From contig OY282355.1 of the NCBI GenBank assembly GCA_958295525.1, positions 1,339,504 to 1,403,503 on the forward strand: a stretch of DNA of 64,000 nucleotides, in the 5' to 3' direction. Under the pieces are notes generated by a model. That model ran no database searches. It was not told where the DNA came from and saw only the letters and a program-made list of their open reading frames with translations. The position numbers were made by a program, and so were the translations under genes. Shown here one piece after another: positions 1 through 64,000 of the stretch (within the stretch, counting starts at the first letter, position 1; the number at the start of each line of letters is the position of its first letter). Origin of the DNA: an uncultured Dehalococcoidia bacterium (lineage in GTDB: Bacteria > Chloroflexota > Dehalococcoidia > Lucifugimonadales > Australimonadaceae).

Positions 1-1
1 C

Positions 2-235
2 CGCCTCGCCTCGCTCGCCCCGCCGTCGCTCGCGCTCATCGTGGAGCCGGAGCAAGTCCTCGAAACGCTGGACGACTTCTTCGCGCTCACCCGGCTCGAG
101 CGGATGCAGTCTCGCAGCCGCAGCCCCAACTACGTCAACTTCATCTCCGGCCCGTCCCGCACCGCCGACATCGAGCAAACGCTCACCATCGGCGTCCACG
201 GCCCCGGAGACGTCCATCTGATCATCATCGGCTAA
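2..235 (+). CDS. LUD-domain (LutC/YkgG-like) protein, C-terminal fragment
   Basis: Only the last 77 codons are in the window and the gene begins upstream. The tail SGPSRTADIEQTLTIGVHGP followed by a short hydrophobic end is the C-terminal signature of the LUD domain, as in LutC/YkgG of the LutABC lactate-oxidation complex. The Ser-Arg-Thr-Ala-Asp-Ile-Glu stretch is the most conserved part of that domain. The protein should be cytosolic. The cofactor and partner genes cannot be judged because the 5' part and neighbours are missing. An in-frame GTG at 41 is internal to the conserved domain and is not taken as the start. Confidence 0.75.
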   Translation, partial: RLASLAPPSLALIVEPEQVLETLDDFFALTRLERMQSRSRSPNYVNFISGPSRTADIEQTLTIGVHGPGDVHLIIIG

Positions 236-250
236 CTGGGCGCCCCGCGC

Positions 251-372
251 CACGTCGTTCCCGCGAAGGCGGGAACCTCGCCCCCGGACGGGGCGCGCAG
301 CGCCATCGTCGTTCCCGTCCCATGTCCCGTCATTCCCGCGAAGGCGGGAACCTACTGGAAGCGCCCCGGCGT
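251..372. repeat. Hairpin repeat cluster 1
   Basis: Two copies of the dispersed inverted repeat (core TTCCCGCGAAGGCGGGAA) lie between the LUD gene and the large methyltransferase. An ATG inside the second copy (322) opens an artificial N-terminal extension of the downstream gene. Confidence 0.85.
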
Positions 373-450
373 AGGCGGGCACTAGAGACGCGCAAGCGCG
401 CGAACGCGACGCAGGCCCGTAGACAGCGGAATCGGCGGCTGATATGCATA

Positions 451-3400
451 ATGGGGCAAGAGGCCGCGAGGACGATGATGGACGCTCAATCAAAATTGCC
501 CGGCTTGGGGCAAGCCGGGCTCCTGCACGAAATGAACTTCAACTATCTGCTGGCCGACGCCCTCAGGCGGAAGCGGAAGGCTTGGCGCGAGGATCCGCAG
601 ACGGTCACGGTCGAGCGGACGCAGGTCGTCGAAGGCGCCAAGCGCGAGCGCCCCGACCTCCTGGTGTCCGCTCCCGACGCTTACCCCGTGGCGATCGAGA
701 CGGAGTGGGACAAGCCTGCCGTCGATGACGCGAAAAACCGTCTGGGCAAGCGGATGGGCGTCTCCGCGCTTCCGGTGCGCTCCGCCGTCGCAGTGGGCGC
801 GCCTTCGGAAATCAGAGCGTGGCCGGACGAGGAACTCGCCGCCCAAATGGATGAGTTGCAACTGCGGTTCGTCGTCCTTACCGCGAGCGTGACCGGCGAG
901 ACCGACGTCGCATTGCACGAAGAGGACATCGCGGTCTGGCCCGCGCAGCACTACGTGACGGGGACGATTGACGACTTGGCGTGCCTCTGCGAGTACGCCA
1001 CGGCTCCGCCTGAACTCGTTTCGCGGTTCGCGGAGCAAGTGGCCGAGCGCATCGATCTCGTCGGAGGCGCGCTGCATCAGCAATTGTCTCCGAGCGTCGC
1101 CCGGGCGATGGCCGACGGCTTGGGGCAGCACGACACGGCGCAAGGCGTCCGCCTCGCCTGCTGCATCTGGCTCACGTCGCTGCGCCTGCAAACGCTCCTC
1201 GCCGAACGCTCCCCAAGCCTCAGGGAGCAAGGTCTGCGCTCCGTGCCGCAACTCCGGATCAGCGGACTCGGCGACACGATTGTCGTGAGCGAACTGCGGC
1301 GGGAGTGGGCGAAGATCCTAGAGGTCAACTACGGCGCGATCTTCCAAACCGCCCGGGACGCCTTGCATATCCAATTGCCGACGGCCGCCGGCGCTACATT
1401 GAACGACCTTTCCGACTTGGCGGAGCGCATCTCCACGCTCCGCTTGGGCAACCGGGTGGAATTCGCGGGCGAACTCTTTCCGAAGTTGCTGGCCGACCGC
1501 AAGGAGACCGCCGCCAACTACACGCTGCCCGAAACCGCCGAACTGCTGGCGTCCCTCGCCGTCGAACGCCTCCAACTGCCGGACTGGGCGGATTCGTCCG
1601 CCGTCGCCGGGCTGCGCGTCGCCGATATGGCCTGCGGAACGGGAACGCTCCTCCGCGCCGCCTGCCAAAACATTCGCCGCAGGCACGAGGCGGCGGGCGG
1701 ATCAGCCGGCGGGCTGCACCAAACAATGATGGAGGAGAGCATCACCGGCTTGGACATCAACGCGCACGCCGCGCATATGACCGCCGCCGCCCTCTCGTCC
1801 AACGAGTTAGGCTCCGAATACCACAAGAGCAATATCGGGTTGGCCGCCGTCATCGGCGGAAAAACCGGCTCGCTGGAACTCATCGAGTCCGACCAACTGA
1901 CCGACATCACCGGCGAAGGAGCCGCCAGCGCCGCGAAAGCCCGGCAAGGCTCGGTCAACATCGTCGTTCCGCACGGCAGCCAGGACTTAGTGATTCAGAA
2001 TCCTCCGTACTCGCGCACCCGAGGGGGGCGCAAGGCGTTCGACGTCGCCGGCATCAGCGAAGCGCAGCGCGAAAACAGCGTCAACCGCTTGAACGGCATA
2101 CGCGGCAGGCTGCATAAAGCCGGCGACGAAATGGCGAACGGGAAGGCCGGATTCGGCTCCGACTTCTCCGCTCTCGCCGACAAGAAACTGAAGCCGGGCG
2201 GCGTTCTTGCCACCGTGCTGCCGCTCACGGCCGCCCACGCCGAGTCATGGGAGGGCTTCCGCCGGTCCATCGAGACGGGATACGAACGGATCACAGCCAT
2301 ATCTTTCACCGGCCACGCGAGCGCGATGATGTCCGCCGACACGCATATGAACGAAATGCTGCTCGTCGCGACGAAGCGAACGGAGCCGAAGACGGACGCG
2401 GAGGCGGCGGTCGTGACGTGCGTCAACCTGAGCCGCCCGCCGCAGTCGCTGGCGGAGGCGTTTTGGCACGGCAAGCACGTCGCAGGCATATCCGGCGTGG
2501 AAGGCTGCAGCGGCTTCCTCAACGAAGGAGACCGGATTGGTATCCGGATTGGTAACTGGATACGCATCAAAGTCCCGCCGGTAGGCTTCCCCTGGTTCCC
2601 TTTGGGGATGCAAAGCCACACCATCTCGGCGACTGCCGCCTCTTTGCTTGACGGAGAATTTTATTCTGTGCGCGATGAGCGGCATTGGAAACTCAACCTG
2701 GATTTAACCTCTCTTGGAGGCATAGTCAATGTCGGGCCAACGCATCATCTAGTCGGCCATCGCCGGGGTTACCAGCCCATTGGAGCCTTCGAGTTCCTGC
2801 CGGTCCAGCCAGGCGAATTGCCCGATCACCCCTCCCTGTGGGCGGCGAACGGCGCGACCCAGACGCGGATAAAGACGCGCCCGACCCACAGCGGATTTCC
2901 CGTCACTGGGCGGCAAGAGCAAGCGAAGCGAATGTTGGACGCGAGGAGCGATCTGTTCATTTCCCGCAACTTGCGAATGACTTCCCAAGCGCTCGCCGCC
3001 GCGACAACATCCGAGCCAGTGATGGGCGGGAATGCTTGGACGGCTTTGCTGTCCGACGACGACGGCGTGAAGTCCGCTTTGGCGATTTGGCTGAACTCCA
3101 CGCTTGGGGCAATGATCATCACCGGATACGGGCAGACCACGCAGCCTGGGCGCGCTTTGATGAAAATCAGAGCGCTGCGCGGACTCCCCGTCCCCAATTT
3201 CGCCGCCGACTCCCCGGCGGGAGAGCATGCGCGGAGCGTCGCGCAAGAGCGGTTCGCGGAACTGGCGGAGTTGGAACTCGAGCCGCTCGCCTACGCCTTC
3301 CGCGACGCCAACCGGCGACGGATCGACGCTGCGGCTCTGGATATGCTCGGGCTGGGCGGCGACCCCGACGCGGCCCGCGCGCTCGACCACTTGAGGAACG

Positions 3401-3468
3401 TCTGGTGCCGCGAGCCGTCCGTCCACGGCGACACGTCCGACATAACGCGCGCGCTCGGCATCGAATAG
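451..3468 (+). CDS. Large N6-adenine DNA methyltransferase, possible fused restriction-modification protein
   Basis: A protein of about 1005 aa. Motif I (ADMACGTGTLL) lies near residue 390 and the catalytic NPPY motif near 517, the gamma-class order of N-6 DNA methylases (HsdM/type IIG-like). The first 100 residues contain RPDLLV followed by AIETEW, resembling a nuclease-like N-domain, but the usual E-x-K is not evident, so nuclease activity is uncertain. The last 350 residues look like the target-recognition region of single-chain enzymes. The start is set at 451 because the frame upstream runs through a hairpin repeat; ATG 475/478 after GAGGA is an alternative. No hsdS or hsdR gene is adjacent, so it probably acts alone. 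Confidence 0.8.
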   Translation: MGQEAARTMMDAQSKLPGLGQAGLLHEMNFNYLLADALRRKRKAWREDPQTVTVERTQVVEGAKRERPDLLVSAPDAYPVAIETEWDKPAVDDAKNRLGKRMGVSALPVRSAVAVGAPSEIRAWPDEELAAQMDELQLRFVVLTASVTGETDVALHEEDIAVWPAQHYVTGTIDDLACLCEYATAPPELVSRFAEQVAERIDLVGGALHQQLSPSVARAMADGLGQHDTAQGVRLACCIWLTSLRLQTLLAERSPSLREQGLRSVPQLRISGLGDTIVVSELRREWAKILEVNYGAIFQTARDALHIQLPTAAGATLNDLSDLAERISTLRLGNRVEFAGELFPKLLADRKETAANYTLPETAELLASLAVERLQLPDWADSSAVAGLRVADMACGTGTLLRAACQNIRRRHEAAGGSAGGLHQTMMEESITGLDINAHAAHMTAAALSSNELGSEYHKSNIGLAAVIGGKTGSLELIESDQLTDITGEGAASAAKARQGSVNIVVPHGSQDLVIQNPPYSRTRGGRKAFDVAGISEAQRENSVNRLNGIRGRLHKAGDEMANGKAGFGSDFSALADKKLKPGGVLATVLPLTAAHAESWEGFRRSIETGYERITAISFTGHASAMMSADTHMNEMLLVATKRTEPKTDAEAAVVTCVNLSRPPQSLAEAFWHGKHVAGISGVEGCSGFLNEGDRIGIRIGNWIRIKVPPVGFPWFPLGMQSHTISATAASLLDGEFYSVRDERHWKLNLDLTSLGGIVNVGPTHHLVGHRRGYQPIGAFEFLPVQPGELPDHPSLWAANGATQTRIKTRPTHSGFPVTGRQEQAKRMLDARSDLFISRNLRMTSQALAAATTSEPVMGGNAWTALLSDDDGVKSALAIWLNSTLGAMIITGYGQTTQPGRALMKIRALRGLPVPNFAADSPAGEHARSVAQERFAELAELELEPLAYAFRDANRRRIDAAALDMLGLGGDPDAARALDHLRNVWCREPSVHGDTSDITRALGIE

Positions 3469-3591
3469 CGCTAGGGCGGCGGCGGGAAGCGGCGGCGGCG
3501 CCGCTCCGCCTCCGCGCCCCGCCTGCCTTCGCGCCGGACTCGCCCGTCGGGTAGAATCGGCGGGCCGAACCCGGTCAGCAGGAGATTCCCT

Positions 3592-4812
3592 ATGCCAGGC
3601 CCCCTCGACGGCGTCCGCGTCATAGACCTCACCCGCATCCTCGCGGGGCCGTTCGCCACGATGCTGATGGCCGATCTCGGCGCCGACGTGATCAAGGTCG
3701 AGCAGCCCGGAACCGGGGATCCGGCGCGGGGCAACGGCCCGTTCCTCTCGCCGTCCGGCGGGGAGTCCGACGAGCAGGAGTTCAGTTCCTACTTTATGAG
3801 CATCAACCGGGGCAAGCGCAGCATCGCCCTCGATCTCGCCAACCCCAAGGGGCGCGGGGTCCTCCTGCGCCTCGTCGAGACCGCCGACGTTCTGATGGAG
3901 AATTTCCGACCGGGCGCGATGGCGCGCTTGGGGCTCGACTACGAGGCCGTCCGGGCGCGCAATCCCCGCGTCGTGATGTGCTCCGTCTCCGGCTTCGGGC
4001 AGACGGGCCCATACGCTCAGCGGCCGGCGCTCGACGTGATCGTTCAGGGCATGGGCGGAATGCTCAGCATCACGGGCGAGCCGGGAGGCGGCCCCGTCCG
4101 TCCGGGCGCGAGCATCGGCGACATCACCGCCGCCCTTTTCGCAACCGTCGCCGTCCAGAGCGCGCTCTTGGAGCGCGAGCGCTCCGGCGAGGGCCAGCAC
4201 TTGGACATTGGAATGCTGGACTGCCAGGTCGCCATTATGGAGAACGCCTTTATGCGCTACTTCGCGCTTGGCCAGATTCCGCAGCCGCTCGGCACGCGGC
4301 ACCCGTCCTCGACGCCGTTTCAAGCGTTCCCCACCGCCGACGGCCACGTCGTCGTCGCCATTATGGGGGGCTCGACCGATCAGTGGCCGCTCTTCTGCGC
4401 CGCCATTGACCACGTGGAGTTGATCGACGACGAGCGCTACGCGACCGGCTGGTCGCGCACGCAAAACTACGACGCGCTGATTCCCGTCATCGCGGAGGCG
4501 ATGCTGACCAAGACGACCGCCGAGTGGGCGGACGTTCTGAACGGGATGGGCGTGCCGGCGGGCCCCGTGCAGAACATCGCGCAGGTCGCCGCCGACCCGC
4601 AGGTGAATCACCGCGGTATGTTCGTCGAACTGCCGCACCCGGCGCTCGGCCCTGTGAAATTCACGGGCAACCCGATCAAACTCTCGCGGACGCCATCCGG
4701 CCCCGCGCGCGTTCCGCCGGAACTTGGCGGGCAGACCGACGAGATTCTCGCTGAGATCGGCGTTTCGCCGGACGAGGCCGCCGCCCTTCGCAGCGAGGGG
4801 GTGGCCGCGTGA
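3592..4812 (+). CDS. CaiB/BaiF-type (family III) CoA transferase
   Basis: 406 aa, the normal length for family III CoA transferases, which move CoA between a donor thioester and a carboxylic acid through an aspartyl intermediate. The N-terminus LDGVRVIDLTRILAGPFATM and the following GADVIKVEQPGTGD are diagnostic. The ENFRPGAMARLGLDYE segment near residue 105 is also typical. AGGAG lies 7 nt before the ATG, and a TAGAAT -10-like box lies at 3552. The stop overlaps the start of the EamA permease by 4 nt, so the two are translationally coupled. The substrate cannot be told from sequence. Confidence 0.92.
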   Translation: MPGPLDGVRVIDLTRILAGPFATMLMADLGADVIKVEQPGTGDPARGNGPFLSPSGGESDEQEFSSYFMSINRGKRSIALDLANPKGRGVLLRLVETADVLMENFRPGAMARLGLDYEAVRARNPRVVMCSVSGFGQTGPYAQRPALDVIVQGMGGMLSITGEPGGGPVRPGASIGDITAALFATVAVQSALLERERSGEGQHLDIGMLDCQVAIMENAFMRYFALGQIPQPLGTRHPSSTPFQAFPTADGHVVVAIMGGSTDQWPLFCAAIDHVELIDDERYATGWSRTQNYDALIPVIAEAMLTKTTAEWADVLNGMGVPAGPVQNIAQVAADPQVNHRGMFVELPHPALGPVKFTGNPIKLSRTPSGPARVPPELGGQTDEILAEIGVSPDEAAALRSEGVAA

Positions 4813-5780
4813 TCGCAGGCGCGCTGCTCGCGCTCGGATCCGCGTTTTCGTTCAGCGTCAACTCCATTCTCGTGCGGCGCGGGTTCGCCGACGCGGGCGC
4901 GACGGCGGCGCAGGGCGCGTTCATCACCGTGCTGCTCGGCGTTCCGTTCGGGCTGGCGGCGGTCTTGGCGACCGGCCAGATCCTCAACTTCGGGCTGATC
5001 TCGCTGAACGGCTACCTGCTGCTGTCGGGCGCGGGAATCGTCCACTTCGGCATCGGGAGATACTGCAACTACCGCGGCATCGCCGCCATCGGCGCGTCGC
5101 GCGCCGTCACCGTGCAGGCCGTCGCCGTCCCCTACAGCATTCTTATGGCCGTCGTTCTCCTCGGCGAGCGCCCCACGCTGCTGATGTACCTCGCCATCGC
5201 GCTCATTCTCATCGGCCCCTCGCTGATGATCGAGCGCCGCCCGAAACGTCCCGCCGCATCGTCTTCCTCTTCTCCGCAGGGGGCGCAGGGAACGCCGGCG
5301 GGCGGAGGCGAATCGCCCCGCGTGGAGATACGCCAGTTGGAGGGGTACGTCTTCTCGCTGCTCGCCGCGCTCGCCTACGGGACGAGCCCCATCCTCATCC
5401 GCGCCGCCGTGCAGGACGGCAGCGGGACGGCGGCGATCGGCACGTTCGTCGCCTACGTCGCGGCGTCCGCCGTGCTGACCGCCGGGCTGGCCCTGCCCGC
5501 ACAGCGCGAACTCGTCCACGCGATCAACTTCCGCTATATGCGGCTGTTCGGCGGCGCGGGCTTCTCCGTGTTCCTCGCCCAACTGCTGCGCTTCTTCGCG
5601 CTTTCGCTCGCCGACGTGAGCATCGTCAACCCGCTGATGCGGACGGTCGGCGTCTTCACGCTCATCCTCTCCTACTTGCTGAACCGCAGGCTGGAGCAGA
5701 TCACGCTTGGCGTCGTGCTGGGCGTGCTCGTGTCGTTCGGCGGCGCGGTGCTGCTCATCATCGGCGCCGCGCTGGGCTGA
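4809..5780 (+). CDS. EamA/DMT-superfamily transporter
   Basis: 323 aa with about ten hydrophobic segments arranged as two EamA repeats separated by a hydrophilic loop near residues 140-175 (Ser-rich, then Pro/Gly-rich). Members export metabolites such as amino acids or nucleotide-sugar-like compounds across the inner membrane. It starts with GTG inside the stop of the CoA transferase (GTGA overlap), so both are read from one transcript. The coupling suggests the permease handles a substrate or product of the CoA-transferase pathway, but this is inference. Confidence 0.85.
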   Translation: MIAGALLALGSAFSFSVNSILVRRGFADAGATAAQGAFITVLLGVPFGLAAVLATGQILNFGLISLNGYLLLSGAGIVHFGIGRYCNYRGIAAIGASRAVTVQAVAVPYSILMAVVLLGERPTLLMYLAIALILIGPSLMIERRPKRPAASSSSSPQGAQGTPAGGGESPRVEIRQLEGYVFSLLAALAYGTSPILIRAAVQDGSGTAAIGTFVAYVAASAVLTAGLALPAQRELVHAINFRYMRLFGGAGFSVFLAQLLRFFALSLADVSIVNPLMRTVGVFTLILSYLLNRRLEQITLGVVLGVLVSFGGAVLLIIGAALG

Positions 5781-5789
5781 CGCGCCCGC

Positions 5790-6180
5790 GCTCCGCGCAG
5801 GGCGGGAACGACGGGACATGGGGGCGCGCGCGAATCCACGCCAGACACGGGATTCCCGCCTACGCGGGCAGGGCGATGCACCCAGTAGGTTCCCGCCTGC
5901 GCAGGAATGACGGGGCGCGTGGGGAGATTTGGAGACGAGGCGCTACGCGCCCCGTCCGGCGCTTGCGCGCCACTGGATTCCCGCCTGCGCGGGAATGACG
6001 GGGCAAGGGGGGCGCTACGCGCCGACTGGATTCCCGCCTACGCGGGCAGGGCGGGGCAAGGGGGCGAGATTCCCGCCTGCGCGGGAATGACGGGGCGAGG
6101 GGGGCGCTTTGCGCGCCACTGGGATTCACGCCTACGCGGGAATGACGGTGCGCTACGCGCTCCGTGCGGCGCTGCGCTCT
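5790..6180. repeat. Hairpin repeat cluster 2
   Basis: About six copies of the TTCCCGCCTGCGCGGGAA-type inverted repeat are joined by GGGGCAAGGGGGC linkers and by a second palindromic module (GGCGCTACGCGCC-like). They fill most of the gap between the EamA gene and the lipoprotein. Long ORFs crossing the region are repeat artefacts. Confidence 0.85.
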
Positions 6181-6220
6181 GCCCAGTGGCGGGCGCTCCG
6201 CGTTTGCAGTATAGTGTCGC

Positions 6221-6324
6221 TGCGATCACCCACACCACGCCGAAAAGGAAAACGGCGCGGCGCAATAGCAGGCGCAAGCGGGGCTCCCCGCCCCCTTGTC
6301 GTTCCGCGCCGGTGGGTGATCGCA
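6221..6324 (+). promoter_or_regulatory. Long-range inverted repeat in the lipoprotein leader
   Basis: TGCGATCACCCAC (6221-6233) and its exact reverse complement (6312-6324) enclose about 78 nt that contain a second complementary pair, GGCGCGG with CCGCGCC. The resulting closed stem would sit 35 nt before the lipoprotein ATG. A TATAGT box just upstream (6210-6215) could be its -10. This could be a structured 5' leader, a small RNA, or a MITE-like insertion. It does not match the SRP, 6S or tmRNA motifs I know. Confidence 0.45.
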
Positions 6325-6359
6325 AAATCCTGTCTTGCGCCAGGCAAGGGGGTTCTTGT

Positions 6360-7712
6360 ATGCAAGCGATTCGCTTCGGATTGGCGGCGCTCCTCATAAC
6401 CGCGCTCGCGCTCCTCGCCCTCGCCGCCTGTCAGGACGGCGCCGCCCTTGCGCCCGTCGAGTCCGTCGCCCGCCCAACCCCAACTCTCGCGCAGCCCTCC
6501 CCAACCCCCGCCCCCGCCTCGCCTACCGCTCCCACTGCGGCCCCAACGCCGACTCCAACGCCCAGCCCAACGCCTACCGCAACGCCCATCCCCGCGCCCA
6601 CGTCCACCCCTACGCCTACTCCCACGCCCGCGCCCACCGCTACGCCTATTCCAACCCCAACGCCCACGCCTACCCTTGCGCCAACGCCAACCCCGACTCC
6701 GACGCCCCTGCCTACAGCATCGGCGGCTCCGTCCTCCCAGCAACTCCCGTCCTCCAGTTCCCAAGCGCCCGCTTCCACGCCGGAGCCTGCCGGCTCCACG
6801 ACGCTTGCCCCCACGCCCACGCCGCCCCCAGGGATACCGTTCGCGCAACTGCTCCCGCCTCCCTACATCCCTGGCTCCACGCCGACCGGCTCCGCGACGC
6901 TTGCCCCCACGCCTACGCCGCCCGCGGGAATACCGTTCGCGCAACTGCTCCCGCCTCCCTACATCCCCGGCTCCACGCCAACGGGCTCCGCGACGCCTAA
7001 CCCCACGCCGAATCCCAGCGCAGTTCCCGCGCTCCCCGTCATCTTCCACGGCGCTTTGACGGTGGGCGGCGCGCCCGCCGCCGCCGGAACGCGCCTGTAC
7101 GCCAAGATCAGCAAGGCGGGGATGCCCAACGTCTGGCAGACGCTGGACACCGCTGCGAGCGGAAAGTACAACTTCCCGGTGACCGCCGCCCCCGGATACG
7201 ACGGCGGAACGATCGAGTTCTGGATGCACGGGAATGCGCGAACGGTCGCGGCTGTCTACAACGCCAACTCCCAAACCCCAACCGTCGCGTTGGACCTCGC
7301 GTTTCCTCAAATCGCCGCGACCCCCGCCGCGACGCCAACTCCGCAGCCTACCCGCGCTCCCGCGACCCCGCAATCAACGCTGACTCCCACGCCTACGCCC
7401 GCGCCCTCCGCAACTCCTCAGGGAGACCCCGGCGCAGTCCCTGCGTTCCCCGTCATCTTCCACGGCGCTTTGACGGTGGGCGGCAAGGCCGCCGCCGCCG
7501 GAACGCGCCTGTACGCCAAGATCAGCAAGGCGGGGATGACGCCGCTCCAAGAAACGCTGACTACCAGGGCGAACGGAAGGTACGACTTCCCCATTGCCGC
7601 GTCCGGGTACGACGGCGGAACGGTCGAGTTTTCGATGCAGGGCCAACCGCGGAAGGTCACCGCCGCCTACCGAGCGAATTCCATCGCCGTCGCGTTAGAC
7701 CTGGACTTCTGA
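6360..7712 (+). CDS. Surface lipoprotein with Pro/Thr stalk and two copies of a beta-type domain
   Basis: 450 aa. The N-terminal hydrophobic segment ends in the lipobox LAAC, giving an acylated Cys near residue 23. About 190 residues of Pro/Thr/Ala repeats follow, including a tandem duplication of a segment containing [16 protein letters not shown]. Two near-identical domains of about 85 residues come next, each beginning [12 protein letters not shown] and ending in an ALDL strand, separated by a second Pro/Thr linker. The domains look like small beta-sandwiches of carboxypeptidase-regulatory type, which is a guess from the strand pattern. The ATG at 6360 is preferred because it directly precedes the signal peptide; upstream codons run through repeats. 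Function is unknown; it is presumably cell-surface adhesion or ligand binding. Confidence 0.75.
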
Positions 7713-7724
7713 TCGCGCCATAAG

Positions 7725-7905
7725 GCGCGTTCCCGCGTAGGCGGGAACGACGGGGCCAGTAGGTTCCTGCTTTCGCAGGAATGTCGGGACAGGGGGGCGA
7801 GGTTCCCGCCTACGCGGGAATGACGAGGCAAGGGGGCGGGAATGACGGGATAAGGGGGGCGCTTGCGCGCCGACTGGATTCCCGCCTACGCGGGCAGGGC
7901 GATGC
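7725..7905. repeat. Hairpin repeat cluster 3
   Basis: Four or five imperfect copies of the TTCCCGCCTACGCGGGAA hairpin separate the convergent 3' ends of the lipoprotein and the metalloprotease. They could serve as a bidirectional terminator. Confidence 0.8.
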
Positions 7906-7921
7906 AAGGGGGAGCGCGCAG

Positions 7922-9838
7922 TCACCGCATGGCGGGAACGGCCCGAACGCGGAACGCGGCGGGCTCGGACGTCTTGTCCGCGAAGGCGGTCACTACGAGC
8001 GTGACCGGGCCGTCGGCGCGGAAGGCGGCGGCGCCGTCCGTCAGGGCGAGCGGCCTCGCGAGCGCCGCCTCGCCGCTTCCCTCCACGAGGCGGAGCGCGA
8101 ACCGCTGCTCGACGCTCCCCCCGCCGGCGCGGACGAATCCGTCCGCAGTCCATTCGCCCGCGGTTTCCGCGTCGTCGAAAAGGCCAATCTCCGGCACGGC
8201 CACGTCGTCAATGCACCAGCCCGGACGGGTGACCGCGTCGTCGGTCACGTAGTCGAAGCGGAGAAGGACGCGGCGCCCCGCGAACCGCGCAAGGTCGGCG
8301 CGCTCCAGCCGCCAGCCCCCCGACGCGCCGGTGTAGGAGGGGCCGTAGGCGGCGCGGTAGGGGTCGTAAGCATCGGCGCTCGTCGCGGACAGAATCTCCC
8401 AAGAGGCGCCTCCGTCGGCGGAGACCGAAACGTAGCCGTGATCCCAGTGGGGCTCGATGTCCCACCAGGCGCGGAACTCCAGCGCGGGAGCGCTCGCGCC
8501 CGTGAGGTCGAGGGAACGGGTGAGCGCCGCGTTGATGGAGTCGCCTCGGTTGCTCCACCAGCAGGATTCGCCGCTGAACGGCGCGACGGGCAGGATGGGC
8601 GCGGCGCCCGCGCCGGTGAACGTCACATCCAGCGGCTGATCGGGCAGCGGCTGATCGGGCTCGATGGCGAGGAGCCACGCGCCGAACTGGTCGACCTGCC
8701 CGTTGACGACTCCCGGCCCGTCGATCTCGCGGCGCGCCCGAATGCGGGGCGAGGCGTTCGCGTAGCCGTAGGGAGGCGACTCGCCGCCTGCGGCGTTGGC
8801 GGCGGCCCAGTCCGCGAAGACCGCCTCGAAATCCAGACCGGGCTCCGTCCCGTCCAGCGCGGCCTGAACGCCCGCCGCGCCGTCCGCAGGGTTCGCGGCG
8901 ATTCGCGCGATGACTCCGGCGCCGAAGCGCTCGGCGAGATAAGCGGAGAAGAGCGACGCGGCGGCGTAATGAGGGAGGACGTCTCCGGAGAGCGGCGGCC
9001 AGTCCCGCAAGGAGACGCCCGGATCGCGGCGGTAAGCGTCGAACGGCGCGCCGCCGTAGCCGAGCGAGCGCGCCGCGAATTCGGCGAATCCCTCGTGCGT
9101 CCATGCGGACTCCGTTGGGTCGGCGAGCCAGTGAACGAGGTGCTGCAGTTCGTGCGTCAGCGTCCCGAGATAGGCGCGGCTTCCGACGGGGGCGCTCAGG
9201 CTGAGGTAGAGGCCGACGCGCTCGTTGCTGTGGGGGCGAACGGCGGAAGGCAAGGCGTCGCCCGCGTTGAAATAGCCTCCCACCCCGGGGAAATGGCCGT
9301 GCACGAGAGCGATCCGCCCGGGCAATTCTCGGCCCGGAGCGATCAGCGCGACAACGCCGGGGAGCGCCTCGCGCTCGAATGTCTCGGCGGCCTCGGCGAG
9401 CGCTTGCTCGTCCACCTCGGCGGAAATTGGGAAATGCCAGACGGCGTTGGGGCTGACGAGGCGAACGACAGACTGAAACTGAAACAGGCTTTCGCCGAGC
9501 AGATTGAAAGCATGGAAGCGGCGCGTGGAGCCGATGCGCTCGTTCGCGTAGAGCGTCTCGTTGGACAGAGGAACGGCGTTCACGCCGGAGAAGCGGCGCG
9601 CGAGGGCGAAGTCGTCGCGGGGCGGCGCGTCCGCGATAGGCGGGAGCGGCTCCTCCGCAGCGAGGTCGGGAGTCGCGGGAGTCGCGGAGAGAGGCGCAGG
9701 CGCGGAACTTTGCGCTTGCGTTGGGGCGGGAGGCGGCGGAGCGAAAGTCGGCGTTGGAGCATCGCCCGCGCAAGCGGCGAACGCGCCGGCGACGGCGGCG
9801 GCGAGAGCCAGAGCGAGAGCGAAGCGCGCGAAACGCAT
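7922..9838 (-). CDS. Secreted lipoprotein zinc metallopeptidase, M6/immune-inhibitor-A-like
   Basis: 638 aa. The signal peptide ends with the lipobox AFAAC (Cys near 23), followed by a Pro-rich linker. A zinc-binding HELQH motif lies at residues 229-233, with downstream THEGFAEFAA supplying a plausible third ligand Glu. Near residue 390 and beyond, WWSNRGD, FRAWWDIE and SVSADGGASWE mark the beta-rich domain that accompanies the catalytic domain in immune-inhibitor-A peptidases. It should hydrolyse extracellular protein. It begins 3 nt after the pth stop, so it may be cotranscribed with pth and ligA. Family assignment below the gluzincin level is tentative. Confidence 0.75.
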   Translation of the reverse strand: MRFARFALALALAAAVAGAFAACAGDAPTPTFAPPPPAPTQAQSSAPAPLSATPATPDLAAEEPLPPIADAPPRDDFALARRFSGVNAVPLSNETLYANERIGSTRRFHAFNLLGESLFQFQSVVRLVSPNAVWHFPISAEVDEQALAEAAETFEREALPGVVALIAPGRELPGRIALVHGHFPGVGGYFNAGDALPSAVRPHSNERVGLYLSLSAPVGSRAYLGTLTHELQHLVHWLADPTESAWTHEGFAEFAARSLGYGGAPFDAYRRDPGVSLRDWPPLSGDVLPHYAAASLFSAYLAERFGAGVIARIAANPADGAAGVQAALDGTEPGLDFEAVFADWAAANAAGGESPPYGYANASPRIRARREIDGPGVVNGQVDQFGAWLLAIEPDQPLPDQPLDVTFTGAGAAPILPVAPFSGESCWWSNRGDSINAALTRSLDLTGASAPALEFRAWWDIEPHWDHGYVSVSADGGASWEILSATSADAYDPYRAAYGPSYTGASGGWRLERADLARFAGRRVLLRFDYVTDDAVTRPGWCIDDVAVPEIGLFDDAETAGEWTADGFVRAGGGSVEQRFALRLVEGSGEAALARPLALTDGAAAFRADGPVTLVVTAFADKTSEPAAFRVRAVPAMR

Positions 9839-9841
9839 CGC

Positions 9842-12657
<2,816 letters not shown>

Positions 12658-13431
12658 TTAGCCGACGGCGGTGCCGGTGAGCGAGCCGCTGAGCCAGGCG
12701 GGGAGCGCGCCGGGGCGCGTTCCGTTGATGACGGCGGCCCGCGACCCCGCGCGCGCCGCCGCGAGGCACGCCTCTAGTTTCGGGATCATTCCGCCTTTGA
12801 CGACGCCAGAGCGCAGCAGGCTCTCCCCTGTGTCCACCGGAACGCGCCGGATGACGCGCCCGTCCGCGTTCAGAACGCCGTCGACGTCGGTCAGGAAGAT
12901 GAGGCGTTGCGCGGCGAGCGCGGCGGCGAGCGTTCCCGCCGCCGAATCCGCGTTCACGTTCAGCAGTTGGCGCGGCTCTTGGGCGCTGACGGCGACGGGG
13001 GCGACGACCGGAACGCAGCCCGCGCCCGCCAGCGCCTCGATGACGCGAACGTCGGCCTCGACCGCTCCCGCGACGAAGCCGAGTTCCGGGTCGGTGATCG
13101 TTCCGCGCAGCAGGCCGCCGTCCACGCCGGAGATTCCGACGGCGTCCACGCCCGCGCTCCGCAGTTCCGCGACCAGGCGTTTGTTGATGAGGCCGATCAC
13201 GGCGACCACGATCTCCAGGCTAGGGGCGTCGGTTACGCGCAAGCCTCGGGTGAACTGGGCGCGGACGCCGAGTTTCGCCATCCATGAGGTGATCGCGGGG
13301 CCGCCGCCGTGCACGACGACGGGGCGCGCGCCGTCGCGTTGCAAGGCGGCGATGTCCGCGAACGACGTGTCGCCGGCGCCGAGCGTGCTGCCGCCGATTT
13401 TGACGACGATGACGGGGCTTTCGATCTCCAT
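12658..13431 (-). CDS. argB: Acetylglutamate kinase
   Basis: 257 aa. It phosphorylates N-acetylglutamate, the second step of arginine synthesis. VVKIGGSTLG forms the N-terminal ATP-binding loop. VHGGGPAI, then FTRGLRVTD, then LLNVNADSAAGTLAAAL, match the substrate- and nucleotide-binding signatures. The ATG at 13431 is chosen because the family begins right before the VVKIGG strand; the longer frame runs back into argJ. It starts 5 nt after the argJ stop, so the two are one operon. Confidence 0.93.
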   Translation of the reverse strand: MEIESPVIVVKIGGSTLGAGDTSFADIAALQRDGARPVVVHGGGPAITSWMAKLGVRAQFTRGLRVTDAPSLEIVVAVIGLINKRLVAELRSAGVDAVGISGVDGGLLRGTITDPELGFVAGAVEADVRVIEALAGAGCVPVVAPVAVSAQEPRQLLNVNADSAAGTLAAALAAQRLIFLTDVDGVLNADGRVIRRVPVDTGESLLRSGVVKGGMIPKLEACLAAARAGSRAAVINGTRPGALPAWLSGSLTGTAVG

Positions 13432-13436
13432 CGGGG

Positions 13437-14684
13437 CTAGGTCGTGTACGCGCTGTTGAATTGCACGTACTCTTCGGTCAGTTCGCATCCCCAAGCCGTG
13501 GCCTCGTGCTCGCCCAAGCCGAGTTTCACGGTCAGCGAGACTTCGTCGCGGCTCATAATGGCGATGACGCTCTCGCGGTGGAAGGGGATGGGGACGCCGG
13601 CCTCCATAATCGCCACGTCGTTGATGAAGAAACTCACTTTGCTCACGTCGAGTTCTGCGCCGCTGTATCCGGCGGCGCAGACGACGCGCCCCCAGTTGGG
13701 GTCGTTGCCGTGAATCGCCGATTTCACGAGGGACGACGCTGCGATGGCGCGGGCGGCGAGGCGGGCGTCGCTCCGGCTGAGGGCGCCTTCGACGCGCGCG
13801 GAGAATATCTTGGCGGAGCCCTCCGCGTCGCGGACGAGTTGGCGGGAGAGATGCGAGCAGAGCGCGCGCAAGGCGGCGGTGAACGCCTCCGCGTCCGGCG
13901 ACCCCGCGCGTATCTCTTGATTCTCCGCCGCGCCGTTGGCGAGCAAGAGAACCATATCGTTCGTGCTCGTGTCCCCGTCTATCGTGACCATATTAAACGT
14001 GTCGTCCGCGCAATCGCGCAGGGCCGCGTCGAGAAACGCCGCGTCCACCGCCGCGTCCGTCGTAAGGAACGCGAGCATCGTCGCCATATTCGGGTGAATC
14101 ATCCCGGAGCCTTTGACGCATCCGCCGATGGACGCGGTTCCCTGCCCGCAGCGGAACGTCACGGCGGCGGACTTGGGCCCGCGGTCGGTCGTCATAATGG
14201 CGCGGGCGAAGGCGGAGCCTCCGTTCGCGTCGGCGCTGACGGAGACCTCCGGCATCGCGCTGCGGATGAGCGCCATCGGCAACTCCACGCCGATGACGCC
14301 GGTCGTGCCGATGGCGAGTTGGGCGGGCTCGACGCCGACGCGGCGCGCGGCCAGATCGAGGCACTCGCGCGCGTCTATCATCCCTTGCTCGCCCACGCCC
14401 GCGTTGGCGATGCCGCTCGTCACGAACGCGCCGCGCACGCCTCCCGCCGCGACGTTTTCCCGCGTAAGCGTCACCGACGGGGAGACGAACTTGTTGGTCG
14501 TGTAGACGCCCGCCGCGCTGCAGGGCCGCGCCGACAGCAGGACGCCGACGTCCATTTTGTCCTGCGCGTAGGTCTTGATGCCCGCGTAGGTCGCTCCGGC
14601 GGAGAATCCTTTGGGGCTCGTGACGAGACCGTCCTCCTGAATCTGGGGAGCGTTGGCCTGGATCTGGGGAGCGTTGGCGTTCAT
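13437..14684 (-). CDS. argJ: Bifunctional ornithine acetyltransferase / N-acetylglutamate synthase
   Basis: 415 aa. ArgJ recycles the acetyl group from N-acetylornithine to glutamate. KGSGMIHPNMATMLAFLTTD contains the self-cleavage site before the catalytic Thr of ATML. DGDTSTNDM is the other signature. The start at 14684 follows a repeat-free stretch. The first residues contain a tandem NAPQIQ duplication encoded by a direct DNA repeat at 14640-14680. A TATACT box on the minus strand (14789-14794) lies about 105 nt upstream, leaving a leader of about 100 nt. Confidence 0.93.
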   Translation of the reverse strand: MNANAPQIQANAPQIQEDGLVTSPKGFSAGATYAGIKTYAQDKMDVGVLLSARPCSAAGVYTTNKFVSPSVTLTRENVAAGGVRGAFVTSGIANAGVGEQGMIDARECLDLAARRVGVEPAQLAIGTTGVIGVELPMALIRSAMPEVSVSADANGGSAFARAIMTTDRGPKSAAVTFRCGQGTASIGGCVKGSGMIHPNMATMLAFLTTDAAVDAAFLDAALRDCADDTFNMVTIDGDTSTNDMVLLLANGAAENQEIRAGSPDAEAFTAALRALCSHLSRQLVRDAEGSAKIFSARVEGALSRSDARLAARAIAASSLVKSAIHGNDPNWGRVVCAAGYSGAELDVSKVSFFINDVAIMEAGVPIPFHRESVIAIMSRDEVSLTVKLGLGEHEATAWGCELTEEYVQFNSAYTT

Positions 14685-14834
14685 ATCGCGGCCTCGCTGA
14701 GGGTTTGAGCGTAGAGAGCGGCGCGCCTGGGCCCGCAAACCCGGGCGAGTGGGCGGCCCCGGTAGCGGACGCCAAGCGCGCCTCGTTGAGTATAGCAGAT
14801 TCCATCAGGGGGCGGGAAGGGGGGGTTCCCTGGT

Positions 14835-15443
14835 TCAGCCGCCATTCGCAGGGCCGGGTTTCCCGCCCGTCAGTTTCACGTCGCCGCGCTTGTAGACGTG
14901 CGTCCCAGCAAGCCGCTTGGCGGCTGTTCGCAGACCGAACGTGTGGGTTCGCCCTCCTCCGCTCGCTCCCGCCTTGCTCCCCTCGTACTTCCAGTCGTCT
15001 TTTCGCAAAAAGACAACGTCCACGCGCCAGACAATGACGGGATGGTCCGGCTCGAACGACGCGGTGGGGTCAACGAGGTAACGCCAAACGACGTACCATC
15101 CGGCGTGGTCGTAGTGGGATTGCAACTCCCACGGGCGTTTGCTGGCTTTGGACTCGAGGCTGTGCTCAGGCGGCGGAGGATCAGGGCTGCCTCTGCGCTT
15201 GAGGTCGGGGAACCGCTGCTGGGCCAAGTCGGCGTGGCGGCTCTTCTCGTAGACGCTGACGGAGTCGAGCGCTTTCGCGCCGTAGATGCCGACGAGCGCG
15301 CTGAACACATTGGCCTGCTCGTAGTAGATGTCAACGAGGTCGGCGAGTTCCTTCTCGATATACGAGACCGCCCTGCCGACGGCCTGCGCGGTAAGCCCGG
15401 GAGGCAGGGGAACGCGATGGTCGAAGTCTTGACTGTTCGGCAT
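14835..15443 (-). CDS. Unknown protein paired with a DNA methyltransferase, candidate restriction endonuclease
   Basis: 202 aa, not recognised by sequence. It starts 8 nt after the stop of a DNA methyltransferase gene on the same strand, the usual layout of a type II restriction-modification pair. The N-terminal third is helical. The middle has SLESKASKRPWELQSHYDHA, followed by strands VVWRYLV and VIVWRVDVVFL. The Glu-x-Lys within ESK and the Asp in WRVDVV would suit a PD-(D/E)xK nuclease core, but this is inference. The C-terminus is basic and rich in Gly. Confidence 0.5.
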   Translation of the reverse strand: MPNSQDFDHRVPLPPGLTAQAVGRAVSYIEKELADLVDIYYEQANVFSALVGIYGAKALDSVSVYEKSRHADLAQQRFPDLKRRGSPDPPPPEHSLESKASKRPWELQSHYDHAGWYVVWRYLVDPTASFEPDHPVIVWRVDVVFLRKDDWKYEGSKAGASGGGRTHTFGLRTAAKRLAGTHVYKRGDVKLTGGKPGPANGG

Positions 15444-15451
15444 TGGCCGCC

Positions 15452-16366
15452 TCAGACGCGGAGGGCGCTGAGCTCGGGGATCGCTTGCTCCGCCATAGCG
15501 AAGAACTCTTCATTGATTTCCAATCCGACGCTGCTCAGCCCAAGCGCGTCGGCTGCGGCGATAGTGGACCCGGCGCCCATAAAAGGATCGAGGATCACGC
15601 CTTCTCCGAGCGGGAGGGCGGCATGCGCGACTTGCCGCATAAAGCGCTGGGGCTTGAGCGATGGATGCGGCGCTATGGCGCGCTCCCGCGCCGGCGTTGG
15701 CGAAGATGGTATGAGATCGCGGAAGGGCGAACTGGGAGAAGGCCGCCGCAGCGCGCCGGTCTTCCACTTCCGCAGATTGTCCTGCACGCGCCCCTCGATG
15801 GGTTTTCGGAAGAGTCCCCACGGCTCCCACGCCGACCTGGGAATAACGGTGACGCCCGCGAACTCGTCGTGCGCGTTCTTTGGCCTGTCTCCGCCTCTGA
15901 GCGTCGTAACCGCGCGAATGACCTCTCCTCGCTTTTCGAATCCTCCGCTTATGAAGGGTTCGTAGACGAGATAAGAGACGAGCGGGTTGGCGGCGATGAA
16001 GACGTGCGCTCCGGGCGTCAGGACGCGGAAGAGCGCACGGGCGAGCCGGTCGAAGAAGCATCGCAGTCTCTCTTTGTCGGCGTCCGAGAGCACGGTGAAG
16101 CGGGGCACGGGCCGCCGCCGGTAGCCGTCCAGCGCGGGGGGCATTCGCCAAACGCCGCCGTTCCCCGACCTCAGTTTGGCCAGTTGGCCGTCCGTGTACT
16201 CCACGAGGCCATACGGCGGGTCGGTGACCACCGCGTGAAAGGAATTCGGCGGAGCGTCTTCGAGGTAGCGGAACGCGTCGGTTCGGTGAATCGCGTGCAG
16301 GCCGGAGCAAAGCGGCTCAGGCGCGCCGTTTTCGAGCGCGGGCGGCGGTTCCAAGAGTTGCGTCAT
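15452..16366 (-). CDS. Site-specific DNA methyltransferase, beta class
   Basis: 304 aa. The catalytic TDPPYGLVEY motif is near residue 49, and the SAM-binding LDPFMGAGSTIAAA is near residue 268, the beta-class order shared by N6-adenine and N4-cytosine enzymes. LKPQRFMRQ precedes motif I. The target sequence cannot be read from the protein. TAGGGT (minus strand, 16373-16378) ends 6 nt before the ATG, so translation is probably leaderless. The next gene, 8 nt downstream, is the likely cognate endonuclease. Confidence 0.85.
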   Translation of the reverse strand: MTQLLEPPPALENGAPEPLCSGLHAIHRTDAFRYLEDAPPNSFHAVVTDPPYGLVEYTDGQLAKLRSGNGGVWRMPPALDGYRRRPVPRFTVLSDADKERLRCFFDRLARALFRVLTPGAHVFIAANPLVSYLVYEPFISGGFEKRGEVIRAVTTLRGGDRPKNAHDEFAGVTVIPRSAWEPWGLFRKPIEGRVQDNLRKWKTGALRRPSPSSPFRDLIPSSPTPARERAIAPHPSLKPQRFMRQVAHAALPLGEGVILDPFMGAGSTIAAADALGLSSVGLEINEEFFAMAEQAIPELSALRV

Positions 16367-16372
16367 GCCTAT

Positions 16373-16378
16373 ACCCTA
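16373..16378 (-). promoter_or_regulatory. -10 box of the beta-class methyltransferase, leaderless-type
   Basis: TAGGGT on the minus strand with exactly 6 nt to the ATG at 16366. It matches the TANNNT pattern seen before prfB and the mutase gene. Confidence 0.35.
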
Positions 16379-16520
16379 CGCGCCGCGCCGCCAATCTTAC
16401 AAGCCCCGCTTGTCGCGCCTGCCGCGAGCGGGAACCTAAAATGGGGCGCCGAAGGCTACGCAAGGTCGCTCGGTGGAGCGCGAAATCCTGCGCCGACACT
16501 CGCCGACGCGCGGGAGCGCG

Positions 16521-17435
16521 TTATTCGCGCATCGCGGCGACGGTTCGTGCGATGCCTTCGGCGAACGGGACGGCGGCGCGCCAGCCCAATTCGCGCTCGG
16601 CGCGGCGAACGTCCAGCCGGATGCGGCGGACGTCGCCCGGACGCTCCGGGGCGTGCTGCGGCTCTCCGTCGTAGCCCGCCGCGTCCGCGATTGCGCGGAA
16701 GACCTCCGCGACGGTCGTTCCCACTCCCGTTCCGGCGTTGTAGACGCCGTTTCCCTCCTGCCGGAGCGCGAGAACGTTCGCTTCGACGATGTCGTCCACG
16801 TGGACGTAGTCGCGCTCGTGGAGTCCGTCGCCGAAGATGACGGGGCGCTCGCCGCGCAGCATCGCCGCCGTGAAAATGGCGACGACGCCGGCCTCGCCGA
16901 ACGGATCCTGGCGCGGGCCGTAGACGTTGCCGTAGCGGAGAATCGTATACGCGGTTCCCGATGATCCGCAGAGCGTCCGTATGTAGGTTTCGCCCGCCGC
17001 CTTCGACGCGCCGTAAGGAGAGAGGGGCAGGACGGGGTGGTCTTCGTCCGCCGGAAGCCGCTGGGGCTCGCCGTAGAGCGCGCCGCCGGTGGAACTGAAC
17101 ACGACGCGCCGGACGCGATGCGCGGCGCACAGCCGCAGGACGTTGACCGTGCCCAGCACGTTCGCCTCCGCGTCTTGCATCGGGTCGCGGACGGACTCGC
17201 TGACGCTGGCGTGCGCCGCAGCGTGAAAGACGGCCTCGGGCTGCGCCGCCTCGAACGCCGCCGCGAGCCCCTCGCCGCGAATATCCGCGTCGTGGAGCGC
17301 GGCGCGCGGGTTGACGTGCGCCCGCTTGCCGGTGGCGAACGAGTCCACGACCGCGACGCGGTGGCCGTCCGCCGCGAGCCTGTCCACGAGATGCGAGCCG
17401 ATAAAGCCCGCCCCGCCCGTTACGAGGATGTTCAT
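16521..17435 (-). CDS. NAD-dependent epimerase/dehydratase, GalE-like
   Basis: 304 aa extended short-chain dehydrogenase. The Rossmann glycine motif GGAGFIGSHLVDRL starts at residue 7, and DSFATGKR follows, binding the adenosine part of NAD. The catalytic Ser is in SSTGGALYG and the YxxxK pair is YGASKAAGE. RYGNVYGPRQDP and HERDYVHVDDI are typical of UDP-glucose 4-epimerase-like enzymes acting on nucleotide sugars. The start at 17435 is placed just before the first beta strand; the longer frame has no family match. The exact sugar is unknown. Confidence 0.88.
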   Translation of the reverse strand: MNILVTGGAGFIGSHLVDRLAADGHRVAVVDSFATGKRAHVNPRAALHDADIRGEGLAAAFEAAQPEAVFHAAAHASVSESVRDPMQDAEANVLGTVNVLRLCAAHRVRRVVFSSTGGALYGEPQRLPADEDHPVLPLSPYGASKAAGETYIRTLCGSSGTAYTILRYGNVYGPRQDPFGEAGVVAIFTAAMLRGERPVIFGDGLHERDYVHVDDIVEANVLALRQEGNGVYNAGTGVGTTVAEVFRAIADAAGYDGEPQHAPERPGDVRRIRLDVRRAERELGWRAAVPFAEGIARTVAAMRE

Positions 17436-17586
17436 CTCAAGCCGCGCTTGCCCGCCGCCCCCGCGCCGCCGCAAGGGAGAGGATTAGAAGAGCGCTAGTA
17501 TAGAGTCCGCGCCGCGTTTCGGAGGGGATGCGTCCCGCTCCCGCGCGGCTCGGCCTATCTTACAAGCAAATCACCCCGGAGGCGCG

Positions 17587-18495
17587 ATGACTTGGGTTAC
17601 GGCGGCGTTGATCAGCACGTCGCTCTTCGCCGTCGTAACGGTTCTCGACAAGCGGCTGACCACCAATCTCTTTCCGAGCGCGGGGTCGTTCAACGTCGGA
17701 TTCGGCGTGATGCAGGTTTGCGTCGGCGTCGTCTACTTCGCGGCGGTCATCCCCACCGTGGGGTTCGACGGAGGCGCGGGCGTTCCCTGGGCGGTGGCGA
17801 GCGGGCTGCTGTGGGCGCTGGGCCTCTCGCTCTTCTTTCACGGCTTGCGTCTGGAGGAGGTCTCCCGCGCCGTTCCTCTGCAGCAGATCGGGCCGGTGTT
17901 CACGGCGGCGGCGGGCGTGCTCCTGCTGGGCGAAACGCTCTCCGCCGTCCAGTGGGGGGCGGTGCTGCTCGTCGTCGCCGGGGCGATGCTCGTGTCGGCG
18001 AGGCCGGAGTCCGGGCTGTTCCGTCTGGCGCGCGGGCGTGCGTTTTTCATTCTAGTGGGCGGGAGTTTCTCGCTGGGGATGGCGTTCGCCGCGAGCGAGC
18101 AAGCGACGCGGGAGATGAACGTATGGGCGATTCAGGCGGTGCGCGCCGCGACGATGAGCGTGGGGGTTTTCTTGCTGTCGGCGCGCCCGCGGACCTTGCG
18201 CGAGTTCCGCCTCGCGGCATGGAATCTGCGGACGCTCGCCACGCTCTTCCTCGCCGAGGGGCTGCTGGCGCCGCTGGCCGCGCTGATGTTCATCGTCGCG
18301 CTCGACCTCGGGCCGGTGTCGTCGGTCAGCGCGGTGACGTCGTCGCGCCCGTTCTTCACGCTCGCGCTCGGCGCGGCGTTGAGCACGCGCTACTGGAACG
18401 CGCTGAACGAGCCGCTGGATCGGAAGACGCTGGGCTGGAAGACGCTCGCCGTGGGGATGATCGTGGCGGGCGTCGCCGCGCTGAGCCTGGGATGA
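17587..18495 (+). CDS. EamA/DMT-superfamily transporter
   Basis: 302 aa with about ten predicted membrane spans in two EamA halves; the second begins near residue 155 (FFILVGGSFSLGMAFA). It has the same family architecture as the permease at 4.8-5.8 kb but little obvious identity with it. GGAGG lies 6 nt before the ATG. It is divergent from the epimerase gene and ends 8 nt before the convergent HNH gene. The substrate is unknown. Confidence 0.85.
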   Translation: MTWVTAALISTSLFAVVTVLDKRLTTNLFPSAGSFNVGFGVMQVCVGVVYFAAVIPTVGFDGGAGVPWAVASGLLWALGLSLFFHGLRLEEVSRAVPLQQIGPVFTAAAGVLLLGETLSAVQWGAVLLVVAGAMLVSARPESGLFRLARGRAFFILVGGSFSLGMAFAASEQATREMNVWAIQAVRAATMSVGVFLLSARPRTLREFRLAAWNLRTLATLFLAEGLLAPLAALMFIVALDLGPVSSVSAVTSSRPFFTLALGAALSTRYWNALNEPLDRKTLGWKTLAVGMIVAGVAALSLG

Positions 18496-18503
18496 GGGGG
18501 CGG

Positions 18504-19067
18504 CTACGCCTGCGCGGGGACGGGGACGCTTCCAACCGCTGCGGCCGGCTCGGCGGGGCGCCGCTGCGCCATCCACGGCAAGTAGATGCTCCATTCGTCG
18601 GGCAGCGGGCGGTGCATCAGGTGGTAGTACGGATTCGCCCTGGGGGGCAAGGGCTCGCGCTGCAAACGCATCCGCGCCTGCACGGGCGTCCGCCCCGCCT
18701 TGCGATGGTTGCAGGGCACGCACGCCGCCACGACGTTCTCCCACGTGTGGGGGCCGTTCAGCACGCGCGGCACCACGTGGTCGAGCGTCAACTCCCGCGT
18801 CTGCTTCCCGCAGTACTGGCAGGTGAACTGGTCGCGCCAGAACACCTCCCGCCGCGAGAGGCGCCGCGTGAACAGCGGGCGCTTCACCAGGTACAGCAGC
18901 CGGATGACCGACGGAACCGCGAACACGTTGGACACGGAGCGGTACTCGCCTTCGCCCAGTTCCAGCGCCTGCGCCTTCTGGCCGAGCACGAGCAGCAGGG
19001 CGCGGCGAACGCCGCAAACGTTCAACGGCTCGTAATTCTGATTCAGGATGAGGACTCCCTCGCTCAG
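18504..19067 (-). CDS. HNH endonuclease-family protein with an apparent CTG start
   Basis: 187 aa. VLILNQNYEPLNV at the N-terminus and LLVLGQKAQALE are the conserved head of this widespread HNH family. The HNH fold is C-x2-C (CQYCG), then LTLDHVVPR, WENVVAAC and CNHRKAGRTP, with metal and catalytic His residues present. In the correct frame no ATG, GTG or TTG lies near the family N-terminus. A strong AGGAGG sits about 6 nt before CTG at 19067, so CTG is taken as the start codon. Biological role is unknown; the family is usually chromosomal and solitary. Confidence 0.85.
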   Translation of the reverse strand: MSEGVLILNQNYEPLNVCGVRRALLLVLGQKAQALELGEGEYRSVSNVFAVPSVIRLLYLVKRPLFTRRLSRREVFWRDQFTCQYCGKQTRELTLDHVVPRVLNGPHTWENVVAACVPCNHRKAGRTPVQARMRLQREPLPPRANPYYHLMHRPLPDEWSIYLPWMAQRRPAEPAAAVGSVPVPAQA

Positions 19068-19195
19068 AGCGTCTCCTCCTGCGCGCGTCCGAATACCATC
19101 CCCGGACGGCGGCTCGTTCGCCTTTAATGATACGGGTATGATACGGGCGGGGAGCCGCCGGCGGCAACCGCCGCGCCCTAATCCTGCGCCCCCGC

Positions 19196-19690
19196 CTAGC
19201 CGAACAGCGACCCCACCGACCGGAAGTCCGCAGGCATCAGCGCCCGCAGGAACCCCGTCGCGCTCAGCAACTGCTCCGCCAGCCGCGACTCCCGCACCGC
19301 ATCCTGCAGCGACTCCGACGGAACGACGCCCGCCGCCGCGATGATCGCCGACGCGGCCAGCGCGCCTACGAGCAGGCCGACCGCCGTTCCTGCGGCCTTG
19401 TCCGCCCAGCCCAGCATCAGCATGCTCATCGTCGTCTTCAGGACGCGGGCCAAAATCCACGAGGCCACGAGCGCGATGATCAGAATGGCCGCGAACGCGA
19501 TCAATTGCCGCGCGCCCTCGCTCTCCGCGACGGGAACGAGAGCGTCGAGCGTCTTGTAGAACCTGCCGGCCAGAAACACGCCGACGGCCAGCCCGGCGAG
19601 CGTGAAGAGCCAACTGATCACGCCGTTGCGGAAGCCGAGGAAGCCCCCGCCGACCAACAGCGCGAGAATGACGAAGTCCACCCAGCCCAT
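19196..19690 (-). CDS. CvpA-family inner-membrane protein
   Basis: 164 aa with four hydrophobic segments. The N-terminus MGWVDFVILALLVGGGFLGF, then RNGVISWLF, matches CvpA (colicin V production accessory protein). YKTLDALVP and a helix with ILARVLKTTMSML follow, as in the family. The ATG at 19690 is chosen because it directly precedes the first membrane span. The molecular role is not established in general; loss affects the envelope in other bacteria. Confidence 0.8.
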   Translation of the reverse strand: MGWVDFVILALLVGGGFLGFRNGVISWLFTLAGLAVGVFLAGRFYKTLDALVPVAESEGARQLIAFAAILIIALVASWILARVLKTTMSMLMLGWADKAAGTAVGLLVGALAASAIIAAAGVVPSESLQDAVRESRLAEQLLSATGFLRALMPADFRSVGSLFG

Positions 19691-19844
19691 TGGTTGCGGC
19701 GCGCCCCCTATCGGCGAAGTCGCCCGCGAACGCTCTGGGCGCCGACGAGCGAAGCCCACTATGCCACTCCCGCGCCGCCTCCGGCAACGCCTTATCCCGG
19801 CGGACTTGCGCCCAACCGCGACAGCGGCCGCCCCGTCCCGCCCC

Positions 19845-20170
19845 TTGCCCCGTCATTCCCGCCCCGTTGCCGTCATTCCCGCGTGGGCGGGAATCTCGCC
19901 CACATTTGCCCCGTCATTCCGCCCCGTTGCCGTCATTCCCGCGTAGGCGGGAATCGCACCCCCCTTGTCCCGTCGTTCCCGCGCAGGCGGGAAACTCGCC
20001 CCCATGCCCCGTCATTCCCGCGAAGGCGGGAATCCAGTGGCGCGCAAGCGCCGGACAGGCGCAACGCGCCCTGTCTCCAAATCTCGCTCCATGCCCCGTC
20101 GTTCCCGCGCAGGCGGGAATCTCGCCCCCCCGTCGTTCCCGCGCAGGCGGGAATCCCGCCCCCTTGCAAT
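19845..20170. repeat. Hairpin repeat cluster 5
   Basis: At least seven copies of the hairpin repeat occupy the divergent gap between cvpA and ispG. Their orientation (CGTCATTCCCGCG...) is opposite to that of clusters 6-9. Confidence 0.85.
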
Positions 20171-20245
20171 CGTCATCCCCGCGCGCCCGCCGGCGCTGGT
20201 AGAATTGGCGCGGACTACGAGGGAATGTCCGCCGAAAGGAGCGCT

Positions 20246-21388
20246 ATGGGCCGCCGCGTAACCAAGCCGGTATGGGTCGGCGACGTCAAGGTGGGCGGAG
20301 ACGCTCCGGTGAGCGTTCAGTCTATGACCAAGACGGACACCCGCGACGTCGAGGCGACCGTCCGCCAGATACGCGGGCTCGAGGAGGCGGGCTGCGAGAT
20401 CATCCGCTGCGCCGTCCCCGATATGGAGGCCGCGCAGGCGCTGGGCCCGATCAAGCGGCAGGCGGGCATCCCCGTCGTCGCGGACATTCACTTTCACCAC
20501 CAACTCGCGCTGGAGGCGCTGCGTCAGGGCGTGGATTGCCTGCGGCTGAACCCGGGGAACATCCGCGACCCGGAGAAGGTGCGCCTCGTTGTCCGCGAGG
20601 CGAAAGCGCGGGAGACGCCCATCCGCATCGGCGTGAACTTCGGCAGCCTGCCTCCCGTCGGCGCCATCGGGGTGACGCGCGGGCAGCATCGCCACGCCGA
20701 CGGCGTGAACCGGCTCGTCAAGGGCGCGTCCGTCTCCGGCGAGGGCGAGGCCGTCTCCGCCGTCGACCATATGGTCGCCACCGGCCTCTGGGAAATTCAA
20801 CTGCTTGAGGACTTGGACTTCGATCTGATCAAGATCTCGCTGAAAGCCTACGACGTGGACACGACCGTCGAGGCCTACCGCAAACTCGCGCGAATGGTTC
20901 CCTATCCGTTTCACTTGGGCATCACGGAGGCCGGCACCGCCCGCTCCGGCTCCATCCGCAGCGCCATCGGGCTTGGCGTGCTGCTCTACGAGGGCATCGG
21001 CGACACGATCCGCGTCTCCCTGAGCGATGATTCGCGGGAGGAGGTGGAGGCCGGCTACGAGATTCTGAAGGCGCTCGACCTCCGCAAGAAGGGCGCGCAA
21101 ATGGTCGCATGCCCCTCGTGCGGGCGCGCCGACGTGGACATCCGCAAACTCGCCAACACGGTGGACGGGATGCTGAAAGGGATGGACACGCCGGTGAAAG
21201 TCGCGGTGATGGGCTGCGAGGTGAACGGCCCCGGCGAAGCGAAAGACGCCGACGTGGGCATCGCGGCGGGGAACGGGCGCGCCGTCATCTTCCGCAAAGG
21301 CCGCAAGACGCGCGTCGTCGAGGAGGCGGATATGCTGTCCGCGCTCATAGAGGAAGTCGAGGCGGCGACCGCGGCGGGGGGGGAGTAG
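20246..21388 (+). CDS. ispG: 4-hydroxy-3-methylbut-2-enyl diphosphate synthase (flavodoxin/ferredoxin)
   Basis: 380 aa. IspG (GcpE) reductively opens methylerythritol cyclodiphosphate in the non-mevalonate isoprenoid pathway. VQSMTKTDTRDV and the TIM-barrel motifs RLNPGNI and GVNFGSL are present. The 4Fe-4S ligands are the two Cys of CPSCGR and the Cys of MGCEVNGPGEAKDAD. The ATG at 20246 follows AAAGGAG at the proper distance. An upstream ATG at 20225 is less likely, and the rest of the frame is repeat sequence. TAGAAT at 20200 is a plausible -10. Confidence 0.95.
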   Translation: MGRRVTKPVWVGDVKVGGDAPVSVQSMTKTDTRDVEATVRQIRGLEEAGCEIIRCAVPDMEAAQALGPIKRQAGIPVVADIHFHHQLALEALRQGVDCLRLNPGNIRDPEKVRLVVREAKARETPIRIGVNFGSLPPVGAIGVTRGQHRHADGVNRLVKGASVSGEGEAVSAVDHMVATGLWEIQLLEDLDFDLIKISLKAYDVDTTVEAYRKLARMVPYPFHLGITEAGTARSGSIRSAIGLGVLLYEGIGDTIRVSLSDDSREEVEAGYEILKALDLRKKGAQMVACPSCGRADVDIRKLANTVDGMLKGMDTPVKVAVMGCEVNGPGEAKDADVGIAAGNGRAVIFRKGRKTRVVEEADMLSALIEEVEAATAAGGE

Positions 21389-21397
21389 GGGAATGCG

Positions 21398-22882
21398 ATG
21401 GTTTGGGTCATCACACCGAACAGGGCGCTAATCCTCGCCAAAAGGGTGCGGGCGAGGCAAAACTTGGCGGCCGACGCATCCGAGTTGTTCTGGGCGTTTT
21501 TCACGGAGGCTTACCCCTCTCGCGAAGCCTATCTGGACAGGATGCGTTTCTTGGGTGAAACCCTTGCCGAACGCCCCGACAGTTTCACAGAGGAAGTCCG
21601 TGAGACGCTGGAGGTGGCTGTCAGAGATCCGGATTTCGGCATTGCCTTCGTTGTCAACGAGATAGAGCAACTCCGCCAAGAGTTCGACCTGCCTTACGCG
21701 CCTGATGGCGTGGGCGATGACGAGGAGACCCTCGTCGCGGCCATCCATATTCACGCGATTCACCTGGTGCGGACATACCGCCTCCACGACGGGCTGCTCA
21801 GCGAGGACGTCCGCGCGCTCGTCCAGAAATTGACAAGCCTCCGCATGCGCTTATGGAACCTGCAAGGCAAGCCCAACCTAATGGAGGAAGGCAGCGACGT
21901 GCTCGCCCCTGACTTGGTGGTCGCCCGGGTGGATGTGGAGATAGCCGCGCAGGACGGCGAGTACGAGCGAGCGTTGCGGCTGATGGCGGACAACCTCCCG
22001 AAAGAGTTGTTTGCCGAGGTGCGGCTAGGCGCCAACGCGCCGGATGAAGCGCGATGGACGTTCAACGGGATCGCGCAGCGCATCGTCAACTGGATAAACG
22101 CGCTCAAAAGTAACCGGAACACCGACTGGGACGCGATACTTGAGATGTTCAATCAGTTTGCCCTCGGCAGTATGCACGGCGGCGAAATTGTGACCGACGA
22201 CGATGGCTTTTCCGGCTTCTTGATTGACTATGATCAGATGCTAAAAGCATGGGTCCGAGGCTCGCTCTCGTTGCCGGAAATCCGCAGCATCTTCGAGGAG
22301 CGCGAGGACGCCGCCGCCGAGCGCAGGCTGCAGGTCTACTATTTCGCTGACGGCCTCTGGCAGGCGCTGCCCAACCGTGCGCGAGCGGCATTGGTGTCCG
22401 CCGACCGCGCATTCGTGTCAGGCGGCGCAGGCAGGGCTTCGGGCATCCTCAACGAACTGCGTATCGCTGCAGAGGAACTGCTGCGCTATCGCCTATGGGA
22501 GCCGCTCATCCTATGGATGGAAAGGCAGCCGGATTACCTGACAAGCCCCGACTTCGTTGAGATACGCTATGCTCGTGAGCGAGCCCATAGGGGAAGCCCT
22601 AGTTTGGAGACGCACGAACGCCTCCTTCGCGACGGCATAGGAGTTGGCCGCTTCCTTCGGGAGCGGGTCGTCGGGGACAAGACAGGGTTGCAGTTCATCA
22701 CGCAGCAGGCGGCGAAGCATCTAGGGCGGCTTCGGCAAGCGCGCAACGCTGCGGAGCACGAGCCGGGCTACGAGGCCGACTCCGCCGCGATCCGCGACCT
22801 CTATGCGGAGGCGGTCGGCGTCGGGCGGAAGGGCGTTCTGCCCGAAATGGCGCGGCTGCTGGGGAGTAGGCGCGGAACGTAG
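21398..22882 (+). CDS. Unknown 494-aa protein with a HEPN-like C-terminus
   Basis: I do not recognise a named family. The protein is soluble, mostly helical and acidic. Near residues 449-454 it has RNAAEH within a helical region, fitting the Rx4-6H active-site motif of HEPN ribonuclease domains, so a HEPN role is possible but unproved. The upstream part contains a repeated pattern of helical hairpins with Trp/Leu. It starts 9 nt after ispG and may be cotranscribed. Its codon use has more A/T-ending codons than ispG, which could mean a different origin. Confidence 0.6.
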   Translation: MVWVITPNRALILAKRVRARQNLAADASELFWAFFTEAYPSREAYLDRMRFLGETLAERPDSFTEEVRETLEVAVRDPDFGIAFVVNEIEQLRQEFDLPYAPDGVGDDEETLVAAIHIHAIHLVRTYRLHDGLLSEDVRALVQKLTSLRMRLWNLQGKPNLMEEGSDVLAPDLVVARVDVEIAAQDGEYERALRLMADNLPKELFAEVRLGANAPDEARWTFNGIAQRIVNWINALKSNRNTDWDAILEMFNQFALGSMHGGEIVTDDDGFSGFLIDYDQMLKAWVRGSLSLPEIRSIFEEREDAAAERRLQVYYFADGLWQALPNRARAALVSADRAFVSGGAGRASGILNELRIAAEELLRYRLWEPLILWMERQPDYLTSPDFVEIRYARERAHRGSPSLETHERLLRDGIGVGRFLRERVVGDKTGLQFITQQAAKHLGRLRQARNAAEHEPGYEADSAAIRDLYAEAVGVGRKGVLPEMARLLGSRRGT

Positions 22883-22887
22883 CCGCG

Positions 22888-23484
22888 CTACGCTTCCGCG
22901 TTCCCCCAGCGGTCGTAGTAAGTGATCTCGGCGACGGGCTTGCGGCGGCTCCCGCCGAGGTGGTCGGGATCCTGGGGGTAGCCCATCGGAATGAGCGCCA
23001 TCATCTCCCAGCCGTCGGGGACGCCGAGCAGTTCGGCGACTTCGTCGTAGCAGTGCTGCCAGATCGTGGTGAGGCGCGTGCCGAGCCCCATCGCGGCGGC
23101 GGCGAGCATCAGGTTCTGGACGGCGGGGTAGATCGACGCGCCCCGGTACGCCTCGCCTCCGGTGATGGGCCACCGCTCGACGCAGGCCATCACGACGACG
23201 GGCACGTCGGCCATCGCCTCGCTGAAGTGGGGCGGCTCGTCCGCCGGACGCGGCGGGGGCGCGCTCCCGCGTGAGCGGCGCTGGCCTTCGACGTACAACT
23301 CGCCGAGGCGCCGCTTCGTCTCGTGGTCGCGCGCGACGATGAAGCGCCACGGCTGGCGGTTGCTTCCGGATGGCGCGCGGGTCGCGGCCTCGATGACGCG
23401 CTCGACCGCGCCCTCCGGCAGCGGGTCGGGCTTGTAGTGGGCGATTCCCCTCTGGCTGCGGACGACGTCGAAGAAATCAGGCAT
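22888..23484 (-). CDS. Nitroreductase-family flavoprotein
   Basis: 198 aa. The family fold binds FMN and reduces nitro or quinone-like substrates, or acts in specialised oxidations. RSQRGIAHYKPDPLP at the N-terminus and ATRAPSGSNRQPWRFIV are the FMN-binding motifs; AAAAMGLGTRLTTIW and MGYPQDPD follow. GGGGAGG precedes the ATG, and a TAGAAT box lies about 30 nt upstream. The stop is 5 nt from the end of the convergent HEPN-like gene. The substrate is not deducible. Confidence 0.88.
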   Translation of the reverse strand: MPDFFDVVRSQRGIAHYKPDPLPEGAVERVIEAATRAPSGSNRQPWRFIVARDHETKRRLGELYVEGQRRSRGSAPPPRPADEPPHFSEAMADVPVVVMACVERWPITGGEAYRGASIYPAVQNLMLAAAAMGLGTRLTTIWQHCYDEVAELLGVPDGWEMMALIPMGYPQDPDHLGGSRRKPVAEITYYDRWGNAEA

Positions 23485-23583
23485 CGGAGCCTCCCCGTGA
23501 ATGAGTGCGAGCGTATTCTACGGGATTCCCGGCGCGGAAGGAGCGCCGTCTACAATATCCTAATCGGAAGACGGAGGTCACCT

Positions 23584-24021
23584 ATGTCAATCGGCCTCGA
23601 GGCCAACCTCGGCGCTGAGCAGTTGGAGATAGACGCGCTCATGCTCGTGGACTGGGCGGAGACGATCAACGGAAAACTCTACGTCCAGGGGGGCGGCTGG
23701 GACCGCTGGATGCTCGCCCCGAACCGCCCTGTCGAGTTCGCCATCGCCGCCTCCATCCTCACCCCGTGGAACCTTGCGAACCAAGAGCAGGAGTTCTCCA
23801 TCGCCATCGAAAGCGAGGACGGCGCGACCGTCGCCCCGCTGTTGACCGGCTCCTTCACCGTGGGGCGCCCTCCCACCGCGCGCCCGGGCCAATTGTTCCG
23901 CTCGCCCATCACCGCCCGCGTCGCAATGCCGAAGTTGACCGCAGGCGTCTACCGCGTGGTGATGAACGCGCGGGGAGCGGCCCCAAAATCCGTGGCCTTC
24001 TACGCCGTGGATGTTAGGTAA
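23584..24021 (+). CDS. DUF6941-like hypothetical protein, 3' end inside an IS inverted repeat
   Basis: 145 aa, resembling a family common in Chloroflexota (DUF6941-like): the N-terminus has LMLVDWAETINGKLYVQGGG, followed by beta-strands. GGAGG stands 6 nt before the ATG and TACAAT at 23551 is a -10 candidate. The stop codon TAA (24019-24021) is the first three bases of the inverted repeat bounding the transposase remnant, so the insertion supplied the present stop and the original C-terminus may have been longer. Confidence 0.7.
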   Translation: MSIGLEANLGAEQLEIDALMLVDWAETINGKLYVQGGGWDRWMLAPNRPVEFAIAASILTPWNLANQEQEFSIAIESEDGATVAPLLTGSFTVGRPPTARPGQLFRSPITARVAMPKLTAGVYRVVMNARGAAPKSVAFYAVDVR

Positions 24022-24806
24022 TTCGTTGACCCCGGCGCGCTCCTCCCCGCCAAGCGCGGCCCGCGCTGGCGAACACGCCGCACCCTCCCCTTCATCGAGC
24101 AGCTCGTCCTCGCCCACCGGCGCATGGGCAACAACCGCTACGAAATCTTCGCTATCCTCAAGCCCACACTTGGCGCCCATACGCCGAAGCCCACCACCAT
24201 CTACGCCATCTGCGAACGCCACGGCCTCAACAAGTTGACTCCTCCGATGCAGCAGTCCAAACGCCGGATCATCAATACCCGCGCCGGGGAGTTGGGGCAT
24301 CTCGACTGCCACTACCTGGGCAAAGACCAGATCGTGGGGAGCGCGCGGCGGCGCTACATCGTGTGCGTGCTGGACTCCTGCACGCGGCTGGCCTGGGCGG
24401 AGGTGGTGGACGATCTGCGGAGTCTGAGCGTGATGTTCGCGGCGCTCAAGGGGCTGAACGCGCTGAACGCGGAGTACGGGGTTCGGTTCGAGGCGCTGCT
24501 GACGGACAACGGGCCGGAGGTGGCGTCGCGGGCGAACGCGGCGGGGCATCCGATGGAGCGTCTGCTCGTGGAGTTGGGGATCAAGCATCGGTACACGCGG
24601 CCGTATCGCCCGCAGACGAATGGGAAGGTGGAGCGGTTTTGGCGGACGCTGAACGAGGACGTGCTGGAGGGGACGACGTTCGAGACGGCGGAGGAGTTGA
24701 AGGAGGAGTTGGGGCTGTACCTGTTGTACTACAACACGGAGAGGCCGCATCAGGGTCTGGGGGGCAGGACGCCCCTCCAAGCCCTGCAGGATCTGTCAAC
24801 GAATTA
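24019..24806 (+). mobile_element. IS481-like element remnant bounded by a 12-bp inverted repeat
   Basis: TAATTCGTTGAC (24019-24030) and its exact reverse complement (24795-24806) flank an rve-type transposase reading frame. The right end is also an imperfect palindrome (TGTCAAC...GTTGACA). No target-site duplication is obvious. The sequence after the right end (24808-24829) recurs at 12544-12565. Confidence 0.6.
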
Positions 24807-24807
24807 G
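24022..24807 (+). pseudogene. IS481/rve-type transposase, 5'-truncated
   Basis: The DDE integrase core is intact: Asp in GHLDCHY, Asp in LLTDNGPE and Glu in KVERFWRTLNED, then YYNTERPHQGLGGRTP. The frame is open from 24022 but the N-terminal helix-turn-helix region expected in IS481-type transposases (about 100 aa) is missing, because the element begins directly after the upstream stop codon. The first in-frame ATG is 24124 (227 aa). Loss of the DNA-binding part implies an immobile relic, unless an N-terminal partner exists elsewhere. Confidence 0.75.
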
Positions 24808-24990
24808 TTGACATCTACAGGAATGACGGTAGGAGGTAGATTCCCGCCTACGCGGGAATGACGAATGCAAGGGGGCGGGAATGACGACGAGGGGGCGCGC
24901 CCCGTCAAGGGGCGAGATTCCCGCCTACGCGGGAATGACGATGCTCGATGCTCCCAGTAGGTTCCCGCATTCGCGGGAATGACGTGGCGG
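24808..24990. repeat. Hairpin repeat cluster 6
   Basis: Starts with the 22-mer shared with 12544-12565, then three or four hairpin copies with TACGCGGGAATGACG tails. It fills the gap before the iron-type ABC operon; about 130 nt between the cluster and the operon start show no other feature. Confidence 0.8.
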
Positions 24991-25125
24991 GTGGGGTGAT
25001 TTGGAGACGATACGCTTAGCGGGGAGGGCAGGGCTTGACGTTTCGCGCTCAGAAAGGTAGCGTTCCCGCTAACTATGCGCCGGGGCGCGTTCGCAACCGC
25101 TCCGGGCGACCGAGGGAGGATGGTC

Positions 25126-26283
25126 GTGAAGAAGTTGACACTCGCGTTGAGCGCAATGCTCGCGCTTCTCGTTATCGCCGCTTGCGGGGCGGACCCCACC
25201 CCAACGCCCCGGCCCACCGCGACGCCTATGCCCACTCCGACCCAGGCGATGATGGAGCAGCCCACGGCCGCGCCCACCGCAATGCCCGCCAAGAGCCTCG
25301 AGGAAATGCTCTACGAAGAGGCGCTCGCCACGAACGACGGCAAGATAGCCTGGGTGTTCCCGACTCGCGCGTCTCAGGGCGACCCCATTATGGAGGCGTT
25401 CGAGGACGAGTACCCCGGACTCGACGTGGAACTCACGACCAAGAGCACGAGCGAGGTCACCGAAGGCTTGCTCCTCGAGAATCAGTTGGGCACGCTCACC
25501 GCCGACGTCTCCGACCCCGGCCGCGACAGCCGCTTGCTGGACAGAGGCATCTTCGCCGACAGCACGGACATCTTCGACGACGTGGGCATTCCCGAGCAGG
25601 CGCGCTACGCCGACGGCCTGGCGACGCTCTACGTGCCGCTCGCGCACGGCGTTATGTACAACACTGATGAAGTGACCGGCGACGACATCCCCCAGACTTA
25701 CGATGACCTGCTCGATCCGAAATGGAACGGCCTGATGGTGCTGGAGGACCGGCTCAAGGGCTTCATCTACCTGACCGACTTGCCCGAGTACAACGGGCGC
25801 TACGAGAACCTGTGGCCGGAAGAGGACGTTCTCGCGTACTTGACGGAACTGGAGAAGCAAGACGTTCTCATTCAGCACGGCAACACGACCGTCTCCAACA
25901 CCGTCGCGAGCGGCGAGCGGCCCATCAGCCCGGACGTGAACGTGGCGTCGATCGGAAACGCCATCGCGCAGGGGCATCCGGTGGAACTAGCGCCCGTGAC
26001 GCCGAACGCCATTGAGCAATGGCTCATCGGCGCGGTGGCGGACGGGCCGAACCCCGCCGGCGGCAGGCTGTTCTTCCGCTGGCTGCTGAGCGCCGACCAG
26101 GGCATTCCCGTCCGCGTCTCCGTCCAGCCCGGCACGAGCCTCGACCCCGCATCCGGCGACATCATCGGGGAGCGCGCGGCGCGGTTGAACCTCCAGATCG
26201 GCTACACCGGCATCGAGATGGCGGACAACTTCTCGCGCCTGCAGGCGGTCTACCGCGAGGCGCTTGGGATCCCGACCAGTTAG
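25126..26283 (+). CDS. Iron-type ABC transporter substrate-binding lipoprotein
   Basis: 385 aa. The signal peptide LALSAMLALLVIAAC ends at a lipobox Cys, followed by a short Pro/Thr linker. The body matches the Fe3+/thiamine class of solute-binding proteins (AfuA/FbpA-like): KIAWVFPTRASQGDPIMEAFEDEYPG at the start, YDDLLDPKWNG in the middle and a C-terminal half with FFRWLLSADQG. GTG at 26126 minus 1000, that is 25126, is chosen because GAGGGAGG lies 6 nt upstream; the ATG at 25120 abuts the ribosome-binding site. It is the first gene of an importer operon with the permease and ATPase. The substrate is likely Fe3+ but unproved. Confidence 0.85.
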   Translation: MKKLTLALSAMLALLVIAACGADPTPTPRPTATPMPTPTQAMMEQPTAAPTAMPAKSLEEMLYEEALATNDGKIAWVFPTRASQGDPIMEAFEDEYPGLDVELTTKSTSEVTEGLLLENQLGTLTADVSDPGRDSRLLDRGIFADSTDIFDDVGIPEQARYADGLATLYVPLAHGVMYNTDEVTGDDIPQTYDDLLDPKWNGLMVLEDRLKGFIYLTDLPEYNGRYENLWPEEDVLAYLTELEKQDVLIQHGNTTVSNTVASGERPISPDVNVASIGNAIAQGHPVELAPVTPNAIEQWLIGAVADGPNPAGGRLFFRWLLSADQGIPVRVSVQPGTSLDPASGDIIGERAARLNLQIGYTGIEMADNFSRLQAVYREALGIPTS

Positions 26284-26299
26284 CGCAAGGGCCAAGAGC

Positions 26300-26369
26300 G
26301 GGAGGGCAGGCTTCGCGCAAGCCTGCCCTCCCGACGTTCCCAACGCTTCTCCGCTACGGCGGAGCGTTG
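26300..26369 (+). promoter_or_regulatory. Two intercistronic hairpins between binding protein and permease
   Basis: A perfect 14-bp stem (26300-26313 with 26319-26332, loop CGCGC) is followed by a second stem (CAACG...CTCCGC, 26341-26354 with 26359-26369, 3-nt bulge). No U-run follows, so it is not a classical terminator. Such structures between binding-protein and permease genes commonly protect the upstream message and lower downstream expression. Confidence 0.6.
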
Positions 26370-26400
26370 GATATACGCAATTCAGCGGAGGAGCGGGATC

Positions 26401-28146
26401 GTGGCGACCGCCGCGCAAACAGTTCGCAGGTTCGCGCCCGGGCGTCTTGCGAACTTGGAACCTCAGTACGTCATCTTGGTTGGCGGACTGGGGCTGATTC
26501 TTGCGCTCCTGGTTCTCGCGCCGCTCGCCATCCTCCTCTTCTACAGCCTCTGGAGCGTGGGGCCGGTGGATGACGGCGGCTCATTCACGCTGGAGAACTA
26601 CCGCAAGACGTTTCTCGCCGGCTCGACCTACCGCCTGCTCTTCAACACCGCCGTCTTCGGCATAGGCTCCGTCGCGCTTGGCCTCGTGTTCGGCGTCTCG
26701 CTCGCGTGGGTCGTCGAGCGCACGAACGCGCCGTTCCGCAACTTCGCGTTCGTCGTCGCCATCATCACGGCGGGCATTCCGCCTCTGCTCTACGCGATGG
26801 CGTGGGTTTTCTTGCTCAACGAGCGCACGGGGGTGTTCAACATTCCCTTCACGCAGTGGCTCGGATGGAACAAGGGGATATTCAGCCCGTACACGCTGGG
26901 GACGCTCGTCGTGGTCGAGGCGTTCCGCCTCACGCCCACCATCTTCCTCATGGTCGTCGGCCTCTTTCGCAGTATGGATCCGGCGCTGGAGGAAGCCGCC
27001 GCGACCTCCGGCGCGGATATGCGGACGACCGTCCGGCGCGTGACGCTGCCCGTAATGCTGCCGGGGCTGCTGGGCGTCATCATCTTCGTCGGCACGGCCA
27101 CGATCGGCCTCTTCGAATTGCCCGCGATTCTCGGAATGCCCGGCGGCATTCACGTGTTCGCCACGCGCATCTACCTGGCGATGGACACGACGCCCCGCGA
27201 CTACGGCTTGGCCACGAGCCTCGGAACCGTCGCCGCGCTCATCGGCATCGTCGGCATCTACTACTACCACCGCGTCACCCGCGTGCAGCAGAAGTTCGCC
27301 ACGATCACGGGCAAAGGCTACCGGCCCCGCCGCATAGACCTGGGGCGGTTCCGCAAGTGGGCGGGAGCGGCCATCATCTTCTACTTCTTCCTGATGGTCG
27401 TGCTGCCCTCCGTCGTCCTCATCTATGCAAGCACGCAGCCCTTCTTCAAGCCTCCGTCCATCTCCGCGTTCGAGAACGCCAACCTCGACGCCTACCGCGA
27501 GATATTCGGGCAGGAAGGGTTTTGGATCGGCTTGCGGAACTCTCTCACGCTCATCGCCACCGTTCCCATCGCCACGATGCTCGTCTCGGCCATCGTTTCT
27601 TGGGTCGTCGTCCGGTCAAAGGCGCGCGGGCGCGGGCTGTTGGACACGCTCGCGTTCATCCCCTTCACCGCGCCGAGCATCGTGTTCGGCCTCGCCTTCC
27701 TGCTCATCGCGTTCTGGATAGACTGGATACCCGTCTACGGCACGATATGGCTCATCGTCATCGTCCACGTCGCCCGCTTCCTCGCTTACGGCACGCGGGC
27801 GACGAACGGCGCGATGTTCCAATTGCACAAGGAACTGGAGGAGGCCGGATCGGTGAGCGGCGTGGGCTGGCTCACGGTGTTCCGGCAAATAACGCTGCGC
27901 CTGCTCGTGCCCTCGCTCATCGCGGGCTGGCTCTGGGTCGCCATCCACAGCGGGCGCGAACTCTCGATGGCGCTCCTCCTCAGCACGCGCGACAGCCAGA
28001 TACTGTCGCTCGTGGCATGGGGCGCTTGGGAGAACGGACGCTCCTCGGAGGCGGCGGCGGTCGGCATGATTCTGATGGTGATGATGACCGTCATCGTCAT
28101 CCTCGCGCGGATCGTCACCGTCCGCCTCACGAGAGAACACGGATAG
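26401..28146 (+). CDS. Iron-type ABC transporter permease, two fused halves
   Basis: 581 aa with about twelve membrane spans, the FbpB/SfuB layout in which two permease modules are fused. Each half carries an EAA loop: EEAAATSGADMRTTVRRVTLP in the first and EEAGSVSGVGWLTVFRQI in the second, which contact the ATPase. GTG start with GGAGGAG 7 nt upstream. It lies 9 nt before the ATPase gene. With the binding protein it should move ferric iron or a similar ion across the membrane. Confidence 0.92.
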   Translation: MATAAQTVRRFAPGRLANLEPQYVILVGGLGLILALLVLAPLAILLFYSLWSVGPVDDGGSFTLENYRKTFLAGSTYRLLFNTAVFGIGSVALGLVFGVSLAWVVERTNAPFRNFAFVVAIITAGIPPLLYAMAWVFLLNERTGVFNIPFTQWLGWNKGIFSPYTLGTLVVVEAFRLTPTIFLMVVGLFRSMDPALEEAAATSGADMRTTVRRVTLPVMLPGLLGVIIFVGTATIGLFELPAILGMPGGIHVFATRIYLAMDTTPRDYGLATSLGTVAALIGIVGIYYYHRVTRVQQKFATITGKGYRPRRIDLGRFRKWAGAAIIFYFFLMVVLPSVVLIYASTQPFFKPPSISAFENANLDAYREIFGQEGFWIGLRNSLTLIATVPIATMLVSAIVSWVVVRSKARGRGLLDTLAFIPFTAPSIVFGLAFLLIAFWIDWIPVYGTIWLIVIVHVARFLAYGTRATNGAMFQLHKELEEAGSVSGVGWLTVFRQITLRLLVPSLIAGWLWVAIHSGRELSMALLLSTRDSQILSLVAWGAWENGRSSEAAAVGMILMVMMTVIVILARIVTVRLTREHG

Positions 28147-28155
28147 GGGAAGCAT

Positions 28156-29328
28156 ATGGCCGTTGCGGTTCGGGTCGAAGGTTTGGAGAAGCGGTACGCC
28201 ACGGACGAGGGCGCGGTCAACGCCGTGCGCGGCGTGTCGTTCGAGGTCGAGGACGGCGAGTTCTTCACGCTCCTCGGCCCGTCGGGCTGCGGAAAGTCCA
28301 CGACGCTGCGCTGCATCGCCGGGCTGGAGAAAGCCGACGGCGGAGAGATCGCCATCGGCGATATGGTGGTCGTCTCGCAGAGCGGCGCGCAGGTTCCCGC
28401 GCACCAGCGCCCCATCGGCATGGTCTTTCAGTCCTACGCCATCTGGCCGCATATGGACGTGTTCGACAACGTCGCGTTTCCCATCTCGCGCGGCAAGGGC
28501 AAACTTCCGAAGGCGGAGGTGCGCGAGCGCGTGCTGGAGGCGCTCAGCCTCGTGCGGCTCGACGGCCTCGAGCGGCGGCCCGCGCCCCAACTCTCCGGCG
28601 GCCAGCAGCAGCGCCTCGCGCTCGCCCGCGCGCTCGTCCGCCAGCCGAAAGCGCTTTTGCTCGACGAGCCCCTCTCCAACCTCGACGCCAAACTCCGCGA
28701 CGATATGCGCGTGGAACTCAAAACCCTCACCGAGCGCCTCAACATCACCACCCTCTTCGTAACGCATGACCAATTGGAGGCGCTCACGCTCTCCGACAAG
28801 ATCGCCGTGATGCGCGACGGGCTCATCGTCCAACTCGGCGGCCCCAAAGACATCTACGACGATCCCAACTCTCGCTTCACCGCCGAGTTCATCGGCACGA
28901 CCAACCTCCTCGAGGGAACCGTCGCCTCCCGCGACGGAGACGTAATGCGCGTCGAAACGCCGCAAGGAACGCTCGTCTGCGCCGCGCTCGACTCGCTCGG
29001 CCCCGGCGACCGCGCCGCGATCGCCGTCCGCCCCGCCAACATCGGCGTCTCCGCCGAACCTCCGAACGCGGATAACGTACTGGAGGGCAGCATCGAAACC
29101 GTCGTTTTCCTCGGCGACTCCCACGATTGCCGGGTGGACGTCGGCGGCGAACTGATCCGCGCGTTCGTTCACGCATCCCGCTCGGTCGAGCGCGGCGACA
29201 AGGTCTACCTGGCGATGAGCGCGGCGGACTGCCGCCTGCTTCCGCCCGAGGCAGCCTTCGTCGAGCGCGAGGATGGCGGCGGCGCGTCCCTGCGCCTGGG
29301 CGCGGGCGCCTCGCCCGCCGTCGCCTAG
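28156..29328 (+). CDS. Iron-type ABC transporter ATP-binding protein
   Basis: 390 aa. Walker A GPSGCGKSTTLR, Q-loop QSYAIWPHM, signature LSGGQQQRLALARAL, Walker B LLLDEPLSNLDAK and the switch His in FVTHDQ are all present. The C-terminal 130 residues form a TOBE-type regulatory domain as in FbpC/PotA. It energises the permease 9 nt upstream and is the last gene of the operon, followed directly by a large hairpin-repeat array that may end transcription. Confidence 0.93.
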   Translation: MAVAVRVEGLEKRYATDEGAVNAVRGVSFEVEDGEFFTLLGPSGCGKSTTLRCIAGLEKADGGEIAIGDMVVVSQSGAQVPAHQRPIGMVFQSYAIWPHMDVFDNVAFPISRGKGKLPKAEVRERVLEALSLVRLDGLERRPAPQLSGGQQQRLALARALVRQPKALLLDEPLSNLDAKLRDDMRVELKTLTERLNITTLFVTHDQLEALTLSDKIAVMRDGLIVQLGGPKDIYDDPNSRFTAEFIGTTNLLEGTVASRDGDVMRVETPQGTLVCAALDSLGPGDRAAIAVRPANIGVSAEPPNADNVLEGSIETVVFLGDSHDCRVDVGGELIRAFVHASRSVERGDKVYLAMSAADCRLLPPEAAFVEREDGGGASLRLGAGASPAVA

Positions 29329-29351
29329 GCTTGCCGACGCCCCGGCCGACG

Positions 29352-29815
29352 GGGGCGGGGTTCCCGCCTGCGCGGGAATGACGGGGCAAGGGGGCGGGAT
29401 TCCCGCCTGCGCGGGAATGACGGGACAAGGGGGCGAGGTTCCCGCCTACGCGGGAATGACGGACAAGGGGCGAGGTCCCGCCTGCGCGGGAATGACGGGA
29501 CAAGGGGGCGAGGTTCCCGTCTGCGCGGGAATGACGGGGCAAGGGGGCGAGGTTCCCGCCTACGCGGGAACGACGGGACAAGGGGGGCGAGGTTCCGCCT
29601 ACGCGGGAACGACGGGACAAGGGGGCGAGGGAACGACGATGCGCTACGCGCCCCGTCCGGCGCTTGCGCGCCCCTGGATTCCCGCCTACGCGGGAATGAC
29701 GGACAAGGGGACGAGGGAACGACGATGCGCTACGCGCCCCGTCCGGCGCTTGCGCGCCCCTGGATTCCCGCCTACGCGGGAATGACGGGGCAAGGGGGCA
29801 GGAATGACGGGGCAG
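29352..29815. repeat. Hairpin repeat cluster 7, largest array
   Basis: About ten hairpin copies spaced roughly 35-40 bp with near-identical GGGACAAGGGGGC linkers, then a tandem duplication of an 86-bp unit (starting 29631 and 29717) that combines the hairpin with GCGCTACGCGCC/GGCGCTTGCGCGCC palindromes. It separates two convergent genes. Units are contiguous and have no variable spacers. Confidence 0.9.
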
Positions 29816-29822
29816 GGGGCGC

Positions 29823-31625
29823 CTAGTGGCGCTTGCGGAGGTAGCGGAGGATTTCCATCAGCGCTTTGCAGTCCACTTCGTTGTAGTCGCGGATGTCGCT
29901 CATCAGTTCAGTGTCCGCGAGGCGGACGCCCCGCTCGGCGGCTTCCGCGTCGCATCGCCACGCGCCGACCATCGCGCCCATGCCGTCCACTTTGGAGTCG
30001 CCCCAGGAGGTTTTGATCAGGCCGTGGGCGTGGAACGCGCGGGCGACGGGCTTGAGTCCGAACCCCATCGCGCCGCGAACGACGACGGGCTCCGCGCGGA
30101 CGACCTTCCGGAGCAAGTCGAACCAGTTGACCTCCGGCCATCCTTTCTCCGGATGCCGCTTGCGCGCCGAATTCCACGCGGTTTCGTAGTTCGTCTCTTC
30201 GGCGGGGGCCCAGTGAAAGACGTTCGCCTCGCTTCCGTCGCCGAGCCGCGCCTGCGTCTCGCGCATATGCGCGAGCCACTCGTCTATCGCGCGCGCCTCG
30301 CTGTCCGGGTCCAGCCGGTCGGCGATGAAGCAGCGGAACGCCCATTTCTCGTTCTCCACGTGCCCGCAGCCGATCATAAAGATGACCGGGTCGGCGTCGG
30401 ATTCCGGGAATTTGGAGAAGTCGTCGTCGAGCGCGGACACGTACTCGAAGTCCACGAAGAATTCGACGGGGGGCTCCGTTCCCCATTCGTCGCGGGCGGC
30501 GTTGACGCGCTCGGGACGGACGGCGGGGCCGCCGTCGCGGTGCGCGTCCAGTATCCGCTGCAGCGTGCGCCGGTAGGCGAACCCGTTGACGCCGAGCGCC
30601 TCAGGCGTGGCGCGCGGGTCTTTCCAAGACGTTACGCCGGCCCGAACGGCGGCGTCGCGCTTCTCTTGCCCCACTTGCCAAAGTTGGATGGGGTCCTCCA
30701 GCCGCTCGATGATCTCGTTCACGGCGGCGGCCCAGGGCCAGTCCGCGGTGTTCGGCCTGAGTTCGGGGACGGTGGGGGAGGGGTAGACTTCCCAGCCCGC
30801 GCCTTCGGTTCGCAATTTGCGCGTCCACTCCGCCGCGGCCACGACGCGCTGGCGCAAGTCCGCCGCCATCGTCACGGGGCCGAGCCGCTCCATCGCGTTG
30901 TTGCCGAATCCTTGCCCGCTTTGGACCCATCGCCGTCCGAGCAGGAACGCCCGGGGCGGAGCGTAGCCCTGGATGCGCGCCAGCGCGTCGTTGTAGACGT
31001 ACAACTGCGCCTTGTAGGCGGGCGCGGAGCCGCTGGAGCCGACCTCGCCCGCCGCGTCGAGGCGGACGGTGGTGTATTTCGCGTCGATCACGACGTAGTG
31101 CCAGGGCGCGCCGATCCCCGGAGCGGGGCGCGCGGCTTCTCCCGGCGGCAGATGCCCCGGAAACAGCGCGTCCAGAATGTCGGAGCGCACGAGAAAGTCG
31201 GCGACGCCGTAGGTGCGCGTTTCGGCGTTCCAGAGCACCGCCTGATGCAGAATCGGGCGCCCCTCGCGCAGCGCCTCGACCGTCCGCATCGCCGCCGCGA
31301 GGTCGCGCACGTCGTGCCTGTCCTGCGAAATCAGCGTGACGTCGTGCAACGACTCCAGGCGCTTGACGACGGCCTCTTCGAACTCGCTGCCCTTCTGCAT
31401 AATGAAAATGGGGAACAGCAAGCGCTCGTCGTAGCCGGGCAACTCCGTGTCGCGGACGAAGCCCTTGTCGGCGCCGTAGGCTTCCAGCCAATCGGAAAGC
31501 GTCGCTTTGAGGAGGTAGCCGCGCAGCCGCGTGGCGGACACCCAATCGCTCCATGCTTCGGAGTCGGGCCCGGCGGGCGCGGTCGGAACTCCCGAGTCGT
31601 TGCGCGTAAGCGCGTCCGGCCCCAC
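29823..31625 (-). CDS. TM0106-type RecB-like nuclease with RNase H-like C-domain
   Basis: About 600 aa. The N-terminal half carries a Cas4/RecB-like PD-(D/E)xK core: GVADFLV then YVVIDAKYT, with QLYVYNDAL as the following QxxxY-type motif. The C-terminal half begins FFVDFEY (first acidic pair) and ends YNEVDCKALMEILRYLRK, an RNase H-like/DEDD exonuclease pattern (YprB-like). Together these match TM0106-family putative nucleases, whose role is probably DNA repair or nucleic-acid processing. The start is uncertain: GTG 31625 is used; TTG 31640 overlaps the stop of the TolB-like gene. They are likely coupled. Confidence 0.75.
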   Translation of the reverse strand: MGPDALTRNDSGVPTAPAGPDSEAWSDWVSATRLRGYLLKATLSDWLEAYGADKGFVRDTELPGYDERLLFPIFIMQKGSEFEEAVVKRLESLHDVTLISQDRHDVRDLAAAMRTVEALREGRPILHQAVLWNAETRTYGVADFLVRSDILDALFPGHLPPGEAARPAPGIGAPWHYVVIDAKYTTVRLDAAGEVGSSGSAPAYKAQLYVYNDALARIQGYAPPRAFLLGRRWVQSGQGFGNNAMERLGPVTMAADLRQRVVAAAEWTRKLRTEGAGWEVYPSPTVPELRPNTADWPWAAAVNEIIERLEDPIQLWQVGQEKRDAAVRAGVTSWKDPRATPEALGVNGFAYRRTLQRILDAHRDGGPAVRPERVNAARDEWGTEPPVEFFVDFEYVSALDDDFSKFPESDADPVIFMIGCGHVENEKWAFRCFIADRLDPDSEARAIDEWLAHMRETQARLGDGSEANVFHWAPAEETNYETAWNSARKRHPEKGWPEVNWFDLLRKVVRAEPVVVRGAMGFGLKPVARAFHAHGLIKTSWGDSKVDGMGAMVGAWRCDAEAAERGVRLADTELMSDIRDYNEVDCKALMEILRYLRKRH

Positions 31626-31633
31626 GAGTCCGC

Positions 31634-32674
31634 TTACCAATCCGGCTGCGTGGCGGGGGCGCCCGAAGTCAGCCTCCGCTGCCCCTGGCCGTTGGACTCC
31701 ATCACGAACAGATCGGTGTCGCCCTCCGGGCCCGAGGGGAACAGCAGCAGCCCCGTCGGCCCCCACTGCACGGACAACTCGTCAACGGCGTTGCGCGTGA
31801 GCCGCGTCGCGGGCTCCTGCGTCTGGCTCGACGAGGCGGTGTAGACCTCGGCGTTGCCGTCGCGGTCGCTTATGAACGCGATGCTCGCGCCGTCCGGCGA
31901 CCAGACCGGGGCGTAGTCGCGGGCGGCGGAAGACGTCACGCGGAACGGCTCGACCGTCCAACCCGCCGCGCTGACTCCGACGATGTAGATGTCCTCTTGC
32001 TCGTCGATTTGGGTGGAGACGTAGGCCAGCCGGTCGCCGGACGGCGACCAAACGGGGAAGCGGTGCGGTCCGGCGGTCAGTTGGACGTCGTTCACGTTGG
32101 TCGGGTCGCGGAGGTAGATGCCGATGGACTCGCCTTGCGCGTTGAGTTTGGCGAACACGACCACGTGCTCGCGCGGCGACCATGCGGGGTCGGTCTCGCC
32201 CTCGCTTCCGAAGATGACCGGCGTCGGCGTGAGATTGGAGAAAGAGACGTGGTGAACGCTGCGCTTGCCGTCGAGATCCTCCGAAGTGTAGGCGATGGAG
32301 TTCCCGTTGGCCGACCAGGATATCTGGTTCTCCATGAATTCCGAGTTGGTCACCCGGGTGGAGGCCGACCCGTCGGCGAGCATCGAGTAGATTTCGACGT
32401 TGCCGTCGCGGTCGCTCAGGAAGGCGACTCGCTGGCGCGCGGGATCCCACAGGGGCTCGTAGTTGTCCGCCCCCTGCCATTCCGTGCCTGCGGTGAGGGT
32501 GAACGAGTCTTCGCCGTTCGGGCGGGTGATGACGATGTCCCGGGCGCCGGGTTCGCCTATGGAGTAGACGATGTAGTTCGGCTCCGTGAAGAGGCCGCAC
32601 GCGGCCGGAACCGACGCGGCGAGCGCGGCGGCGGCGAGGACGAATAGGCGAACGCGGAGCGGAAGGTGGCGCAT
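31634..32674 (-). CDS. TolB-like WD40/PD40 beta-propeller lipoprotein
   Basis: 346 aa. The signal peptide ends SVPAAC (Cys near 26). Repeats of the form EPLWDPARQRVAFLSDRDGN, ENQISWSANGNSIAYTS, DPAWSPREHVVVFA and APVWSPDGASIAFISDRDGNAEVY are PD40 blades. The protein lacks the TolB N-domain and is not beside pal or tolQR, so it is a periplasmic/surface propeller rather than a Tol component. AGGAGAG precedes the ATG by 8 nt. It overlaps or nearly overlaps the nuclease gene downstream. Confidence 0.8.
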   Translation of the reverse strand: MRHLPLRVRLFVLAAAALAASVPAACGLFTEPNYIVYSIGEPGARDIVITRPNGEDSFTLTAGTEWQGADNYEPLWDPARQRVAFLSDRDGNVEIYSMLADGSASTRVTNSEFMENQISWSANGNSIAYTSEDLDGKRSVHHVSFSNLTPTPVIFGSEGETDPAWSPREHVVVFAKLNAQGESIGIYLRDPTNVNDVQLTAGPHRFPVWSPSGDRLAYVSTQIDEQEDIYIVGVSAAGWTVEPFRVTSSAARDYAPVWSPDGASIAFISDRDGNAEVYTASSSQTQEPATRLTRNAVDELSVQWGPTGLLLFPSGPEGDTDLFVMESNGQGQRRLTSGAPATQPDW

Positions 32675-33002
32675 ACGAAACTTCTCTCCTACAGCATACT
32701 ACGGATTCGCGGGCGGGCGCGACTCCCTACGGATGGCAGTTGCGCGGAATCCGCGTCATCGGAGACCTTCGCGCAACCCCCGTCTCCCGTTAGGCGAATG
32801 TCTCCCTCAGAACGGCAGCCACCGCCGCTCGGCGTCGCGGGAGGCGCGGCGGCCAGGCGCGGCGGCCGCCCAGTTCAATCCGCCGCCCCCTAGCGCAGGC
32901 GTGTAGGCAAGCGTGTAGGGGGCGCTGGAGTCAATAGCGCCGGGGGGGCCCCGCCTCCCCGCTCTGATGAAGACGCCGCGCCTATAGCGCTATAATCTCC
33001 GT
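32675..33002. other. Intergenic region upstream of prfB
   Basis: No gene is visible in these 328 nt. It holds the divergent promoters of the TolB-like gene and prfB, and one 8-bp inverted repeat, GCCCCCTA/TAGGGGGC (32885-32892 with 32916-32923). No hairpin repeats of the dispersed family occur here. Confidence 0.5.
32991..32996 (+). promoter_or_regulatory. -10 box of prfB, leaderless-type
   Basis: A consensus TATAAT is followed by CTCCGT and then the ATG at 33003. With a transcription start about 6-7 nt after the hexamer, the mRNA would begin at or within a base of the start codon. No Shine-Dalgarno exists. Confidence 0.65.
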
Positions 33003-34101
33003 ATGGAAGAGTTGCGGCAGCGCCTCGCCGATCTCGCCGGCCACGTGGCCGGCATTATGGTGCGGCTTTGACCTCCCCGCGCAGGAACGGGAAGCCGAGC
33101 GTCTAGAGGCGCTCGCCGCCGCGCCCGGCTTCTGGGACGCTCCTCAGCAAGCCCAGTCGCTGATGCGGAGGCTCGCCCGCTTGCGGAGCGACGCCGCAGG
33201 CTGGCGCGGATTCGAGTCGCGCGTTCGCTCCACCATCGAACTGCTCGATATGGCCATCGAGGCGGACGATTCCTCGGTCGAGGCCGATCTCGCCGCCGAG
33301 GGCGCGGCGCTTTTCGCGGAGGCCGAGGAGCGGGAACTGCGGCTCGTGCTCTCCGGCGAGTACGACGAGCGCAGCGCGGTCCTCGCCATTCACGCCCGCG
33401 AGGGCGGGGCCGACGCGCAGGATTGGGCGGAGATGCTTCTGCGGATGTACACGCGCTGGGCCGCGCAACGCGGATTCGAGGCCCGCATCCTCGACCTCTC
33501 GCCTGGCGAGGAGGCGGGCGTCAAGAGCGTCACGCTCGAGATCACGGGGGAGTACGCCTACGGGCATGCGAAAGCGGAGCGCGGCGTGCACCGGCTCGTT
33601 CGCGTCTCGCCCTACGACGCCTCGCGCGCGCGCCACACGTCGTTCGCCCTCGTCGAGGCGCTCCCCGAGGCGGAGGACGCCGCGGACGTCGCGATCAGCC
33701 CGGACGACATCGAGATGGACGTGTTCAAGGCGAGCGGCGCGGGCGGGCAGCACGTGCAGAAGAACTCGACCGCCGTCCGCATCCGGCATATCCCGTCGGG
33801 CGTCGTTGTCGCCTGTCAAAACGAGCGGTCGCAGTTGCAGAACCGCGAGGTTGCGATGCGGATTCTTCGCGCGCGGCTGACCGAGATCGAAATGCGGAAG
33901 CGCGCCGAGGAGCGCGCCGCGCTCAAGGGGGAGCACGTCTCCGCCGGATGGGGCAGCCAGATCAGGAGTTACGTCCTCCATCCCTACAAGATGGTGAAAG
34001 ACCACCGGACGGGCTACGAGTCCACCAGCCCCGACCTCATCCTCGGCGGCGACCTCGACGGCCTGATGCGCGCGTATCTGCTCTCCAACGTGGGCGAGTA
34101 G
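33003..34101 (+). CDS. prfB: Peptide chain release factor 2, with programmed +1 frameshift
   Basis: RF2 releases protein at UAA and UGA. The 22-codon first frame ends CTT TGA C (33066-33072), the classic autoregulatory slip site; after a +1 shift the frame reads LDLPAQERE and on to the stop at 34101, giving 365 aa. GAGGQHVQKNSTAVRI carries the catalytic GGQ loop. The codon-recognition tripeptide, normally SPF in VSPFD...RRHTSF, reads SPY here (33607-33615). An SD-like stimulator before the slip site is weak (GGTGCGG). The start is fixed by a TATAAT box 6 nt upstream. Confidence 0.96.
33066..33072 (+). promoter_or_regulatory. RF2 +1 programmed frameshift site
   Basis: CTTTGAC: the ribosome at CTT with UGA in the A site slips forward when RF2 is scarce. 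Conserved across most bacterial prfB genes. Confidence 0.95.
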
Positions 34102-34114
34102 ACGGAGCCGCTGC

Positions 34115-34620
34115 GCGGGGGAACGACGGGACAGGGGCGCTCCCAGTAGGTTCCTGCTTTCGCAGGAATGACGGCAATGGGGGCGAGGTTCCGCCTACAC
34201 GGGCAGGGCGGCAATGGGGGCGCTCCCAGTAGGTTCCTGCTTTCGCAGGAATGACGGCAATGGGGGCGAGGTTCCGCCTACACGGGCAGGGCGGCAATGG
34301 GGGCGCTCCCAGTAGGTTCCTGCTTTCGCAGGCAGGGCGTGGCGCGTGGGGCGCTTTGGAGACGAGGCGCTACGCGCCTCGTCCAGGGGGCGAGATTCCC
34401 GCCTACGCGGGAATGACGGCAAGGGGGCGGGAACGACGGCAAGGGGGGCGAGGTTCCGCCTACGCAGGCAGGGCGGCAAGGGGGGCGCTCCCAGTAGGTT
34501 CCTGCTTTCGCAGGAATGACGTGGCGCGTGGGGCGCTTTGGAGACGAGGCGCTACGCGCCTCGTCCGGCGCTTGCGCGCCACTGGATTCCCGCCTACATT
34601 GGGATGACGGAGATGGGGAC
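34115..34620. repeat. Hairpin repeat cluster 8 with an 83-bp tandem repeat
   Basis: An 83-bp unit starting at 34138 and 34221 (third partial copy at 34304) contains TTCCTGCTTTCGCAGGAA and a degenerate TTCCGCCTACACGGGCAG variant. More typical copies follow to 34620. The array lies between the convergent prfB and DM13 genes. Confidence 0.88.
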
Positions 34621-34635
34621 GGGAGCGATGCCGCC

Positions 34636-35301
34636 CTACCCCGCGCTGAGCGGGGCGACGCTGAAGACGACCTGGAACGGGCGGCAGTAGATGACGACCG
34701 AGCCGTAATCGTCGGGCGAGACGTCCGGCGGAATCGGGTAGTTCTGACTGCCGACGTTGCCCTTGAGCCGGTCGAGTTCCACGCTCGCGCTGTTCTGGAC
34801 GTCGCTCCGCCCCTGCGGATCGGGATGCGCGACGAGCAGCACGCGCAGGTCGGGGCCGTTCGTCACCCGGAAGTCCTCGAACCGCAGCACGCGGGAGCCG
34901 TCCGCGAGGCGGTAGATCGTCGCGGAGCCCTCGCCGCGATGAAAGCCGTCGGCGTCGCGGAACATTCCGCGCTTCACGGACACGGGCGCGTCCGCGGGCG
35001 GAGCGGTCGCCGCCGGAGCGTGGGGCGTCGCGTCGGCCATCGCGGACGTTGCGCTCGACATCGCGTCGGCCATCGCGGGCATCGCCTCGTCCATCGTCTC
35101 GCCGTCGAGCATCGCTATCGTCGCCATGGTTTGCTCGACCTGCGCCTGCGTCATTCCGGCGGGAATGGCGGCGTTCGCGCTGAGCGGAAACTCCTCGTCC
35201 ACGGCGCGGTCGATGAAGAGGGGCGAGCCGAGCCACCACGCGAGCGCGAGCGCGGGCACGGCGAGGACGGCGGCGGCGATGAGGATGCGCTTGCGCGTCA
35301 T
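34636..35301 (-). CDS. Membrane-anchored DM13-domain protein
   Basis: 221 aa. One N-terminal membrane segment (about residues 5-25), an Ala/Met-rich linker, then a DM13 domain: RGMFRDADGFHRGEGSATIYR, SRVLRFEDFRVTNGPDLRVLLV and a final YCRPFQVVFSVAPL strand. DM13 domains are predicted to bind haem or act in redox chemistry at the surface; a Cys is present in VIYCRPF. It starts 10 nt after the Nmad3 gene on the same strand, though no functional link is obvious. Confidence 0.82.
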   Translation of the reverse strand: MTRKRILIAAAVLAVPALALAWWLGSPLFIDRAVDEEFPLSANAAIPAGMTQAQVEQTMATIAMLDGETMDEAMPAMADAMSSATSAMADATPHAPAATAPPADAPVSVKRGMFRDADGFHRGEGSATIYRLADGSRVLRFEDFRVTNGPDLRVLLVAHPDPQGRSDVQNSASVELDRLKGNVGSQNYPIPPDVSPDDYGSVVIYCRPFQVVFSVAPLSAG

Positions 35302-35311
35302 GCGGGTTCTC

Positions 35312-36235
35312 CTAGCGTTGGCCGAGGTCGTGGATAAGGTCGCGCGCCCAGTCCTTCACTTCAGGGTACTCGTCAAGGTTGAGGACGAACTCTTGGCCTC
35401 GTCCTACGCTCTGGAGGTAGGCGTGTTCGCCGTCGCCTCGCCTAAGCGTCCAGCGGTTGAACTTCGTGCGATTGGGATCGTGGTATGTCAGGGCTGGCTT
35501 CCCATCATCAGGGTAAAACGAACGCGGCAACTTCCAGCGCGTCACCGATTGTCCCGACTCTGTCAGCACAAGGCGGTCATCGAGTTTCGGGAACACGCCC
35601 GCTCCCGGGGCAGCAAACCTGTTGCCTATCGTCAATTTCTCTGACGCGACGTAGAGCGTGTTGTTGGGATTATCGAAATTCAAGTGCGAGTGGTAGCGCG
35701 CCCACCGGAGTTCCTTCTCTTTGACCTCCCTAACTAGGCGGGCTGCGTCGACTTGAAGCCAGCCCCACAAGATATGCTGGCGGGGCGCATCCGGGTCGAA
35801 ACGCCAGCCTTGCCCGTTGGAAGGTTCTTTGACCTTCCGGTAGAGGCCGAAGAACAGGAATAAGTCTCCCGTTCCCACCTCGTGCTTTCGGAGATGGTCT
35901 TGGGCTATGTCAACTTGCCCAAACAGCCCCCGCCAGTTCTTCGCTTGCTTCGCAACCTTTGGGTAGGTCTTGATGTTGACGTGAGGGTCGAGGTGAGCGC
36001 CGTGATCTGCCCCAATCCGGTTGTCAGGGTAGCGTCTGCAAGTCAAGTCGGCGACAACCTCGCCGATGTTGATCTCGCCGAGGCTATCGCTGTAGTGGCG
36101 CAGTTCTCCATAAGTGATCTTGTCACCGCTGGGGATTGGCAAGGAGAACAGCGTGCCGTCGGGGAAGATGGGGCTAGGGCCACGGCCCGATTTGGCTCCG
36201 CTGTCAAAGCCTTTTCTGCTGAGGATGAGTTTCAT
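35312..36235 (-). CDS. Nucleotide-modification-associated domain 3 (Nmad3) family protein
   Basis: 307 aa. The N-terminus MKLILSRKGFDSGAKSGRGP followed by SPIFPDGTLFSLPIPS, then HLDPHVN and GDLFLFFGLYR, matches the Nmad3 family. Family members were predicted by comparative genomics to take part in nucleotide or nucleic-acid modification; no biochemical reaction is established that I know of. It has more A/T-ending codons than its neighbours, so it may be acquired. TATGAT about 30 nt before the ATG is a possible -10. Confidence 0.75.
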   Translation of the reverse strand: MKLILSRKGFDSGAKSGRGPSPIFPDGTLFSLPIPSGDKITYGELRHYSDSLGEINIGEVVADLTCRRYPDNRIGADHGAHLDPHVNIKTYPKVAKQAKNWRGLFGQVDIAQDHLRKHEVGTGDLFLFFGLYRKVKEPSNGQGWRFDPDAPRQHILWGWLQVDAARLVREVKEKELRWARYHSHLNFDNPNNTLYVASEKLTIGNRFAAPGAGVFPKLDDRLVLTESGQSVTRWKLPRSFYPDDGKPALTYHDPNRTKFNRWTLRRGDGEHAYLQSVGRGQEFVLNLDEYPEVKDWARDLIHDLGQR

Positions 36236-36299
36236 CGTGTGCTCCGCGCGCTGGGCGCGAGCGGCATCATACGCCTCGTTGGGGCGTTGCGCTAGGCGG

Positions 36300-37379
36300 C
36301 TAGATTTCGCAGGGAACGCCGGATTCGGCGCAGACGCCGCGGAGCCAGGCGACGACCTCCCGGTGCAGCGGAACGCCGTTCTTGGAGCGGTCGGCGAACG
36401 CCTCCCGTTCCGGGTCGCCCGCGACGAGCACGCGGTCGTGGCCTGCGGCGGGCGGAGTCGCGCGGAGGTCGCGGATGAAGTCGTCCATGCGCGCCTTGAA
36501 TTCGCCCAGGTCGCTGAAAGCGTCTATGTCGTATGCGGCGACGTAGTGGCGGTAGTTTTGCCGCCCGGCGCGTATGCCGTAGTCCGCCCCCGCGAGCACG
36601 GAGCAGAGGATGTCCACCGCCATCGCAAGCCCGTAGCCTTTGTGCGACCCGGACTCGCGCGCGGTGCCCAGGGGCAGAAGGCGGAAGTCGTCCGGAACGG
36701 GGGCGCGCTCCATTATGGGCGTTCCGTCCGCCGCGCCGATGACGCCGGGAGGAAGCAGCGCCCCCATGCGCCGCGCGTTCCGCACTTTGTTGACGGGGAC
36801 GACGCTGGTGGCCATATCGAATATCCACGGGGGCTCGTCGAGCGCGGGGACGGCTATGGCGATGGGGTTGGTGCCGAGGCGGGGAATCCGCCCGAACGTC
36901 GGGAGCGCGTCGGGGCCGGTGGCCGTCATGCAGACGCCGATCATATCGCGCGGCAGGGCCAGCATCGCGTGGTAGGCGGCCATTCCGACGTGCCCGCCGT
37001 TGAACATCGTCGCGACGCCCACGCCGCAGGCGCGGGCTTTTTCCATTGCGATCTCCATCGCCTTCGGAGCGATGATCACGCCGAGCCCGCGGTCGCAATC
37101 TATGTTCGCCGACGCGGGGCGTTCGCGGACGACGCGCCAGTTGGGGGTCGGGTTCTGAACGCCGTTGGCGTAGCGCTCCAGGTAGACGCGGAGCATATTG
37201 GAGACGCCGTGGCTGTCCACGCCGCGCAGGTCGGCGGTCACGAGGACGTCGGCGGCGAGCCAAGCGTCGCCGGGCGGCGCGCCCTGCTTCTCGATGAGGG
37301 CGGCGGCCGCGTCGCGCAACGGGTCGGCGGGAACGCGGACGGCGTCCTCTTCCGGCACGTGGAAGGGATTAGACGTCAT
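36300..37379 (-). CDS. Ldh-family (malate/L-lactate dehydrogenase type 2) oxidoreductase
   Basis: 359 aa, normal length. NAD(P)-dependent oxidation of 2-hydroxyacids. DLRGVDSHGVSNMLRVYLER carries the conserved Asp-Ser-His near residue 55, and TNPIAIAVPALDEP with FDMATSVVPVNKV, then SHKGYGLAMAVDILCSVL, are the other family motifs. The substrate could be malate, ureidoglycolate, sulfolactate or another hydroxyacid. The downstream GlcG-like gene overlaps its start, so they are transcribed together as one unit (GlcG-like first). Confidence 0.9.
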   Translation of the reverse strand: MTSNPFHVPEEDAVRVPADPLRDAAAALIEKQGAPPGDAWLAADVLVTADLRGVDSHGVSNMLRVYLERYANGVQNPTPNWRVVRERPASANIDCDRGLGVIIAPKAMEIAMEKARACGVGVATMFNGGHVGMAAYHAMLALPRDMIGVCMTATGPDALPTFGRIPRLGTNPIAIAVPALDEPPWIFDMATSVVPVNKVRNARRMGALLPPGVIGAADGTPIMERAPVPDDFRLLPLGTARESGSHKGYGLAMAVDILCSVLAGADYGIRAGRQNYRHYVAAYDIDAFSDLGEFKARMDDFIRDLRATPPAAGHDRVLVAGDPEREAFADRSKNGVPLHREVVAWLRGVCAESGVPCEI

Positions 37380-37788
37380 CGGATTCGCTCAGGGCGGCGA
37401 GGCCGGCGGCGGCGACCGCCTCGTCCTCGGCGGGGCGTGCGCCGCTGACGCCTATCGCGCCGATCATCGCGCCGTCGGGCCTGCGGACGGGCAGCGCGCC
37501 CTGCCAGGGAATGAGGCGGCCCTGCTCCATCATCGCCAGGGCGCGGACGACGGGCTGATCCCATCTTTCGGCCAGATCGCCGCTGGGCGCGTCCCACGCG
37601 GCGGACGCGGCGGCCTTGCCCTGCGAGATGGGGACGCTGCGCCAAAGCGCGCCGTCCATCCGGTGAAGCGCGACGAGGTCGCCGCGCGGATCGAGAACGG
37701 CGATAGTCACGCGCGCGCCGATTTCGGCGGCCTTGGCGCGCCCCGCCTCGATCATCCGCACGGCTTCGTCCAGCGCAAGGGGGTTCAT
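37369..37788 (-). CDS. GlcG/HbpS-family protein
   Basis: 139 aa. LDEAVRMIEAGRAKAAEIG then VTIAVLDPRGDLVALHRMDGA and KAAASAAWDAPS identify the GlcG/HbpS fold, related to haem-degrading and cobalamin adenosyltransferase-like proteins. The ATG at 37788 follows GGAGGAG; the long upstream frame is spurious. The stop overlaps the start of the Ldh oxidoreductase by 11 nt. Such genes often accompany 2-hydroxyacid oxidation, so a shared pathway is likely. Confidence 0.85.
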   Translation of the reverse strand: MNPLALDEAVRMIEAGRAKAAEIGARVTIAVLDPRGDLVALHRMDGALWRSVPISQGKAAASAAWDAPSGDLAERWDQPVVRALAMMEQGRLIPWQGALPVRRPDGAMIGAIGVSGARPAEDEAVAAAGLAALSESDDV

Positions 37789-38002
37789 AGCGGGCTCCTC
37801 CGTGAGGCTTTGCGTAATGCTATCGTTCAATGACGAAGAGCGCCGGGCCGGGCGAGGGCGCAGGCGGCGCGGGCGCAAAAAAGAGTCCCGAGCGACCGGG
37901 GCGCCCGAGCTCGCCGCCGGATCCGGCATTCCCCCAGTCCCCCGGGGCCGCCTCGTCCCGCAACTTGCCCAACCACGGTCACTCAGGACGGGGCAAGTAT
38001 AG

Positions 38003-38040
38003 TCAAGCGCTCCTCAGCGTTGTCAAGCGATTTTCAAGCG
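38003..38040. promoter_or_regulatory. Three phased TCAAGCG motifs
   Basis: TCAAGCG starts at 38003, 38023 and 38034, spacings of 20 and 11 bp, about two and one helical turns. A TATAGT box (37998-38003) adjoins the first. This could be a binding site for a dimeric or oligomeric regulator, but the target gene is unclear because hairpin repeats lie between it and the next plus-strand gene. Confidence 0.3.
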
Positions 38041-38074
38041 AATCTGAGCGCCAATCCGCAGACTCGGCGGATGC

Positions 38075-38255
38075 GCCGCCTGCGGGGGAATGACGGGACA
38101 AGGGGCGAGATTCCCGCCTACGCGGGAATGACGGGACAAGGGGCGGGGTTCCCGCCTACGCGGGAATGACGGGACAAGGGGCGGGATTCCCGCCTGCGCG
38201 GGAATGACGGGACAAGGGGCGGGATTCCCGCCTGCGCGGGCAGGGCGGGACACGG
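38075..38255. repeat. Hairpin repeat cluster 9
   Basis: Five copies at about 38-bp spacing with GGGACAAGGGGC linkers, in the divergent gap between the GlcG-like gene and the kelch-like lipoprotein. The stretch from 37789 to 38002 shows no gene. Confidence 0.88.
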
Positions 38256-38327
38256 GAGCGGCGCCGTCCGGCGGCTAGGTATACTGCCCCCCGAGCCGCG
38301 CGCGATATGCGGCTGGGAGAATGCTTC

Positions 38328-40295
38328 GTGAAAGCCGCGCTCGCGGGCTTGTTGGCGTTCCTGACGATGGCGGCGACGGCGGCGTGCGGGGAGGAGGCTG
38401 CGCCAACGCCGGCCCCGACGGCCACGCCAACGCCGGCGCCGGCTGCGTCCGTTGCGCCAACGCCGGCCCCGGCCTCCACGGCAACGCCGCCGCCAACTCC
38501 TGCGCCGGAGAGCCCCGAAGATTTCTTGGACGCAACGCTGGAGCGGATGGCGGACGCGGGCAGCGCCGCCTTCGATCTCCGGATGGAGATGAGCGTCGAG
38601 ACGGACGACGGCGCGCGGAGCGTATCGGCCACATACTCGGGAGATATGAGCCGGTTCGTCTATACGACGGGGACTCTCGCCGTTGACGGCCTCTCGGGCG
38701 CGACCGAGTCCCGAATCGTCACGTTCAACTACGGTTTACGCCAGGCTCGATACGTCTTGGACGACGGCGATCGGGGGTGGCGCCCCAGGGAGCCGTTGCC
38801 GGAAGTTATGGATATCGCGCATTTCTTGAACCCGGGCAGTCTCGTTGACGAGGGGTTTTTGCCTCCGCAGACGCTGAACGGCGTAGCGATGCGGGGGGCG
38901 GCGGGGAGATACCGGAGCGGATCGCCCGGGATCGAGGGAGATTTCGACGTGACGTACTGGGTCGGCGCGGAGGACGGCCTGCTGCATAGGCTGTCGGCGA
39001 CCGCGCCCAATATGAGCGTGAGCGGTTGGGCGAAACTGGGCGGCCTCAGCGGGCGGTCCGGCGCGGTCAAACTGACGCTCGACCTGTCCGATTACGGGAA
39101 GCCGGTCGCGCTTGCTTTGCCGGGTTTCGCATTGCCGATTTTTTCTCACGCCGCAACGCCGCTGATGGACGGGCGCGTTCTGGTGACCGGAGGATTCACC
39201 GGAGTCGCTAATAACAATTTCATCGCGCCGTTCCCGGTGGGAATCACGCAGATTTACGACGCGGAAACGGAAACTTGGACATTGCTCGATCCTCTGGACG
39301 GACACTCCATGCTGAATTCCGCAGCGCGGTTGCAGGACGGCAGAGTCCTCATCGTGGGGCTTGGCCTCGACGAAGAGGGCGCGGCGAGCATCTTCGATCC
39401 CGCCGACGATTCATGGGAACTGCTGCCGAATCGCCCGGCGGCGCGTGGTTTTCCGAACATTGTTCTTCTCGACGACGGGCGCGCGCTGGCGGTCGGAGGC
39501 GCGGATTTGACCGGCTCGGGCTACGCCCCCGATCCCGCCGCCGCCGTGGAGGTCTTCGATCCGGAGACGGGCGAATGGCGCGAGGCCGCTCGTATGACTC
39601 GGGCCGCTATAGACCAAGCGCTCGTCGCGCTGCCGGGCGGGCTCGCGCTCGCCATGCAGCCGGGGAGCGACGAAAGGAGATCGCCGTTCGCGGAGGTCTA
39701 CGATTCCACGGCGGACGTTTGGAGGCCAACCACGCCGAGGCAAGCCCTGAATTTCTATTCCGAGCGTCCGCCGGAAGCGATTGCCCTGCGGGACGGCAGA
39801 GCGCTGGTCACTGGCTGGTCCAACATCGCGGGCGCCTTCGGCGACGATGAACAATGCGACCCGGCGTCGGCCTCCGCGCTGGGAATTCCCACCCCCGAGC
39901 CGTGCGATTGGACAGGATACGAACTCTACGACCCTGTCACGGACGAATGGACGCTGGCTGCCCCGATGACGCAGCCGCGCACTGGCCACACGCTGACCTT
40001 GCTGCCGGACGGGCGAGTTCTCGCGGCGGGAGGGGAACTCATCCAAGCGGACTACCTAGCGCAATATGAAACCGTCGTGCTCGCCACGACTGAACTCTTC
40101 GATCCGTCCTCCAACTCGTGGGCGCCCGGCCCCGACCTCGCGAAAGCGCGGACGCATCACACGGCGACGCTTCTGCCCGACGGACGAGTCCTGTTCGTCG
40201 GCGGCATATCGCAAGAGGTCGAGCCTAATCCGCCGGATTCGGAAGTGGAGATCTATCCGACCAATTCCGTCGAGACGCTCGATTTCTCCGGGTGA
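38328..40295 (+). CDS. Lipoprotein with LppX-like N-domain and kelch-type propeller
   Basis: About 655 aa. Lipobox ATAAC near residue 20 is followed by a Pro/Thr linker. Residues about 65-250 (FLDATLERMADAGSAAFDLR, YSGDMSRFVY, GVAMRGAAGRY) resemble the LppX/LprG lipid-carrier-like domain. The rest has kelch motifs of the form LMDGRVLVTGG, LQDGRVLIVG, LLDDGRALAVGG, LLPDGRVLAAGG and LLPDGRVLFVGG, each followed by a FDP-type strand and a Trp, giving a beta-propeller. GTG 38328 with GGGAGA upstream is preferred over ATG 38307. TATACT at 38280 is a likely -10. Surface binding is likely; the ligand is unknown. Confidence 0.75.
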   Translation: MKAALAGLLAFLTMAATAACGEEAAPTPAPTATPTPAPAASVAPTPAPASTATPPPTPAPESPEDFLDATLERMADAGSAAFDLRMEMSVETDDGARSVSATYSGDMSRFVYTTGTLAVDGLSGATESRIVTFNYGLRQARYVLDDGDRGWRPREPLPEVMDIAHFLNPGSLVDEGFLPPQTLNGVAMRGAAGRYRSGSPGIEGDFDVTYWVGAEDGLLHRLSATAPNMSVSGWAKLGGLSGRSGAVKLTLDLSDYGKPVALALPGFALPIFSHAATPLMDGRVLVTGGFTGVANNNFIAPFPVGITQIYDAETETWTLLDPLDGHSMLNSAARLQDGRVLIVGLGLDEEGAASIFDPADDSWELLPNRPAARGFPNIVLLDDGRALAVGGADLTGSGYAPDPAAAVEVFDPETGEWREAARMTRAAIDQALVALPGGLALAMQPGSDERRSPFAEVYDSTADVWRPTTPRQALNFYSERPPEAIALRDGRALVTGWSNIAGAFGDDEQCDPASASALGIPTPEPCDWTGYELYDPVTDEWTLAAPMTQPRTGHTLTLLPDGRVLAAGGELIQADYLAQYETVVLATTELFDPSSNSWAPGPDLAKARTHHTATLLPDGRVLFVGGISQEVEPNPPDSEVEIYPTNSVETLDFSG

Positions 40296-40317
40296 GCCCG
40301 CCGTCCGCCTATTCCGT

Positions 40318-40440
40318 CAGGGGCGAGGTTCCCGCCTATGTGGGAATGACGATAGGGGGCGAGATTCCCGCTCTACGCGGGGATGACGATGGGGGGCGTC
40401 ATTCCCGCCTACGCGGGAATGACGGAGGAGGAGGAGGAGG
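40318..40440. repeat. Hairpin repeat cluster 10
   Basis: Three degenerate hairpin copies followed by a GGA-rich stretch, between the convergent kelch-like lipoprotein and rnc genes. Confidence 0.75.
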
Positions 40441-40469
40441 GGATGACGGGGGCAGGGGGTAGAAGGCGT

Positions 40470-41180
40470 TTAAGGGAAGAAGTTTGGGGCGGCGAGGGCG
40501 CTTTTGGCGGCGGCTTGCTCGGCTTCGGATTTTCGGCGGCCTTCGCCAACGCCGGCCTCGCGGCCATCCACGAGCACGCGGACGGCGAAGGTTTTGGCGT
40601 GCGGCATCCCTTCGTCGGCGACGACTTCGTAGACGGGGAGAGGAAGCCCCCGGCTCTGCGCGAGTTCCTGCAAGGCGGTTTTCGCGTCGCGTTCGGCGTC
40701 GGCGCGGCCTTCGGGCTCGAGCATAGGGGCAAGCCATCGGAGAACGAAGGCGCGGGCGGCGTCTTCTCCGGCGTCGAGGAGCACCGCGCCGGTGACGGCC
40801 TCGAGAGCGGCGGCGAGGTTGCGGTCGCGGTCGCGTCCGCCGCCGCGCTCCTCTCCCTGCCCCAGCAGGAGATGCTCGCCGAGCCGCATTGCCCGCGCCG
40901 CTTCCGCGAGCGTTTCGCCTCGGACGAGGGCGGCGCGGGCGCGGGTCAGTTCGCCTTCGCCGTAGCGGGGGAATCGCGCGTAGAGTTCGCGGGCGGCGAC
41001 CCAGCCGAGGAAGGCGTCGCCGAGATACTCGAGGCGGTCGTAACTGGCGAGCGCGGGGTCGGGCTGCTCGTTGAGGTAGGAGCGGTGGACGAGCGCCTGC
41101 CGGAGCAAGCGCTCGTCGTTGAATTGCGCGCCGAGCGAGCGTTGGAGGGCCTCGAGCGCCTGCGGGCCGGGGTTAGTCAA
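40470..41180 (-). CDS. rnc: Ribonuclease III with an atypical active site
   Basis: 236 aa. RNase III cleaves double-stranded RNA in rRNA and mRNA maturation. The signature DRLEYLGDAFLGW near residue 49 provides the first acidic pair, and the dsRNA-binding domain (DAKTALQELAQSRGLPLPVYEV...) is complete. In the second active-site segment, normally L-A-D-x-x-E-A, this protein reads L-A-A-A-L-E-A: Glu is kept but the Asp that binds Mg2+ (E. coli D114) is Ala (codon at 40809-40811). Its start overlaps the stop of the DsbA-family gene by 8 nt, so the two are coupled. Confidence 0.92.
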   Translation of the reverse strand: MTNPGPQALEALQRSLGAQFNDERLLRQALVHRSYLNEQPDPALASYDRLEYLGDAFLGWVAARELYARFPRYGEGELTRARAALVRGETLAEAARAMRLGEHLLLGQGEERGGGRDRDRNLAAALEAVTGAVLLDAGEDAARAFVLRWLAPMLEPEGRADAERDAKTALQELAQSRGLPLPVYEVVADEGMPHAKTFAVRVLVDGREAGVGEGRRKSEAEQAAAKSALAAPNFFP

Positions 41181-41811
41181 AGACGCCCTTGGGCCAGGGG
41201 GGTTGCGGGCGCTTGACCTCGCCGACGAACGCCTCGTCGCGCATCAGCCCCAGCAGGGAGTTGAACGCGCTGAGGGCTTGCTGCGGCTCGCGCGGCCTGA
41301 TGAGTTTGAGGAAAGCGGAGCCGCCGCCCTCGAACACGAACGTAGGCGTTCCGAACACGCCGACGGCGTCAACGGCGTGGGCGTGGCTCGCGGCGATCTC
41401 GTCGAGCGTGGAGCGGTCGCGCAGGTCGGCGTCGAAGAGGTCGGCGTCCAGCCCGGCCTCTTCCGCGAGCGTTCGGAGGACGGCCTCGTCGTTGAGTTCG
41501 ACCCGGTCTTGGTGGCGCGCCCGGAGGAGGAGGAGGAGAAACGAGCGGAGGGCGTCCTCGCCTTGCCGTCGCGCGGCCTGCCCGGCGCGGAGCCCCCAGA
41601 GGCTGGGGTCGAGGCCGTCGTCGGGCTCGTCCCAAGCGCGGTAGTCGGGCCCGTTCTTCTGGTTCACCTGCGCGAGGGAGAAGGGTCTCCAGGTGACTTC
41701 CAGCGGCGTCTCGCCGCCCATCGCGTCTTTCACCATATCCAGCCACACGGCTGCATTGAAGACGAAGGGTCAGCGGAAGTCGTAATAGACGTCGGCCTTC
41801 GGCGTCGCCAT
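41173..41811 (-). CDS. DsbA-family oxidoreductase with in-frame TGA at the active-site Cys (candidate selenoprotein)
   Basis: With TGA read through, the frame gives 212 aa: MATPKADVYYDFR-U-PFVFNAAVWLDMV and on. The DFRxPF context is where DsbA/2-hydroxychromene-isomerase-like proteins have their catalytic Cys, and VFGTPTFVFEGGG supplies the cis-Pro loop. The frame is intact on both sides of TGA (41772-41770), and GAGGAGG stands at proper distance before ATG 41811. A hairpin with a GUGU loop begins 16 nt after the TGA. Sec insertion would make it a selenoenzyme acting on thiols. The alternative is a nonsense mutation or base error, with GTG 41748 giving a truncated protein lacking its active site. 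Confidence 0.75.
41740..41753 (-). promoter_or_regulatory. Bacterial SECIS-like hairpin
   Basis: Read on the minus strand: 16 nt after TGA comes CAGCC (41753-41749), loop GTGT, and GGCTG (41744-41740). A G-G mismatch and two more pairs can extend the stem. Bacterial SECIS elements lie about 16-37 nt after UGA and need a G in the first two loop positions; this hairpin meets both conditions. Confidence 0.6.
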
Positions 41812-41889
41812 AGGCGCTCCTCCTCGAAGTTGCTGCGCGCATTGTACGCGCCCGCTATACTTGCGGGCAAACGATTTTGGGGGAGCGCC

Positions 41890-43173
41890 GTGGTGGATTT
41901 TCGCCCGTTCCGAGCAGTGCGGTACGCCGAGAGCGCCGGCCGGCTGGACGACCTGATTTGTCCGCCGTATGACGTTATTGGGCCTGACGCGGAGCGCGAC
42001 CTGCTGGCGCGGAGCCCGCGCAATATGGTTCGGCTGGAGTTGGCGGAGCCGCGCGGGGAGGTCTCCCCGTCGGGCCACGAAGCGCGCTACGAGGGCGCGG
42101 CGGCGGCGCTGCGGGAGATGCTGGCGTCCGGCGCGCTGACGCGGGACGAGGAGCCGGGCTACTATCTGCTGCGGCAGCGGTTCTCCATAGGCGGGGCGGA
42201 GCGCGAGAGGCATTGCCTGCTGGGGGCGCTGCGGCTTGAGGAGTTCGGCGCGGGCGTGCTGCCGCACGAGGATACGGCGCCGGGTCCGAAAGCGGACCGG
42301 CTGGCGCTGATGCGGGCGTGCCGCGCGAACTTCAGCCCGCTGATGATGCTCTACAACGACGCGGCGGGCGCGGTGGGCCGGACGCTCGGCGAGGCGGCCG
42401 CGGGCGCTCCCGACGCGGAGTTCGCGGCGGACGGGCAGCAATTCGCGCTTTGGACGATTCGGGACGCCTCGGCGGCGGGCGCCATCGCGGAGGCGCTGGC
42501 CGACGAGCCGGCGTACATCGCGGACGGGCATCACCGTTATGAGACATCGCTGGCCTACCGCGCCGAGGCGGGCGAGGGCGCCGATTTCACGCTGACGGGA
42601 CTCATCGCGTTCGACGACCCGGGGCTGCTGATTCAGCCGTACTACCGCGTCGTGCACGGCGCGACGGCGGCGCAGACGGCGAAGATGAACGAGTTGCTGT
42701 CGCTGTATTTCGTGTCGCGGCCTTCGGGGACGCCCCCAGGAGACGCCGGGCAGTTGGACGCGGTGACGGCGGCGCTGGGGCAGGGGCAGGCGGCGCTGGG
42801 GGTGGTCGAGCGCGGGAAGCCGCCCCGCGTGCTGACGCCCGCCAACGACATTATCCCCGAGCCGGACGCGGACGCGCCGCCGGAGACGCAGGCGCGGTCG
42901 GTGGAGGCGTTCGCGCTGCAGGAGATGCTGCTGCGCCCCGTGTTCGGCGACGGATTCGCGGAGCGCGTGGCCTACGTTCACGACGGGGCGGAGGCGATGG
43001 CGATGGCGGAGGAGAGCGAGGGGCGGACGGCGTTTTTTATGAAAGGCGTTCCGCCGGACGTGTTCCGCGCGATCGTGGGGGCGGGGCTGCGGCTGCCGCG
43101 CAAGAGCACGTACTTCCATCCGAAGTTGCCGAGCGGCGTGGCGATCAACCTGCTGGACGGAGACTCCCTGTAG
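41890..43173 (+). CDS. DUF1015-family protein
   Basis: 427 aa. VDFRPFRAVRYAESAGRLDDLICPPYDVIGPD at the N-terminus is diagnostic of DUF1015; GVLPHEDTAPGPKADRLALMRACRANFSP and IADGHHRYETSLAYR are the other conserved blocks. Family members include predicted serine kinases (SbnI-like) and ParB-related ATP users, but function here is unknown. GGGGGAG precedes tandem GTG codons at 41890 and 41893; either may start. TATACT (41856-41861) sits in the loop of a small CCCGC/GCGGG inverted repeat and is a likely -10. Confidence 0.85.
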   Translation: MVDFRPFRAVRYAESAGRLDDLICPPYDVIGPDAERDLLARSPRNMVRLELAEPRGEVSPSGHEARYEGAAAALREMLASGALTRDEEPGYYLLRQRFSIGGAERERHCLLGALRLEEFGAGVLPHEDTAPGPKADRLALMRACRANFSPLMMLYNDAAGAVGRTLGEAAAGAPDAEFAADGQQFALWTIRDASAAGAIAEALADEPAYIADGHHRYETSLAYRAEAGEGADFTLTGLIAFDDPGLLIQPYYRVVHGATAAQTAKMNELLSLYFVSRPSGTPPGDAGQLDAVTAALGQGQAALGVVERGKPPRVLTPANDIIPEPDADAPPETQARSVEAFALQEMLLRPVFGDGFAERVAYVHDGAEAMAMAEESEGRTAFFMKGVPPDVFRAIVGAGLRLPRKSTYFHPKLPSGVAINLLDGDSL

Positions 43174-43185
43174 CGCGCAGCGCCG

Positions 43186-43902
43186 TTAGGCGTCCTCGAC
43201 CGCTATGCGGAGGCGCTTGTTGATCCGCCCTTTGCTCTCGTGCCCGACGACGCGGATGCGCCCCACTTCCGAGGTGTCGGCGACGTGCGTGCCGCCGTCG
43301 GCCTGCACGTCCAGCCCCGCGATGTCCACGACGCGCACCTCGGCGATGCCTTCCGGCAGCAGGTTGATCTTCGTGCGGATGAGGTCGGGGTGGGCGAGCG
43401 CCTCCTCGCGGGGGAGGAAGCGGACGCTGATCGGGCGCGCCATGCGGATTTCCGCGTTGGCCAGTTCCTCGACGCGCTCCGCGAAGTCCGCGCTCATACG
43501 CTCCAACTCGAAGTCCATCCGGGCGGCGAGCGGCGTCATATTCCCGCCGGTCACATACGCTCCGAAGTCGCGCCATACGACGCCGCAGAGAATATGGAGG
43601 GCGGTGTGCGTCCGCATCAGTTTGCGGCGGTTGTCCCAATCCAATTCGCCGCGAACCGCCGCGCCGGGGGCGGGCGGCGGGCCGTCCACCTCGTGCCGGA
43701 TTTCGCCGTCGCGCCGGCGGACAGCGGCGACGCGCAGGGTCGGGCCGTCCGACGGCGCGAGGGTTCCGACGTCGCAGGGCTGGCCGCCGCCTCCGGGGAA
43801 GAAGGCGGTGCGGTCGAGGACGACGGACGCGCCGTCGACGGCGGTCACGCGAGCGTCGAACGTTCGGACGTAGGCGTCGTGGTGGAAAATCGGCTCGGTC
43901 AA
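43186..43902 (-). CDS. Alanyl-tRNA editing protein (AlaX-type trans-editing factor)
   Basis: 238 aa. AlaX proteins hydrolyse Ser or Gly wrongly attached to tRNA-Ala. FFPGGGGQPCDVG, the zinc-binding THTALHIL (HxxxH) and VQADGGTHVADTSEVG with the final His are the editing-domain signatures. The length fits the medium AlaX form with an N-terminal beta-barrel half. It is convergent with the DUF1015 gene, 12 nt apart. Confidence 0.9.
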   Translation of the reverse strand: MTEPIFHHDAYVRTFDARVTAVDGASVVLDRTAFFPGGGGQPCDVGTLAPSDGPTLRVAAVRRRDGEIRHEVDGPPPAPGAAVRGELDWDNRRKLMRTHTALHILCGVVWRDFGAYVTGGNMTPLAARMDFELERMSADFAERVEELANAEIRMARPISVRFLPREEALAHPDLIRTKINLLPEGIAEVRVVDIAGLDVQADGGTHVADTSEVGRIRVVGHESKGRINKRLRIAVEDA

Positions 43903-43944
43903 GCGGCTATGCTCCTTTCGATCCGGCGTTGCGCGGCGGCGCTT

Positions 43945-44130
43945 GCGCGCCTCTGGATTCCCGCCTTCGCGGGAATGACGGGGCAGGGGGCGGGATTCCC
44001 GCCTTCGCGGGAATGACGGGACGGGGCGGGATTCCCGCTTGCGCGGTCAGGGCGGGACAAGGGGCGGGATTCCCGCCTACGCGGGCGGGCGCTTGCGCGC
44101 CTCTGGATTCCCGCTTGCGCGGGCGGGCGC
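43945..44130. repeat. Hairpin repeat cluster 11
   Basis: Five hairpin copies, two preceded by GGCGCTTGCGCGCCTCTGGATT modules, between the alaX-type and MmgE/PrpD genes. Confidence 0.85.
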
Positions 44131-44157
44131 GCTCTTTACCCGCGCGATTACCGTAGA

Positions 44158-45507
44158 TTACGACGCGGCCTGTTTCGCCATAAGGCGGGCGACTTTCTCG
44201 ACGCTGGGGGCGGCGTCGAGTTCCCAGACCGCCGCGAGCAACTCTTCGGCCTGCGCCGCAGGGAGAACCTCGTAGGCGAGCGAGCGGTACTTCGCCTCGA
44301 GGGCGGCGTCGGTCATCGGATTCTCCGGCGAGCCGGTCGCGTGCTCGACGTAGCGGCTGAGCGCCGCGCCGCCGCGCAACGTGATGGAGAGGCGGACCTC
44401 GTCCTCGCGCAGCGTATCGTCCACGACCGCGCTGACTTTCGCCCGCAGCGCGGCGATCACAGGGTCGGCGACGCGCTCGTCGGAGAACTGGGCGTCGTGG
44501 CCTGCGCCGTCCACGAGCGCGGCGGCGGCGCAGTGCTGGAACGAGAACTTGCCCTCCAGCCCGCGCCGGGGCTCCGGGCGGTTCATTAACTCCAGCACGA
44601 GCGGGCTGACCTCCGCGTTTATGGCTTCGACGTCCTCCGGCGCAATCCGGTGCTCGTTGCGGAGGGCGATCACGGCGTCCTGAATCGGGTGAGAGACGAC
44701 GCCGTTGGCGTAGGGCTTGAGGCCGTTGTTGGCGAGTTCCCATCGCTCGCCGAATCCGCCCAGCAGCGCTTCTTCGCTGTGTCCGTTGGGCGAGAGCACC
44801 TCCCAGAAGCCTCTGCGCCCGCCGATGACGTCGTCGGCGCCGGTGAAGCCGCGCTCGGCGAGGAACGCCGCTTGCAAGCCGTTGGCGGCGGCCTTCGCCG
44901 GATGCATCGCCTTCGCGTGGCTGCCGAACACCTCGCGGACGCCGGATGCGAACGTTCCGGCGATTCCGACGGCCATATTCGCCTCGTCCGCGCCGAGCCC
45001 GAGCATTCTGGCGGCCGCAGCCGCCGCGCCGAACACGCCCGCCGTTCCCGTGATATGCCAGCCCATTTCGTAGTGCCACGGGTGAACGGACATCGCCACG
45101 CGGCAGGCGGCCTCCGCGCCCAGCGCGAACGCGGCGAGCGCGTCCTTGCCGGATGCGCCCCGCTCTTCGGCTGCGGCCAGCGCGGCGGGCCACACGGGCG
45201 CCGTCGGATGCAGAACGGTGGGGAAGTGCGTGTCGTCGTAGTCCTGCAAGTGCGCGAGGAAGCCGTTGAGCATCGCCGCGCCGCACGGGCTCGTCCTGAG
45301 CGGAGAGCCGATGACGGACGCGCGCGGAGCGGCGCCCTCGCCTTCCGCCCAATCAAGCAGGATGCGGCTGCCGGAGTTGGCCGACGCCGACAGGGCGACC
45401 GCCAGCATATTGACGAGCGTGCGTTTCGCTTCGTGGAGCGTCCATGCGGGGAGGTCGCCGGCGTCGGCGCGGACGACGGCGCTTGCGAGCGTGTGCGTTG
45501 CGGACAT
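44158..45507 (-). CDS. MmgE/PrpD-family protein
   Basis: 449 aa, family length. Members include 2-methylcitrate dehydratase (PrpD), cis-aconitate decarboxylase and related lyases acting on tricarboxylates. NSGSRILLDWAEGEG, LQDYDDTHFPTVLHPTAPVWPAALA with the conserved Asp-Asp-Thr-His, HYEMGWHITGTAGVFGAAAAAAR and KFSFQHCAAAALVDG are the family motifs. The ATG at 45507 follows AGGAGG by 8 nt. No prpB/prpC lies next to it, so propionate catabolism cannot be assumed, although a methylmalonyl-CoA mutase lies 14 kb away. Confidence 0.88.
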   Translation of the reverse strand: MSATHTLASAVVRADAGDLPAWTLHEAKRTLVNMLAVALSASANSGSRILLDWAEGEGAAPRASVIGSPLRTSPCGAAMLNGFLAHLQDYDDTHFPTVLHPTAPVWPAALAAAEERGASGKDALAAFALGAEAACRVAMSVHPWHYEMGWHITGTAGVFGAAAAAARMLGLGADEANMAVGIAGTFASGVREVFGSHAKAMHPAKAAANGLQAAFLAERGFTGADDVIGGRRGFWEVLSPNGHSEEALLGGFGERWELANNGLKPYANGVVSHPIQDAVIALRNEHRIAPEDVEAINAEVSPLVLELMNRPEPRRGLEGKFSFQHCAAAALVDGAGHDAQFSDERVADPVIAALRAKVSAVVDDTLREDEVRLSITLRGGAALSRYVEHATGSPENPMTDAALEAKYRSLAYEVLPAAQAEELLAAVWELDAAPSVEKVARLMAKQAAS

Positions 45508-45602
45508 ATTGCGATTCCTCCTGCGGCGGAGAGCGGCGCAGGCAAGCATAACAGGCGCAGGCCGCGCTTGCCGGACGATTCAGCGCCTTGCGTAGACGGA
45601 CT

Positions 45603-46028
45603 CTAACGCGACGCCCCTGCGCCATCGAGAATGGCCAGCGCTTCCGGCAGATTGCTGATTGTGAAAGCGCCCGGCGCGTTCAACCCGGCAAACAGGCCGC
45701 CCGCCGCCTCCGCCGCCCGCCGGTCGGACTCCGTGGCTCCGATGACGAGGGATTCCCAAGGAGGGACGCCCAGAACCTCACAGGCGCGGAACAGCAAGTC
45801 GGGGGCAGGGCGCGGCTTTGCGACGTCATCGGCCCCTACTAGCACATGGGGGATTATTCCCAACGCCTCCAGCAGAGCCCGCGCCGGAGCCGACGGCCCG
45901 TCCGTAAGCGCAGCGGACGCGACTCCGCGCTCGTCCAGCGCGGCGATGAGTTCCGCCGCGCCCGGCCCTGCCGCCTCGCCGTCCGCCAGCACGCCCTCAA
46001 CGGAGATGAGCGCCGCATTCAACTGCAT
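45603..46028 (-). CDS. HAD-superfamily protein with degenerate motif I
   Basis: 141 aa. A HAD phosphatase-like fold: ALTDGPSAPARALLEALG (motif II region), DDVAKPRPAPDLLFRACEVLGVPP (motif III Lys) and SLVIGATESDRRAAEAAGG (motif IV) are present. The catalytic DxDGT/V motif instead reads SVEGVL near residue 9, so both Asp residues are replaced by Ser and Glu. Hydrolase activity is therefore doubtful. The cap is nearly absent. A TATCCT box on the minus strand ends 8 nt before the ATG. The gene is divergent from the GATC methyltransferase. Confidence 0.7.
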   Translation of the reverse strand: MQLNAALISVEGVLADGEAAGPGAAELIAALDERGVASAALTDGPSAPARALLEALGIIPHVLVGADDVAKPRPAPDLLFRACEVLGVPPWESLVIGATESDRRAAEAAGGLFAGLNAPGAFTISNLPEALAILDGAGASR

Positions 46029-46171
46029 AGACCGGAAGGATACCACCCGCGTCGACCAAGCCGTGGGCGACATGCGCGCCGCGCTCGCCCGCGCACGCTC
46101 AGAGGGGGCCGCCGCCGGCGCTTGGGCGGCGCGGAGCGCGGCGTAGCGCAAGATTAGGCGCCAGCCCCTTG

Positions 46172-46208
46172 TTGACAACTCCCCCCTGATCCGATCAACG
46201 ATCAGGGT
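46172..46208 (+). promoter_or_regulatory. Promoter/operator of the GATC restriction-modification pair with three GATC sites
   Basis: TTGACA (46172-46177) is a consensus -35. CCCTGATC (46184-46191) and GATCAGGG (46200-46207) form an inverted repeat around CGATCAAC, so GATC occurs at 46188, 46193 and 46200. A TANNNT-like AACGAT (46197-46202) ends 6 nt before ATG 46209. If the enzyme methylates GATC, its own promoter carries three target sites, a natural methylation-sensitive switch. Confidence 0.6.
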
Positions 46209-47093
<885 letters not shown>

Positions 47094-47095
47094 CC

Positions 47096-47923
47096 ATGGA
47101 TAAGGGCATAGCGCTGGGGAAACTGCAGGCTTTGGTGGGGCGCGACCTCCGCCAAGTCGCCGAAGAGCATGGCGTAACCGTTTGGGACGGCGGAAAGATG
47201 AACAAGGGCTGGGCAGGCCACGCGGTGGAGCGTTACTTGGGGCTTCCGCTCAATTCGTCGCAGAACCCGAACCTGGGCTCGTGGGAACTGAAGGTCGTGC
47301 CGCTCACCGTGTCGCCGGACGGCGCTTGCGCCGTGAAGGAGACGATGGCCATCACGATGCTCGACCCCAAAGAAGTTTGGGCCAAACCCTTCGAGGAGAG
47401 CCACCTGTTCACGAAACTTCGCAAGATCATCGCCGTGGCGCGGACGCGGGAGGACGCGGCGGAGTCGCGCTCCATCTGCAAGAGCGTTCACGCTTTCGAC
47501 TTGGAGGAGACCGCTCTCTACGCGCAGGTCGCGGACGACTACGAAACTATCCGCCGCGTCGTGAGAACGGACGGCTTTGACGCGCTCACGGGGGGACTCG
47601 GCGTGTACGTGCAACCGCGAACGAAAGGCCCGGGGCGCGGCAGCGTGTCCCGCGCCTTCTACGCGCGAAAGGAGTTCGTCGAGTACATCGCAGGCTTGAA
47701 GGCCAGCCCGCGCTTGGCCAGCCGACTCGCCTCTTCCGATTGTCCGCTGCACGCCGGGCACGAGAACGCCGCCGCGCGCCAACCGCTGGACGAGCGCATG
47801 GCGCGTTTGGCGCGCAATCAATCGGGAGCGGGCAGGCACAAGTGCCCTTACTGCGCCTACGAGCAAGGCTACCGGCAGGCGATAGACGACATCTTGGCGT
47901 CGGCTTCCGAACGGCGGGGATGA
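47096..47923 (+). CDS. MutH/Sau3AI-like restriction endonuclease partner
   Basis: 275 aa. KGWAGHAVERYLGLPL followed by GSWELKVVPL (E64, K66) is the MutH/Sau3AI-type core, and a later TKGPGRGSVSRAFYARK segment fits the DNA-contact loop. Sau3AI and MutH cut at GATC, matching the adjacent methyltransferase. The Asp expected shortly before ELK is absent: the segment reads QNPNLGSWELK, and the nearest Asp is residue 31. The C-terminus has CPLHAGH and HKCPYC, a possible zinc site. Its ATG lies 2 nt after the methyltransferase stop, so translation is coupled. Confidence 0.78.
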   Translation: MDKGIALGKLQALVGRDLRQVAEEHGVTVWDGGKMNKGWAGHAVERYLGLPLNSSQNPNLGSWELKVVPLTVSPDGACAVKETMAITMLDPKEVWAKPFEESHLFTKLRKIIAVARTREDAAESRSICKSVHAFDLEETALYAQVADDYETIRRVVRTDGFDALTGGLGVYVQPRTKGPGRGSVSRAFYARKEFVEYIAGLKASPRLASRLASSDCPLHAGHENAAARQPLDERMARLARNQSGAGRHKCPYCAYEQGYRQAIDDILASASERRG

Positions 47924-47936
47924 ATTCCGCGGATGT

Positions 47937-48809
47937 TTACGCTATGATGCGGTAGCGCCCACCGCCTTCGAACGAGAGGATATTTTTGTTCCGAAGAAAC
48001 TGCAATTGCTGGCGAATTTTCGCCTTTATGTTGCGGTTTCTCGGGTAAAGCGCCGCTAGTTCCACCGCAAACCGCTCATGGAACGCTTGCGCGTTGAACG
48101 ACCGGGAATTCGTTTCCGTCTCTATAATTCGCACGCGAGATAGAATGGCCTCTTCCCAACCCCCGGCCGGAAGCCCTTGCTGATTTTCGAGTTGTTTGAT
48201 TGCTTGATAATCAGCGGCAAGGCCATCGGGAGGTTCGGGGAAAAAGGGAACGGACATAGCTTTGCGCCGCAGTTCTCTGTAGGCGTCAACATATTCCATG
48301 GTCGGCGTGAAGCAGCCAGCGTGCGTAACTGCGGCGTTGAACCTGTTGCCCGCCTGAATGATCACAGGGTCGTTGAGCGTTCCTGATATGACGGCGTTCA
48401 CCTCGAAATTGCGCCACAGCCCGCCTCGCGTCAGGTTGGACGATCCCATCAGCACGCGGGCGCTTCCTTCCGAAGCCGCGCAAACGTAGAGTTTCGGATG
48501 GAAGACGTGGCTTATCGCCAAGCCCCAGTCCGAATAGGCGTAGTGTTTCACGGAATCGGGGTTGCCGTCGGCGAGGCTGAGGATCTCTTCTATGGCCTCG
48601 GGATCGGTGATGCGGAAGTCCAATCCGTAGACGACCTGAATTTCGCCGCCTCTGGAAAGGACGCGCTTCAAAGAGTCCGACAATTTGGCCACGCCCGACC
48701 CCTTGACGAACGCGGTTGCGATGCGAACGTCCGACGCCCATTCCAAACTCTCCAAGAGTTCGTCGCCGGCCGGCCGCGTGGCATTGTCTATGATCCGTAT
48801 CTCCACCAT
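47937..48809 (-). CDS. Phospholipase D-like nuclease-family protein
   Basis: 290 aa. The HKD-type motif is SHVFHPKLYVC followed by VLMGSSNLTRGGLWRNFE, characteristic of PLD-superfamily nucleases and of NgoFVII-type restriction enzymes. The last 90 residues, helical and ending FLRNKNILSFEGGGRYRII, resemble a winged helix. The start at 48809 is chosen because the upstream frame is a hairpin repeat. It converges on the GATC endonuclease gene with a 13-nt gap, which suggests a local defence cluster. Confidence 0.75.
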   Translation of the reverse strand: MVEIRIIDNATRPAGDELLESLEWASDVRIATAFVKGSGVAKLSDSLKRVLSRGGEIQVVYGLDFRITDPEAIEEILSLADGNPDSVKHYAYSDWGLAISHVFHPKLYVCAASEGSARVLMGSSNLTRGGLWRNFEVNAVISGTLNDPVIIQAGNRFNAAVTHAGCFTPTMEYVDAYRELRRKAMSVPFFPEPPDGLAADYQAIKQLENQQGLPAGGWEEAILSRVRIIETETNSRSFNAQAFHERFAVELAALYPRNRNIKAKIRQQLQFLRNKNILSFEGGGRYRIIA

Positions 48810-48849
48810 AACGAGGCACAGAGTACAATTCCGCCGATCCGGCGTCAAG

Positions 48850-48880
48850 GATGCGAGGTTCCCGCCTACGCGGGAATGAC
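48850..48880. repeat. Single hairpin repeat copy
   Basis: One isolated copy (GAGGTTCCCGCCTACGCGGG) just upstream of the PLD-like gene, creating a false N-terminal extension. Confidence 0.75.
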
Positions 48881-49000
48881 AAGGAAGCCCCCCTCCGCGC
48901 TGCGCCATTCGCCCCTTCCGGGTTCGCTCCCTTCCGCGCTAGGCTGACGGGAGACGTCGCCGCGCTATAATCGTGGCGGGCGCAGAGGAGGGACGCAGCA

Positions 49001-49357
49001 ATGATGTCGCCGGACCGGATAGCGATGATGGAGAGGCGGATGAACGAACTCGCGGAGATCTCGCGCCGCTTGGAGGAGCAGGAGGAGCAGGACCGGGAGT
49101 GGCTGATGCGGAGCGAGGCGCGGGCGCATGAGACGCGTATCCGCGAATCCGAATCTCGCATCCTCGAGAGCGAGGCGCGGATTCAGGCGAGCGATAACCG
49201 GATCAAGGCCAGCGACGCGCAGTTGAGCGAGATCAACGCTTGGATGCGGATGCACACGGAGCGCGTGCGCGTCTCGACCGGCGGGTTCCTCTATGCCATC
49301 ATCGCCACGCTGACGGAGATGCAGGCCGACATCGCGCGGATAGACGCGGAGTCGTGA
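49001..49357 (+). CDS. Small coiled-coil protein
   Basis: 118 aa, no family recognised. Residues 10-85 are a long charged coiled coil with a repeated pattern around SESRI, SEARI, SDNRI. A weak hydrophobic segment (FLYAIIATLTEM) follows near residue 95. TATAAT (48966-48971) and GAGGAGGG before tandem ATGs support expression. The stop overlaps the ksgA GTG by 3 nt, so it is cotranscribed with ksgA. The function is unknown. Confidence 0.7.
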   Translation: MMSPDRIAMMERRMNELAEISRRLEEQEEQDREWLMRSEARAHETRIRESESRILESEARIQASDNRIKASDAQLSEINAWMRMHTERVRVSTGGFLYAIIATLTEMQADIARIDAES

Positions 49358-50169
49358 GCGCGGCGCGGCGCGTTGGGGGCGCCTCGCTTCGCAAGCGTCT
49401 GGGACAGCATTTCCTGACCGACCGCAACATTCTCGGCGCGATAGCGGACGCGGCGGAGGCGGGGCCTGCGGACGCCGTGATCGAGGTCGGCCCCGGGCGA
49501 GGGTCGCTCACCGCCGTGCTTGCGGAGCGCGCCGCGCGCGTCGTGGCGATTGAGTTGGACGCGGCGCTCGCCGGCGCTTTGGCGGAATCCGCGCCGCCGA
49601 ACGTCCGCGTCGTGCAGGGAGACGCCCGCGAAGCCGACCCTGCCGCGCTGCTGGAGGGCTGCGCGCCTTACAAGATGCTGGGCAATCTGCCCTACTACGC
49701 CGCGATGCCGATTCTGCGGGCGTTTCTCGAATCCGGCTGTCCGCCGTCGCGGGCGGCGGTTCTCGTTCAACGGGAGGTGGCGGAGCAGATATGCGCGGAG
49801 CCGGGCGCGATGTCGCTGGCCTCGCTGGCCGTGCAACTCTTCGGGAGCGCGCGCATCGTCCGCGTCGTGCGGCCCGGCTCGTTCAACCCTCCGCCGAAGG
49901 TGACGTCGGCGGTCGTGGCGATCACGGCGCGGGGCGCGTTGCCGGACGGAGTGGACGACGCGGCGCGGTTCTTCACGCTGGCGCGGGCAGGGTTCAGCGC
50001 GCCGCGCAAGCAGTTGCGGAACGCGCTCGCCGGCGGGCTGGGGGTCGCGCCCGCCGAGGCGGAGGCGCTGCTGGGCGCGGCGGGCGTCGAGGCGTCGCGG
50101 CGGGCGCAGACGCTCGCGGTCGAGGAGTGGGCGGCGCTCTACCGCGCGTGGCGAGGGGAGGCGCGATGA
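49354..50169 (+). CDS. rsmA: 16S rRNA dimethyladenosine transferase
   Basis: 271 aa (KsgA). It dimethylates A1518 and A1519 of 16S rRNA. RKRLGQHFLTDRNILGAI, EVGPGRGSLTAVLAERA (SAM site) and the catalytic LGNLPYYAAMPIL are present, with SFNPPPKVTSAVV near the C-terminus. GTG overlaps the preceding stop (GTGA). The frame's upstream ATG at 49240 lies inside the coiled-coil gene and is discarded. Confidence 0.95.
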   Translation: MSAARRVGGASLRKRLGQHFLTDRNILGAIADAAEAGPADAVIEVGPGRGSLTAVLAERAARVVAIELDAALAGALAESAPPNVRVVQGDAREADPAALLEGCAPYKMLGNLPYYAAMPILRAFLESGCPPSRAAVLVQREVAEQICAEPGAMSLASLAVQLFGSARIVRVVRPGSFNPPPKVTSAVVAITARGALPDGVDDAARFFTLARAGFSAPRKQLRNALAGGLGVAPAEAEALLGAAGVEASRRAQTLAVEEWAALYRAWRGEAR

Positions 50170-50372
50170 GCGGGGTGACGCTGCGCGACGACGGCGGGGC
50201 GCTGCGGATGGATCCGCCATGCGAGCAGTGCGGCGCGTCGCGGGTGCGGGAGGCGCCGTATTCGGATCGCGGCGCGCTCCTGCTGCCGACGGAGTTGGAC
50301 GCGCTCGCGTGGACGGACTACCTATGCGATTGCGGCGTCGTGCGGCTGCGGATCGGGCGCCGGCGGGAGTAG
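50166..50372 (+). CDS. Small Cys-containing protein downstream of ksgA
   Basis: 68 aa. ATG overlaps the ksgA stop (ATGA), which supports it as a real gene. PCEQCGAS near residue 18 and YLCDCGVVRLR near 53 form two CxxC/CxC pairs spaced as in a small zinc ribbon. No family is recognised. Confidence 0.6.
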   Translation: MSGVTLRDDGGALRMDPPCEQCGASRVREAPYSDRGALLLPTELDALAWTDYLCDCGVVRLRIGRRRE

Positions 50373-50397
50373 GGCGCGCGCCGTCCGGGGGCGAGGG

Positions 50398-50570
50398 GGC
50401 GAGGTTCCCGCCTACGCGGGAATGACGTGGCAGGGGGCGAGGTTCCCGCCTACGCGGGAACGACGGGGCAGGGGCGAGGTTCCCGCCTACGCGGGAACGA
50501 CGGAGCAGGTGGCGAGGTTCCCGCCTACGCGGGAATGACGTGGCAGGGGGCGAGGTTCCCGCGCCTACTG
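50398..50570. repeat. Hairpin repeat cluster 13
   Basis: Four near-identical copies at about 38-bp period (GAGGTTCCCGCCTACGCGGG), between two convergent genes; the last copy runs into the 3' end of the lipoprotein gene. Confidence 0.88.
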
Positions 50571-51599
50571 GCTTGCCGCGCTGTCGCTGTCCGTGAAACT
50601 GGGCACGAGGTCGGCGTGGCGCTCCATGCAGGCGGCGACGGCGGGCGGGAAGGCGCCCGTAGTGAAGGCGCGGTCTAGGTCTTCGGCGCTTGCGGCTTCT
50701 TCCAGGCAGTCGATTAGCGTCTGCGTTTCAGGGTTGTATTGGAGCCAGAGGCCCTTGACTTGCGCGAACGACCCTCTATCGCCGTCCGAATCGCCGAACG
50801 GAGAATCTCCCGGGGGCAGGGCGCCTCCCGCGCCGAAACCTTGAATGGGGTCAATGCCGCAGGCTTGGGCGGCGTCGGCGACGCCCGCCAACCGCTGCAT
50901 CAGTTCGGGCGAGGCTTGCGTCTGGCCGCTCGAGAGCCCTTGCGTCAGGTCGACGAAGACGGCGATGAACTCCTCGACGCCGGTTTCGTCCGCGATGCAG
51001 CGGAGGTCGGAGGGGGCGAAGAAGTCGCCGTCGCCGCCCATGCCGCCGGGCTGGTTCGAGAGCGCCTCGGCCTCTTCGTCCGTGACGCAGAGGAGGAAGC
51101 GGATTGCGAACGCGAGGGCCTCGGGGTCGCTGCTGACGCCTGAGGGGAATTGCCGCGCCGGGTCGTCGGCTTCGGCGTAGAGTCCGCGCAGGCAAGATTC
51201 GCTTTCGCTTGCGAGCCCGCCCACGACCTGCGAAAGCGAGGCCACGCTGATCTCCGCGTACCGCTCGTTCGTCAAGCAATCGAACGGGAATTCCAGCCCG
51301 GCGACGGACGCTGCGGGGCTCTCGAGGAGCCTGTCGTAGGCGGCGTCGCCGACTGCGGCGCGCGCGCATGCTTCTTCGTCGCCGGTGAGCATCGCGAGGA
51401 GGTCGCGGCCGGCGGCCATGCCGTCGTCGGGGACGGGGGTGGGCGTCGCCGTGGGCGCGGGGGTTGGCGAGGGAGTCGGAGTCGGGGTTGGCGTAGGCGT
51501 GGGGCTGGCGCAGGCGGCCGCGAGCGCGGCGAGGAGCAGGGATGCGCCGATGAGCAGGAACAGAGGCTTGAGGGGATTCGTCAGGGCGAGCGGCGGCAT
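50565..51599 (-). CDS. Hypothetical lipoprotein with Pro/Thr linker
   Basis: 344 aa. A hydrophobic segment ending ALAAAC (Cys near 30) gives a lipobox, followed by about 30 residues of Pro/Thr repeat. The mature part is acidic and Cys-containing (FPFDCLTNERYAEISVASL, DLRCIADETG, CLEEAASAED); about six Cys could form disulfides. No known domain. ATG at 51599 directly precedes the signal peptide. The 3' end overlaps the hairpin-repeat cluster, so the last residues may derive from it. Confidence 0.7.
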   Translation of the reverse strand: MPPLALTNPLKPLFLLIGASLLLAALAAACASPTPTPTPTPTPSPTPAPTATPTPVPDDGMAAGRDLLAMLTGDEEACARAAVGDAAYDRLLESPAASVAGLEFPFDCLTNERYAEISVASLSQVVGGLASESESCLRGLYAEADDPARQFPSGVSSDPEALAFAIRFLLCVTDEEAEALSNQPGGMGGDGDFFAPSDLRCIADETGVEEFIAVFVDLTQGLSSGQTQASPELMQRLAGVADAAQACGIDPIQGFGAGGALPPGDSPFGDSDGDRGSFAQVKGLWLQYNPETQTLIDCLEEAASAEDLDRAFTTGAFPPAVAACMERHADLVPSFTDSDSAASQ

Positions 51600-51734
51600 C
51601 GTGCAGTCTCCTTGCGCGTCGAGCGCATTAACACGGTATAGGAGCGCGGGAACGCGGTCAACGAGTTGCGCGCGCCCGTTCGGGGCGCTCCTGCGCGGAA
51701 CGCTCACAGGGACAACGCCGAAGGGCGCTATGAT

Positions 51735-52772
51735 TCAAGCGTTCCAGAGCGCGGGCTGGTTGGCCGCGATTCTGGCGGGAGGCGCGATGCCGAGGTGGTC
51801 GTAGGCGGCGCGGGTGAGCGTTCGTCCGCGGGGCGTGCGGTTCAGGAAGCCCAACTGCATCAGATAGGGCTCGTAGACGTCCATAATCGTGTCGGCCTCT
51901 TCTCCGGCGGACGCGGCGATTGCGTCCAGCCCCGCAGGGCCGCCGTCGTACTTCTCGGCGACCGTTCGCAGGATTCGGTGGTCGACCTCGTCGAGGCCGA
52001 GCGCGTCCACTTCCATAAGGCTGAGCGCGGCGGCGGCGACCTTGCGCGTGACGCGGCCGTCGGCCCGAACTTGGGCGAAGTCGCGCACGCGGCGCAGCAG
52101 GCGGTTCGCCACGCGGGGCGTTCCTCGCGCGCGGCGCGCGACCTCCTCGACGCCGCCCGCGTCGGCCTCCAGCCGCATAATGCGCGCCGAGCGCTCGACG
52201 ATGGCCCGCATCGCCTCTTCGTCGTAGAAGTCGAGTCGGTAGACTGCGCCGAATCTGTCGCGCAGCGGCGCGCTGAGCATCGAGTAGCGCGTCGTCGCTC
52301 CGATGAGCGTGAACGGCTTGACCTCCAGTTTCATGCTTTGCGCCTGCAGCCCTTTGCCCATCACCCACGAGAGCGAGTAGTCCTCCATCGCCGGATAGAG
52401 GATCTCCTCCACGAGTTTGCTGAGGCGGTGGATTTCGTCGATGAAGAGCGCGTCGCCGGCCTTGAGCGAGGTGAGCATCGAGGCGATGTCGCCGGGGCGC
52501 TCGATGGCGGGGCCCGCCGTTTCGCGGATGTTCGCCCCCATTTCGGAAGCGATGATGGCGGCGAGCGTCGTTTTTCCCAATCCGGGCGGGCCGTAGAGGA
52601 GCACGTGGTCGAGGGGCTCGCCGCGCTCGAGGGCGGCGTCCATCGAGATCGTGAGCGTCTCCTTGACGCGCTCCTGCCCGATGTAGTCCGTGAGCCGACG
52701 CGGGCGCAGCCCACCCTCCGAGCCTCGGTCTTCGTCGCGCGGCGCGCCCGATACGATGCGTTCCTTCGCCAT
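51735..52772 (-). CDS. ruvB: Holliday junction branch-migration helicase RuvB
   Basis: 345 aa. RuvB is the AAA+ motor that drives RuvA-bound Holliday junctions. [13 protein letters not shown]-like head ([11 protein letters not shown]), Walker [12 protein letters not shown], Walker [16 protein letters not shown], sensor 1 ATTRYSML and the C-terminal winged helix [22 protein letters not shown] are all present. TAGAAT (minus strand 52780-52785) ends 7 nt before the ATG, a leaderless-type start. ruvA and ruvC are not adjacent. Confidence 0.96.
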
Positions 52773-52779
52773 TGCGGGG

Positions 52780-52785
52780 ATTCTA
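52780..52785 (-). promoter_or_regulatory. -10 box of ruvB, leaderless-type
   Basis: TAGAAT on the minus strand, 7 nt before ATG 52772, no Shine-Dalgarno between. Confidence 0.5.
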
Positions 52786-52941
52786 TCCGATGGCGCGCCC
52801 TTCCCGCAGTTTCGTCCGGCGCGCGGCGCGACAGCGCCCAGTTGCGCGCTCCGCGTCCGGCGGCGCTATGCTGCTATCGACCCTACAATGCGTTGCGGGG
52901 CAGGGAGACGGCGAAAGCCGCTCCCCGCCGCGAGGAGACCG

Positions 52942-54756
52942 ATGCTGACGGAAGAGGAACGCGCCCAACTCGACGCGGACGAACTTGTCTATGGCAAGCA
53001 TATCCGCAACCGCACGATCTTCACCGGCGACAACCTCGACGTGCTCCGCGGGATGAACGACGATTGCGTTGATCTGATCTACCTCGACCCGCCCTTCAAC
53101 TCCAACGCGGAGTACGAGAATCCGTTCGACAAGGGCGTGAAGTTCCACGACATCTGGTCGTGGAGCAAGGTGAGCCAGGATTGGCTGAACACGATCGCGT
53201 GGAATCAGCCCGCCTTGCACGCCATCATCGCGGCGGCGAGTTTCACGGCGGGCGAGCATATGCAGGCGTACCTCGCCTATATGGTCGTCCGGCTCATTGA
53301 AATGCGCCGCGTGCTGAAAAAAGACACGGGCTCCATCTACCTGCACTGCGACGACAACGCGATGCACTACCTCAAGCCGTGCATGGACTTCATCTTTCAC
53401 GAGCGCAACTACCAGGCGACCATCGTCTGGAAGCGAACGTCCGCCCACAACGACGCGAAGACGTGGGGCAGGGTGACGGACTTCATCCTGCACTACGGCG
53501 CGCCTCCGAAAAATATCAGGAAAGTCCGTGTGGAACTGGAGCGGGGTTATCAGTCGTGGTTCTACCGGTTCGGCAACCCGAAGAATGGTTTCGGCAAGTG
53601 GAGCGAGGGCGACCTCACGGGGCCTATGCACGGCGCGAGCGGCGGCGAGTCCGGCCAGCCGTGGCGCGGCATTGATCCCGTCGCGCGGGCGGGACGATGC
53701 TGGTCCGTGCCCCGCACCGGCGACTACGCCGAATGGGTGGAGCAGAACCTCATCTCCGGCTACACGAGCATCGAGAGCGTGCACGCCCGATTGGACGCGC
53801 TCGACGCCGCAGGGCTTATCCTGCGCCCCGACAAGCCCGACGGCGTCCCGAGACTCAAGCGCTATCTCGCCGGAAGCCGGGGCCGGATTCCCACCAACAA
53901 CTGGGCGGACATACGCCCCGTCCCGCGCAGCGAGGACACGGGCTACCCCACGCAAAAGCCGATCGCGCTCCTGCGGCGCATCATCGCGGCGTCCACCGAC
54001 GAAGGCGACACCGTGCTCGACCCGTTCTGCGGCTGCGCCACCGCCTGCGTCGCGGCGGAGACGATGCTCTCTCCGTCCGGCGCCTACCACGAGCGCCGCA
54101 AATGGATCGGCATCGACGTGTCGGCGGAAGCCTACAGCCAAGTCATCGAACGCTTGGAGAAAACGGCCAAACTGACGGACGAGGCGAACGGGGACGCAAG
54201 TTGGCGGCTTGGCCTCGCGCATCACAAAACGCTCGAATACGAGCCGCTCATCACGGAAACCAAGCGGCGGCGGGGCGTCGAGAAGGTCATTGTTCATCAG
54301 TGGAGCCTCGTCGGCGGGGACGCGCCAGTCCGCTCGGACAACCTCGTCGAGGGGGGGCGGCCCGGCTATCAACGAGACGGCGAGGACGCCTTCGCGCTGC
54401 AAACGAAACTCCATCGCTCGCCGGACGAGCGCATCAAGGCCGCCCGCTACTTTCAGCAGAACGGGCGCTGCGCCGCCGACGGCGAAATCCTGCCGGAGCG
54501 TCACCTCAATATCGAGCACGTCGTGGCGAAGGCCAACGGTGGGCCGGACGTCGACGCGAACATTCAGTTGATGTGTCAAGTGCACAACAGCAAGAAGCGG
54601 GACGGCTCGATGGCGGACTTGGACGCGCGCATGCGGCGTGACAAGGAGACGCCCTGGGCTGACCGCCCCGCCTTCATCGCGCAGGCGGAAGAGTGGTTTC
54701 TGCCTCCGCATCTGCGGAAGCCGCTGCCGCTGCGGGGCATGCCCGGGAGCGAGTAG
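52942..54756 (+). CDS. DNA methyltransferase fused to HNH endonuclease
   Basis: 604 aa. The N-domain is a beta-class methyltransferase: LDPPFNSN near residue 48 (DPPF variant) and LDPFCGCATACVAAE near 360, with TQKPIALL before it. The C-domain is an HNH nuclease: GRCAADGEILPERHLNIEHVV, GGPDVDANIQLMCQVHNSKKR near 520-560. Modification and cleavage functions would thus reside in one chain. Ribosome site CGAGGAG lies 7 nt before ATG 52942. It converges on a paralogous gene 63 nt away. Confidence 0.88.
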   Translation: MLTEEERAQLDADELVYGKHIRNRTIFTGDNLDVLRGMNDDCVDLIYLDPPFNSNAEYENPFDKGVKFHDIWSWSKVSQDWLNTIAWNQPALHAIIAAASFTAGEHMQAYLAYMVVRLIEMRRVLKKDTGSIYLHCDDNAMHYLKPCMDFIFHERNYQATIVWKRTSAHNDAKTWGRVTDFILHYGAPPKNIRKVRVELERGYQSWFYRFGNPKNGFGKWSEGDLTGPMHGASGGESGQPWRGIDPVARAGRCWSVPRTGDYAEWVEQNLISGYTSIESVHARLDALDAAGLILRPDKPDGVPRLKRYLAGSRGRIPTNNWADIRPVPRSEDTGYPTQKPIALLRRIIAASTDEGDTVLDPFCGCATACVAAETMLSPSGAYHERRKWIGIDVSAEAYSQVIERLEKTAKLTDEANGDASWRLGLAHHKTLEYEPLITETKRRRGVEKVIVHQWSLVGGDAPVRSDNLVEGGRPGYQRDGEDAFALQTKLHRSPDERIKAARYFQQNGRCAADGEILPERHLNIEHVVAKANGGPDVDANIQLMCQVHNSKKRDGSMADLDARMRRDKETPWADRPAFIAQAEEWFLPPHLRKPLPLRGMPGSE

Positions 54757-54819
54757 CGCAAGAGGGCACTCGGGATCCCAGGGTAAGAGCATGCGGCAGG
54801 CGAGGGACTGGGCGAGGCG

Positions 54820-56457
54820 CTACACCAGCCGCGCGCGCCGCCGCTTGCGCTCCGGCTGCGCGAAATCGCGCTCCGCCTCGGCGACGCGCAGCGGGCGGTT
54901 GTCCCACGGCGTTTCGCCGTAGCCGCGCATACGCCGGTCCAAGTCCGCCATCGTGCCGTTGTTCTTCATCGTGTTGTGCCAGTGGCAGAGCAACTGCAGA
55001 TTGTCGTCCACGTCCGGCCCGCCCTTCGAGACCGGCACGATGTGGTCCATTGAGAAATGCTTCTTGGCGAGCGGCTCCGCGTCCGCGTTGCACTTCCCGC
55101 CCTGCATTTCGTAGAGTTTGTCCTTGATGTCCGCCGACCGGCGGCGCAAACGCTGCTCCAAGTCCGTGCGCTTCGGAATGTCGCCGCCGATCAGAACACG
55201 GTCGTCGTCGGGCCCCTCGTACTCCAGCGTGAGATGCCGAACTTCGCCCGTGTGCGTTACGTTCGCGCTCTCCTTGCCTCTCTCCTTGAGTCCGATGTCC
55301 CGCCGCTGCAGACGCCGCAGCACAAGTTCGTAGGCGAGCGGGCTGACGTCTATTCCGATCCAGCGCCGCTTCTCGGGCAACTCCGCATTCTTGAGGTTCG
55401 TCATCGTCTCAGCGGCGACGCACGCCGTCGCGCATCCGCAGAACGGATCGAGCACGACGTCGCCGGGATTCGTGGACGCGCGAATGATGCGCTCCAGCAG
55501 CGCAAGCGGCTTCTGCGTCGGGTAGCCCGTGCGCTCCTTCCGGCTCGGTATCGAGACGTCCGTCCAAACATCGTCTAAGTCAATCCCGTTCATTTCATCA
55601 AGGTAGCGGATGAACTGTGGGAACTTCCCGCCCTTCGCCAGGTACATACGCCCTTCCGCGTCCAGGCGCGCCCAGCCTTCCGTTGTCGTCTCGCCATCCT
55701 TCCTACCCCGAGGAACGCGCCAGTGCCGGTTGGCGGGCGGCTCGTAGACCACGCCTCTGAACGTTGCGGGCTGTCCGCTGTCGCCGTGGACGGTGGCCCC
55801 GTCAGCGTACAATGGAGACAAGGCGTAGTACCGCCCTGCCTTCTTATCCAACTGGTAGCCTCCGGGTATCTCGCTTGCCCCGAACGGCCGCACTGCCTGT
55901 TCTTTATTGAACGTCCACTTGACTTTGGAGTAGGCCAATATGACATCGTGGTTGCTGCCGTACCGGGTGGTCAACGCATTCTTGCTATGCGTCCGCCGCC
56001 ACACGATCTCGTTGCGGAAATTCGCTGCCCCGAACACGGAGTCCATCACGCCCTTGAGGTAGTGGCTCGCCGTCGGGTCGCAGTGCAGGTAGATTGAGCC
56101 GGAGGGCTTCAGGACGCGCCGCATCTCGATCAGGCGCACCGCCATAAACGTCAGGTAGCCCTGCATCGCCTCGCCGTGAATCAACCCCGCCGACCTGATC
56201 AGCAGGTTGAGCGAGGCGTGGCTCTCCTCGATGGAGTCCACCCACTCATCCTTCGCGTCGTCCATCGTCCACTCGTCGCGGAACGCGCCCTGTATCGGGT
56301 TGCCGTACTGCTTGTTGCTGTTGAAGGGCGGATCGAGGTAGATGAGGTCAACGCAGTCGCTGTTGATCCTGCGCAGCACGTCGAGGTTGTCCCCTGTGTA
56401 GATTGCGCTCGTGGGGACGTTCAACTCTGGGAGTTGCAGTTGGGGCTCGCCGGTCAT
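54820..56457 (-). CDS. DNA methyltransferase fused to HNH endonuclease, convergent paralogue
   Basis: 545 aa. The same layout as its neighbour: IYTGDNLDVLRRINSDCVDLIYLDPPFNSN near residue 20-50, DPFCGCATACVAAE near 330, and HNH FSMDHIVPVSKGGPDVDDNLQLLCHWHN near 475. The middle part (target-recognition region) diverges strongly from the paralogue, so the two probably recognise different DNA sites. The start is set at 56457, just before the conserved block; an upstream extension to 56613 is Arg/Pro-rich and unlike the paralogue. Confidence 0.85.
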   Translation of the reverse strand: MTGEPQLQLPELNVPTSAIYTGDNLDVLRRINSDCVDLIYLDPPFNSNKQYGNPIQGAFRDEWTMDDAKDEWVDSIEESHASLNLLIRSAGLIHGEAMQGYLTFMAVRLIEMRRVLKPSGSIYLHCDPTASHYLKGVMDSVFGAANFRNEIVWRRTHSKNALTTRYGSNHDVILAYSKVKWTFNKEQAVRPFGASEIPGGYQLDKKAGRYYALSPLYADGATVHGDSGQPATFRGVVYEPPANRHWRVPRGRKDGETTTEGWARLDAEGRMYLAKGGKFPQFIRYLDEMNGIDLDDVWTDVSIPSRKERTGYPTQKPLALLERIIRASTNPGDVVLDPFCGCATACVAAETMTNLKNAELPEKRRWIGIDVSPLAYELVLRRLQRRDIGLKERGKESANVTHTGEVRHLTLEYEGPDDDRVLIGGDIPKRTDLEQRLRRRSADIKDKLYEMQGGKCNADAEPLAKKHFSMDHIVPVSKGGPDVDDNLQLLCHWHNTMKNNGTMADLDRRMRGYGETPWDNRPLRVAEAERDFAQPERKRRRARLV

Positions 56458-56599
56458 CGCGCCCGGCCCCGGCGCGCCGTCGCTGCCGGAGACGGAGGGA
56501 GCGGCCAGGAGCGAGGGCGAGGCGAACGGTCGGCGCGAACCGCAACGCGGCAACGCCTCGCCGTCGCAAGCAACCGTCGCAGAGCCATAGCGCCGAAGA

Positions 56600-56775
56600 A
56601 CCCCCTGCAGCACGCGGACGAAGTTACGTGCTACGGTGCCTTCGGCTCCACGAGTGAATCCGCAGGGGGCGCGCGGCGTTTCGACCGCGCGCCATGCGAA
56701 TCACTCATTCGGAGCTCGCAAGAGCGCCGCACGCGCCGCAGGGCGCGTATAGATGTGCCGAGGCACCGTAGCGCC
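56600..56775. other. Structured intergenic region, candidate RNA or regulatory element
   Basis: Between the second methyltransferase-HNH gene and the uORF: CCCCCTGC/GCAGGGGG (56601-56608, 56662-56669), GCTACGGTGCCT/AGGCACCGTAGC (56630-56641, 56761-56772), and a strong hairpin GGCGCGCGG/CCGCGCGCC (56668-56676, 56685-56693) flanked by near-complementary GAGTGAATC/GAATCACTC. These could form one folded element, but the arms partly compete. The remaining sequence to 56896 shows nothing else. Confidence 0.4.
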
Positions 56776-56874
56776 TCTACTCTTACCTAATACGGCGGGG
56801 ATAGTCAATAGCCGGGTGTCGCGCAAGGGCGCCCTTGCGCCCCCGAGCCTTCCGAACGGCGCAGGCGCAAGGGC

Positions 56875-56902
56875 TTGCAATCGGCGCCCCAAGCGCTACA
56901 CT
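56875..56902 (+). promoter_or_regulatory. Promoter of the ATPase operon, leaderless-type
   Basis: TTGCAA (56875-56880), 16-nt spacer, TACACT (56897-56902), then 6 nt to ATG 56909. The transcript should start at the short upstream ORF. Confidence 0.55.
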
Positions 56903-56908
56903 CTCCCT

Positions 56909-56971
56909 ATGACGATCACGGAGCAACCCCCGCAGGAGCGGCCCGCGGGCGAGCGCAAGGGCTGCAACTAG
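56909..56971 (+). CDS. 20-codon leader ORF before the AAA ATPase
   Basis: MTITEQPPQERPAGERKGCN, ending TAG at 56971, 11 nt before the ATPase ATG. Its ATG lies 6 nt after a -10 box, so it would be the first codon of a leaderless mRNA. It may serve to load ribosomes or to regulate the downstream ATPase by coupling. Confidence 0.4.
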   Translation: MTITEQPPQERPAGERKGCN

Positions 56972-56982
56972 CGAGACGAGAG

Positions 56983-58332
56983 ATGATCACACGCATCGCG
57001 CTTAGTGGGTTCAAGTCGTTCGATGGGCTCGATTATTCGTTCGCCCCGATGCAAGCGCTCGTCGGCGTCAACGCGGCGGGCAAATCCAATGTCTTCGACG
57101 CGCTGCTTCTGCTGCGGCAAACCGCCCAGCAGGACCTGATGTCGGCGTTCGCCGTGGGCCGCGGCGACGTTCAGGAGTATTTCACGCAGACAGCGAACGA
57201 CTACGCGGAGCAGATGAAGATCGAGGTCGATCTGCTGCTTCCACGCAAGATCCAAGACGATTGGGGTGGGAAGGCACCGATAAAATTCAACCGGCTGACC
57301 TACTCCATCGCCATCCGCCGTCAGACTGATCAGTCAGGGCGTATGACGCTTGCGGTTGAACGCGAGGAACTTAAGCCCATCAAACGCAACGACGACCATT
57401 GGGCAAAGACTTACCTTGCGAGAGACCCTGAAGGATGGATCCCAACCCTCACTGGCGGACGTTCCGCGCCGTTCATTTCAACTAATAGATCAGGCGACAT
57501 TCTGCTGCACCAGGACGGACACGGAGGAAAACAAACACGCGCTCCTGGTCCAACACGCTCAATTCTTTCCGGCGTTTCCAACGCGGAATTCCCGCACGCC
57601 CTAGCGGTCAAGCAGGCGCTTGGCAAGATAACGTTGCTGCAACTCGACCCGAACCGTATGCGAAACCCGTCGTCCTTTAACGCTCCAGAAACGCTCGACC
57701 CCGGAGGCGAAAACCTGGCATCCACGCTCGCAAGGCTGGATCGAGACGCGCCCCGTTCGCTCAGGGACATCAGCACGGAGGTCGGCGCGGTCGTAGAAGG
57801 TTTCGGAAGTCTGCACGTCGATAAAGACGACAGCCACAGGCTCTACACCATCTGGGCGCGGCAAGGAGAAGAAGAGCATTCCGCTCAGGTTCTGAGCGAC
57901 GGGACGCTGCGAATCATCGCGCTCGCCGCCCTGAAGTACGACCCGCTGTATGGCGGAACGCTCCTTTTCGAGGAGCCGGAGAACGGCGTGCATCCGAGCA
58001 GATTAGGAAGAATCGCCTCGTTGTTGAAGGCGTTGCCTTCCAACTTGAGCGTGGACGGTCCTTATGCGTGGCCGCGCCAAGTCATCGTCAACACGCACTC
58101 CCCGAAGTTTATGGCTGAGGTGATGGACGAGGATCTGGCGCTCGTTATGCCTGTGAGCGCCATCGCGGACCGCAAGAAAGCGCGCCGCTCCAGACTGATG
58201 TCCGTAAAAACGAATTTTATGCCGCTGACCAACGACGAATCGGAGGCTATAGTCGCACGTCACGAAATCGAGCGGATGTTGGAGACGGAGGCGCTCGACC
58301 TCGCGCGCCGAACTCTCCGGGCAGTTTCCTGA
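56983..58332 (+). CDS. AAA ATPase, OLD/AriA-like
   Basis: 449 aa. An ABC/SMC-type ATPase of the AAA_21 group: ITRIALSGFKSFDGLDY head, Walker A GVNAAGKSNVFDAL, Q-loop region, SDGTLRIIALAAL (signature-like), Walker B LLFEEPENGVHP, and IVNTHSPKFM as the H-loop. Such ATPases sense or translocate on DNA and drive a TOPRIM partner in OLD/Gabija/PARIS-type defence systems. The next gene, 1 nt downstream, encodes a DUF4276 protein, a plausible partner. Start ATG 56983 follows GAGACGAGAG. Confidence 0.82.
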   Translation: MITRIALSGFKSFDGLDYSFAPMQALVGVNAAGKSNVFDALLLLRQTAQQDLMSAFAVGRGDVQEYFTQTANDYAEQMKIEVDLLLPRKIQDDWGGKAPIKFNRLTYSIAIRRQTDQSGRMTLAVEREELKPIKRNDDHWAKTYLARDPEGWIPTLTGGRSAPFISTNRSGDILLHQDGHGGKQTRAPGPTRSILSGVSNAEFPHALAVKQALGKITLLQLDPNRMRNPSSFNAPETLDPGGENLASTLARLDRDAPRSLRDISTEVGAVVEGFGSLHVDKDDSHRLYTIWARQGEEEHSAQVLSDGTLRIIALAALKYDPLYGGTLLFEEPENGVHPSRLGRIASLLKALPSNLSVDGPYAWPRQVIVNTHSPKFMAEVMDEDLALVMPVSAIADRKKARRSRLMSVKTNFMPLTNDESEAIVARHEIERMLETEALDLARRTLRAVS

Positions 58333-58333
58333 T

Positions 58334-58990
58334 ATGCCGCAACAGGTCGTTATAGCGTTCTGCGGCGAGGGCAAGACCGACCATTACGCGCTCCCTCATC
58401 TTCTGCGCCGTGTCGTGGAGGACATTCTGATCTCCCGAAACGCCGCTTTCGAAGTTGTTCAGCCTCTGGACTACCGGCTTTCCGAACTCAACGGGCAAGG
58501 CGTGGCGAATCAGTACCCTATGCTTGCAAGCAGGGCGGCGGGAGCGCATCTGATCTGCGTTCACCACGATGCAGGGAATCTCTCGCTCCAAGAGCGCCGA
58601 AGGCAGAATTTCGAGCAGGGGGTCGCCGCCGTCGCGGTGCACGGAGGGAGGCGGAGCCCCGTGTTCATCCCCGTCATCCCCGTGCAGGAAATGGAGGCGT
58701 GGCTTCTTGTGGACGCTAGCGCGGTTAAGAACATCATCGGCGACATTCCTGCTGAAGCGGGTCTCTCATCAAAGCCTCAAGAGATCGAAGCGCTGCTCGA
58801 CCCCAAGAGCGTGCTTGATGCGATCATCAGGGCGCAGACCCGTAAAATGTCAGAACGCTCCGTTCTACTGGAGGCGCTCGCCGGAGAATTGGACTTGCAG
58901 GCGCTCTCCGCTCTTCCCGCCGTCCAGTCGCTGCGCCGCGAATTGGAAGAGGGTCTGACGCGGCAGGGATTTCTGCGCCCCGAATCCTAG
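58334..58990 (+). CDS. DUF4276-family TOPRIM-like protein, partner of the AAA ATPase
   Basis: 218 aa. FCGEGKTDHYALPHLL at the N-terminus (Glu of a TOPRIM-like fold), LICVHHDAGN with the DxD-like acidic region, then IPVIPVQEMEAWLLVD match DUF4276. The fold resembles the TOPRIM nuclease or toxin half of OLD-type systems. It starts 1 nt after the ATPase stop, strongly suggesting a complex. By analogy with the AriA-AriB pair it may be the effector, but this is inference; no known effector substrate is implied. Confidence 0.75.
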   Translation: MPQQVVIAFCGEGKTDHYALPHLLRRVVEDILISRNAAFEVVQPLDYRLSELNGQGVANQYPMLASRAAGAHLICVHHDAGNLSLQERRRQNFEQGVAAVAVHGGRRSPVFIPVIPVQEMEAWLLVDASAVKNIIGDIPAEAGLSSKPQEIEALLDPKSVLDAIIRAQTRKMSERSVLLEALAGELDLQALSALPAVQSLRRELEEGLTRQGFLRPES

Positions 58991-59030
58991 AACGAGAGCC
59001 CGGCTCCCGCCCCCTCCTCCCTCGCCCTAG

Positions 59031-59036
59031 TACACT
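59031..59036 (+). promoter_or_regulatory. -10 box of the mutase gene, leaderless-type
   Basis: TACACT followed by ACCCCT and ATG 59043, exactly the 6-nt spacing seen at prfB and the leader ORF. No Shine-Dalgarno. Confidence 0.6.
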
Positions 59037-59042
59037 ACCCCT

Positions 59043-60695
59043 ATGACCGACGCCGAACGCAGCCGATGGGAGCGCGAGACCTACGAGCCCGCCGTCCGGC
59101 GCGCGCCGGAGCGCAAGCCCGCCTTCCGCACGGAGTCCGGCATCGAGGCCGCCCCGCTCTACGGCCCGCGCGGCGCCGATGCGGACGCCTACGCGGAGCG
59201 TCTCGGCTACCCGGGGGAGTATCCGTTCACGCGGGGCGTCCACCCCACGATGCACCGCGGGCGGCTCTGGACAATGCGCCAGTACGCGGGCTTCTCCACC
59301 CCGGAGGACTCCAACGCCCGCTACCGCTTTCTTCTTTCGCAAGGGCAGACCGGCCTGTCGGTCGCGTTCGACCTGCCGACGCAGACGGGCTACGACGCCG
59401 ATCACGAGATGGCGCGCGCCGAAATCGGCAAGGTCGGCGTGCCCGTGTCCAGCCTCGCCGATATGGACGCGCTCTTCGACGGCATTCCGCTGGCGGACGT
59501 CACCACGTCGATGACGATCAACGCCACCGCGCCGATGCTGCTCGCGCTCTATCTGGCGGTGGCGCGGAAGCAGGGCGCGGCGCTCGCGGAGATCGGCGGC
59601 ACCACGCAGAACGACGTCCTCAAGGAGTACATCGCGCGCGGCACGCACGTCTTTCCGCCGGGGCCGTCGCTGCGTTTGGCGACGGATATGTTCGCCTATT
59701 GCGCGGCGGAGGTTCCGCGTTGGAACACGATCAGCATCAGCGGCTACCATATGCGCGAGGCGGGGGCGACGGCCCCGCAGGAGGTCGCGTTCACGCTGGC
59801 CAACGGCGTCGCCTACGCGCAGGCGGCGGTGGACGCCGGGCTGGACGTGGACGCTTTCGCCGGACGCCTTTCGTTCTTTTTCGCGTCGCACAACAACCTG
59901 TTCGAGGAGGCGGCGAAGTTCCGCGCGGCGCGGCGCATGTGGGCGGCGATTATGCGCCGCCGCTTCGAGGCGAAAGAGCCGAGGTCGTGGATGCTGCGCT
60001 TCCATACGCAGACCGCCGGCGTGACGCTGCAGGCGCAGCAGCCCGAAGTGAACGTCGTCCGCGCGACGGTGCAGGCGCTCGCGGCGGTCCTCGGCGGCGC
60101 GCAGTCGCTCCACGTCAATTCGAAGGACGAGGCGCTGGGGCTGCCCACTGAGGAGTCGGCCACGCTCGCGCTCCGCACGCAGCAGACGCTGGCCAACGAA
60201 TCCGGCGTGGCCGACGCTATTGACCCGCTGGGCGGCTCGTACTACGTGGAGCATCTGACCGACGTCATCGAGGCGCAGGCGTGGGAATACATCGAGCGCA
60301 TTGACGCGATGGGCGGCGCGGTCGCGGCGGTGGAGGCGGGCTTCCAGCGCGGCGAGATCGAGGAAGCCGCGCACCGCCACTTCCAGATGGTCGAGAGCGG
60401 CGAGCGCGTCATCGTCGGCGTCAACGCCTTCACGTCGGACGCCGAGGAGCGCATCGCCTTGCAGACCATTCCGCCGGAGGCTGCGGAGCGCCAGATCGCC
60501 CGCCTCGAGCGCGTGCGCCGCGAGCGCGACGCATCCGCGAGCGAGGCCGCCCTGCGGCGCCTTTCCGAAGCGGCGCGCTCGCCTTCCGAGAATCTGATGC
60601 CGCCGATTCTGGAGTGCGTCGAGTCCTACGCCACGCTTGGCGAGATATGCGACGCCCTGCGCGACGTCTTCGGCGTCTTCCGTCCACCGGAGTAG
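59043..60695 (+). CDS. Methylmalonyl-CoA mutase-type large subunit (catalytic part)
   Basis: 550 aa. The adenosylcobalamin-dependent mutase barrel: [64 protein letters not shown] and [14 protein letters not shown] are present. The C-terminal B12-binding domain (DxHxxG) is absent, so it needs a separate small subunit, not in this window. The enzyme interconverts methylmalonyl-CoA and succinyl-CoA or acts on a related acyl-CoA such as isobutyryl- or ethylmalonyl-CoA; sequence alone does not decide. A TACACT box ends 6 nt before the ATG. Confidence 0.92.
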
Positions 60696-60781
60696 GCCGC
60701 CGGAGTAGGATTGCATCAGCGCTTCGGCAGCGGAGCGAACGCTAACCGCAAGCGCTAACCGTAAACCGAAGGAGACAACCA

Positions 60782-61549
60782 ATGCCGCGTATGACGATTG
60801 CCGATTTGCAGAGGATGAAGGACGACGGACGGAAGATCGCCGCCGGGGTCTGCTACGACGTGCAGATGACGCGCATTCTGGAGCGCGCGGGCGTGGATCT
60901 GCTCTCCGTCGGCGACAGCGTGAGCCGGACGTTCCTCGGAATGGAGAGCGAGGACGAGTTCTCTCTGGACGCGATGCTGCTGTTCGGGAAAGCGGTGAGC
61001 CGCGTCGCGGAGCGCGCCGTCGTCAACGTGGATATGCCGACCGCCGTCTGCGGCGCGGGGCCGTCCGCAGTCGCGGAGGCGGCGCGGCGCATCCGCGAGG
61101 AGACGGGCGCGGATATGACGAAGGTGGACATCCGCACGCAGGAAGAAGCGCTGTTCGACTGCGTGCTCGCCGTCGTTGAATCCGGCCTCCCCGTCTACCC
61201 GCAGATCGGCTTTCCCGTGGGGGAGCCGCGCCACGGCGGGCCGGAGACGCGGGAGCACGTAATGAAGTGGGCGAACGCCGTTCAAGACGCGGGCGCGGTG
61301 ATGATAGACCTCACGAACGTGACGCTGGACATCTACGCGGAGGCGTCGGCTGCAATGCGCGTCCCCGTCATCGGCGGGCAGACGGGGCCGGAGTCGGACG
61401 GGCGGATATACGTGAGTTACGCCCTGGCGGGCTACCGCGCCGATACGATAGACCGCGCGGACGATGCGCCAAGCGCGGCGCGCTACATCTACGACGTCGC
61501 GCGGGATGCGGTGGCCGCCGTCCACGCCGGAACGTGGCGCGCCCCATAG
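60782..61549 (+). CDS. PanB-like (ketopantoate hydroxymethyltransferase superfamily) protein
   Basis: 255 aa. A TIM barrel of the PanB/PEP-mutase group: VDLLSVGDSVSRTFLGM (metal Asp of VGDS), VVNVDMPTA (second metal Asp), and PVIGGQTGPESDGRIYV near the end. In PanB the metal Glu lies in a KIEGG-like motif and the catalytic Glu in LVLE; here these regions read TKVDIRTQ and VMIDLTN, so neither Glu is conserved. It may not be a pantothenate enzyme. AAGGAGA precedes the ATG. It follows the mutase by 86 nt and may be cotranscribed. Confidence 0.75.
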   Translation: MPRMTIADLQRMKDDGRKIAAGVCYDVQMTRILERAGVDLLSVGDSVSRTFLGMESEDEFSLDAMLLFGKAVSRVAERAVVNVDMPTAVCGAGPSAVAEAARRIREETGADMTKVDIRTQEEALFDCVLAVVESGLPVYPQIGFPVGEPRHGGPETREHVMKWANAVQDAGAVMIDLTNVTLDIYAEASAAMRVPVIGGQTGPESDGRIYVSYALAGYRADTIDRADDAPSAARYIYDVARDAVAAVHAGTWRAP

Positions 61550-61559
61550 GGATCTTCCC

Positions 61560-61607
61560 GCTGACAGGTCGGACAGGACAATAGCGGGAACCGGAGGCGC
61601 GAGCGCA
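61560..61607. terminator. Hairpin after the PanB-like gene
   Basis: TTCCCGCT and AGCGGGAA form an 8-bp stem about 10 nt after the stop codon, followed by GC-rich sequence without a U-run. It is a weak candidate for a terminator or message end. Confidence 0.3.
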
Positions 61608-61674
61608 AGCGCGAGGCCGCTGCGGAACGGCCATAGCGTAGAATGAGCCCGTTGGAGAGAGCATTGGAGGAGAC

Positions 61675-62349
61675 GTGGCGCGCTACTACCCTGCGTTCCT
61701 GAACGTCGACGGACTGCGGGCGGTCGTCGTCGGCGGCGGAGCCGTCGCGGAGCGGAAGGCCGCGCAGTTGCTCGCGTCGGGCGCGGACGTGACGCTCGTG
61801 AGCCCCGATGCGACGCCGGAACTGGAGCGTTTGGCCGGCGAAGGGCGCGTCCGCCTGATCCGGCGCGCCTACGCTCCGGGCGACCTCGCCGGGGCATGGC
61901 TCGCCGTCGCGGCGACGGACGACGCCGAAACGCAGCGCAACGTCCGCGATGAGGCCAGCCGGGAGAAGACGCTGCTCAACGTCGTGGACGCGCCCGACCT
62001 CTGCGGTTTCATCGCGCCGTCCATCGTCGAGCGCGGGCCGGTCACCGTCGCGGTCTCCACCGGCGGGGAGAGCCCGGCGCTCGCCCGCAGACTGCGCGAA
62101 CTGATGGGCGGCGAGCGCGGCGCCCAAGGCTCCGGCGGCGAGCCGTTCTGCCGGTGCCTCCAGTGGGCGGACGCCGCGGAAGACCTGGCGGCGGTTCGGG
62201 CGGAGTTGCGGGCGGAAGGGAAGAGCGCCTCGCCGGAGGCGTGGCAAGAGGCGATGGACGAGGAGTTGCTGCGTCTGTCGCTCGCGGGCAAGAGCGAGGA
62301 GGCGCGCCGCCGTCTGCGGGCGGCGCTGCCGGAGCGCGGAGAGGCGTAG
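61675..62349 (+). CDS. Precorrin-2 dehydrogenase / sirohydrochlorin ferrochelatase-type (Met8/CysG N-domain)
   Basis: 224 aa. LNVDGLRAVVVGGGAVAERKAAQLLASGADVTLVSP is the NAD-binding Rossmann core of Met8/CysG-N, and LLNVVDAPDLCGFIAPSIVERGPVTVAVSTGGESPALAR is the dehydrogenase signature. The C-terminal part is helical and lacks the methyltransferase domain of full CysG. It makes sirohydrochlorin or siroheme from precorrin-2. GTG start with GGAGGAG. TAGAAT (61639-61644) is the likely -10. It lies 3 nt before hemA in the same operon. Confidence 0.92.
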   Translation: MARYYPAFLNVDGLRAVVVGGGAVAERKAAQLLASGADVTLVSPDATPELERLAGEGRVRLIRRAYAPGDLAGAWLAVAATDDAETQRNVRDEASREKTLLNVVDAPDLCGFIAPSIVERGPVTVAVSTGGESPALARRLRELMGGERGAQGSGGEPFCRCLQWADAAEDLAAVRAELRAEGKSASPEAWQEAMDEELLRLSLAGKSEEARRRLRAALPERGEA

Positions 62350-62352
62350 GCG

Positions 62353-63600
62353 ATGCGGATCGTGCTGACGGGCGTGAGCCGCCGCGCCGCGCCCCTGGAT
62401 GTCCGCGAGGAGCTGAGCGTCACGAGCGAAACGCTCCCGGCGGCGTTGGACGCGCTGCAGGAGCACGCGGGGCGCGGCGTGATCGTCGGCACCTGCAACC
62501 GCATGGAGGTCTACACGCTCGCGCCGACCGCCAAGCGGGGCGCGGCGGCCATCGAGCGGTTCATCGAGGCGCACTTCCGGGTGGACGCGAGCGAGCGCCG
62601 CCCTCATCTCCGCACGCTGGAGCAGGACGAGGCCGTGGAGCACCTCTTCCGCGTGGCGTCCGGGCTGGAGTCTCAGATCATCGGCGAGTCCGAGGTTTTG
62701 GGACAGGTGCGGGACGCTTTCAGCGCGGCGAGGCGGCGAGGCGGCGCGGGCGGGGCGCTGGCGCATCTGTTTCACAGCGCGCTCCGAACCGGCAAGCGGG
62801 CGCGAACGGAGACGGCGATAGGCCGCAACGCGCTTTCGGCGAGCCGCGCGTGCGCCGCCCTTGCGCGCCGCGCGCTGGGGTCGTTGGAAGGCGCCCGCGT
62901 TCTGATCATCGGCGCAGGCGAGGCGTCGCGGCTTGCGGGCGTTGCGCTGCGCGACGCCGGCGCGGGAGAGATCGTCGTCGCAAACCGGACGCCCGCGAAC
63001 GCGGCGGCGCTGGCGCGGGAACTCGATGCGGAAATCGCCCCGCTCAACGACCTCGCGGCGCTGCTTGCGAACGCCGACGTTGCCGTAACGGCGACCGCCG
63101 CGCCGGACTTCGTCATCGGCAGGGACGTCGCCGCGGAGGCTGCGGCGCGGCGCGGGGGCAGGCCGCTCGTGATAATGGACCTGGCCGTTCCGCGCGACGT
63201 CGACCCGTCGGCGGAAGAAGCGGAAGGCGTCCGCCTCTTCACGCTGGACGACTTGGACGCGCTGACGGAAGCGAACCGGCTGGAGCGTCAGGCCGAGGCG
63301 GCCCGCGTGGAGGAGATCGTCGCCGAGGAGACGGCGCGGTTCCGCGAGTGGTGGAAGGCGCGGGCGGTGACGCCCACGATCGCGGCGATGCGCCTCGAAG
63401 CCGAGCGTCTGCGCGCCGCCGAGACCTCCCGGACGCTGGCGCGGATGACCGGCCTCTCCGACGAGGATGCGGAGCGCGTCGAGAAGATGACGAAAGCGCT
63501 GGTGAAGAAGATGCTGCACCATCCGACGAGCCGTCTGCACGCCCGCAACGATGAGTCGCTGACGCAATCCGCCCGCGAACTCTTCGGGCTGGACGAGTAG
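62353..63600 (+). CDS. hemA: Glutamyl-tRNA reductase
   Basis: 415 aa. It reduces glutamyl-tRNA to glutamate-1-semialdehyde, the first step of C5 tetrapyrrole synthesis. GTCNRMEVY contains the catalytic Cys; FRVASGLESQIIGESEVLGQVRDAF, the NADPH site VLIIGAGEASRLA, and PRDVDPSAEEAEGVRLFTLDDL are all present, and the C-terminal dimerisation helix is complete. It is translationally close to the upstream siroheme gene (3 nt) and hemC (12 nt). Confidence 0.96.
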   Translation: MRIVLTGVSRRAAPLDVREELSVTSETLPAALDALQEHAGRGVIVGTCNRMEVYTLAPTAKRGAAAIERFIEAHFRVDASERRPHLRTLEQDEAVEHLFRVASGLESQIIGESEVLGQVRDAFSAARRRGGAGGALAHLFHSALRTGKRARTETAIGRNALSASRACAALARRALGSLEGARVLIIGAGEASRLAGVALRDAGAGEIVVANRTPANAAALARELDAEIAPLNDLAALLANADVAVTATAAPDFVIGRDVAAEAAARRGGRPLVIMDLAVPRDVDPSAEEAEGVRLFTLDDLDALTEANRLERQAEAARVEEIVAEETARFREWWKARAVTPTIAAMRLEAERLRAAETSRTLARMTGLSDEDAERVEKMTKALVKKMLHHPTSRLHARNDESLTQSARELFGLDE

Positions 63601-63612
63601 CGCGGGGCCGCC

Positions 63613-64000
63613 GTGTCCCGCCCGGTCGTCATCGGCGCGCGAGGCGGCAAACTGTCGCTCGTCCAGGCGCGGGCGGTGGCCGCCGCGCTCGCAGGCGCCG
63701 CGCCCGGCCTCAGCGTTCGGGTCGAGGCGGTCGCCTCGGCGGGCGACGAGCAGCCGGATGCGCCGCTGGCGTCGCTCGGCAGAGGCGTTTTCACCTCCGC
63801 TTTGGAGCGCGCGCTGCTCGATGGGCGCATAGACCTGGCCGTGCACAGCCTAAAAGACCTCCCTACTCTGCAGCCGGACGGCCTCGCCGCCGTTCCCGTG
63901 CTGGAGCGCGAGGACGCGCGCGACGTTCTGGTGAACCGTTGGGGCGCCACGCTGCTGGACTTGCCTGCTGGCGCGCGCATTGGGACGAGCAGCCCGCGCC
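63613..64000 (+). CDS. hemC: Porphobilinogen deaminase, 5' part
   Basis: The first 129 codons are in the window. [19 protein letters not shown], then [12 protein letters not shown], then [12 protein letters not shown] and GTSSPR are the diagnostic N-terminal motifs of hydroxymethylbilane synthase, which assembles four porphobilinogen units. GTG at 63613 is the start; the Cys that carries the dipyrromethane cofactor lies beyond the end of the window. Confidence 0.93.

Follow-up and report, generated by a model that had tools for sequence, protein, structure and literature searches.

Introduction

The selenoproteins designated 'DsbA 3', which belong to pfam01323 and exhibit a UxxV motif, were reported in the 2008 ocean-metagenome survey of Zhang and Gladyshev, where Table 2 records them from five metagenome fragments in three samples (PMC2398784). 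The tabulated account (PMC2398784) gives neither a host nor a gene neighbourhood for these fragments, whereas both are available for the gene described here, which lies in a window (the whole stretch of DNA that was analysed) of 64,000 nucleotides. As far as the table goes, 'DsbA 3' and the window protein have in common the Pfam family, the U-x-x-V motif, a marine source and the status of predicted selenoprotein. With its PF01323 domain and its Sec-x-x-Val motif (UPFV), the window protein falls within the tabulated definition of 'DsbA 3', the correspondence being one of domain and motif descriptions only. This kind of selenoprotein would therefore appear to have been catalogued already as 'DsbA 3, UxxV', with the window gene as an unannotated member. 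In the literature, as far as its available text and tables extend, no earlier account was found of the host range of the family, its SECIS signal, the switching between selenocysteine (Sec) and Cys, or the association with rnc.

A 'DsbA-like protein form 2' (PF01323, motif DxxUP, MDP6049977.1) figures in a 2026 review (PMC13188914). Its D-x-x-U-P motif fits D11 and U14-P15 of the window protein, a likeness of descriptions only and, unlike the window protein, MDP6049977.1 is annotated as a crotonase/enoyl-CoA hydratase (PMC13188914). No NCBIfam model, those of the named selenoprotein families included, reaches its cut-off with the window protein, the only match being NF041057 (21.8 bits for a cut-off of 190), so that in routine annotation the gene is probably cut short at the TGA codon.

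Organization of the Gene and Its Host Genome

The initial annotation had proposed a frame running from ATG 41811 to 41173 and interrupted by a single TGA at codon 14, a strong ribosome-binding site and a cis-Pro loop, all of which are borne out by the sequence: the frame ends at a TAA stop (41175-41173), TGA 41772-41770 is the sole earlier in-frame stop, GAGGAGGAG precedes the ATG, and GTPT occurs in frame (Table 1). The translated frame matches the Pfam DSBA profile (PF01323) with 55.9 bits for a cut-off of 25.6. The active-site motif reads Sec-Pro-Phe-Val, devoid of the second active-site Cys, and the protein contains no Cys residue in its whole sequence. From the comparative evidence presented below, the UGA at this active-site codon is almost certainly read as selenocysteine.

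The host genome, assembled as a single contig of 2.51 Mb and 96.5% complete, includes the window as bases 1339504-1403503, and the nearest of its named relatives are genomes of Chloroflexota that carry the labels SAR202 cluster and Dehalococcoidia. The organism had been predicted to carry selA, selB, selC and selD, none of them in the window; the genome search located all four elsewhere in the genome, each above its curated cut-off. The host selD is itself a selenoprotein gene, with an in-frame TGA in SCAGUAGK, and represents a second example of Sec in this genome.

Table 1. Features of the locus (window coordinates) and selenocysteine machinery of the host (genome coordinates).
Feature	Position	Strand	Evidence
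Predicted selenoprotein gene, DsbA-like fold, 212 residues, Sec at residue 14	41173..41811	(-)	frame, Pfam, alignment, predicted structure (pLDDT 93)
In-frame TGA, codon 14, motif D-F-R-U-P-F-V	41770..41772	(-)	every homologue examined has U or C in this column
Ribosome-binding site GAGGAGGAG upstream of ATG 41811	41817..41825	(-)	sequence
cis-Pro loop G-T-P-T facing the active site, residues 154-157	41341..41352	(-)	G154, P156 and T157 invariant (alignment)
Conserved C-terminal motif GEVKRPQPPWP, residues 197-207	41191..41223	(-)	E198 and K200 invariant (alignment)
Putative SECIS apical hairpin CAGCC-GTGT-GGCTG; loop 41748-41745, G then U at loop positions 1-2	41740..41753	(-)	fold, family structure excess, pair counts
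Longer minimum-free-energy stem-loop enclosing the apical hairpin	41725..41763	(-)	-13.3 kcal/mol for 45-nt stretch
rnc (RNase III); with a start at TTG 41180 it overlaps the end of the selenoprotein gene	40470..41180	(-)	same-strand neighbour in 34 genomes
DUF1015 gene, divergent, start approximate	41890..43173	(+)	neighbour conserved only within same family
selA	1854654-1855991		498.6 bits, over curated cut-off
selB	46375-48222		341.2 bits, over curated cut-off
tRNA-Sec (selC), anticodon UCA	2236269-2236362		71.8 bits, over curated cut-off
selD	230609-231529 (L017:1483-2403)		370.2 bits, over curated cut-off

Structural Scaffold and Structural Relatives

AlphaFold2, run on the family alignment, yields a confident DsbA fold (pLDDT 93), in which helix 1 opens with Sec14 and the cis-Pro loop is formed by GTPT. 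The best structural match is DR2335 from Deinococcus radiodurans (PDB codes 7dk9 and 7dka; Z 23.5, 34% identity), the closest solved structure, whose lone catalytic Cys24 aligns with Sec14; the two proteins differ in the use of Cys by DR2335 and of Sec by the window protein. Only one Cys is conserved in DR2335, a protein of no reported function (PMC8945050). Further matches comprise Rv2466c (Z 18.7), YjbH, GST kappa (Z 16.5), FrnE (Z about 16) and HCCA isomerase (Z 15.5).

Rv2466c, a mycothiol-dependent nitroreductase of family PF22234, has its fold in common with the window protein, which gives a weak match to the PF22234 profile (35.7 bits for a cut-off of 27). Rv2466c possesses a CPWC pair and, by its Pfam name, depends on mycothiol, whereas the window protein exhibits UPFV with no second Cys, and a search of the genome for MshC returned one match, below cut-off, which is probably a Cys-tRNA synthetase. 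Similarly, FrnE of D. radiodurans resembles the window protein in its DsbA fold and cytoplasmic location, the latter being predicted for the window protein, but FrnE is characterized by CP(W/F)C, usually accompanied by a C-terminal CxxxxC (PMC8945050), and neither motif occurs in the window protein. Since UPFV lacks a resolving Cys and replaces the N-terminal CxxC in a protein free of Cys, the window protein is not a member of the FrnE (CPWC) group. The initial assignment to the DsbA family stands, on the basis of the Pfam profile and the fold, whereas the accompanying likeness to FrnE has to be abandoned in favour of single-Cys DR2335.

Proposed Mode of Action

Taking into account the predicted model, we infer a cytoplasmic DsbA-fold oxidoreductase in which selenocysteine would be the sole catalytic group. 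SelB and Sec-tRNA would bind the hairpin 21 nt downstream of the UGA, which would be decoded as Sec. The selenolate, located at the N-terminus of helix 1, where this helix and the cis-Pro loop would stabilise it, would then attack an electrophile such as a disulfide or an S-thiolated protein to give a mixed selenenylsulfide, subsequently resolved by an outside thiol, either a small-molecule thiol or thioredoxin. Such an outside thiol would be necessary because Val occupies the place of the second active-site Cys; a lone selenol cannot make an internal selenenylsulfide, so that a partner thiol would have to complete any redox cycle. Devoid of the second active-site Cys and of any other, this copy is expected to function as a mono-selenol redox enzyme, by analogy with single-Cys DR2335. 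We lean towards selenolate attack followed by resolution with an outside thiol, i.e., towards a mono-selenol reductase or transferase rather than an enzyme of DsbA-type oxidation.

A genuine Sec protein might equally be conceived as a small-thiol-dependent transferase or isomerase resembling 2-hydroxychromene-2-carboxylate isomerase or GST kappa, with Sec as the nucleophile or as a thiol ligand. The second Cys has been lost as in those Ser-type families, and both GST kappa and HCCA isomerase are found among the structural matches, but DR2335 and Rv2466c are much closer to the window protein. In addition, the genome was searched for BshC and for a GCS2-type gshA (glutamate-cysteine ligase) and neither was found, which, together with the MshC-like match below cut-off, means that no small-thiol donor was identified. 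With these points taken together, a transferase or isomerase of this type seems unlikely, and the mono-selenol reductase or transferase is retained as the working assignment.

Distribution of TGA and Cys at Codon 14

A search of the class covered 393 genomes, of which 92 contained a match to the protein, 38 of them in the TGA form. An alignment of homologues at codon 14 had been suggested in the initial annotation as a check on the Sec reading, and in all 36 aligned homologues this codon is TGA or a Cys codon and nothing else; the same alternative holds for all 23 further Chloroflexota homologues from outside the class. The 36-sequence alignment, where the letter C stands for Sec as well, has 11 invariant columns, among them the Sec/Cys column, which an invariant Pro follows; the family motif reads D-x-x-[U/C]-P-[F/W/Y/H]-[V/A], with Val or Ala across the family where a classical CxxC has its second Cys. 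A maximum-likelihood tree of 66 members requires nine Sec/Cys changes, at least seven of which are forced by strongly supported branches.

With respect to the closest relatives, which belong to the same genus, the codons before the TGA display a pN of about 0.03 for a pS of 0.5-0.8 (pN/pS about 0.04-0.06), and those after it a dN of about 0.10-0.12 for a dS of 0.7-0.9 (dN/dS about 0.11-0.16). As judged from these comparisons, protein homology and purifying selection persist on both sides of the TGA.

The initial annotation had recognised a base error, i.e., a codon that is really TGC (Cys), as the possible undoing of the Sec reading. A single base would be enough and Cys homologues do exist, but the TGA is kept in independent genomes of the same genus at 83-85% protein identity, and recurs at this codon in about 40 independent genomes whose synonymous context differs; these occurrences, to which is added a downstream structure signal confined to TGA genes, argue against an error of sequencing or assembly, which becomes extremely improbable. 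A decaying pseudogene, suggested by the in-frame stop itself, can be dismissed with comparable assurance in view of the strong purifying selection downstream of the TGA, the conserved length and motifs, and the presence of the identical stop in distant genomes.

The distribution of tRNA-Sec is biased towards the TGA form, since it was detected in 35 of the 38 TGA-form genomes of the class vs. 258 of the 393 genomes overall (Fisher p 1e-4); it occurs in five of the nine Cys-form genomes of the class. It was not detected in three TGA-form genomes, which are 80% (G005), 90% (G303) and 96% (G248) complete. The use of UAG as a Sec codon was considered and rejected. The genome search had flagged a TAG in the G058 and G105 homologues and a TAA in that of G307, but these codons simply terminate the genes at their 3' ends; both G058 and G105 have TGC as codon 14, and each of the three genomes has a tRNA-Sec with the anticodon UCA.

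In one genome (G028, L070:2-454), a second DsbA-type TGA gene encodes UPWC, with Sec and a resolving Cys, besides a gene of the UPYV type, and the UxxC and UxxV types thus coexist there. Phage relatives were looked for and none was found.

The Candidate SECIS Element

The hairpin with a GTGT loop that had been noticed 16 nt past the TGA is real and occupies the position originally given, its 5' arm beginning at nucleotide 17 after the TGA (16 nt between) and its loop 21 nt after it. Bacterial SECIS elements are expected to possess a loop of 3-9 nt with a G in the first two positions, a stem of 4-16 bp, a loop located 16-37 nt after the UGA and an energy of at most -7.5 kcal/mol (PMC13188914). 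The window hairpin, with its 4-nt GUGU loop, 5-bp stem, distance of 21 nt and energy of -13.3 kcal/mol, lies within these limits. The simple bSECIS pattern fits not only all 43 TGA genes but 20 of the 25 Cys genes as well, and is therefore weak evidence when taken alone; since it does not discriminate, synonymous-codon shuffles, which part selection on the RNA from protein conservation, were used in its place. Among the 43 TGA genes, excess stability is confined to a region about 7-42 nt past codon 14 (z -1.25 and -1.59, SE 0.13-0.15), with a mean z of -1.59 (SE 0.13, n=43) for the interval of 13-42 nt, whereas the equivalent region of the 25 Cys genes gives no signal (z -0.36 and -0.16, SE 0.19 for the latter). 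A structured RNA element is under selection just downstream of codon 14, in the TGA genes only.

When a single fixed helix register is imposed on the family, 73% of the cells are paired vs. 66.5% in shuffles, and this register obtains the top covariation score among all slid registers. The pair count is only moderately above the controls because one clade shifts its register. In this UPWV sub-clade (L037-L044, L068, L069), the helix register is displaced by one base and the loops read ATTTG or AGTTG, some of them without G in the first two positions, so that its element departs from the strict SECIS rule.

The same region bears on the view that translation really ends at the TGA and that a shorter protein of 191 residues starts at GTG 41748, an open reading frame indeed listed by an ordinary ORF caller. 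Yet this GTG is part of the loop of the hairpin, and it is ATG 41811 that follows the ribosome-binding site; moreover, the short protein would lack not only the catalytic residue but also strand 1 and the beginning of helix 1, whereas codons 1-13 are conserved (pN/pS about 0.05) and the homologues are full-length proteins with Cys. A short protein is thus hardly credible, and the full-length Sec protein is retained.

Genomic Neighbourhood

The rnc gene is located directly downstream and on the same strand in 34 genomes, most of them members of the same taxonomic order and with Cys forms included, as recognised by RNase III domains. A start of rnc at TTG 41180 would give an overlap of 8 nt between the two genes of the window, and the selenoprotein gene is likely co-transcribed with rnc.

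When the window was scanned by composition for additional TGA genes, only apparent ordinary stops came up, the scan being insensitive enough to have missed the selenoprotein gene too. Short similar stretches at 38023-38253, 40383-40470 and 43907-44060, located between genes and translating into peptides of the 'PRRRESR / VIPAQAGIP' type, probably represent an intergenic repeat family.

Significance for the Family

A wider picture may be put forward, tentatively and with some doubt: a phylum-wide family of mono-selenol DsbA-fold proteins, in which Sec would be the sole redox-capable chalcogen of several Cys-free members, operating with a small thiol outside the bacillithiol, mycothiol and GCS2-type glutathione routes or on a non-thiol substrate, and with a conserved link to rnc expression.

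The class known from five ocean fragments would now correspond to a selenoprotein widespread in the Chloroflexota, among the SAR202 and Dehalococcoidia relatives. This DsbA-like selenoprotein offers a case of repeated Sec/Cys exchange associated with a measurable SECIS signal and, owing to its lack of Cys, the window protein would provide a clean system for the behaviour of a lone selenol in the DsbA fold.

What the first reader, a model, noticed from the sequence alone, without database searches (positions are those of the whole stretch)
46172..46208. Three GATC sites in an inverted-repeat operator at the GATC methyltransferase promoter
Seen: CCCTGATC-CGATCAAC-GATCAGGG immediately before the methyltransferase ATG, with GATC at 46188, 46193 and 46200, after a consensus TTGACA. 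Inferred: if the adjacent enzyme methylates GATC, its own methylation could control its promoter, so low methylation would raise or lower expression of the pair and prevent self-cleavage during establishment. The methyltransferase itself may bind the site as repressor, since no C-protein gene is present.
Basis: partly seen in the sequence, partly recalled or inferred. Interest (0 to 1): 0.75.

Follow-up and report, generated by a model that had tools for sequence, protein, structure and literature searches.

The report
Self-methylation-gated, slippery GATC restriction cassette
The gene for a DNA-protecting enzyme has the sequence it probably marks (GATC) packed three times into its own promoter, as several relatives do; next to it lies a conserved run of C bases that probably switches the partner DNA-cutting enzyme on and off while protection stays on.

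Summary
Observation confirmed: TTGACA (46172), then CCCTGATC-CGATCAAC-GATCAGGG (46184-46207) with GATC at 46188, 46193 and 46200, one base before the ATG of a beta-class adenine methyltransferase. Three GATCs this close occur eight times in the 2.5-Mb genome. GATC specificity is well supported, not proven: the adjacent MutH/Sau3AI-like nuclease belongs to a family that also pairs with DpnM/Dam-type methyltransferases. The hairpin is not conserved; the GATC-bearing promoter is, in a sister genus, and TTGA-N-GATC promoters occur in five of 53 related loci (0.65 expected). Best reading: autoregulation by promoter methylation, of the known CfrBI/LlaDII/AhdI kind. The methyltransferase-as-repressor idea is not supported. 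Beside it lies a larger find: a 31-base poly-C tract at the methyltransferase/nuclease junction, conserved in exactly the five loci whose nuclease has a zinc-finger-like tail, across Chloroflexota and two proteobacterial groups. Tract length decides whether the methyltransferase stops at the nuclease start codon, so restriction is probably phase-variable while methylation stays on. A convergent PLD-winged-helix nuclease, a predicted G6mATC reader, accompanies three of the five.

The parts
46172..46177 (+). -35 element TTGACA; left edge of the element conserved between the sister loci L019 and L126
46184..46207 (+). GATC cluster in an imperfect palindrome CCCTGATC-CGATCAAC-GATCAGGG, overlapping the expected -10 region; contains TGATCCGATCA
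46188..46191 (.). GATC site 1
46193..46196 (.). GATC site 2
46200..46203 (.). GATC site 3
46209..47093 (+). beta-class N6-adenine DNA methyltransferase (PF01555), predicted GATC, probably leaderless; stop codon 47091-47093 in the assembled C31 state
47009..47039 (+). poly-C tract of 31 at the 3' end of the methyltransferase gene; C30 moves the M stop to 47101, C29/C32 fuse M to R in frame
47096..47923 (+). MutH/Sau3AI-like restriction endonuclease (PF02976) with a Cys/His-rich C-terminal tail
47937..48809 (-). PLD nuclease with a DpnI-type winged helix (PF17726); start taken as ATG 48809 by homology with L017; convergent with R
48843..48848 (-). -35-like TTGACG of the PLD-wH gene, 39 bp before its ATG, with one GATC (48836-48839) in the spacer

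Best explanation
46172-46208 is the promoter of a two-gene GATC restriction-modification operon in a Chloroflexota genome, and the three GATCs are cognate sites through which the operon senses its own methylation. Proposed working: RNA polymerase uses TTGACA and starts at or next to the A of the ATG (leaderless). On unmethylated DNA (new host, loss of enzyme) the promoter is open and methyltransferase is made; as the GATCs at the -10 region become N6-methylated, initiation drops to a low steady level (inferred direction). The nuclease is made by read-through of this transcript and, lacking a good ribosome site of its own here, mostly by translational coupling to the methyltransferase stop codon; the poly-C tract at the methyltransferase 3' end sets whether that stop lies at the nuclease start. 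Shown: sites, gene order, family relationships, conserved promoter element and tract, reading frames. Inferred: enzyme activities, methylation effect, leaderless start, coupling and slippage.
For: GATC specificity: R matches MutH and Sau3AI, both GATC enzymes; R relatives (about 51-57% identical to window R) follow either a beta-class M or a D12 enzyme; the D12 partner in L028 matches DpnM at 8.6e-80 and E. coli Dam at 3.5e-42; L031 and L087 carry both classes with R, as DpnII does. M aligns with the H. pylori GATC enzyme structure 5hek/5hfj at 2.5e-29 (HP0092 = GATC, beta, PMC3936762). Promoter: L019 and L126 share TTGAC(G/A)GATGCGCACATGTGATCAACGATCCGATCGCC-ATG with unrelated DNA upstream of the -35; same three GATCs as the window, spacers of 1 and 3 in the other order, -35 to ATG 38 bp against 37. 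TTGA[CT]N-N11-16-GATC before M: 5 of 53 non-cyanobacterial loci (window, L019, L024, L035, L051), 0.65 expected; seven control palindromes give 0-1. Three or more GATC in 150 bp: 7 loci, 1.4 expected. TGATCCGA in 5 upstream regions, 0.20 expected. Mechanism precedent: CfrBI, AhdI, LlaDII (PMC12707154 section 10).
Against: M scores better with CcrM (GANTC; 2.9e-57) than with the GATC enzyme HP0092, so specificity is not read from M alone. Most relatives (about 48 of 53) lack the promoter pattern and the D12-paired loci have no GATC in the upstream 150 bp at all, so it is not a family rule. No consensus -10. The promoter pattern was partly defined after seeing the sequences, so its excess is suggestive. 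No methylation, transcription or binding data exist.
Confidence: 0.55

Rival explanations
1. The palindrome is an operator for a separate DNA-binding repressor (chromosomal regulator, the zinc-tailed R or the PLD-wH protein), and GATC is part of its binding motif (TGATCCGA); methylation matters only by changing protein binding, as with OxyR at agn43 and Mu mom (own knowledge).
For: An extended motif TGATCCGA/TCGGATCA, not bare GATC, recurs upstream of M in window, L018, L024, L035 and L036 (0.20 expected); L024 has it as an inverted pair 15 bp apart just before TTGACA. The cassette encodes a winged-helix protein of a type that reads G6mATC.
Against: Inverted-repeat geometry is not conserved (none in L019); the PLD-wH gene is absent from the L018 and L019 genomes; no dedicated regulator gene in the window.
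Confidence: 0.22
2. The methyltransferase itself binds the palindrome as a repressor (SsoII/Ecl18kI type), independent of its methylation activity.
For: No C-type gene next to M in the window.
Against: Regulatory MTases carry an N-terminal region (residues 1-71 in M.SsoII, PMC3978073 abstract); here the catalytic domain starts near residue 20 and Pfam finds no other domain.
Confidence: 0.05
3. The stem-loop acts in RNA: the 8-bp hairpin just before the ATG of a longer transcript limits translation of M.
For: Folds as drawn, -22.1 kcal/mol.
Against: z = -1.7 only, 12 of 200 shuffles fold as well; hairpin absent in L019/L126; -35 to ATG spacing of 35-38 bp in window, L019 and L024 implies little or no leader.
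Confidence: 0.08
4. The GATC cluster is a chance feature with no regulatory role.
For: Eight such triples in the genome; most relatives lack it.
Against: Position, recurrence in the sister genus and at the same place relative to the -35 in other loci; control tetramers show nothing similar.
Confidence: 0.1

Closest known systems
CfrBI, LlaDII and AhdI R-M systems (promoter methylation; PMC12707154 section 10)
   Same: Cognate site(s) inside the MTase promoter, expected to lower MTase transcription once methylated; CfrBI also has inverted repeats
   Different: Here three GATC sites and co-directional M-R genes with one promoter; CfrBI has divergent overlapping promoters; no experimental data here
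DpnII/MboI-type GATC R-M systems
   Same: GATC; adenine methyltransferases; M-R order; some relatives carry D12 plus beta MTase with R
   Different: R is a MutH/Sau3AI-type enzyme; the window has only the beta MTase
Sau3AI/MutH endonuclease family
   Same: R above the PF02976 cut-off, E45, E64 and K66 at the MutH positions, GATC specificity of the known members
   Different: Single-copy domain of about 200 aa; the metal-site Asp of MutH is Asn in 86 of 97 family members (N59 here); zinc-finger-like tail in five
Phase-variable R-M genes (Type III mod, Type IIG JHP1272 of H. pylori, PMC3936762)
   Same: Homopolymer tract whose length sets the reading frame, including a poly-C coding for PPPP
   Different: Here the tract lies after the complete catalytic domain of M and sets coupling to (or fusion with) R, so M should stay active in all phases
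PLD-wH endonucleases Aba4572I and CbaI (PMC11037411 section 24)
   Same: PLD nuclease plus DpnI-like winged helix; Chloroflexi; authors noted neighbouring RM genes and possible self-restriction
   Different: Here the gene is a conserved convergent neighbour of a GATC M-R pair in three genomes

Membership tests
R-M systems autoregulated by promoter methylation | Cognate recognition site inside the MTase promoter | tested here: met
   Three GATC between -35 and start codon; assumes GATC specificity
R-M systems autoregulated by promoter methylation | The system's own MTase methylates that site | tested here: inconclusive
   GATC inferred from R family and MTase swapping; M is closer to CcrM than to HP0092
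R-M systems autoregulated by promoter methylation | Methylation changes promoter activity | not testable with these tools
   Needs reporter or in vitro transcription
MTase-repressor systems (SsoII, Ecl18kI) | N-terminal DNA-binding region on the MTase | tested here: not met
   Catalytic domain from about residue 20; no other Pfam domain
C-protein controlled R-M systems | XRE-type C gene beside M/R | tested here: not met
   None found in the window; present before M in L125 and L081
CcrM (GANTC) methyltransferases | NCBIfam CcrM equivalog score at least 830 | tested here: not met
   220.6 bits
MutH/Sau3AI endonucleases | PF02976 domain above gathering score | tested here: met
   39.5 against 23 bits
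MutH/Sau3AI endonucleases | Catalytic E, D, ExK residues | tested here: inconclusive
   E45, E64, K66 nearly invariant; D position is N in 86 and D in 11 of 97
Phase-variable R-M genes | Repeat tract in or next to the ORF that changes frame | tested here: met
   C31/C16/C11/C9/C8 at the same junction in five loci; frames computed
Phase-variable R-M genes | Tract length varies within a clonal population | not testable with these tools
   No reads available; only lengths between species differ
PLD-wH endonucleases | PLD nuclease domain plus DpnI-type winged helix | tested here: met
   PF13091 2e-8, PF17726 1.1e-13, DpnI structure 1e-7; in L024 the C-terminal part is not recognised as DpnI_C
PLD-wH endonucleases | G6mATC-dependent cleavage | not testable with these tools
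   Not shown in vitro for any PLD-wH enzyme

The most novel reading that the evidence does not exclude
A horizontally shared GATC restriction cassette with two stacked safety controls: the promoter is gated by the cassette's own methylation, and a conserved poly-C slippage tract placed after the methyltransferase catalytic domain switches restriction on and off (in the window, even into an M-R fusion protein) without ever switching off protective methylation. It travels in three of five cases with a nuclease predicted to cut the very mark the cassette makes, which would punish cells in a phase- or expression-dependent way, or would imply that this winged helix reads another state of GATC.
Probability: 0.35. 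Interest if true: 0.75.

Novelty: new variant of a known kind. Interest (0 to 1): 0.6.

Why it matters
How a restriction-modification system enters a naive cell without killing it is an open question, and promoter methylation is called logical but rarely used (PMC12707154). This locus offers a testable natural case using GATC, for which dam+ and dam- laboratory strains already exist. The conserved poly-C junction suggests a way to make restriction phase-variable while keeping protection on, found here in environmental, probably sponge-associated bacteria rather than in pathogens. The resident PLD-wH gene sharpens the self-restriction puzzle raised for that family in 2024.

Tried and rejected
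Hairpin or inverted repeat as the conserved feature: rejected, absent in L019/L126. sigma-70 scan: nothing at threshold. MTase-repressor and C-protein readings: no domain or gene in the window. Poly-C as a sequencing or assembly artefact: unlikely, since differently assembled genomes have it at the same junction and C/G runs of 8 or more are rare (12 in 680 kb); exact lengths in draft genomes remain uncertain. GATC enrichment in cyanobacterial relatives was set aside because of HIP1 (GCGATCGC). A general GATC rule for the whole family: rejected. Empty-site comparison in the same family: flanks are rearranged, no clean site. Plasmid and phage collections: no R on plasmids, one distant phage hit. 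Wider genome searches gave few further loci. The original LlaDII and CfrBI papers are not held in the library, so they are cited through the review.

Full report
Observation. The window reads TTGACA at 46172-46177 and CCCTGATC CGATCAAC GATCAGGG at 46184-46207, then T and the ATG of a 294-codon methyltransferase at 46209. GATC is at 46188, 46193 and 46200. Three GATC within 19 bp occur eight times in the complete 2.5-Mb chromosome, so the coincidence with this gene's upstream 60 bp is about 2 in 10,000. The palindrome alone is unremarkable: other inverted repeats of equal or greater length lie in the same 272 bp and the hairpin is z = -1.7.

The genes. M (46209-47093) is a beta-class PF01555 enzyme, best matching CcrM (2.9e-57) and the H. 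pylori DpnA/HP0092 structure (2.5e-29); it fails the CcrM equivalog cut-off widely. R (47096-47923) is a MutH/Sau3AI-type endonuclease. A convergent gene (47937-48809) encodes a PLD nuclease with a DpnI-type winged helix.

Specificity. A scan of genome contigs found 282 R relatives, 80 kept. In nearly all, R follows directly after an adenine MTase, either beta-class like the window's or D12-class. The D12 partner of L028 is DpnM/Dam-like. Two loci (L031, L087) have both MTase classes with R. Exchange of two different MTase classes around one nuclease family of MutH/Sau3AI type makes GATC the most economical cognate site; it is an inference, not a measurement.

Promoter conservation. The nearest relatives with upstream DNA, L019 and L126 (sister genomes of one genus, same class as the window genome), share TTGAC(G/A)GATGCGCACATGTGATCAACGATCCGATCGCC-ATG although the DNA upstream of the -35 differs. 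The window has the same three GATCs with spacers 1 and 3 in the opposite order and a -35-to-ATG distance of 37 against 38 bp; L024 has 35 bp with a GATC just before its putative -10. Across 53 non-cyanobacterial M loci, TTGA[CT]N-N11-16-GATC occurs in five upstream regions (0.65 expected), control palindromes in 0-1; three or more GATC in 150 bp occurs in seven (1.4 expected), control palindromes in 0-1. TGATCCGA recurs in five upstream regions, 0.20 expected. The pattern was partly chosen after inspection, most family members lack it, and D12-paired members have no GATC in their upstream 150 bp. In two relatives (L125, L081) an XRE-type regulator gene sits before M instead. So this is one regulatory solution among several in the family.

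Mechanism. The best reading is feedback by promoter methylation: unmethylated GATCs permit transcription, methylated ones reduce it. Precedents are CfrBI, AhdI and LlaDII (PMC12707154 section 10). From own knowledge, GATC methylation at a -10 also lowers IS10 and IS50 transposase promoters. Direction, and whether RNA polymerase or a protein reads the mark, are inferred. The MTase-as-repressor version lacks the required domain.

The poly-C tract. M's 3' end contains C31 (47009-47039), the longest C run in the genome. A C run of 8 or more at this junction is present in L017 (C16), L018 (C8), L024 (C9) and L121 (C11) and in none of the other roughly 80 R loci; these five are exactly the ones whose R has the zinc-finger-like tail HKCxYCA. 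C/G runs of 8 or more occur only 12 times in the 680 kb of related loci. Hosts are Chloroflexota (two genomes of one family), a gammaproteobacterial lineage (L018 and L121, same order) and a Rhodobacteraceae MAG; the MAG names (RHO, COS) suggest sponge samples, which I did not verify. In L018, L024 and L121 exactly one tract phase stops M 3-6 nt before the R ATG; the other two overrun it by 67-272 nt out of frame, and the assembled state is an overrun in all three. L017 is coupled at C16 (M frame inferred from a short contig end). The window is coupled at C31 (stop 5 nt before the ATG); C30 stops 5 nt after it; C29 or C32 gives a 570-571-residue M-R fusion. M's catalytic domain ends before the tract in all complete cases. 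I infer slipped-strand control of R with M permanently on. No within-population length data are available.

The PLD-wH gene. It lies tail-to-tail with R in window, L017 and L024, and was found near R in no other of the 24 R-bearing cellular genomes checked (one further genome, G426, has a weak hit on the winged helix only). PLD-wH enzymes were described in 2024 as candidate G6mATC-dependent nucleases, with the self-restriction problem noted. If active and methyl-specific it would attack DNA marked by its neighbour; why both persist is unexplained.

Verdict.

Noticed in passing
window 47009-47039; L017 26-41; L018 4924-4931; L024 4922-4930; L121 1391-1401: Conserved poly-C tract at the M/R junction of the zinc-tailed R subfamily; sets whether M stops at the R start codon.
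   Followed up: yes
window 47937-48809: PLD nuclease with DpnI-type winged helix, convergent with R; same neighbour in L017 and L024; would be expected to cut G6mATC made by the adjacent enzyme.
   Followed up: partly
whole window: AGCT is almost absent: 7 sites against 161 expected, CATG 66 against 202; suggests long-standing restriction of AGCT in this lineage.
   Followed up: no
window 52744-54756: A second PF01555 methyltransferase carrying a C-terminal HNH-like domain.
   Followed up: no
L126 about 1485-1710; L004 about 1540-1730: Stand-alone copies of the zinc-finger-like R tail without the MutH domain; in L126 right after an intact M, in L004 (same genus as the window) near another methyltransferase and a C7 run.
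   Followed up: partly
L125 424-657; L081 3596-4084: XRE-type C-like regulator gene directly upstream of M, in place of a GATC promoter.
   Followed up: partly
window 47096-47923, residue N59: The MutH metal-site Asp is Asn in 86 of 97 R family members and Asp in 11, the rest of the active site being nearly invariant.
   Followed up: partly
L109-L118: R homologues in an Acidobacteriota class without a recognisable M or Dam gene next to them (solitary MutH-like genes).
   Followed up: no
genome C1 28548-28570 (L009 1501-1523): C23 run in an intergenic region next to a tandem array of the dispersed repeat TTCCCGCGTAGGCGGGAA; further C14-C16 runs elsewhere in this genome.
   Followed up: partly
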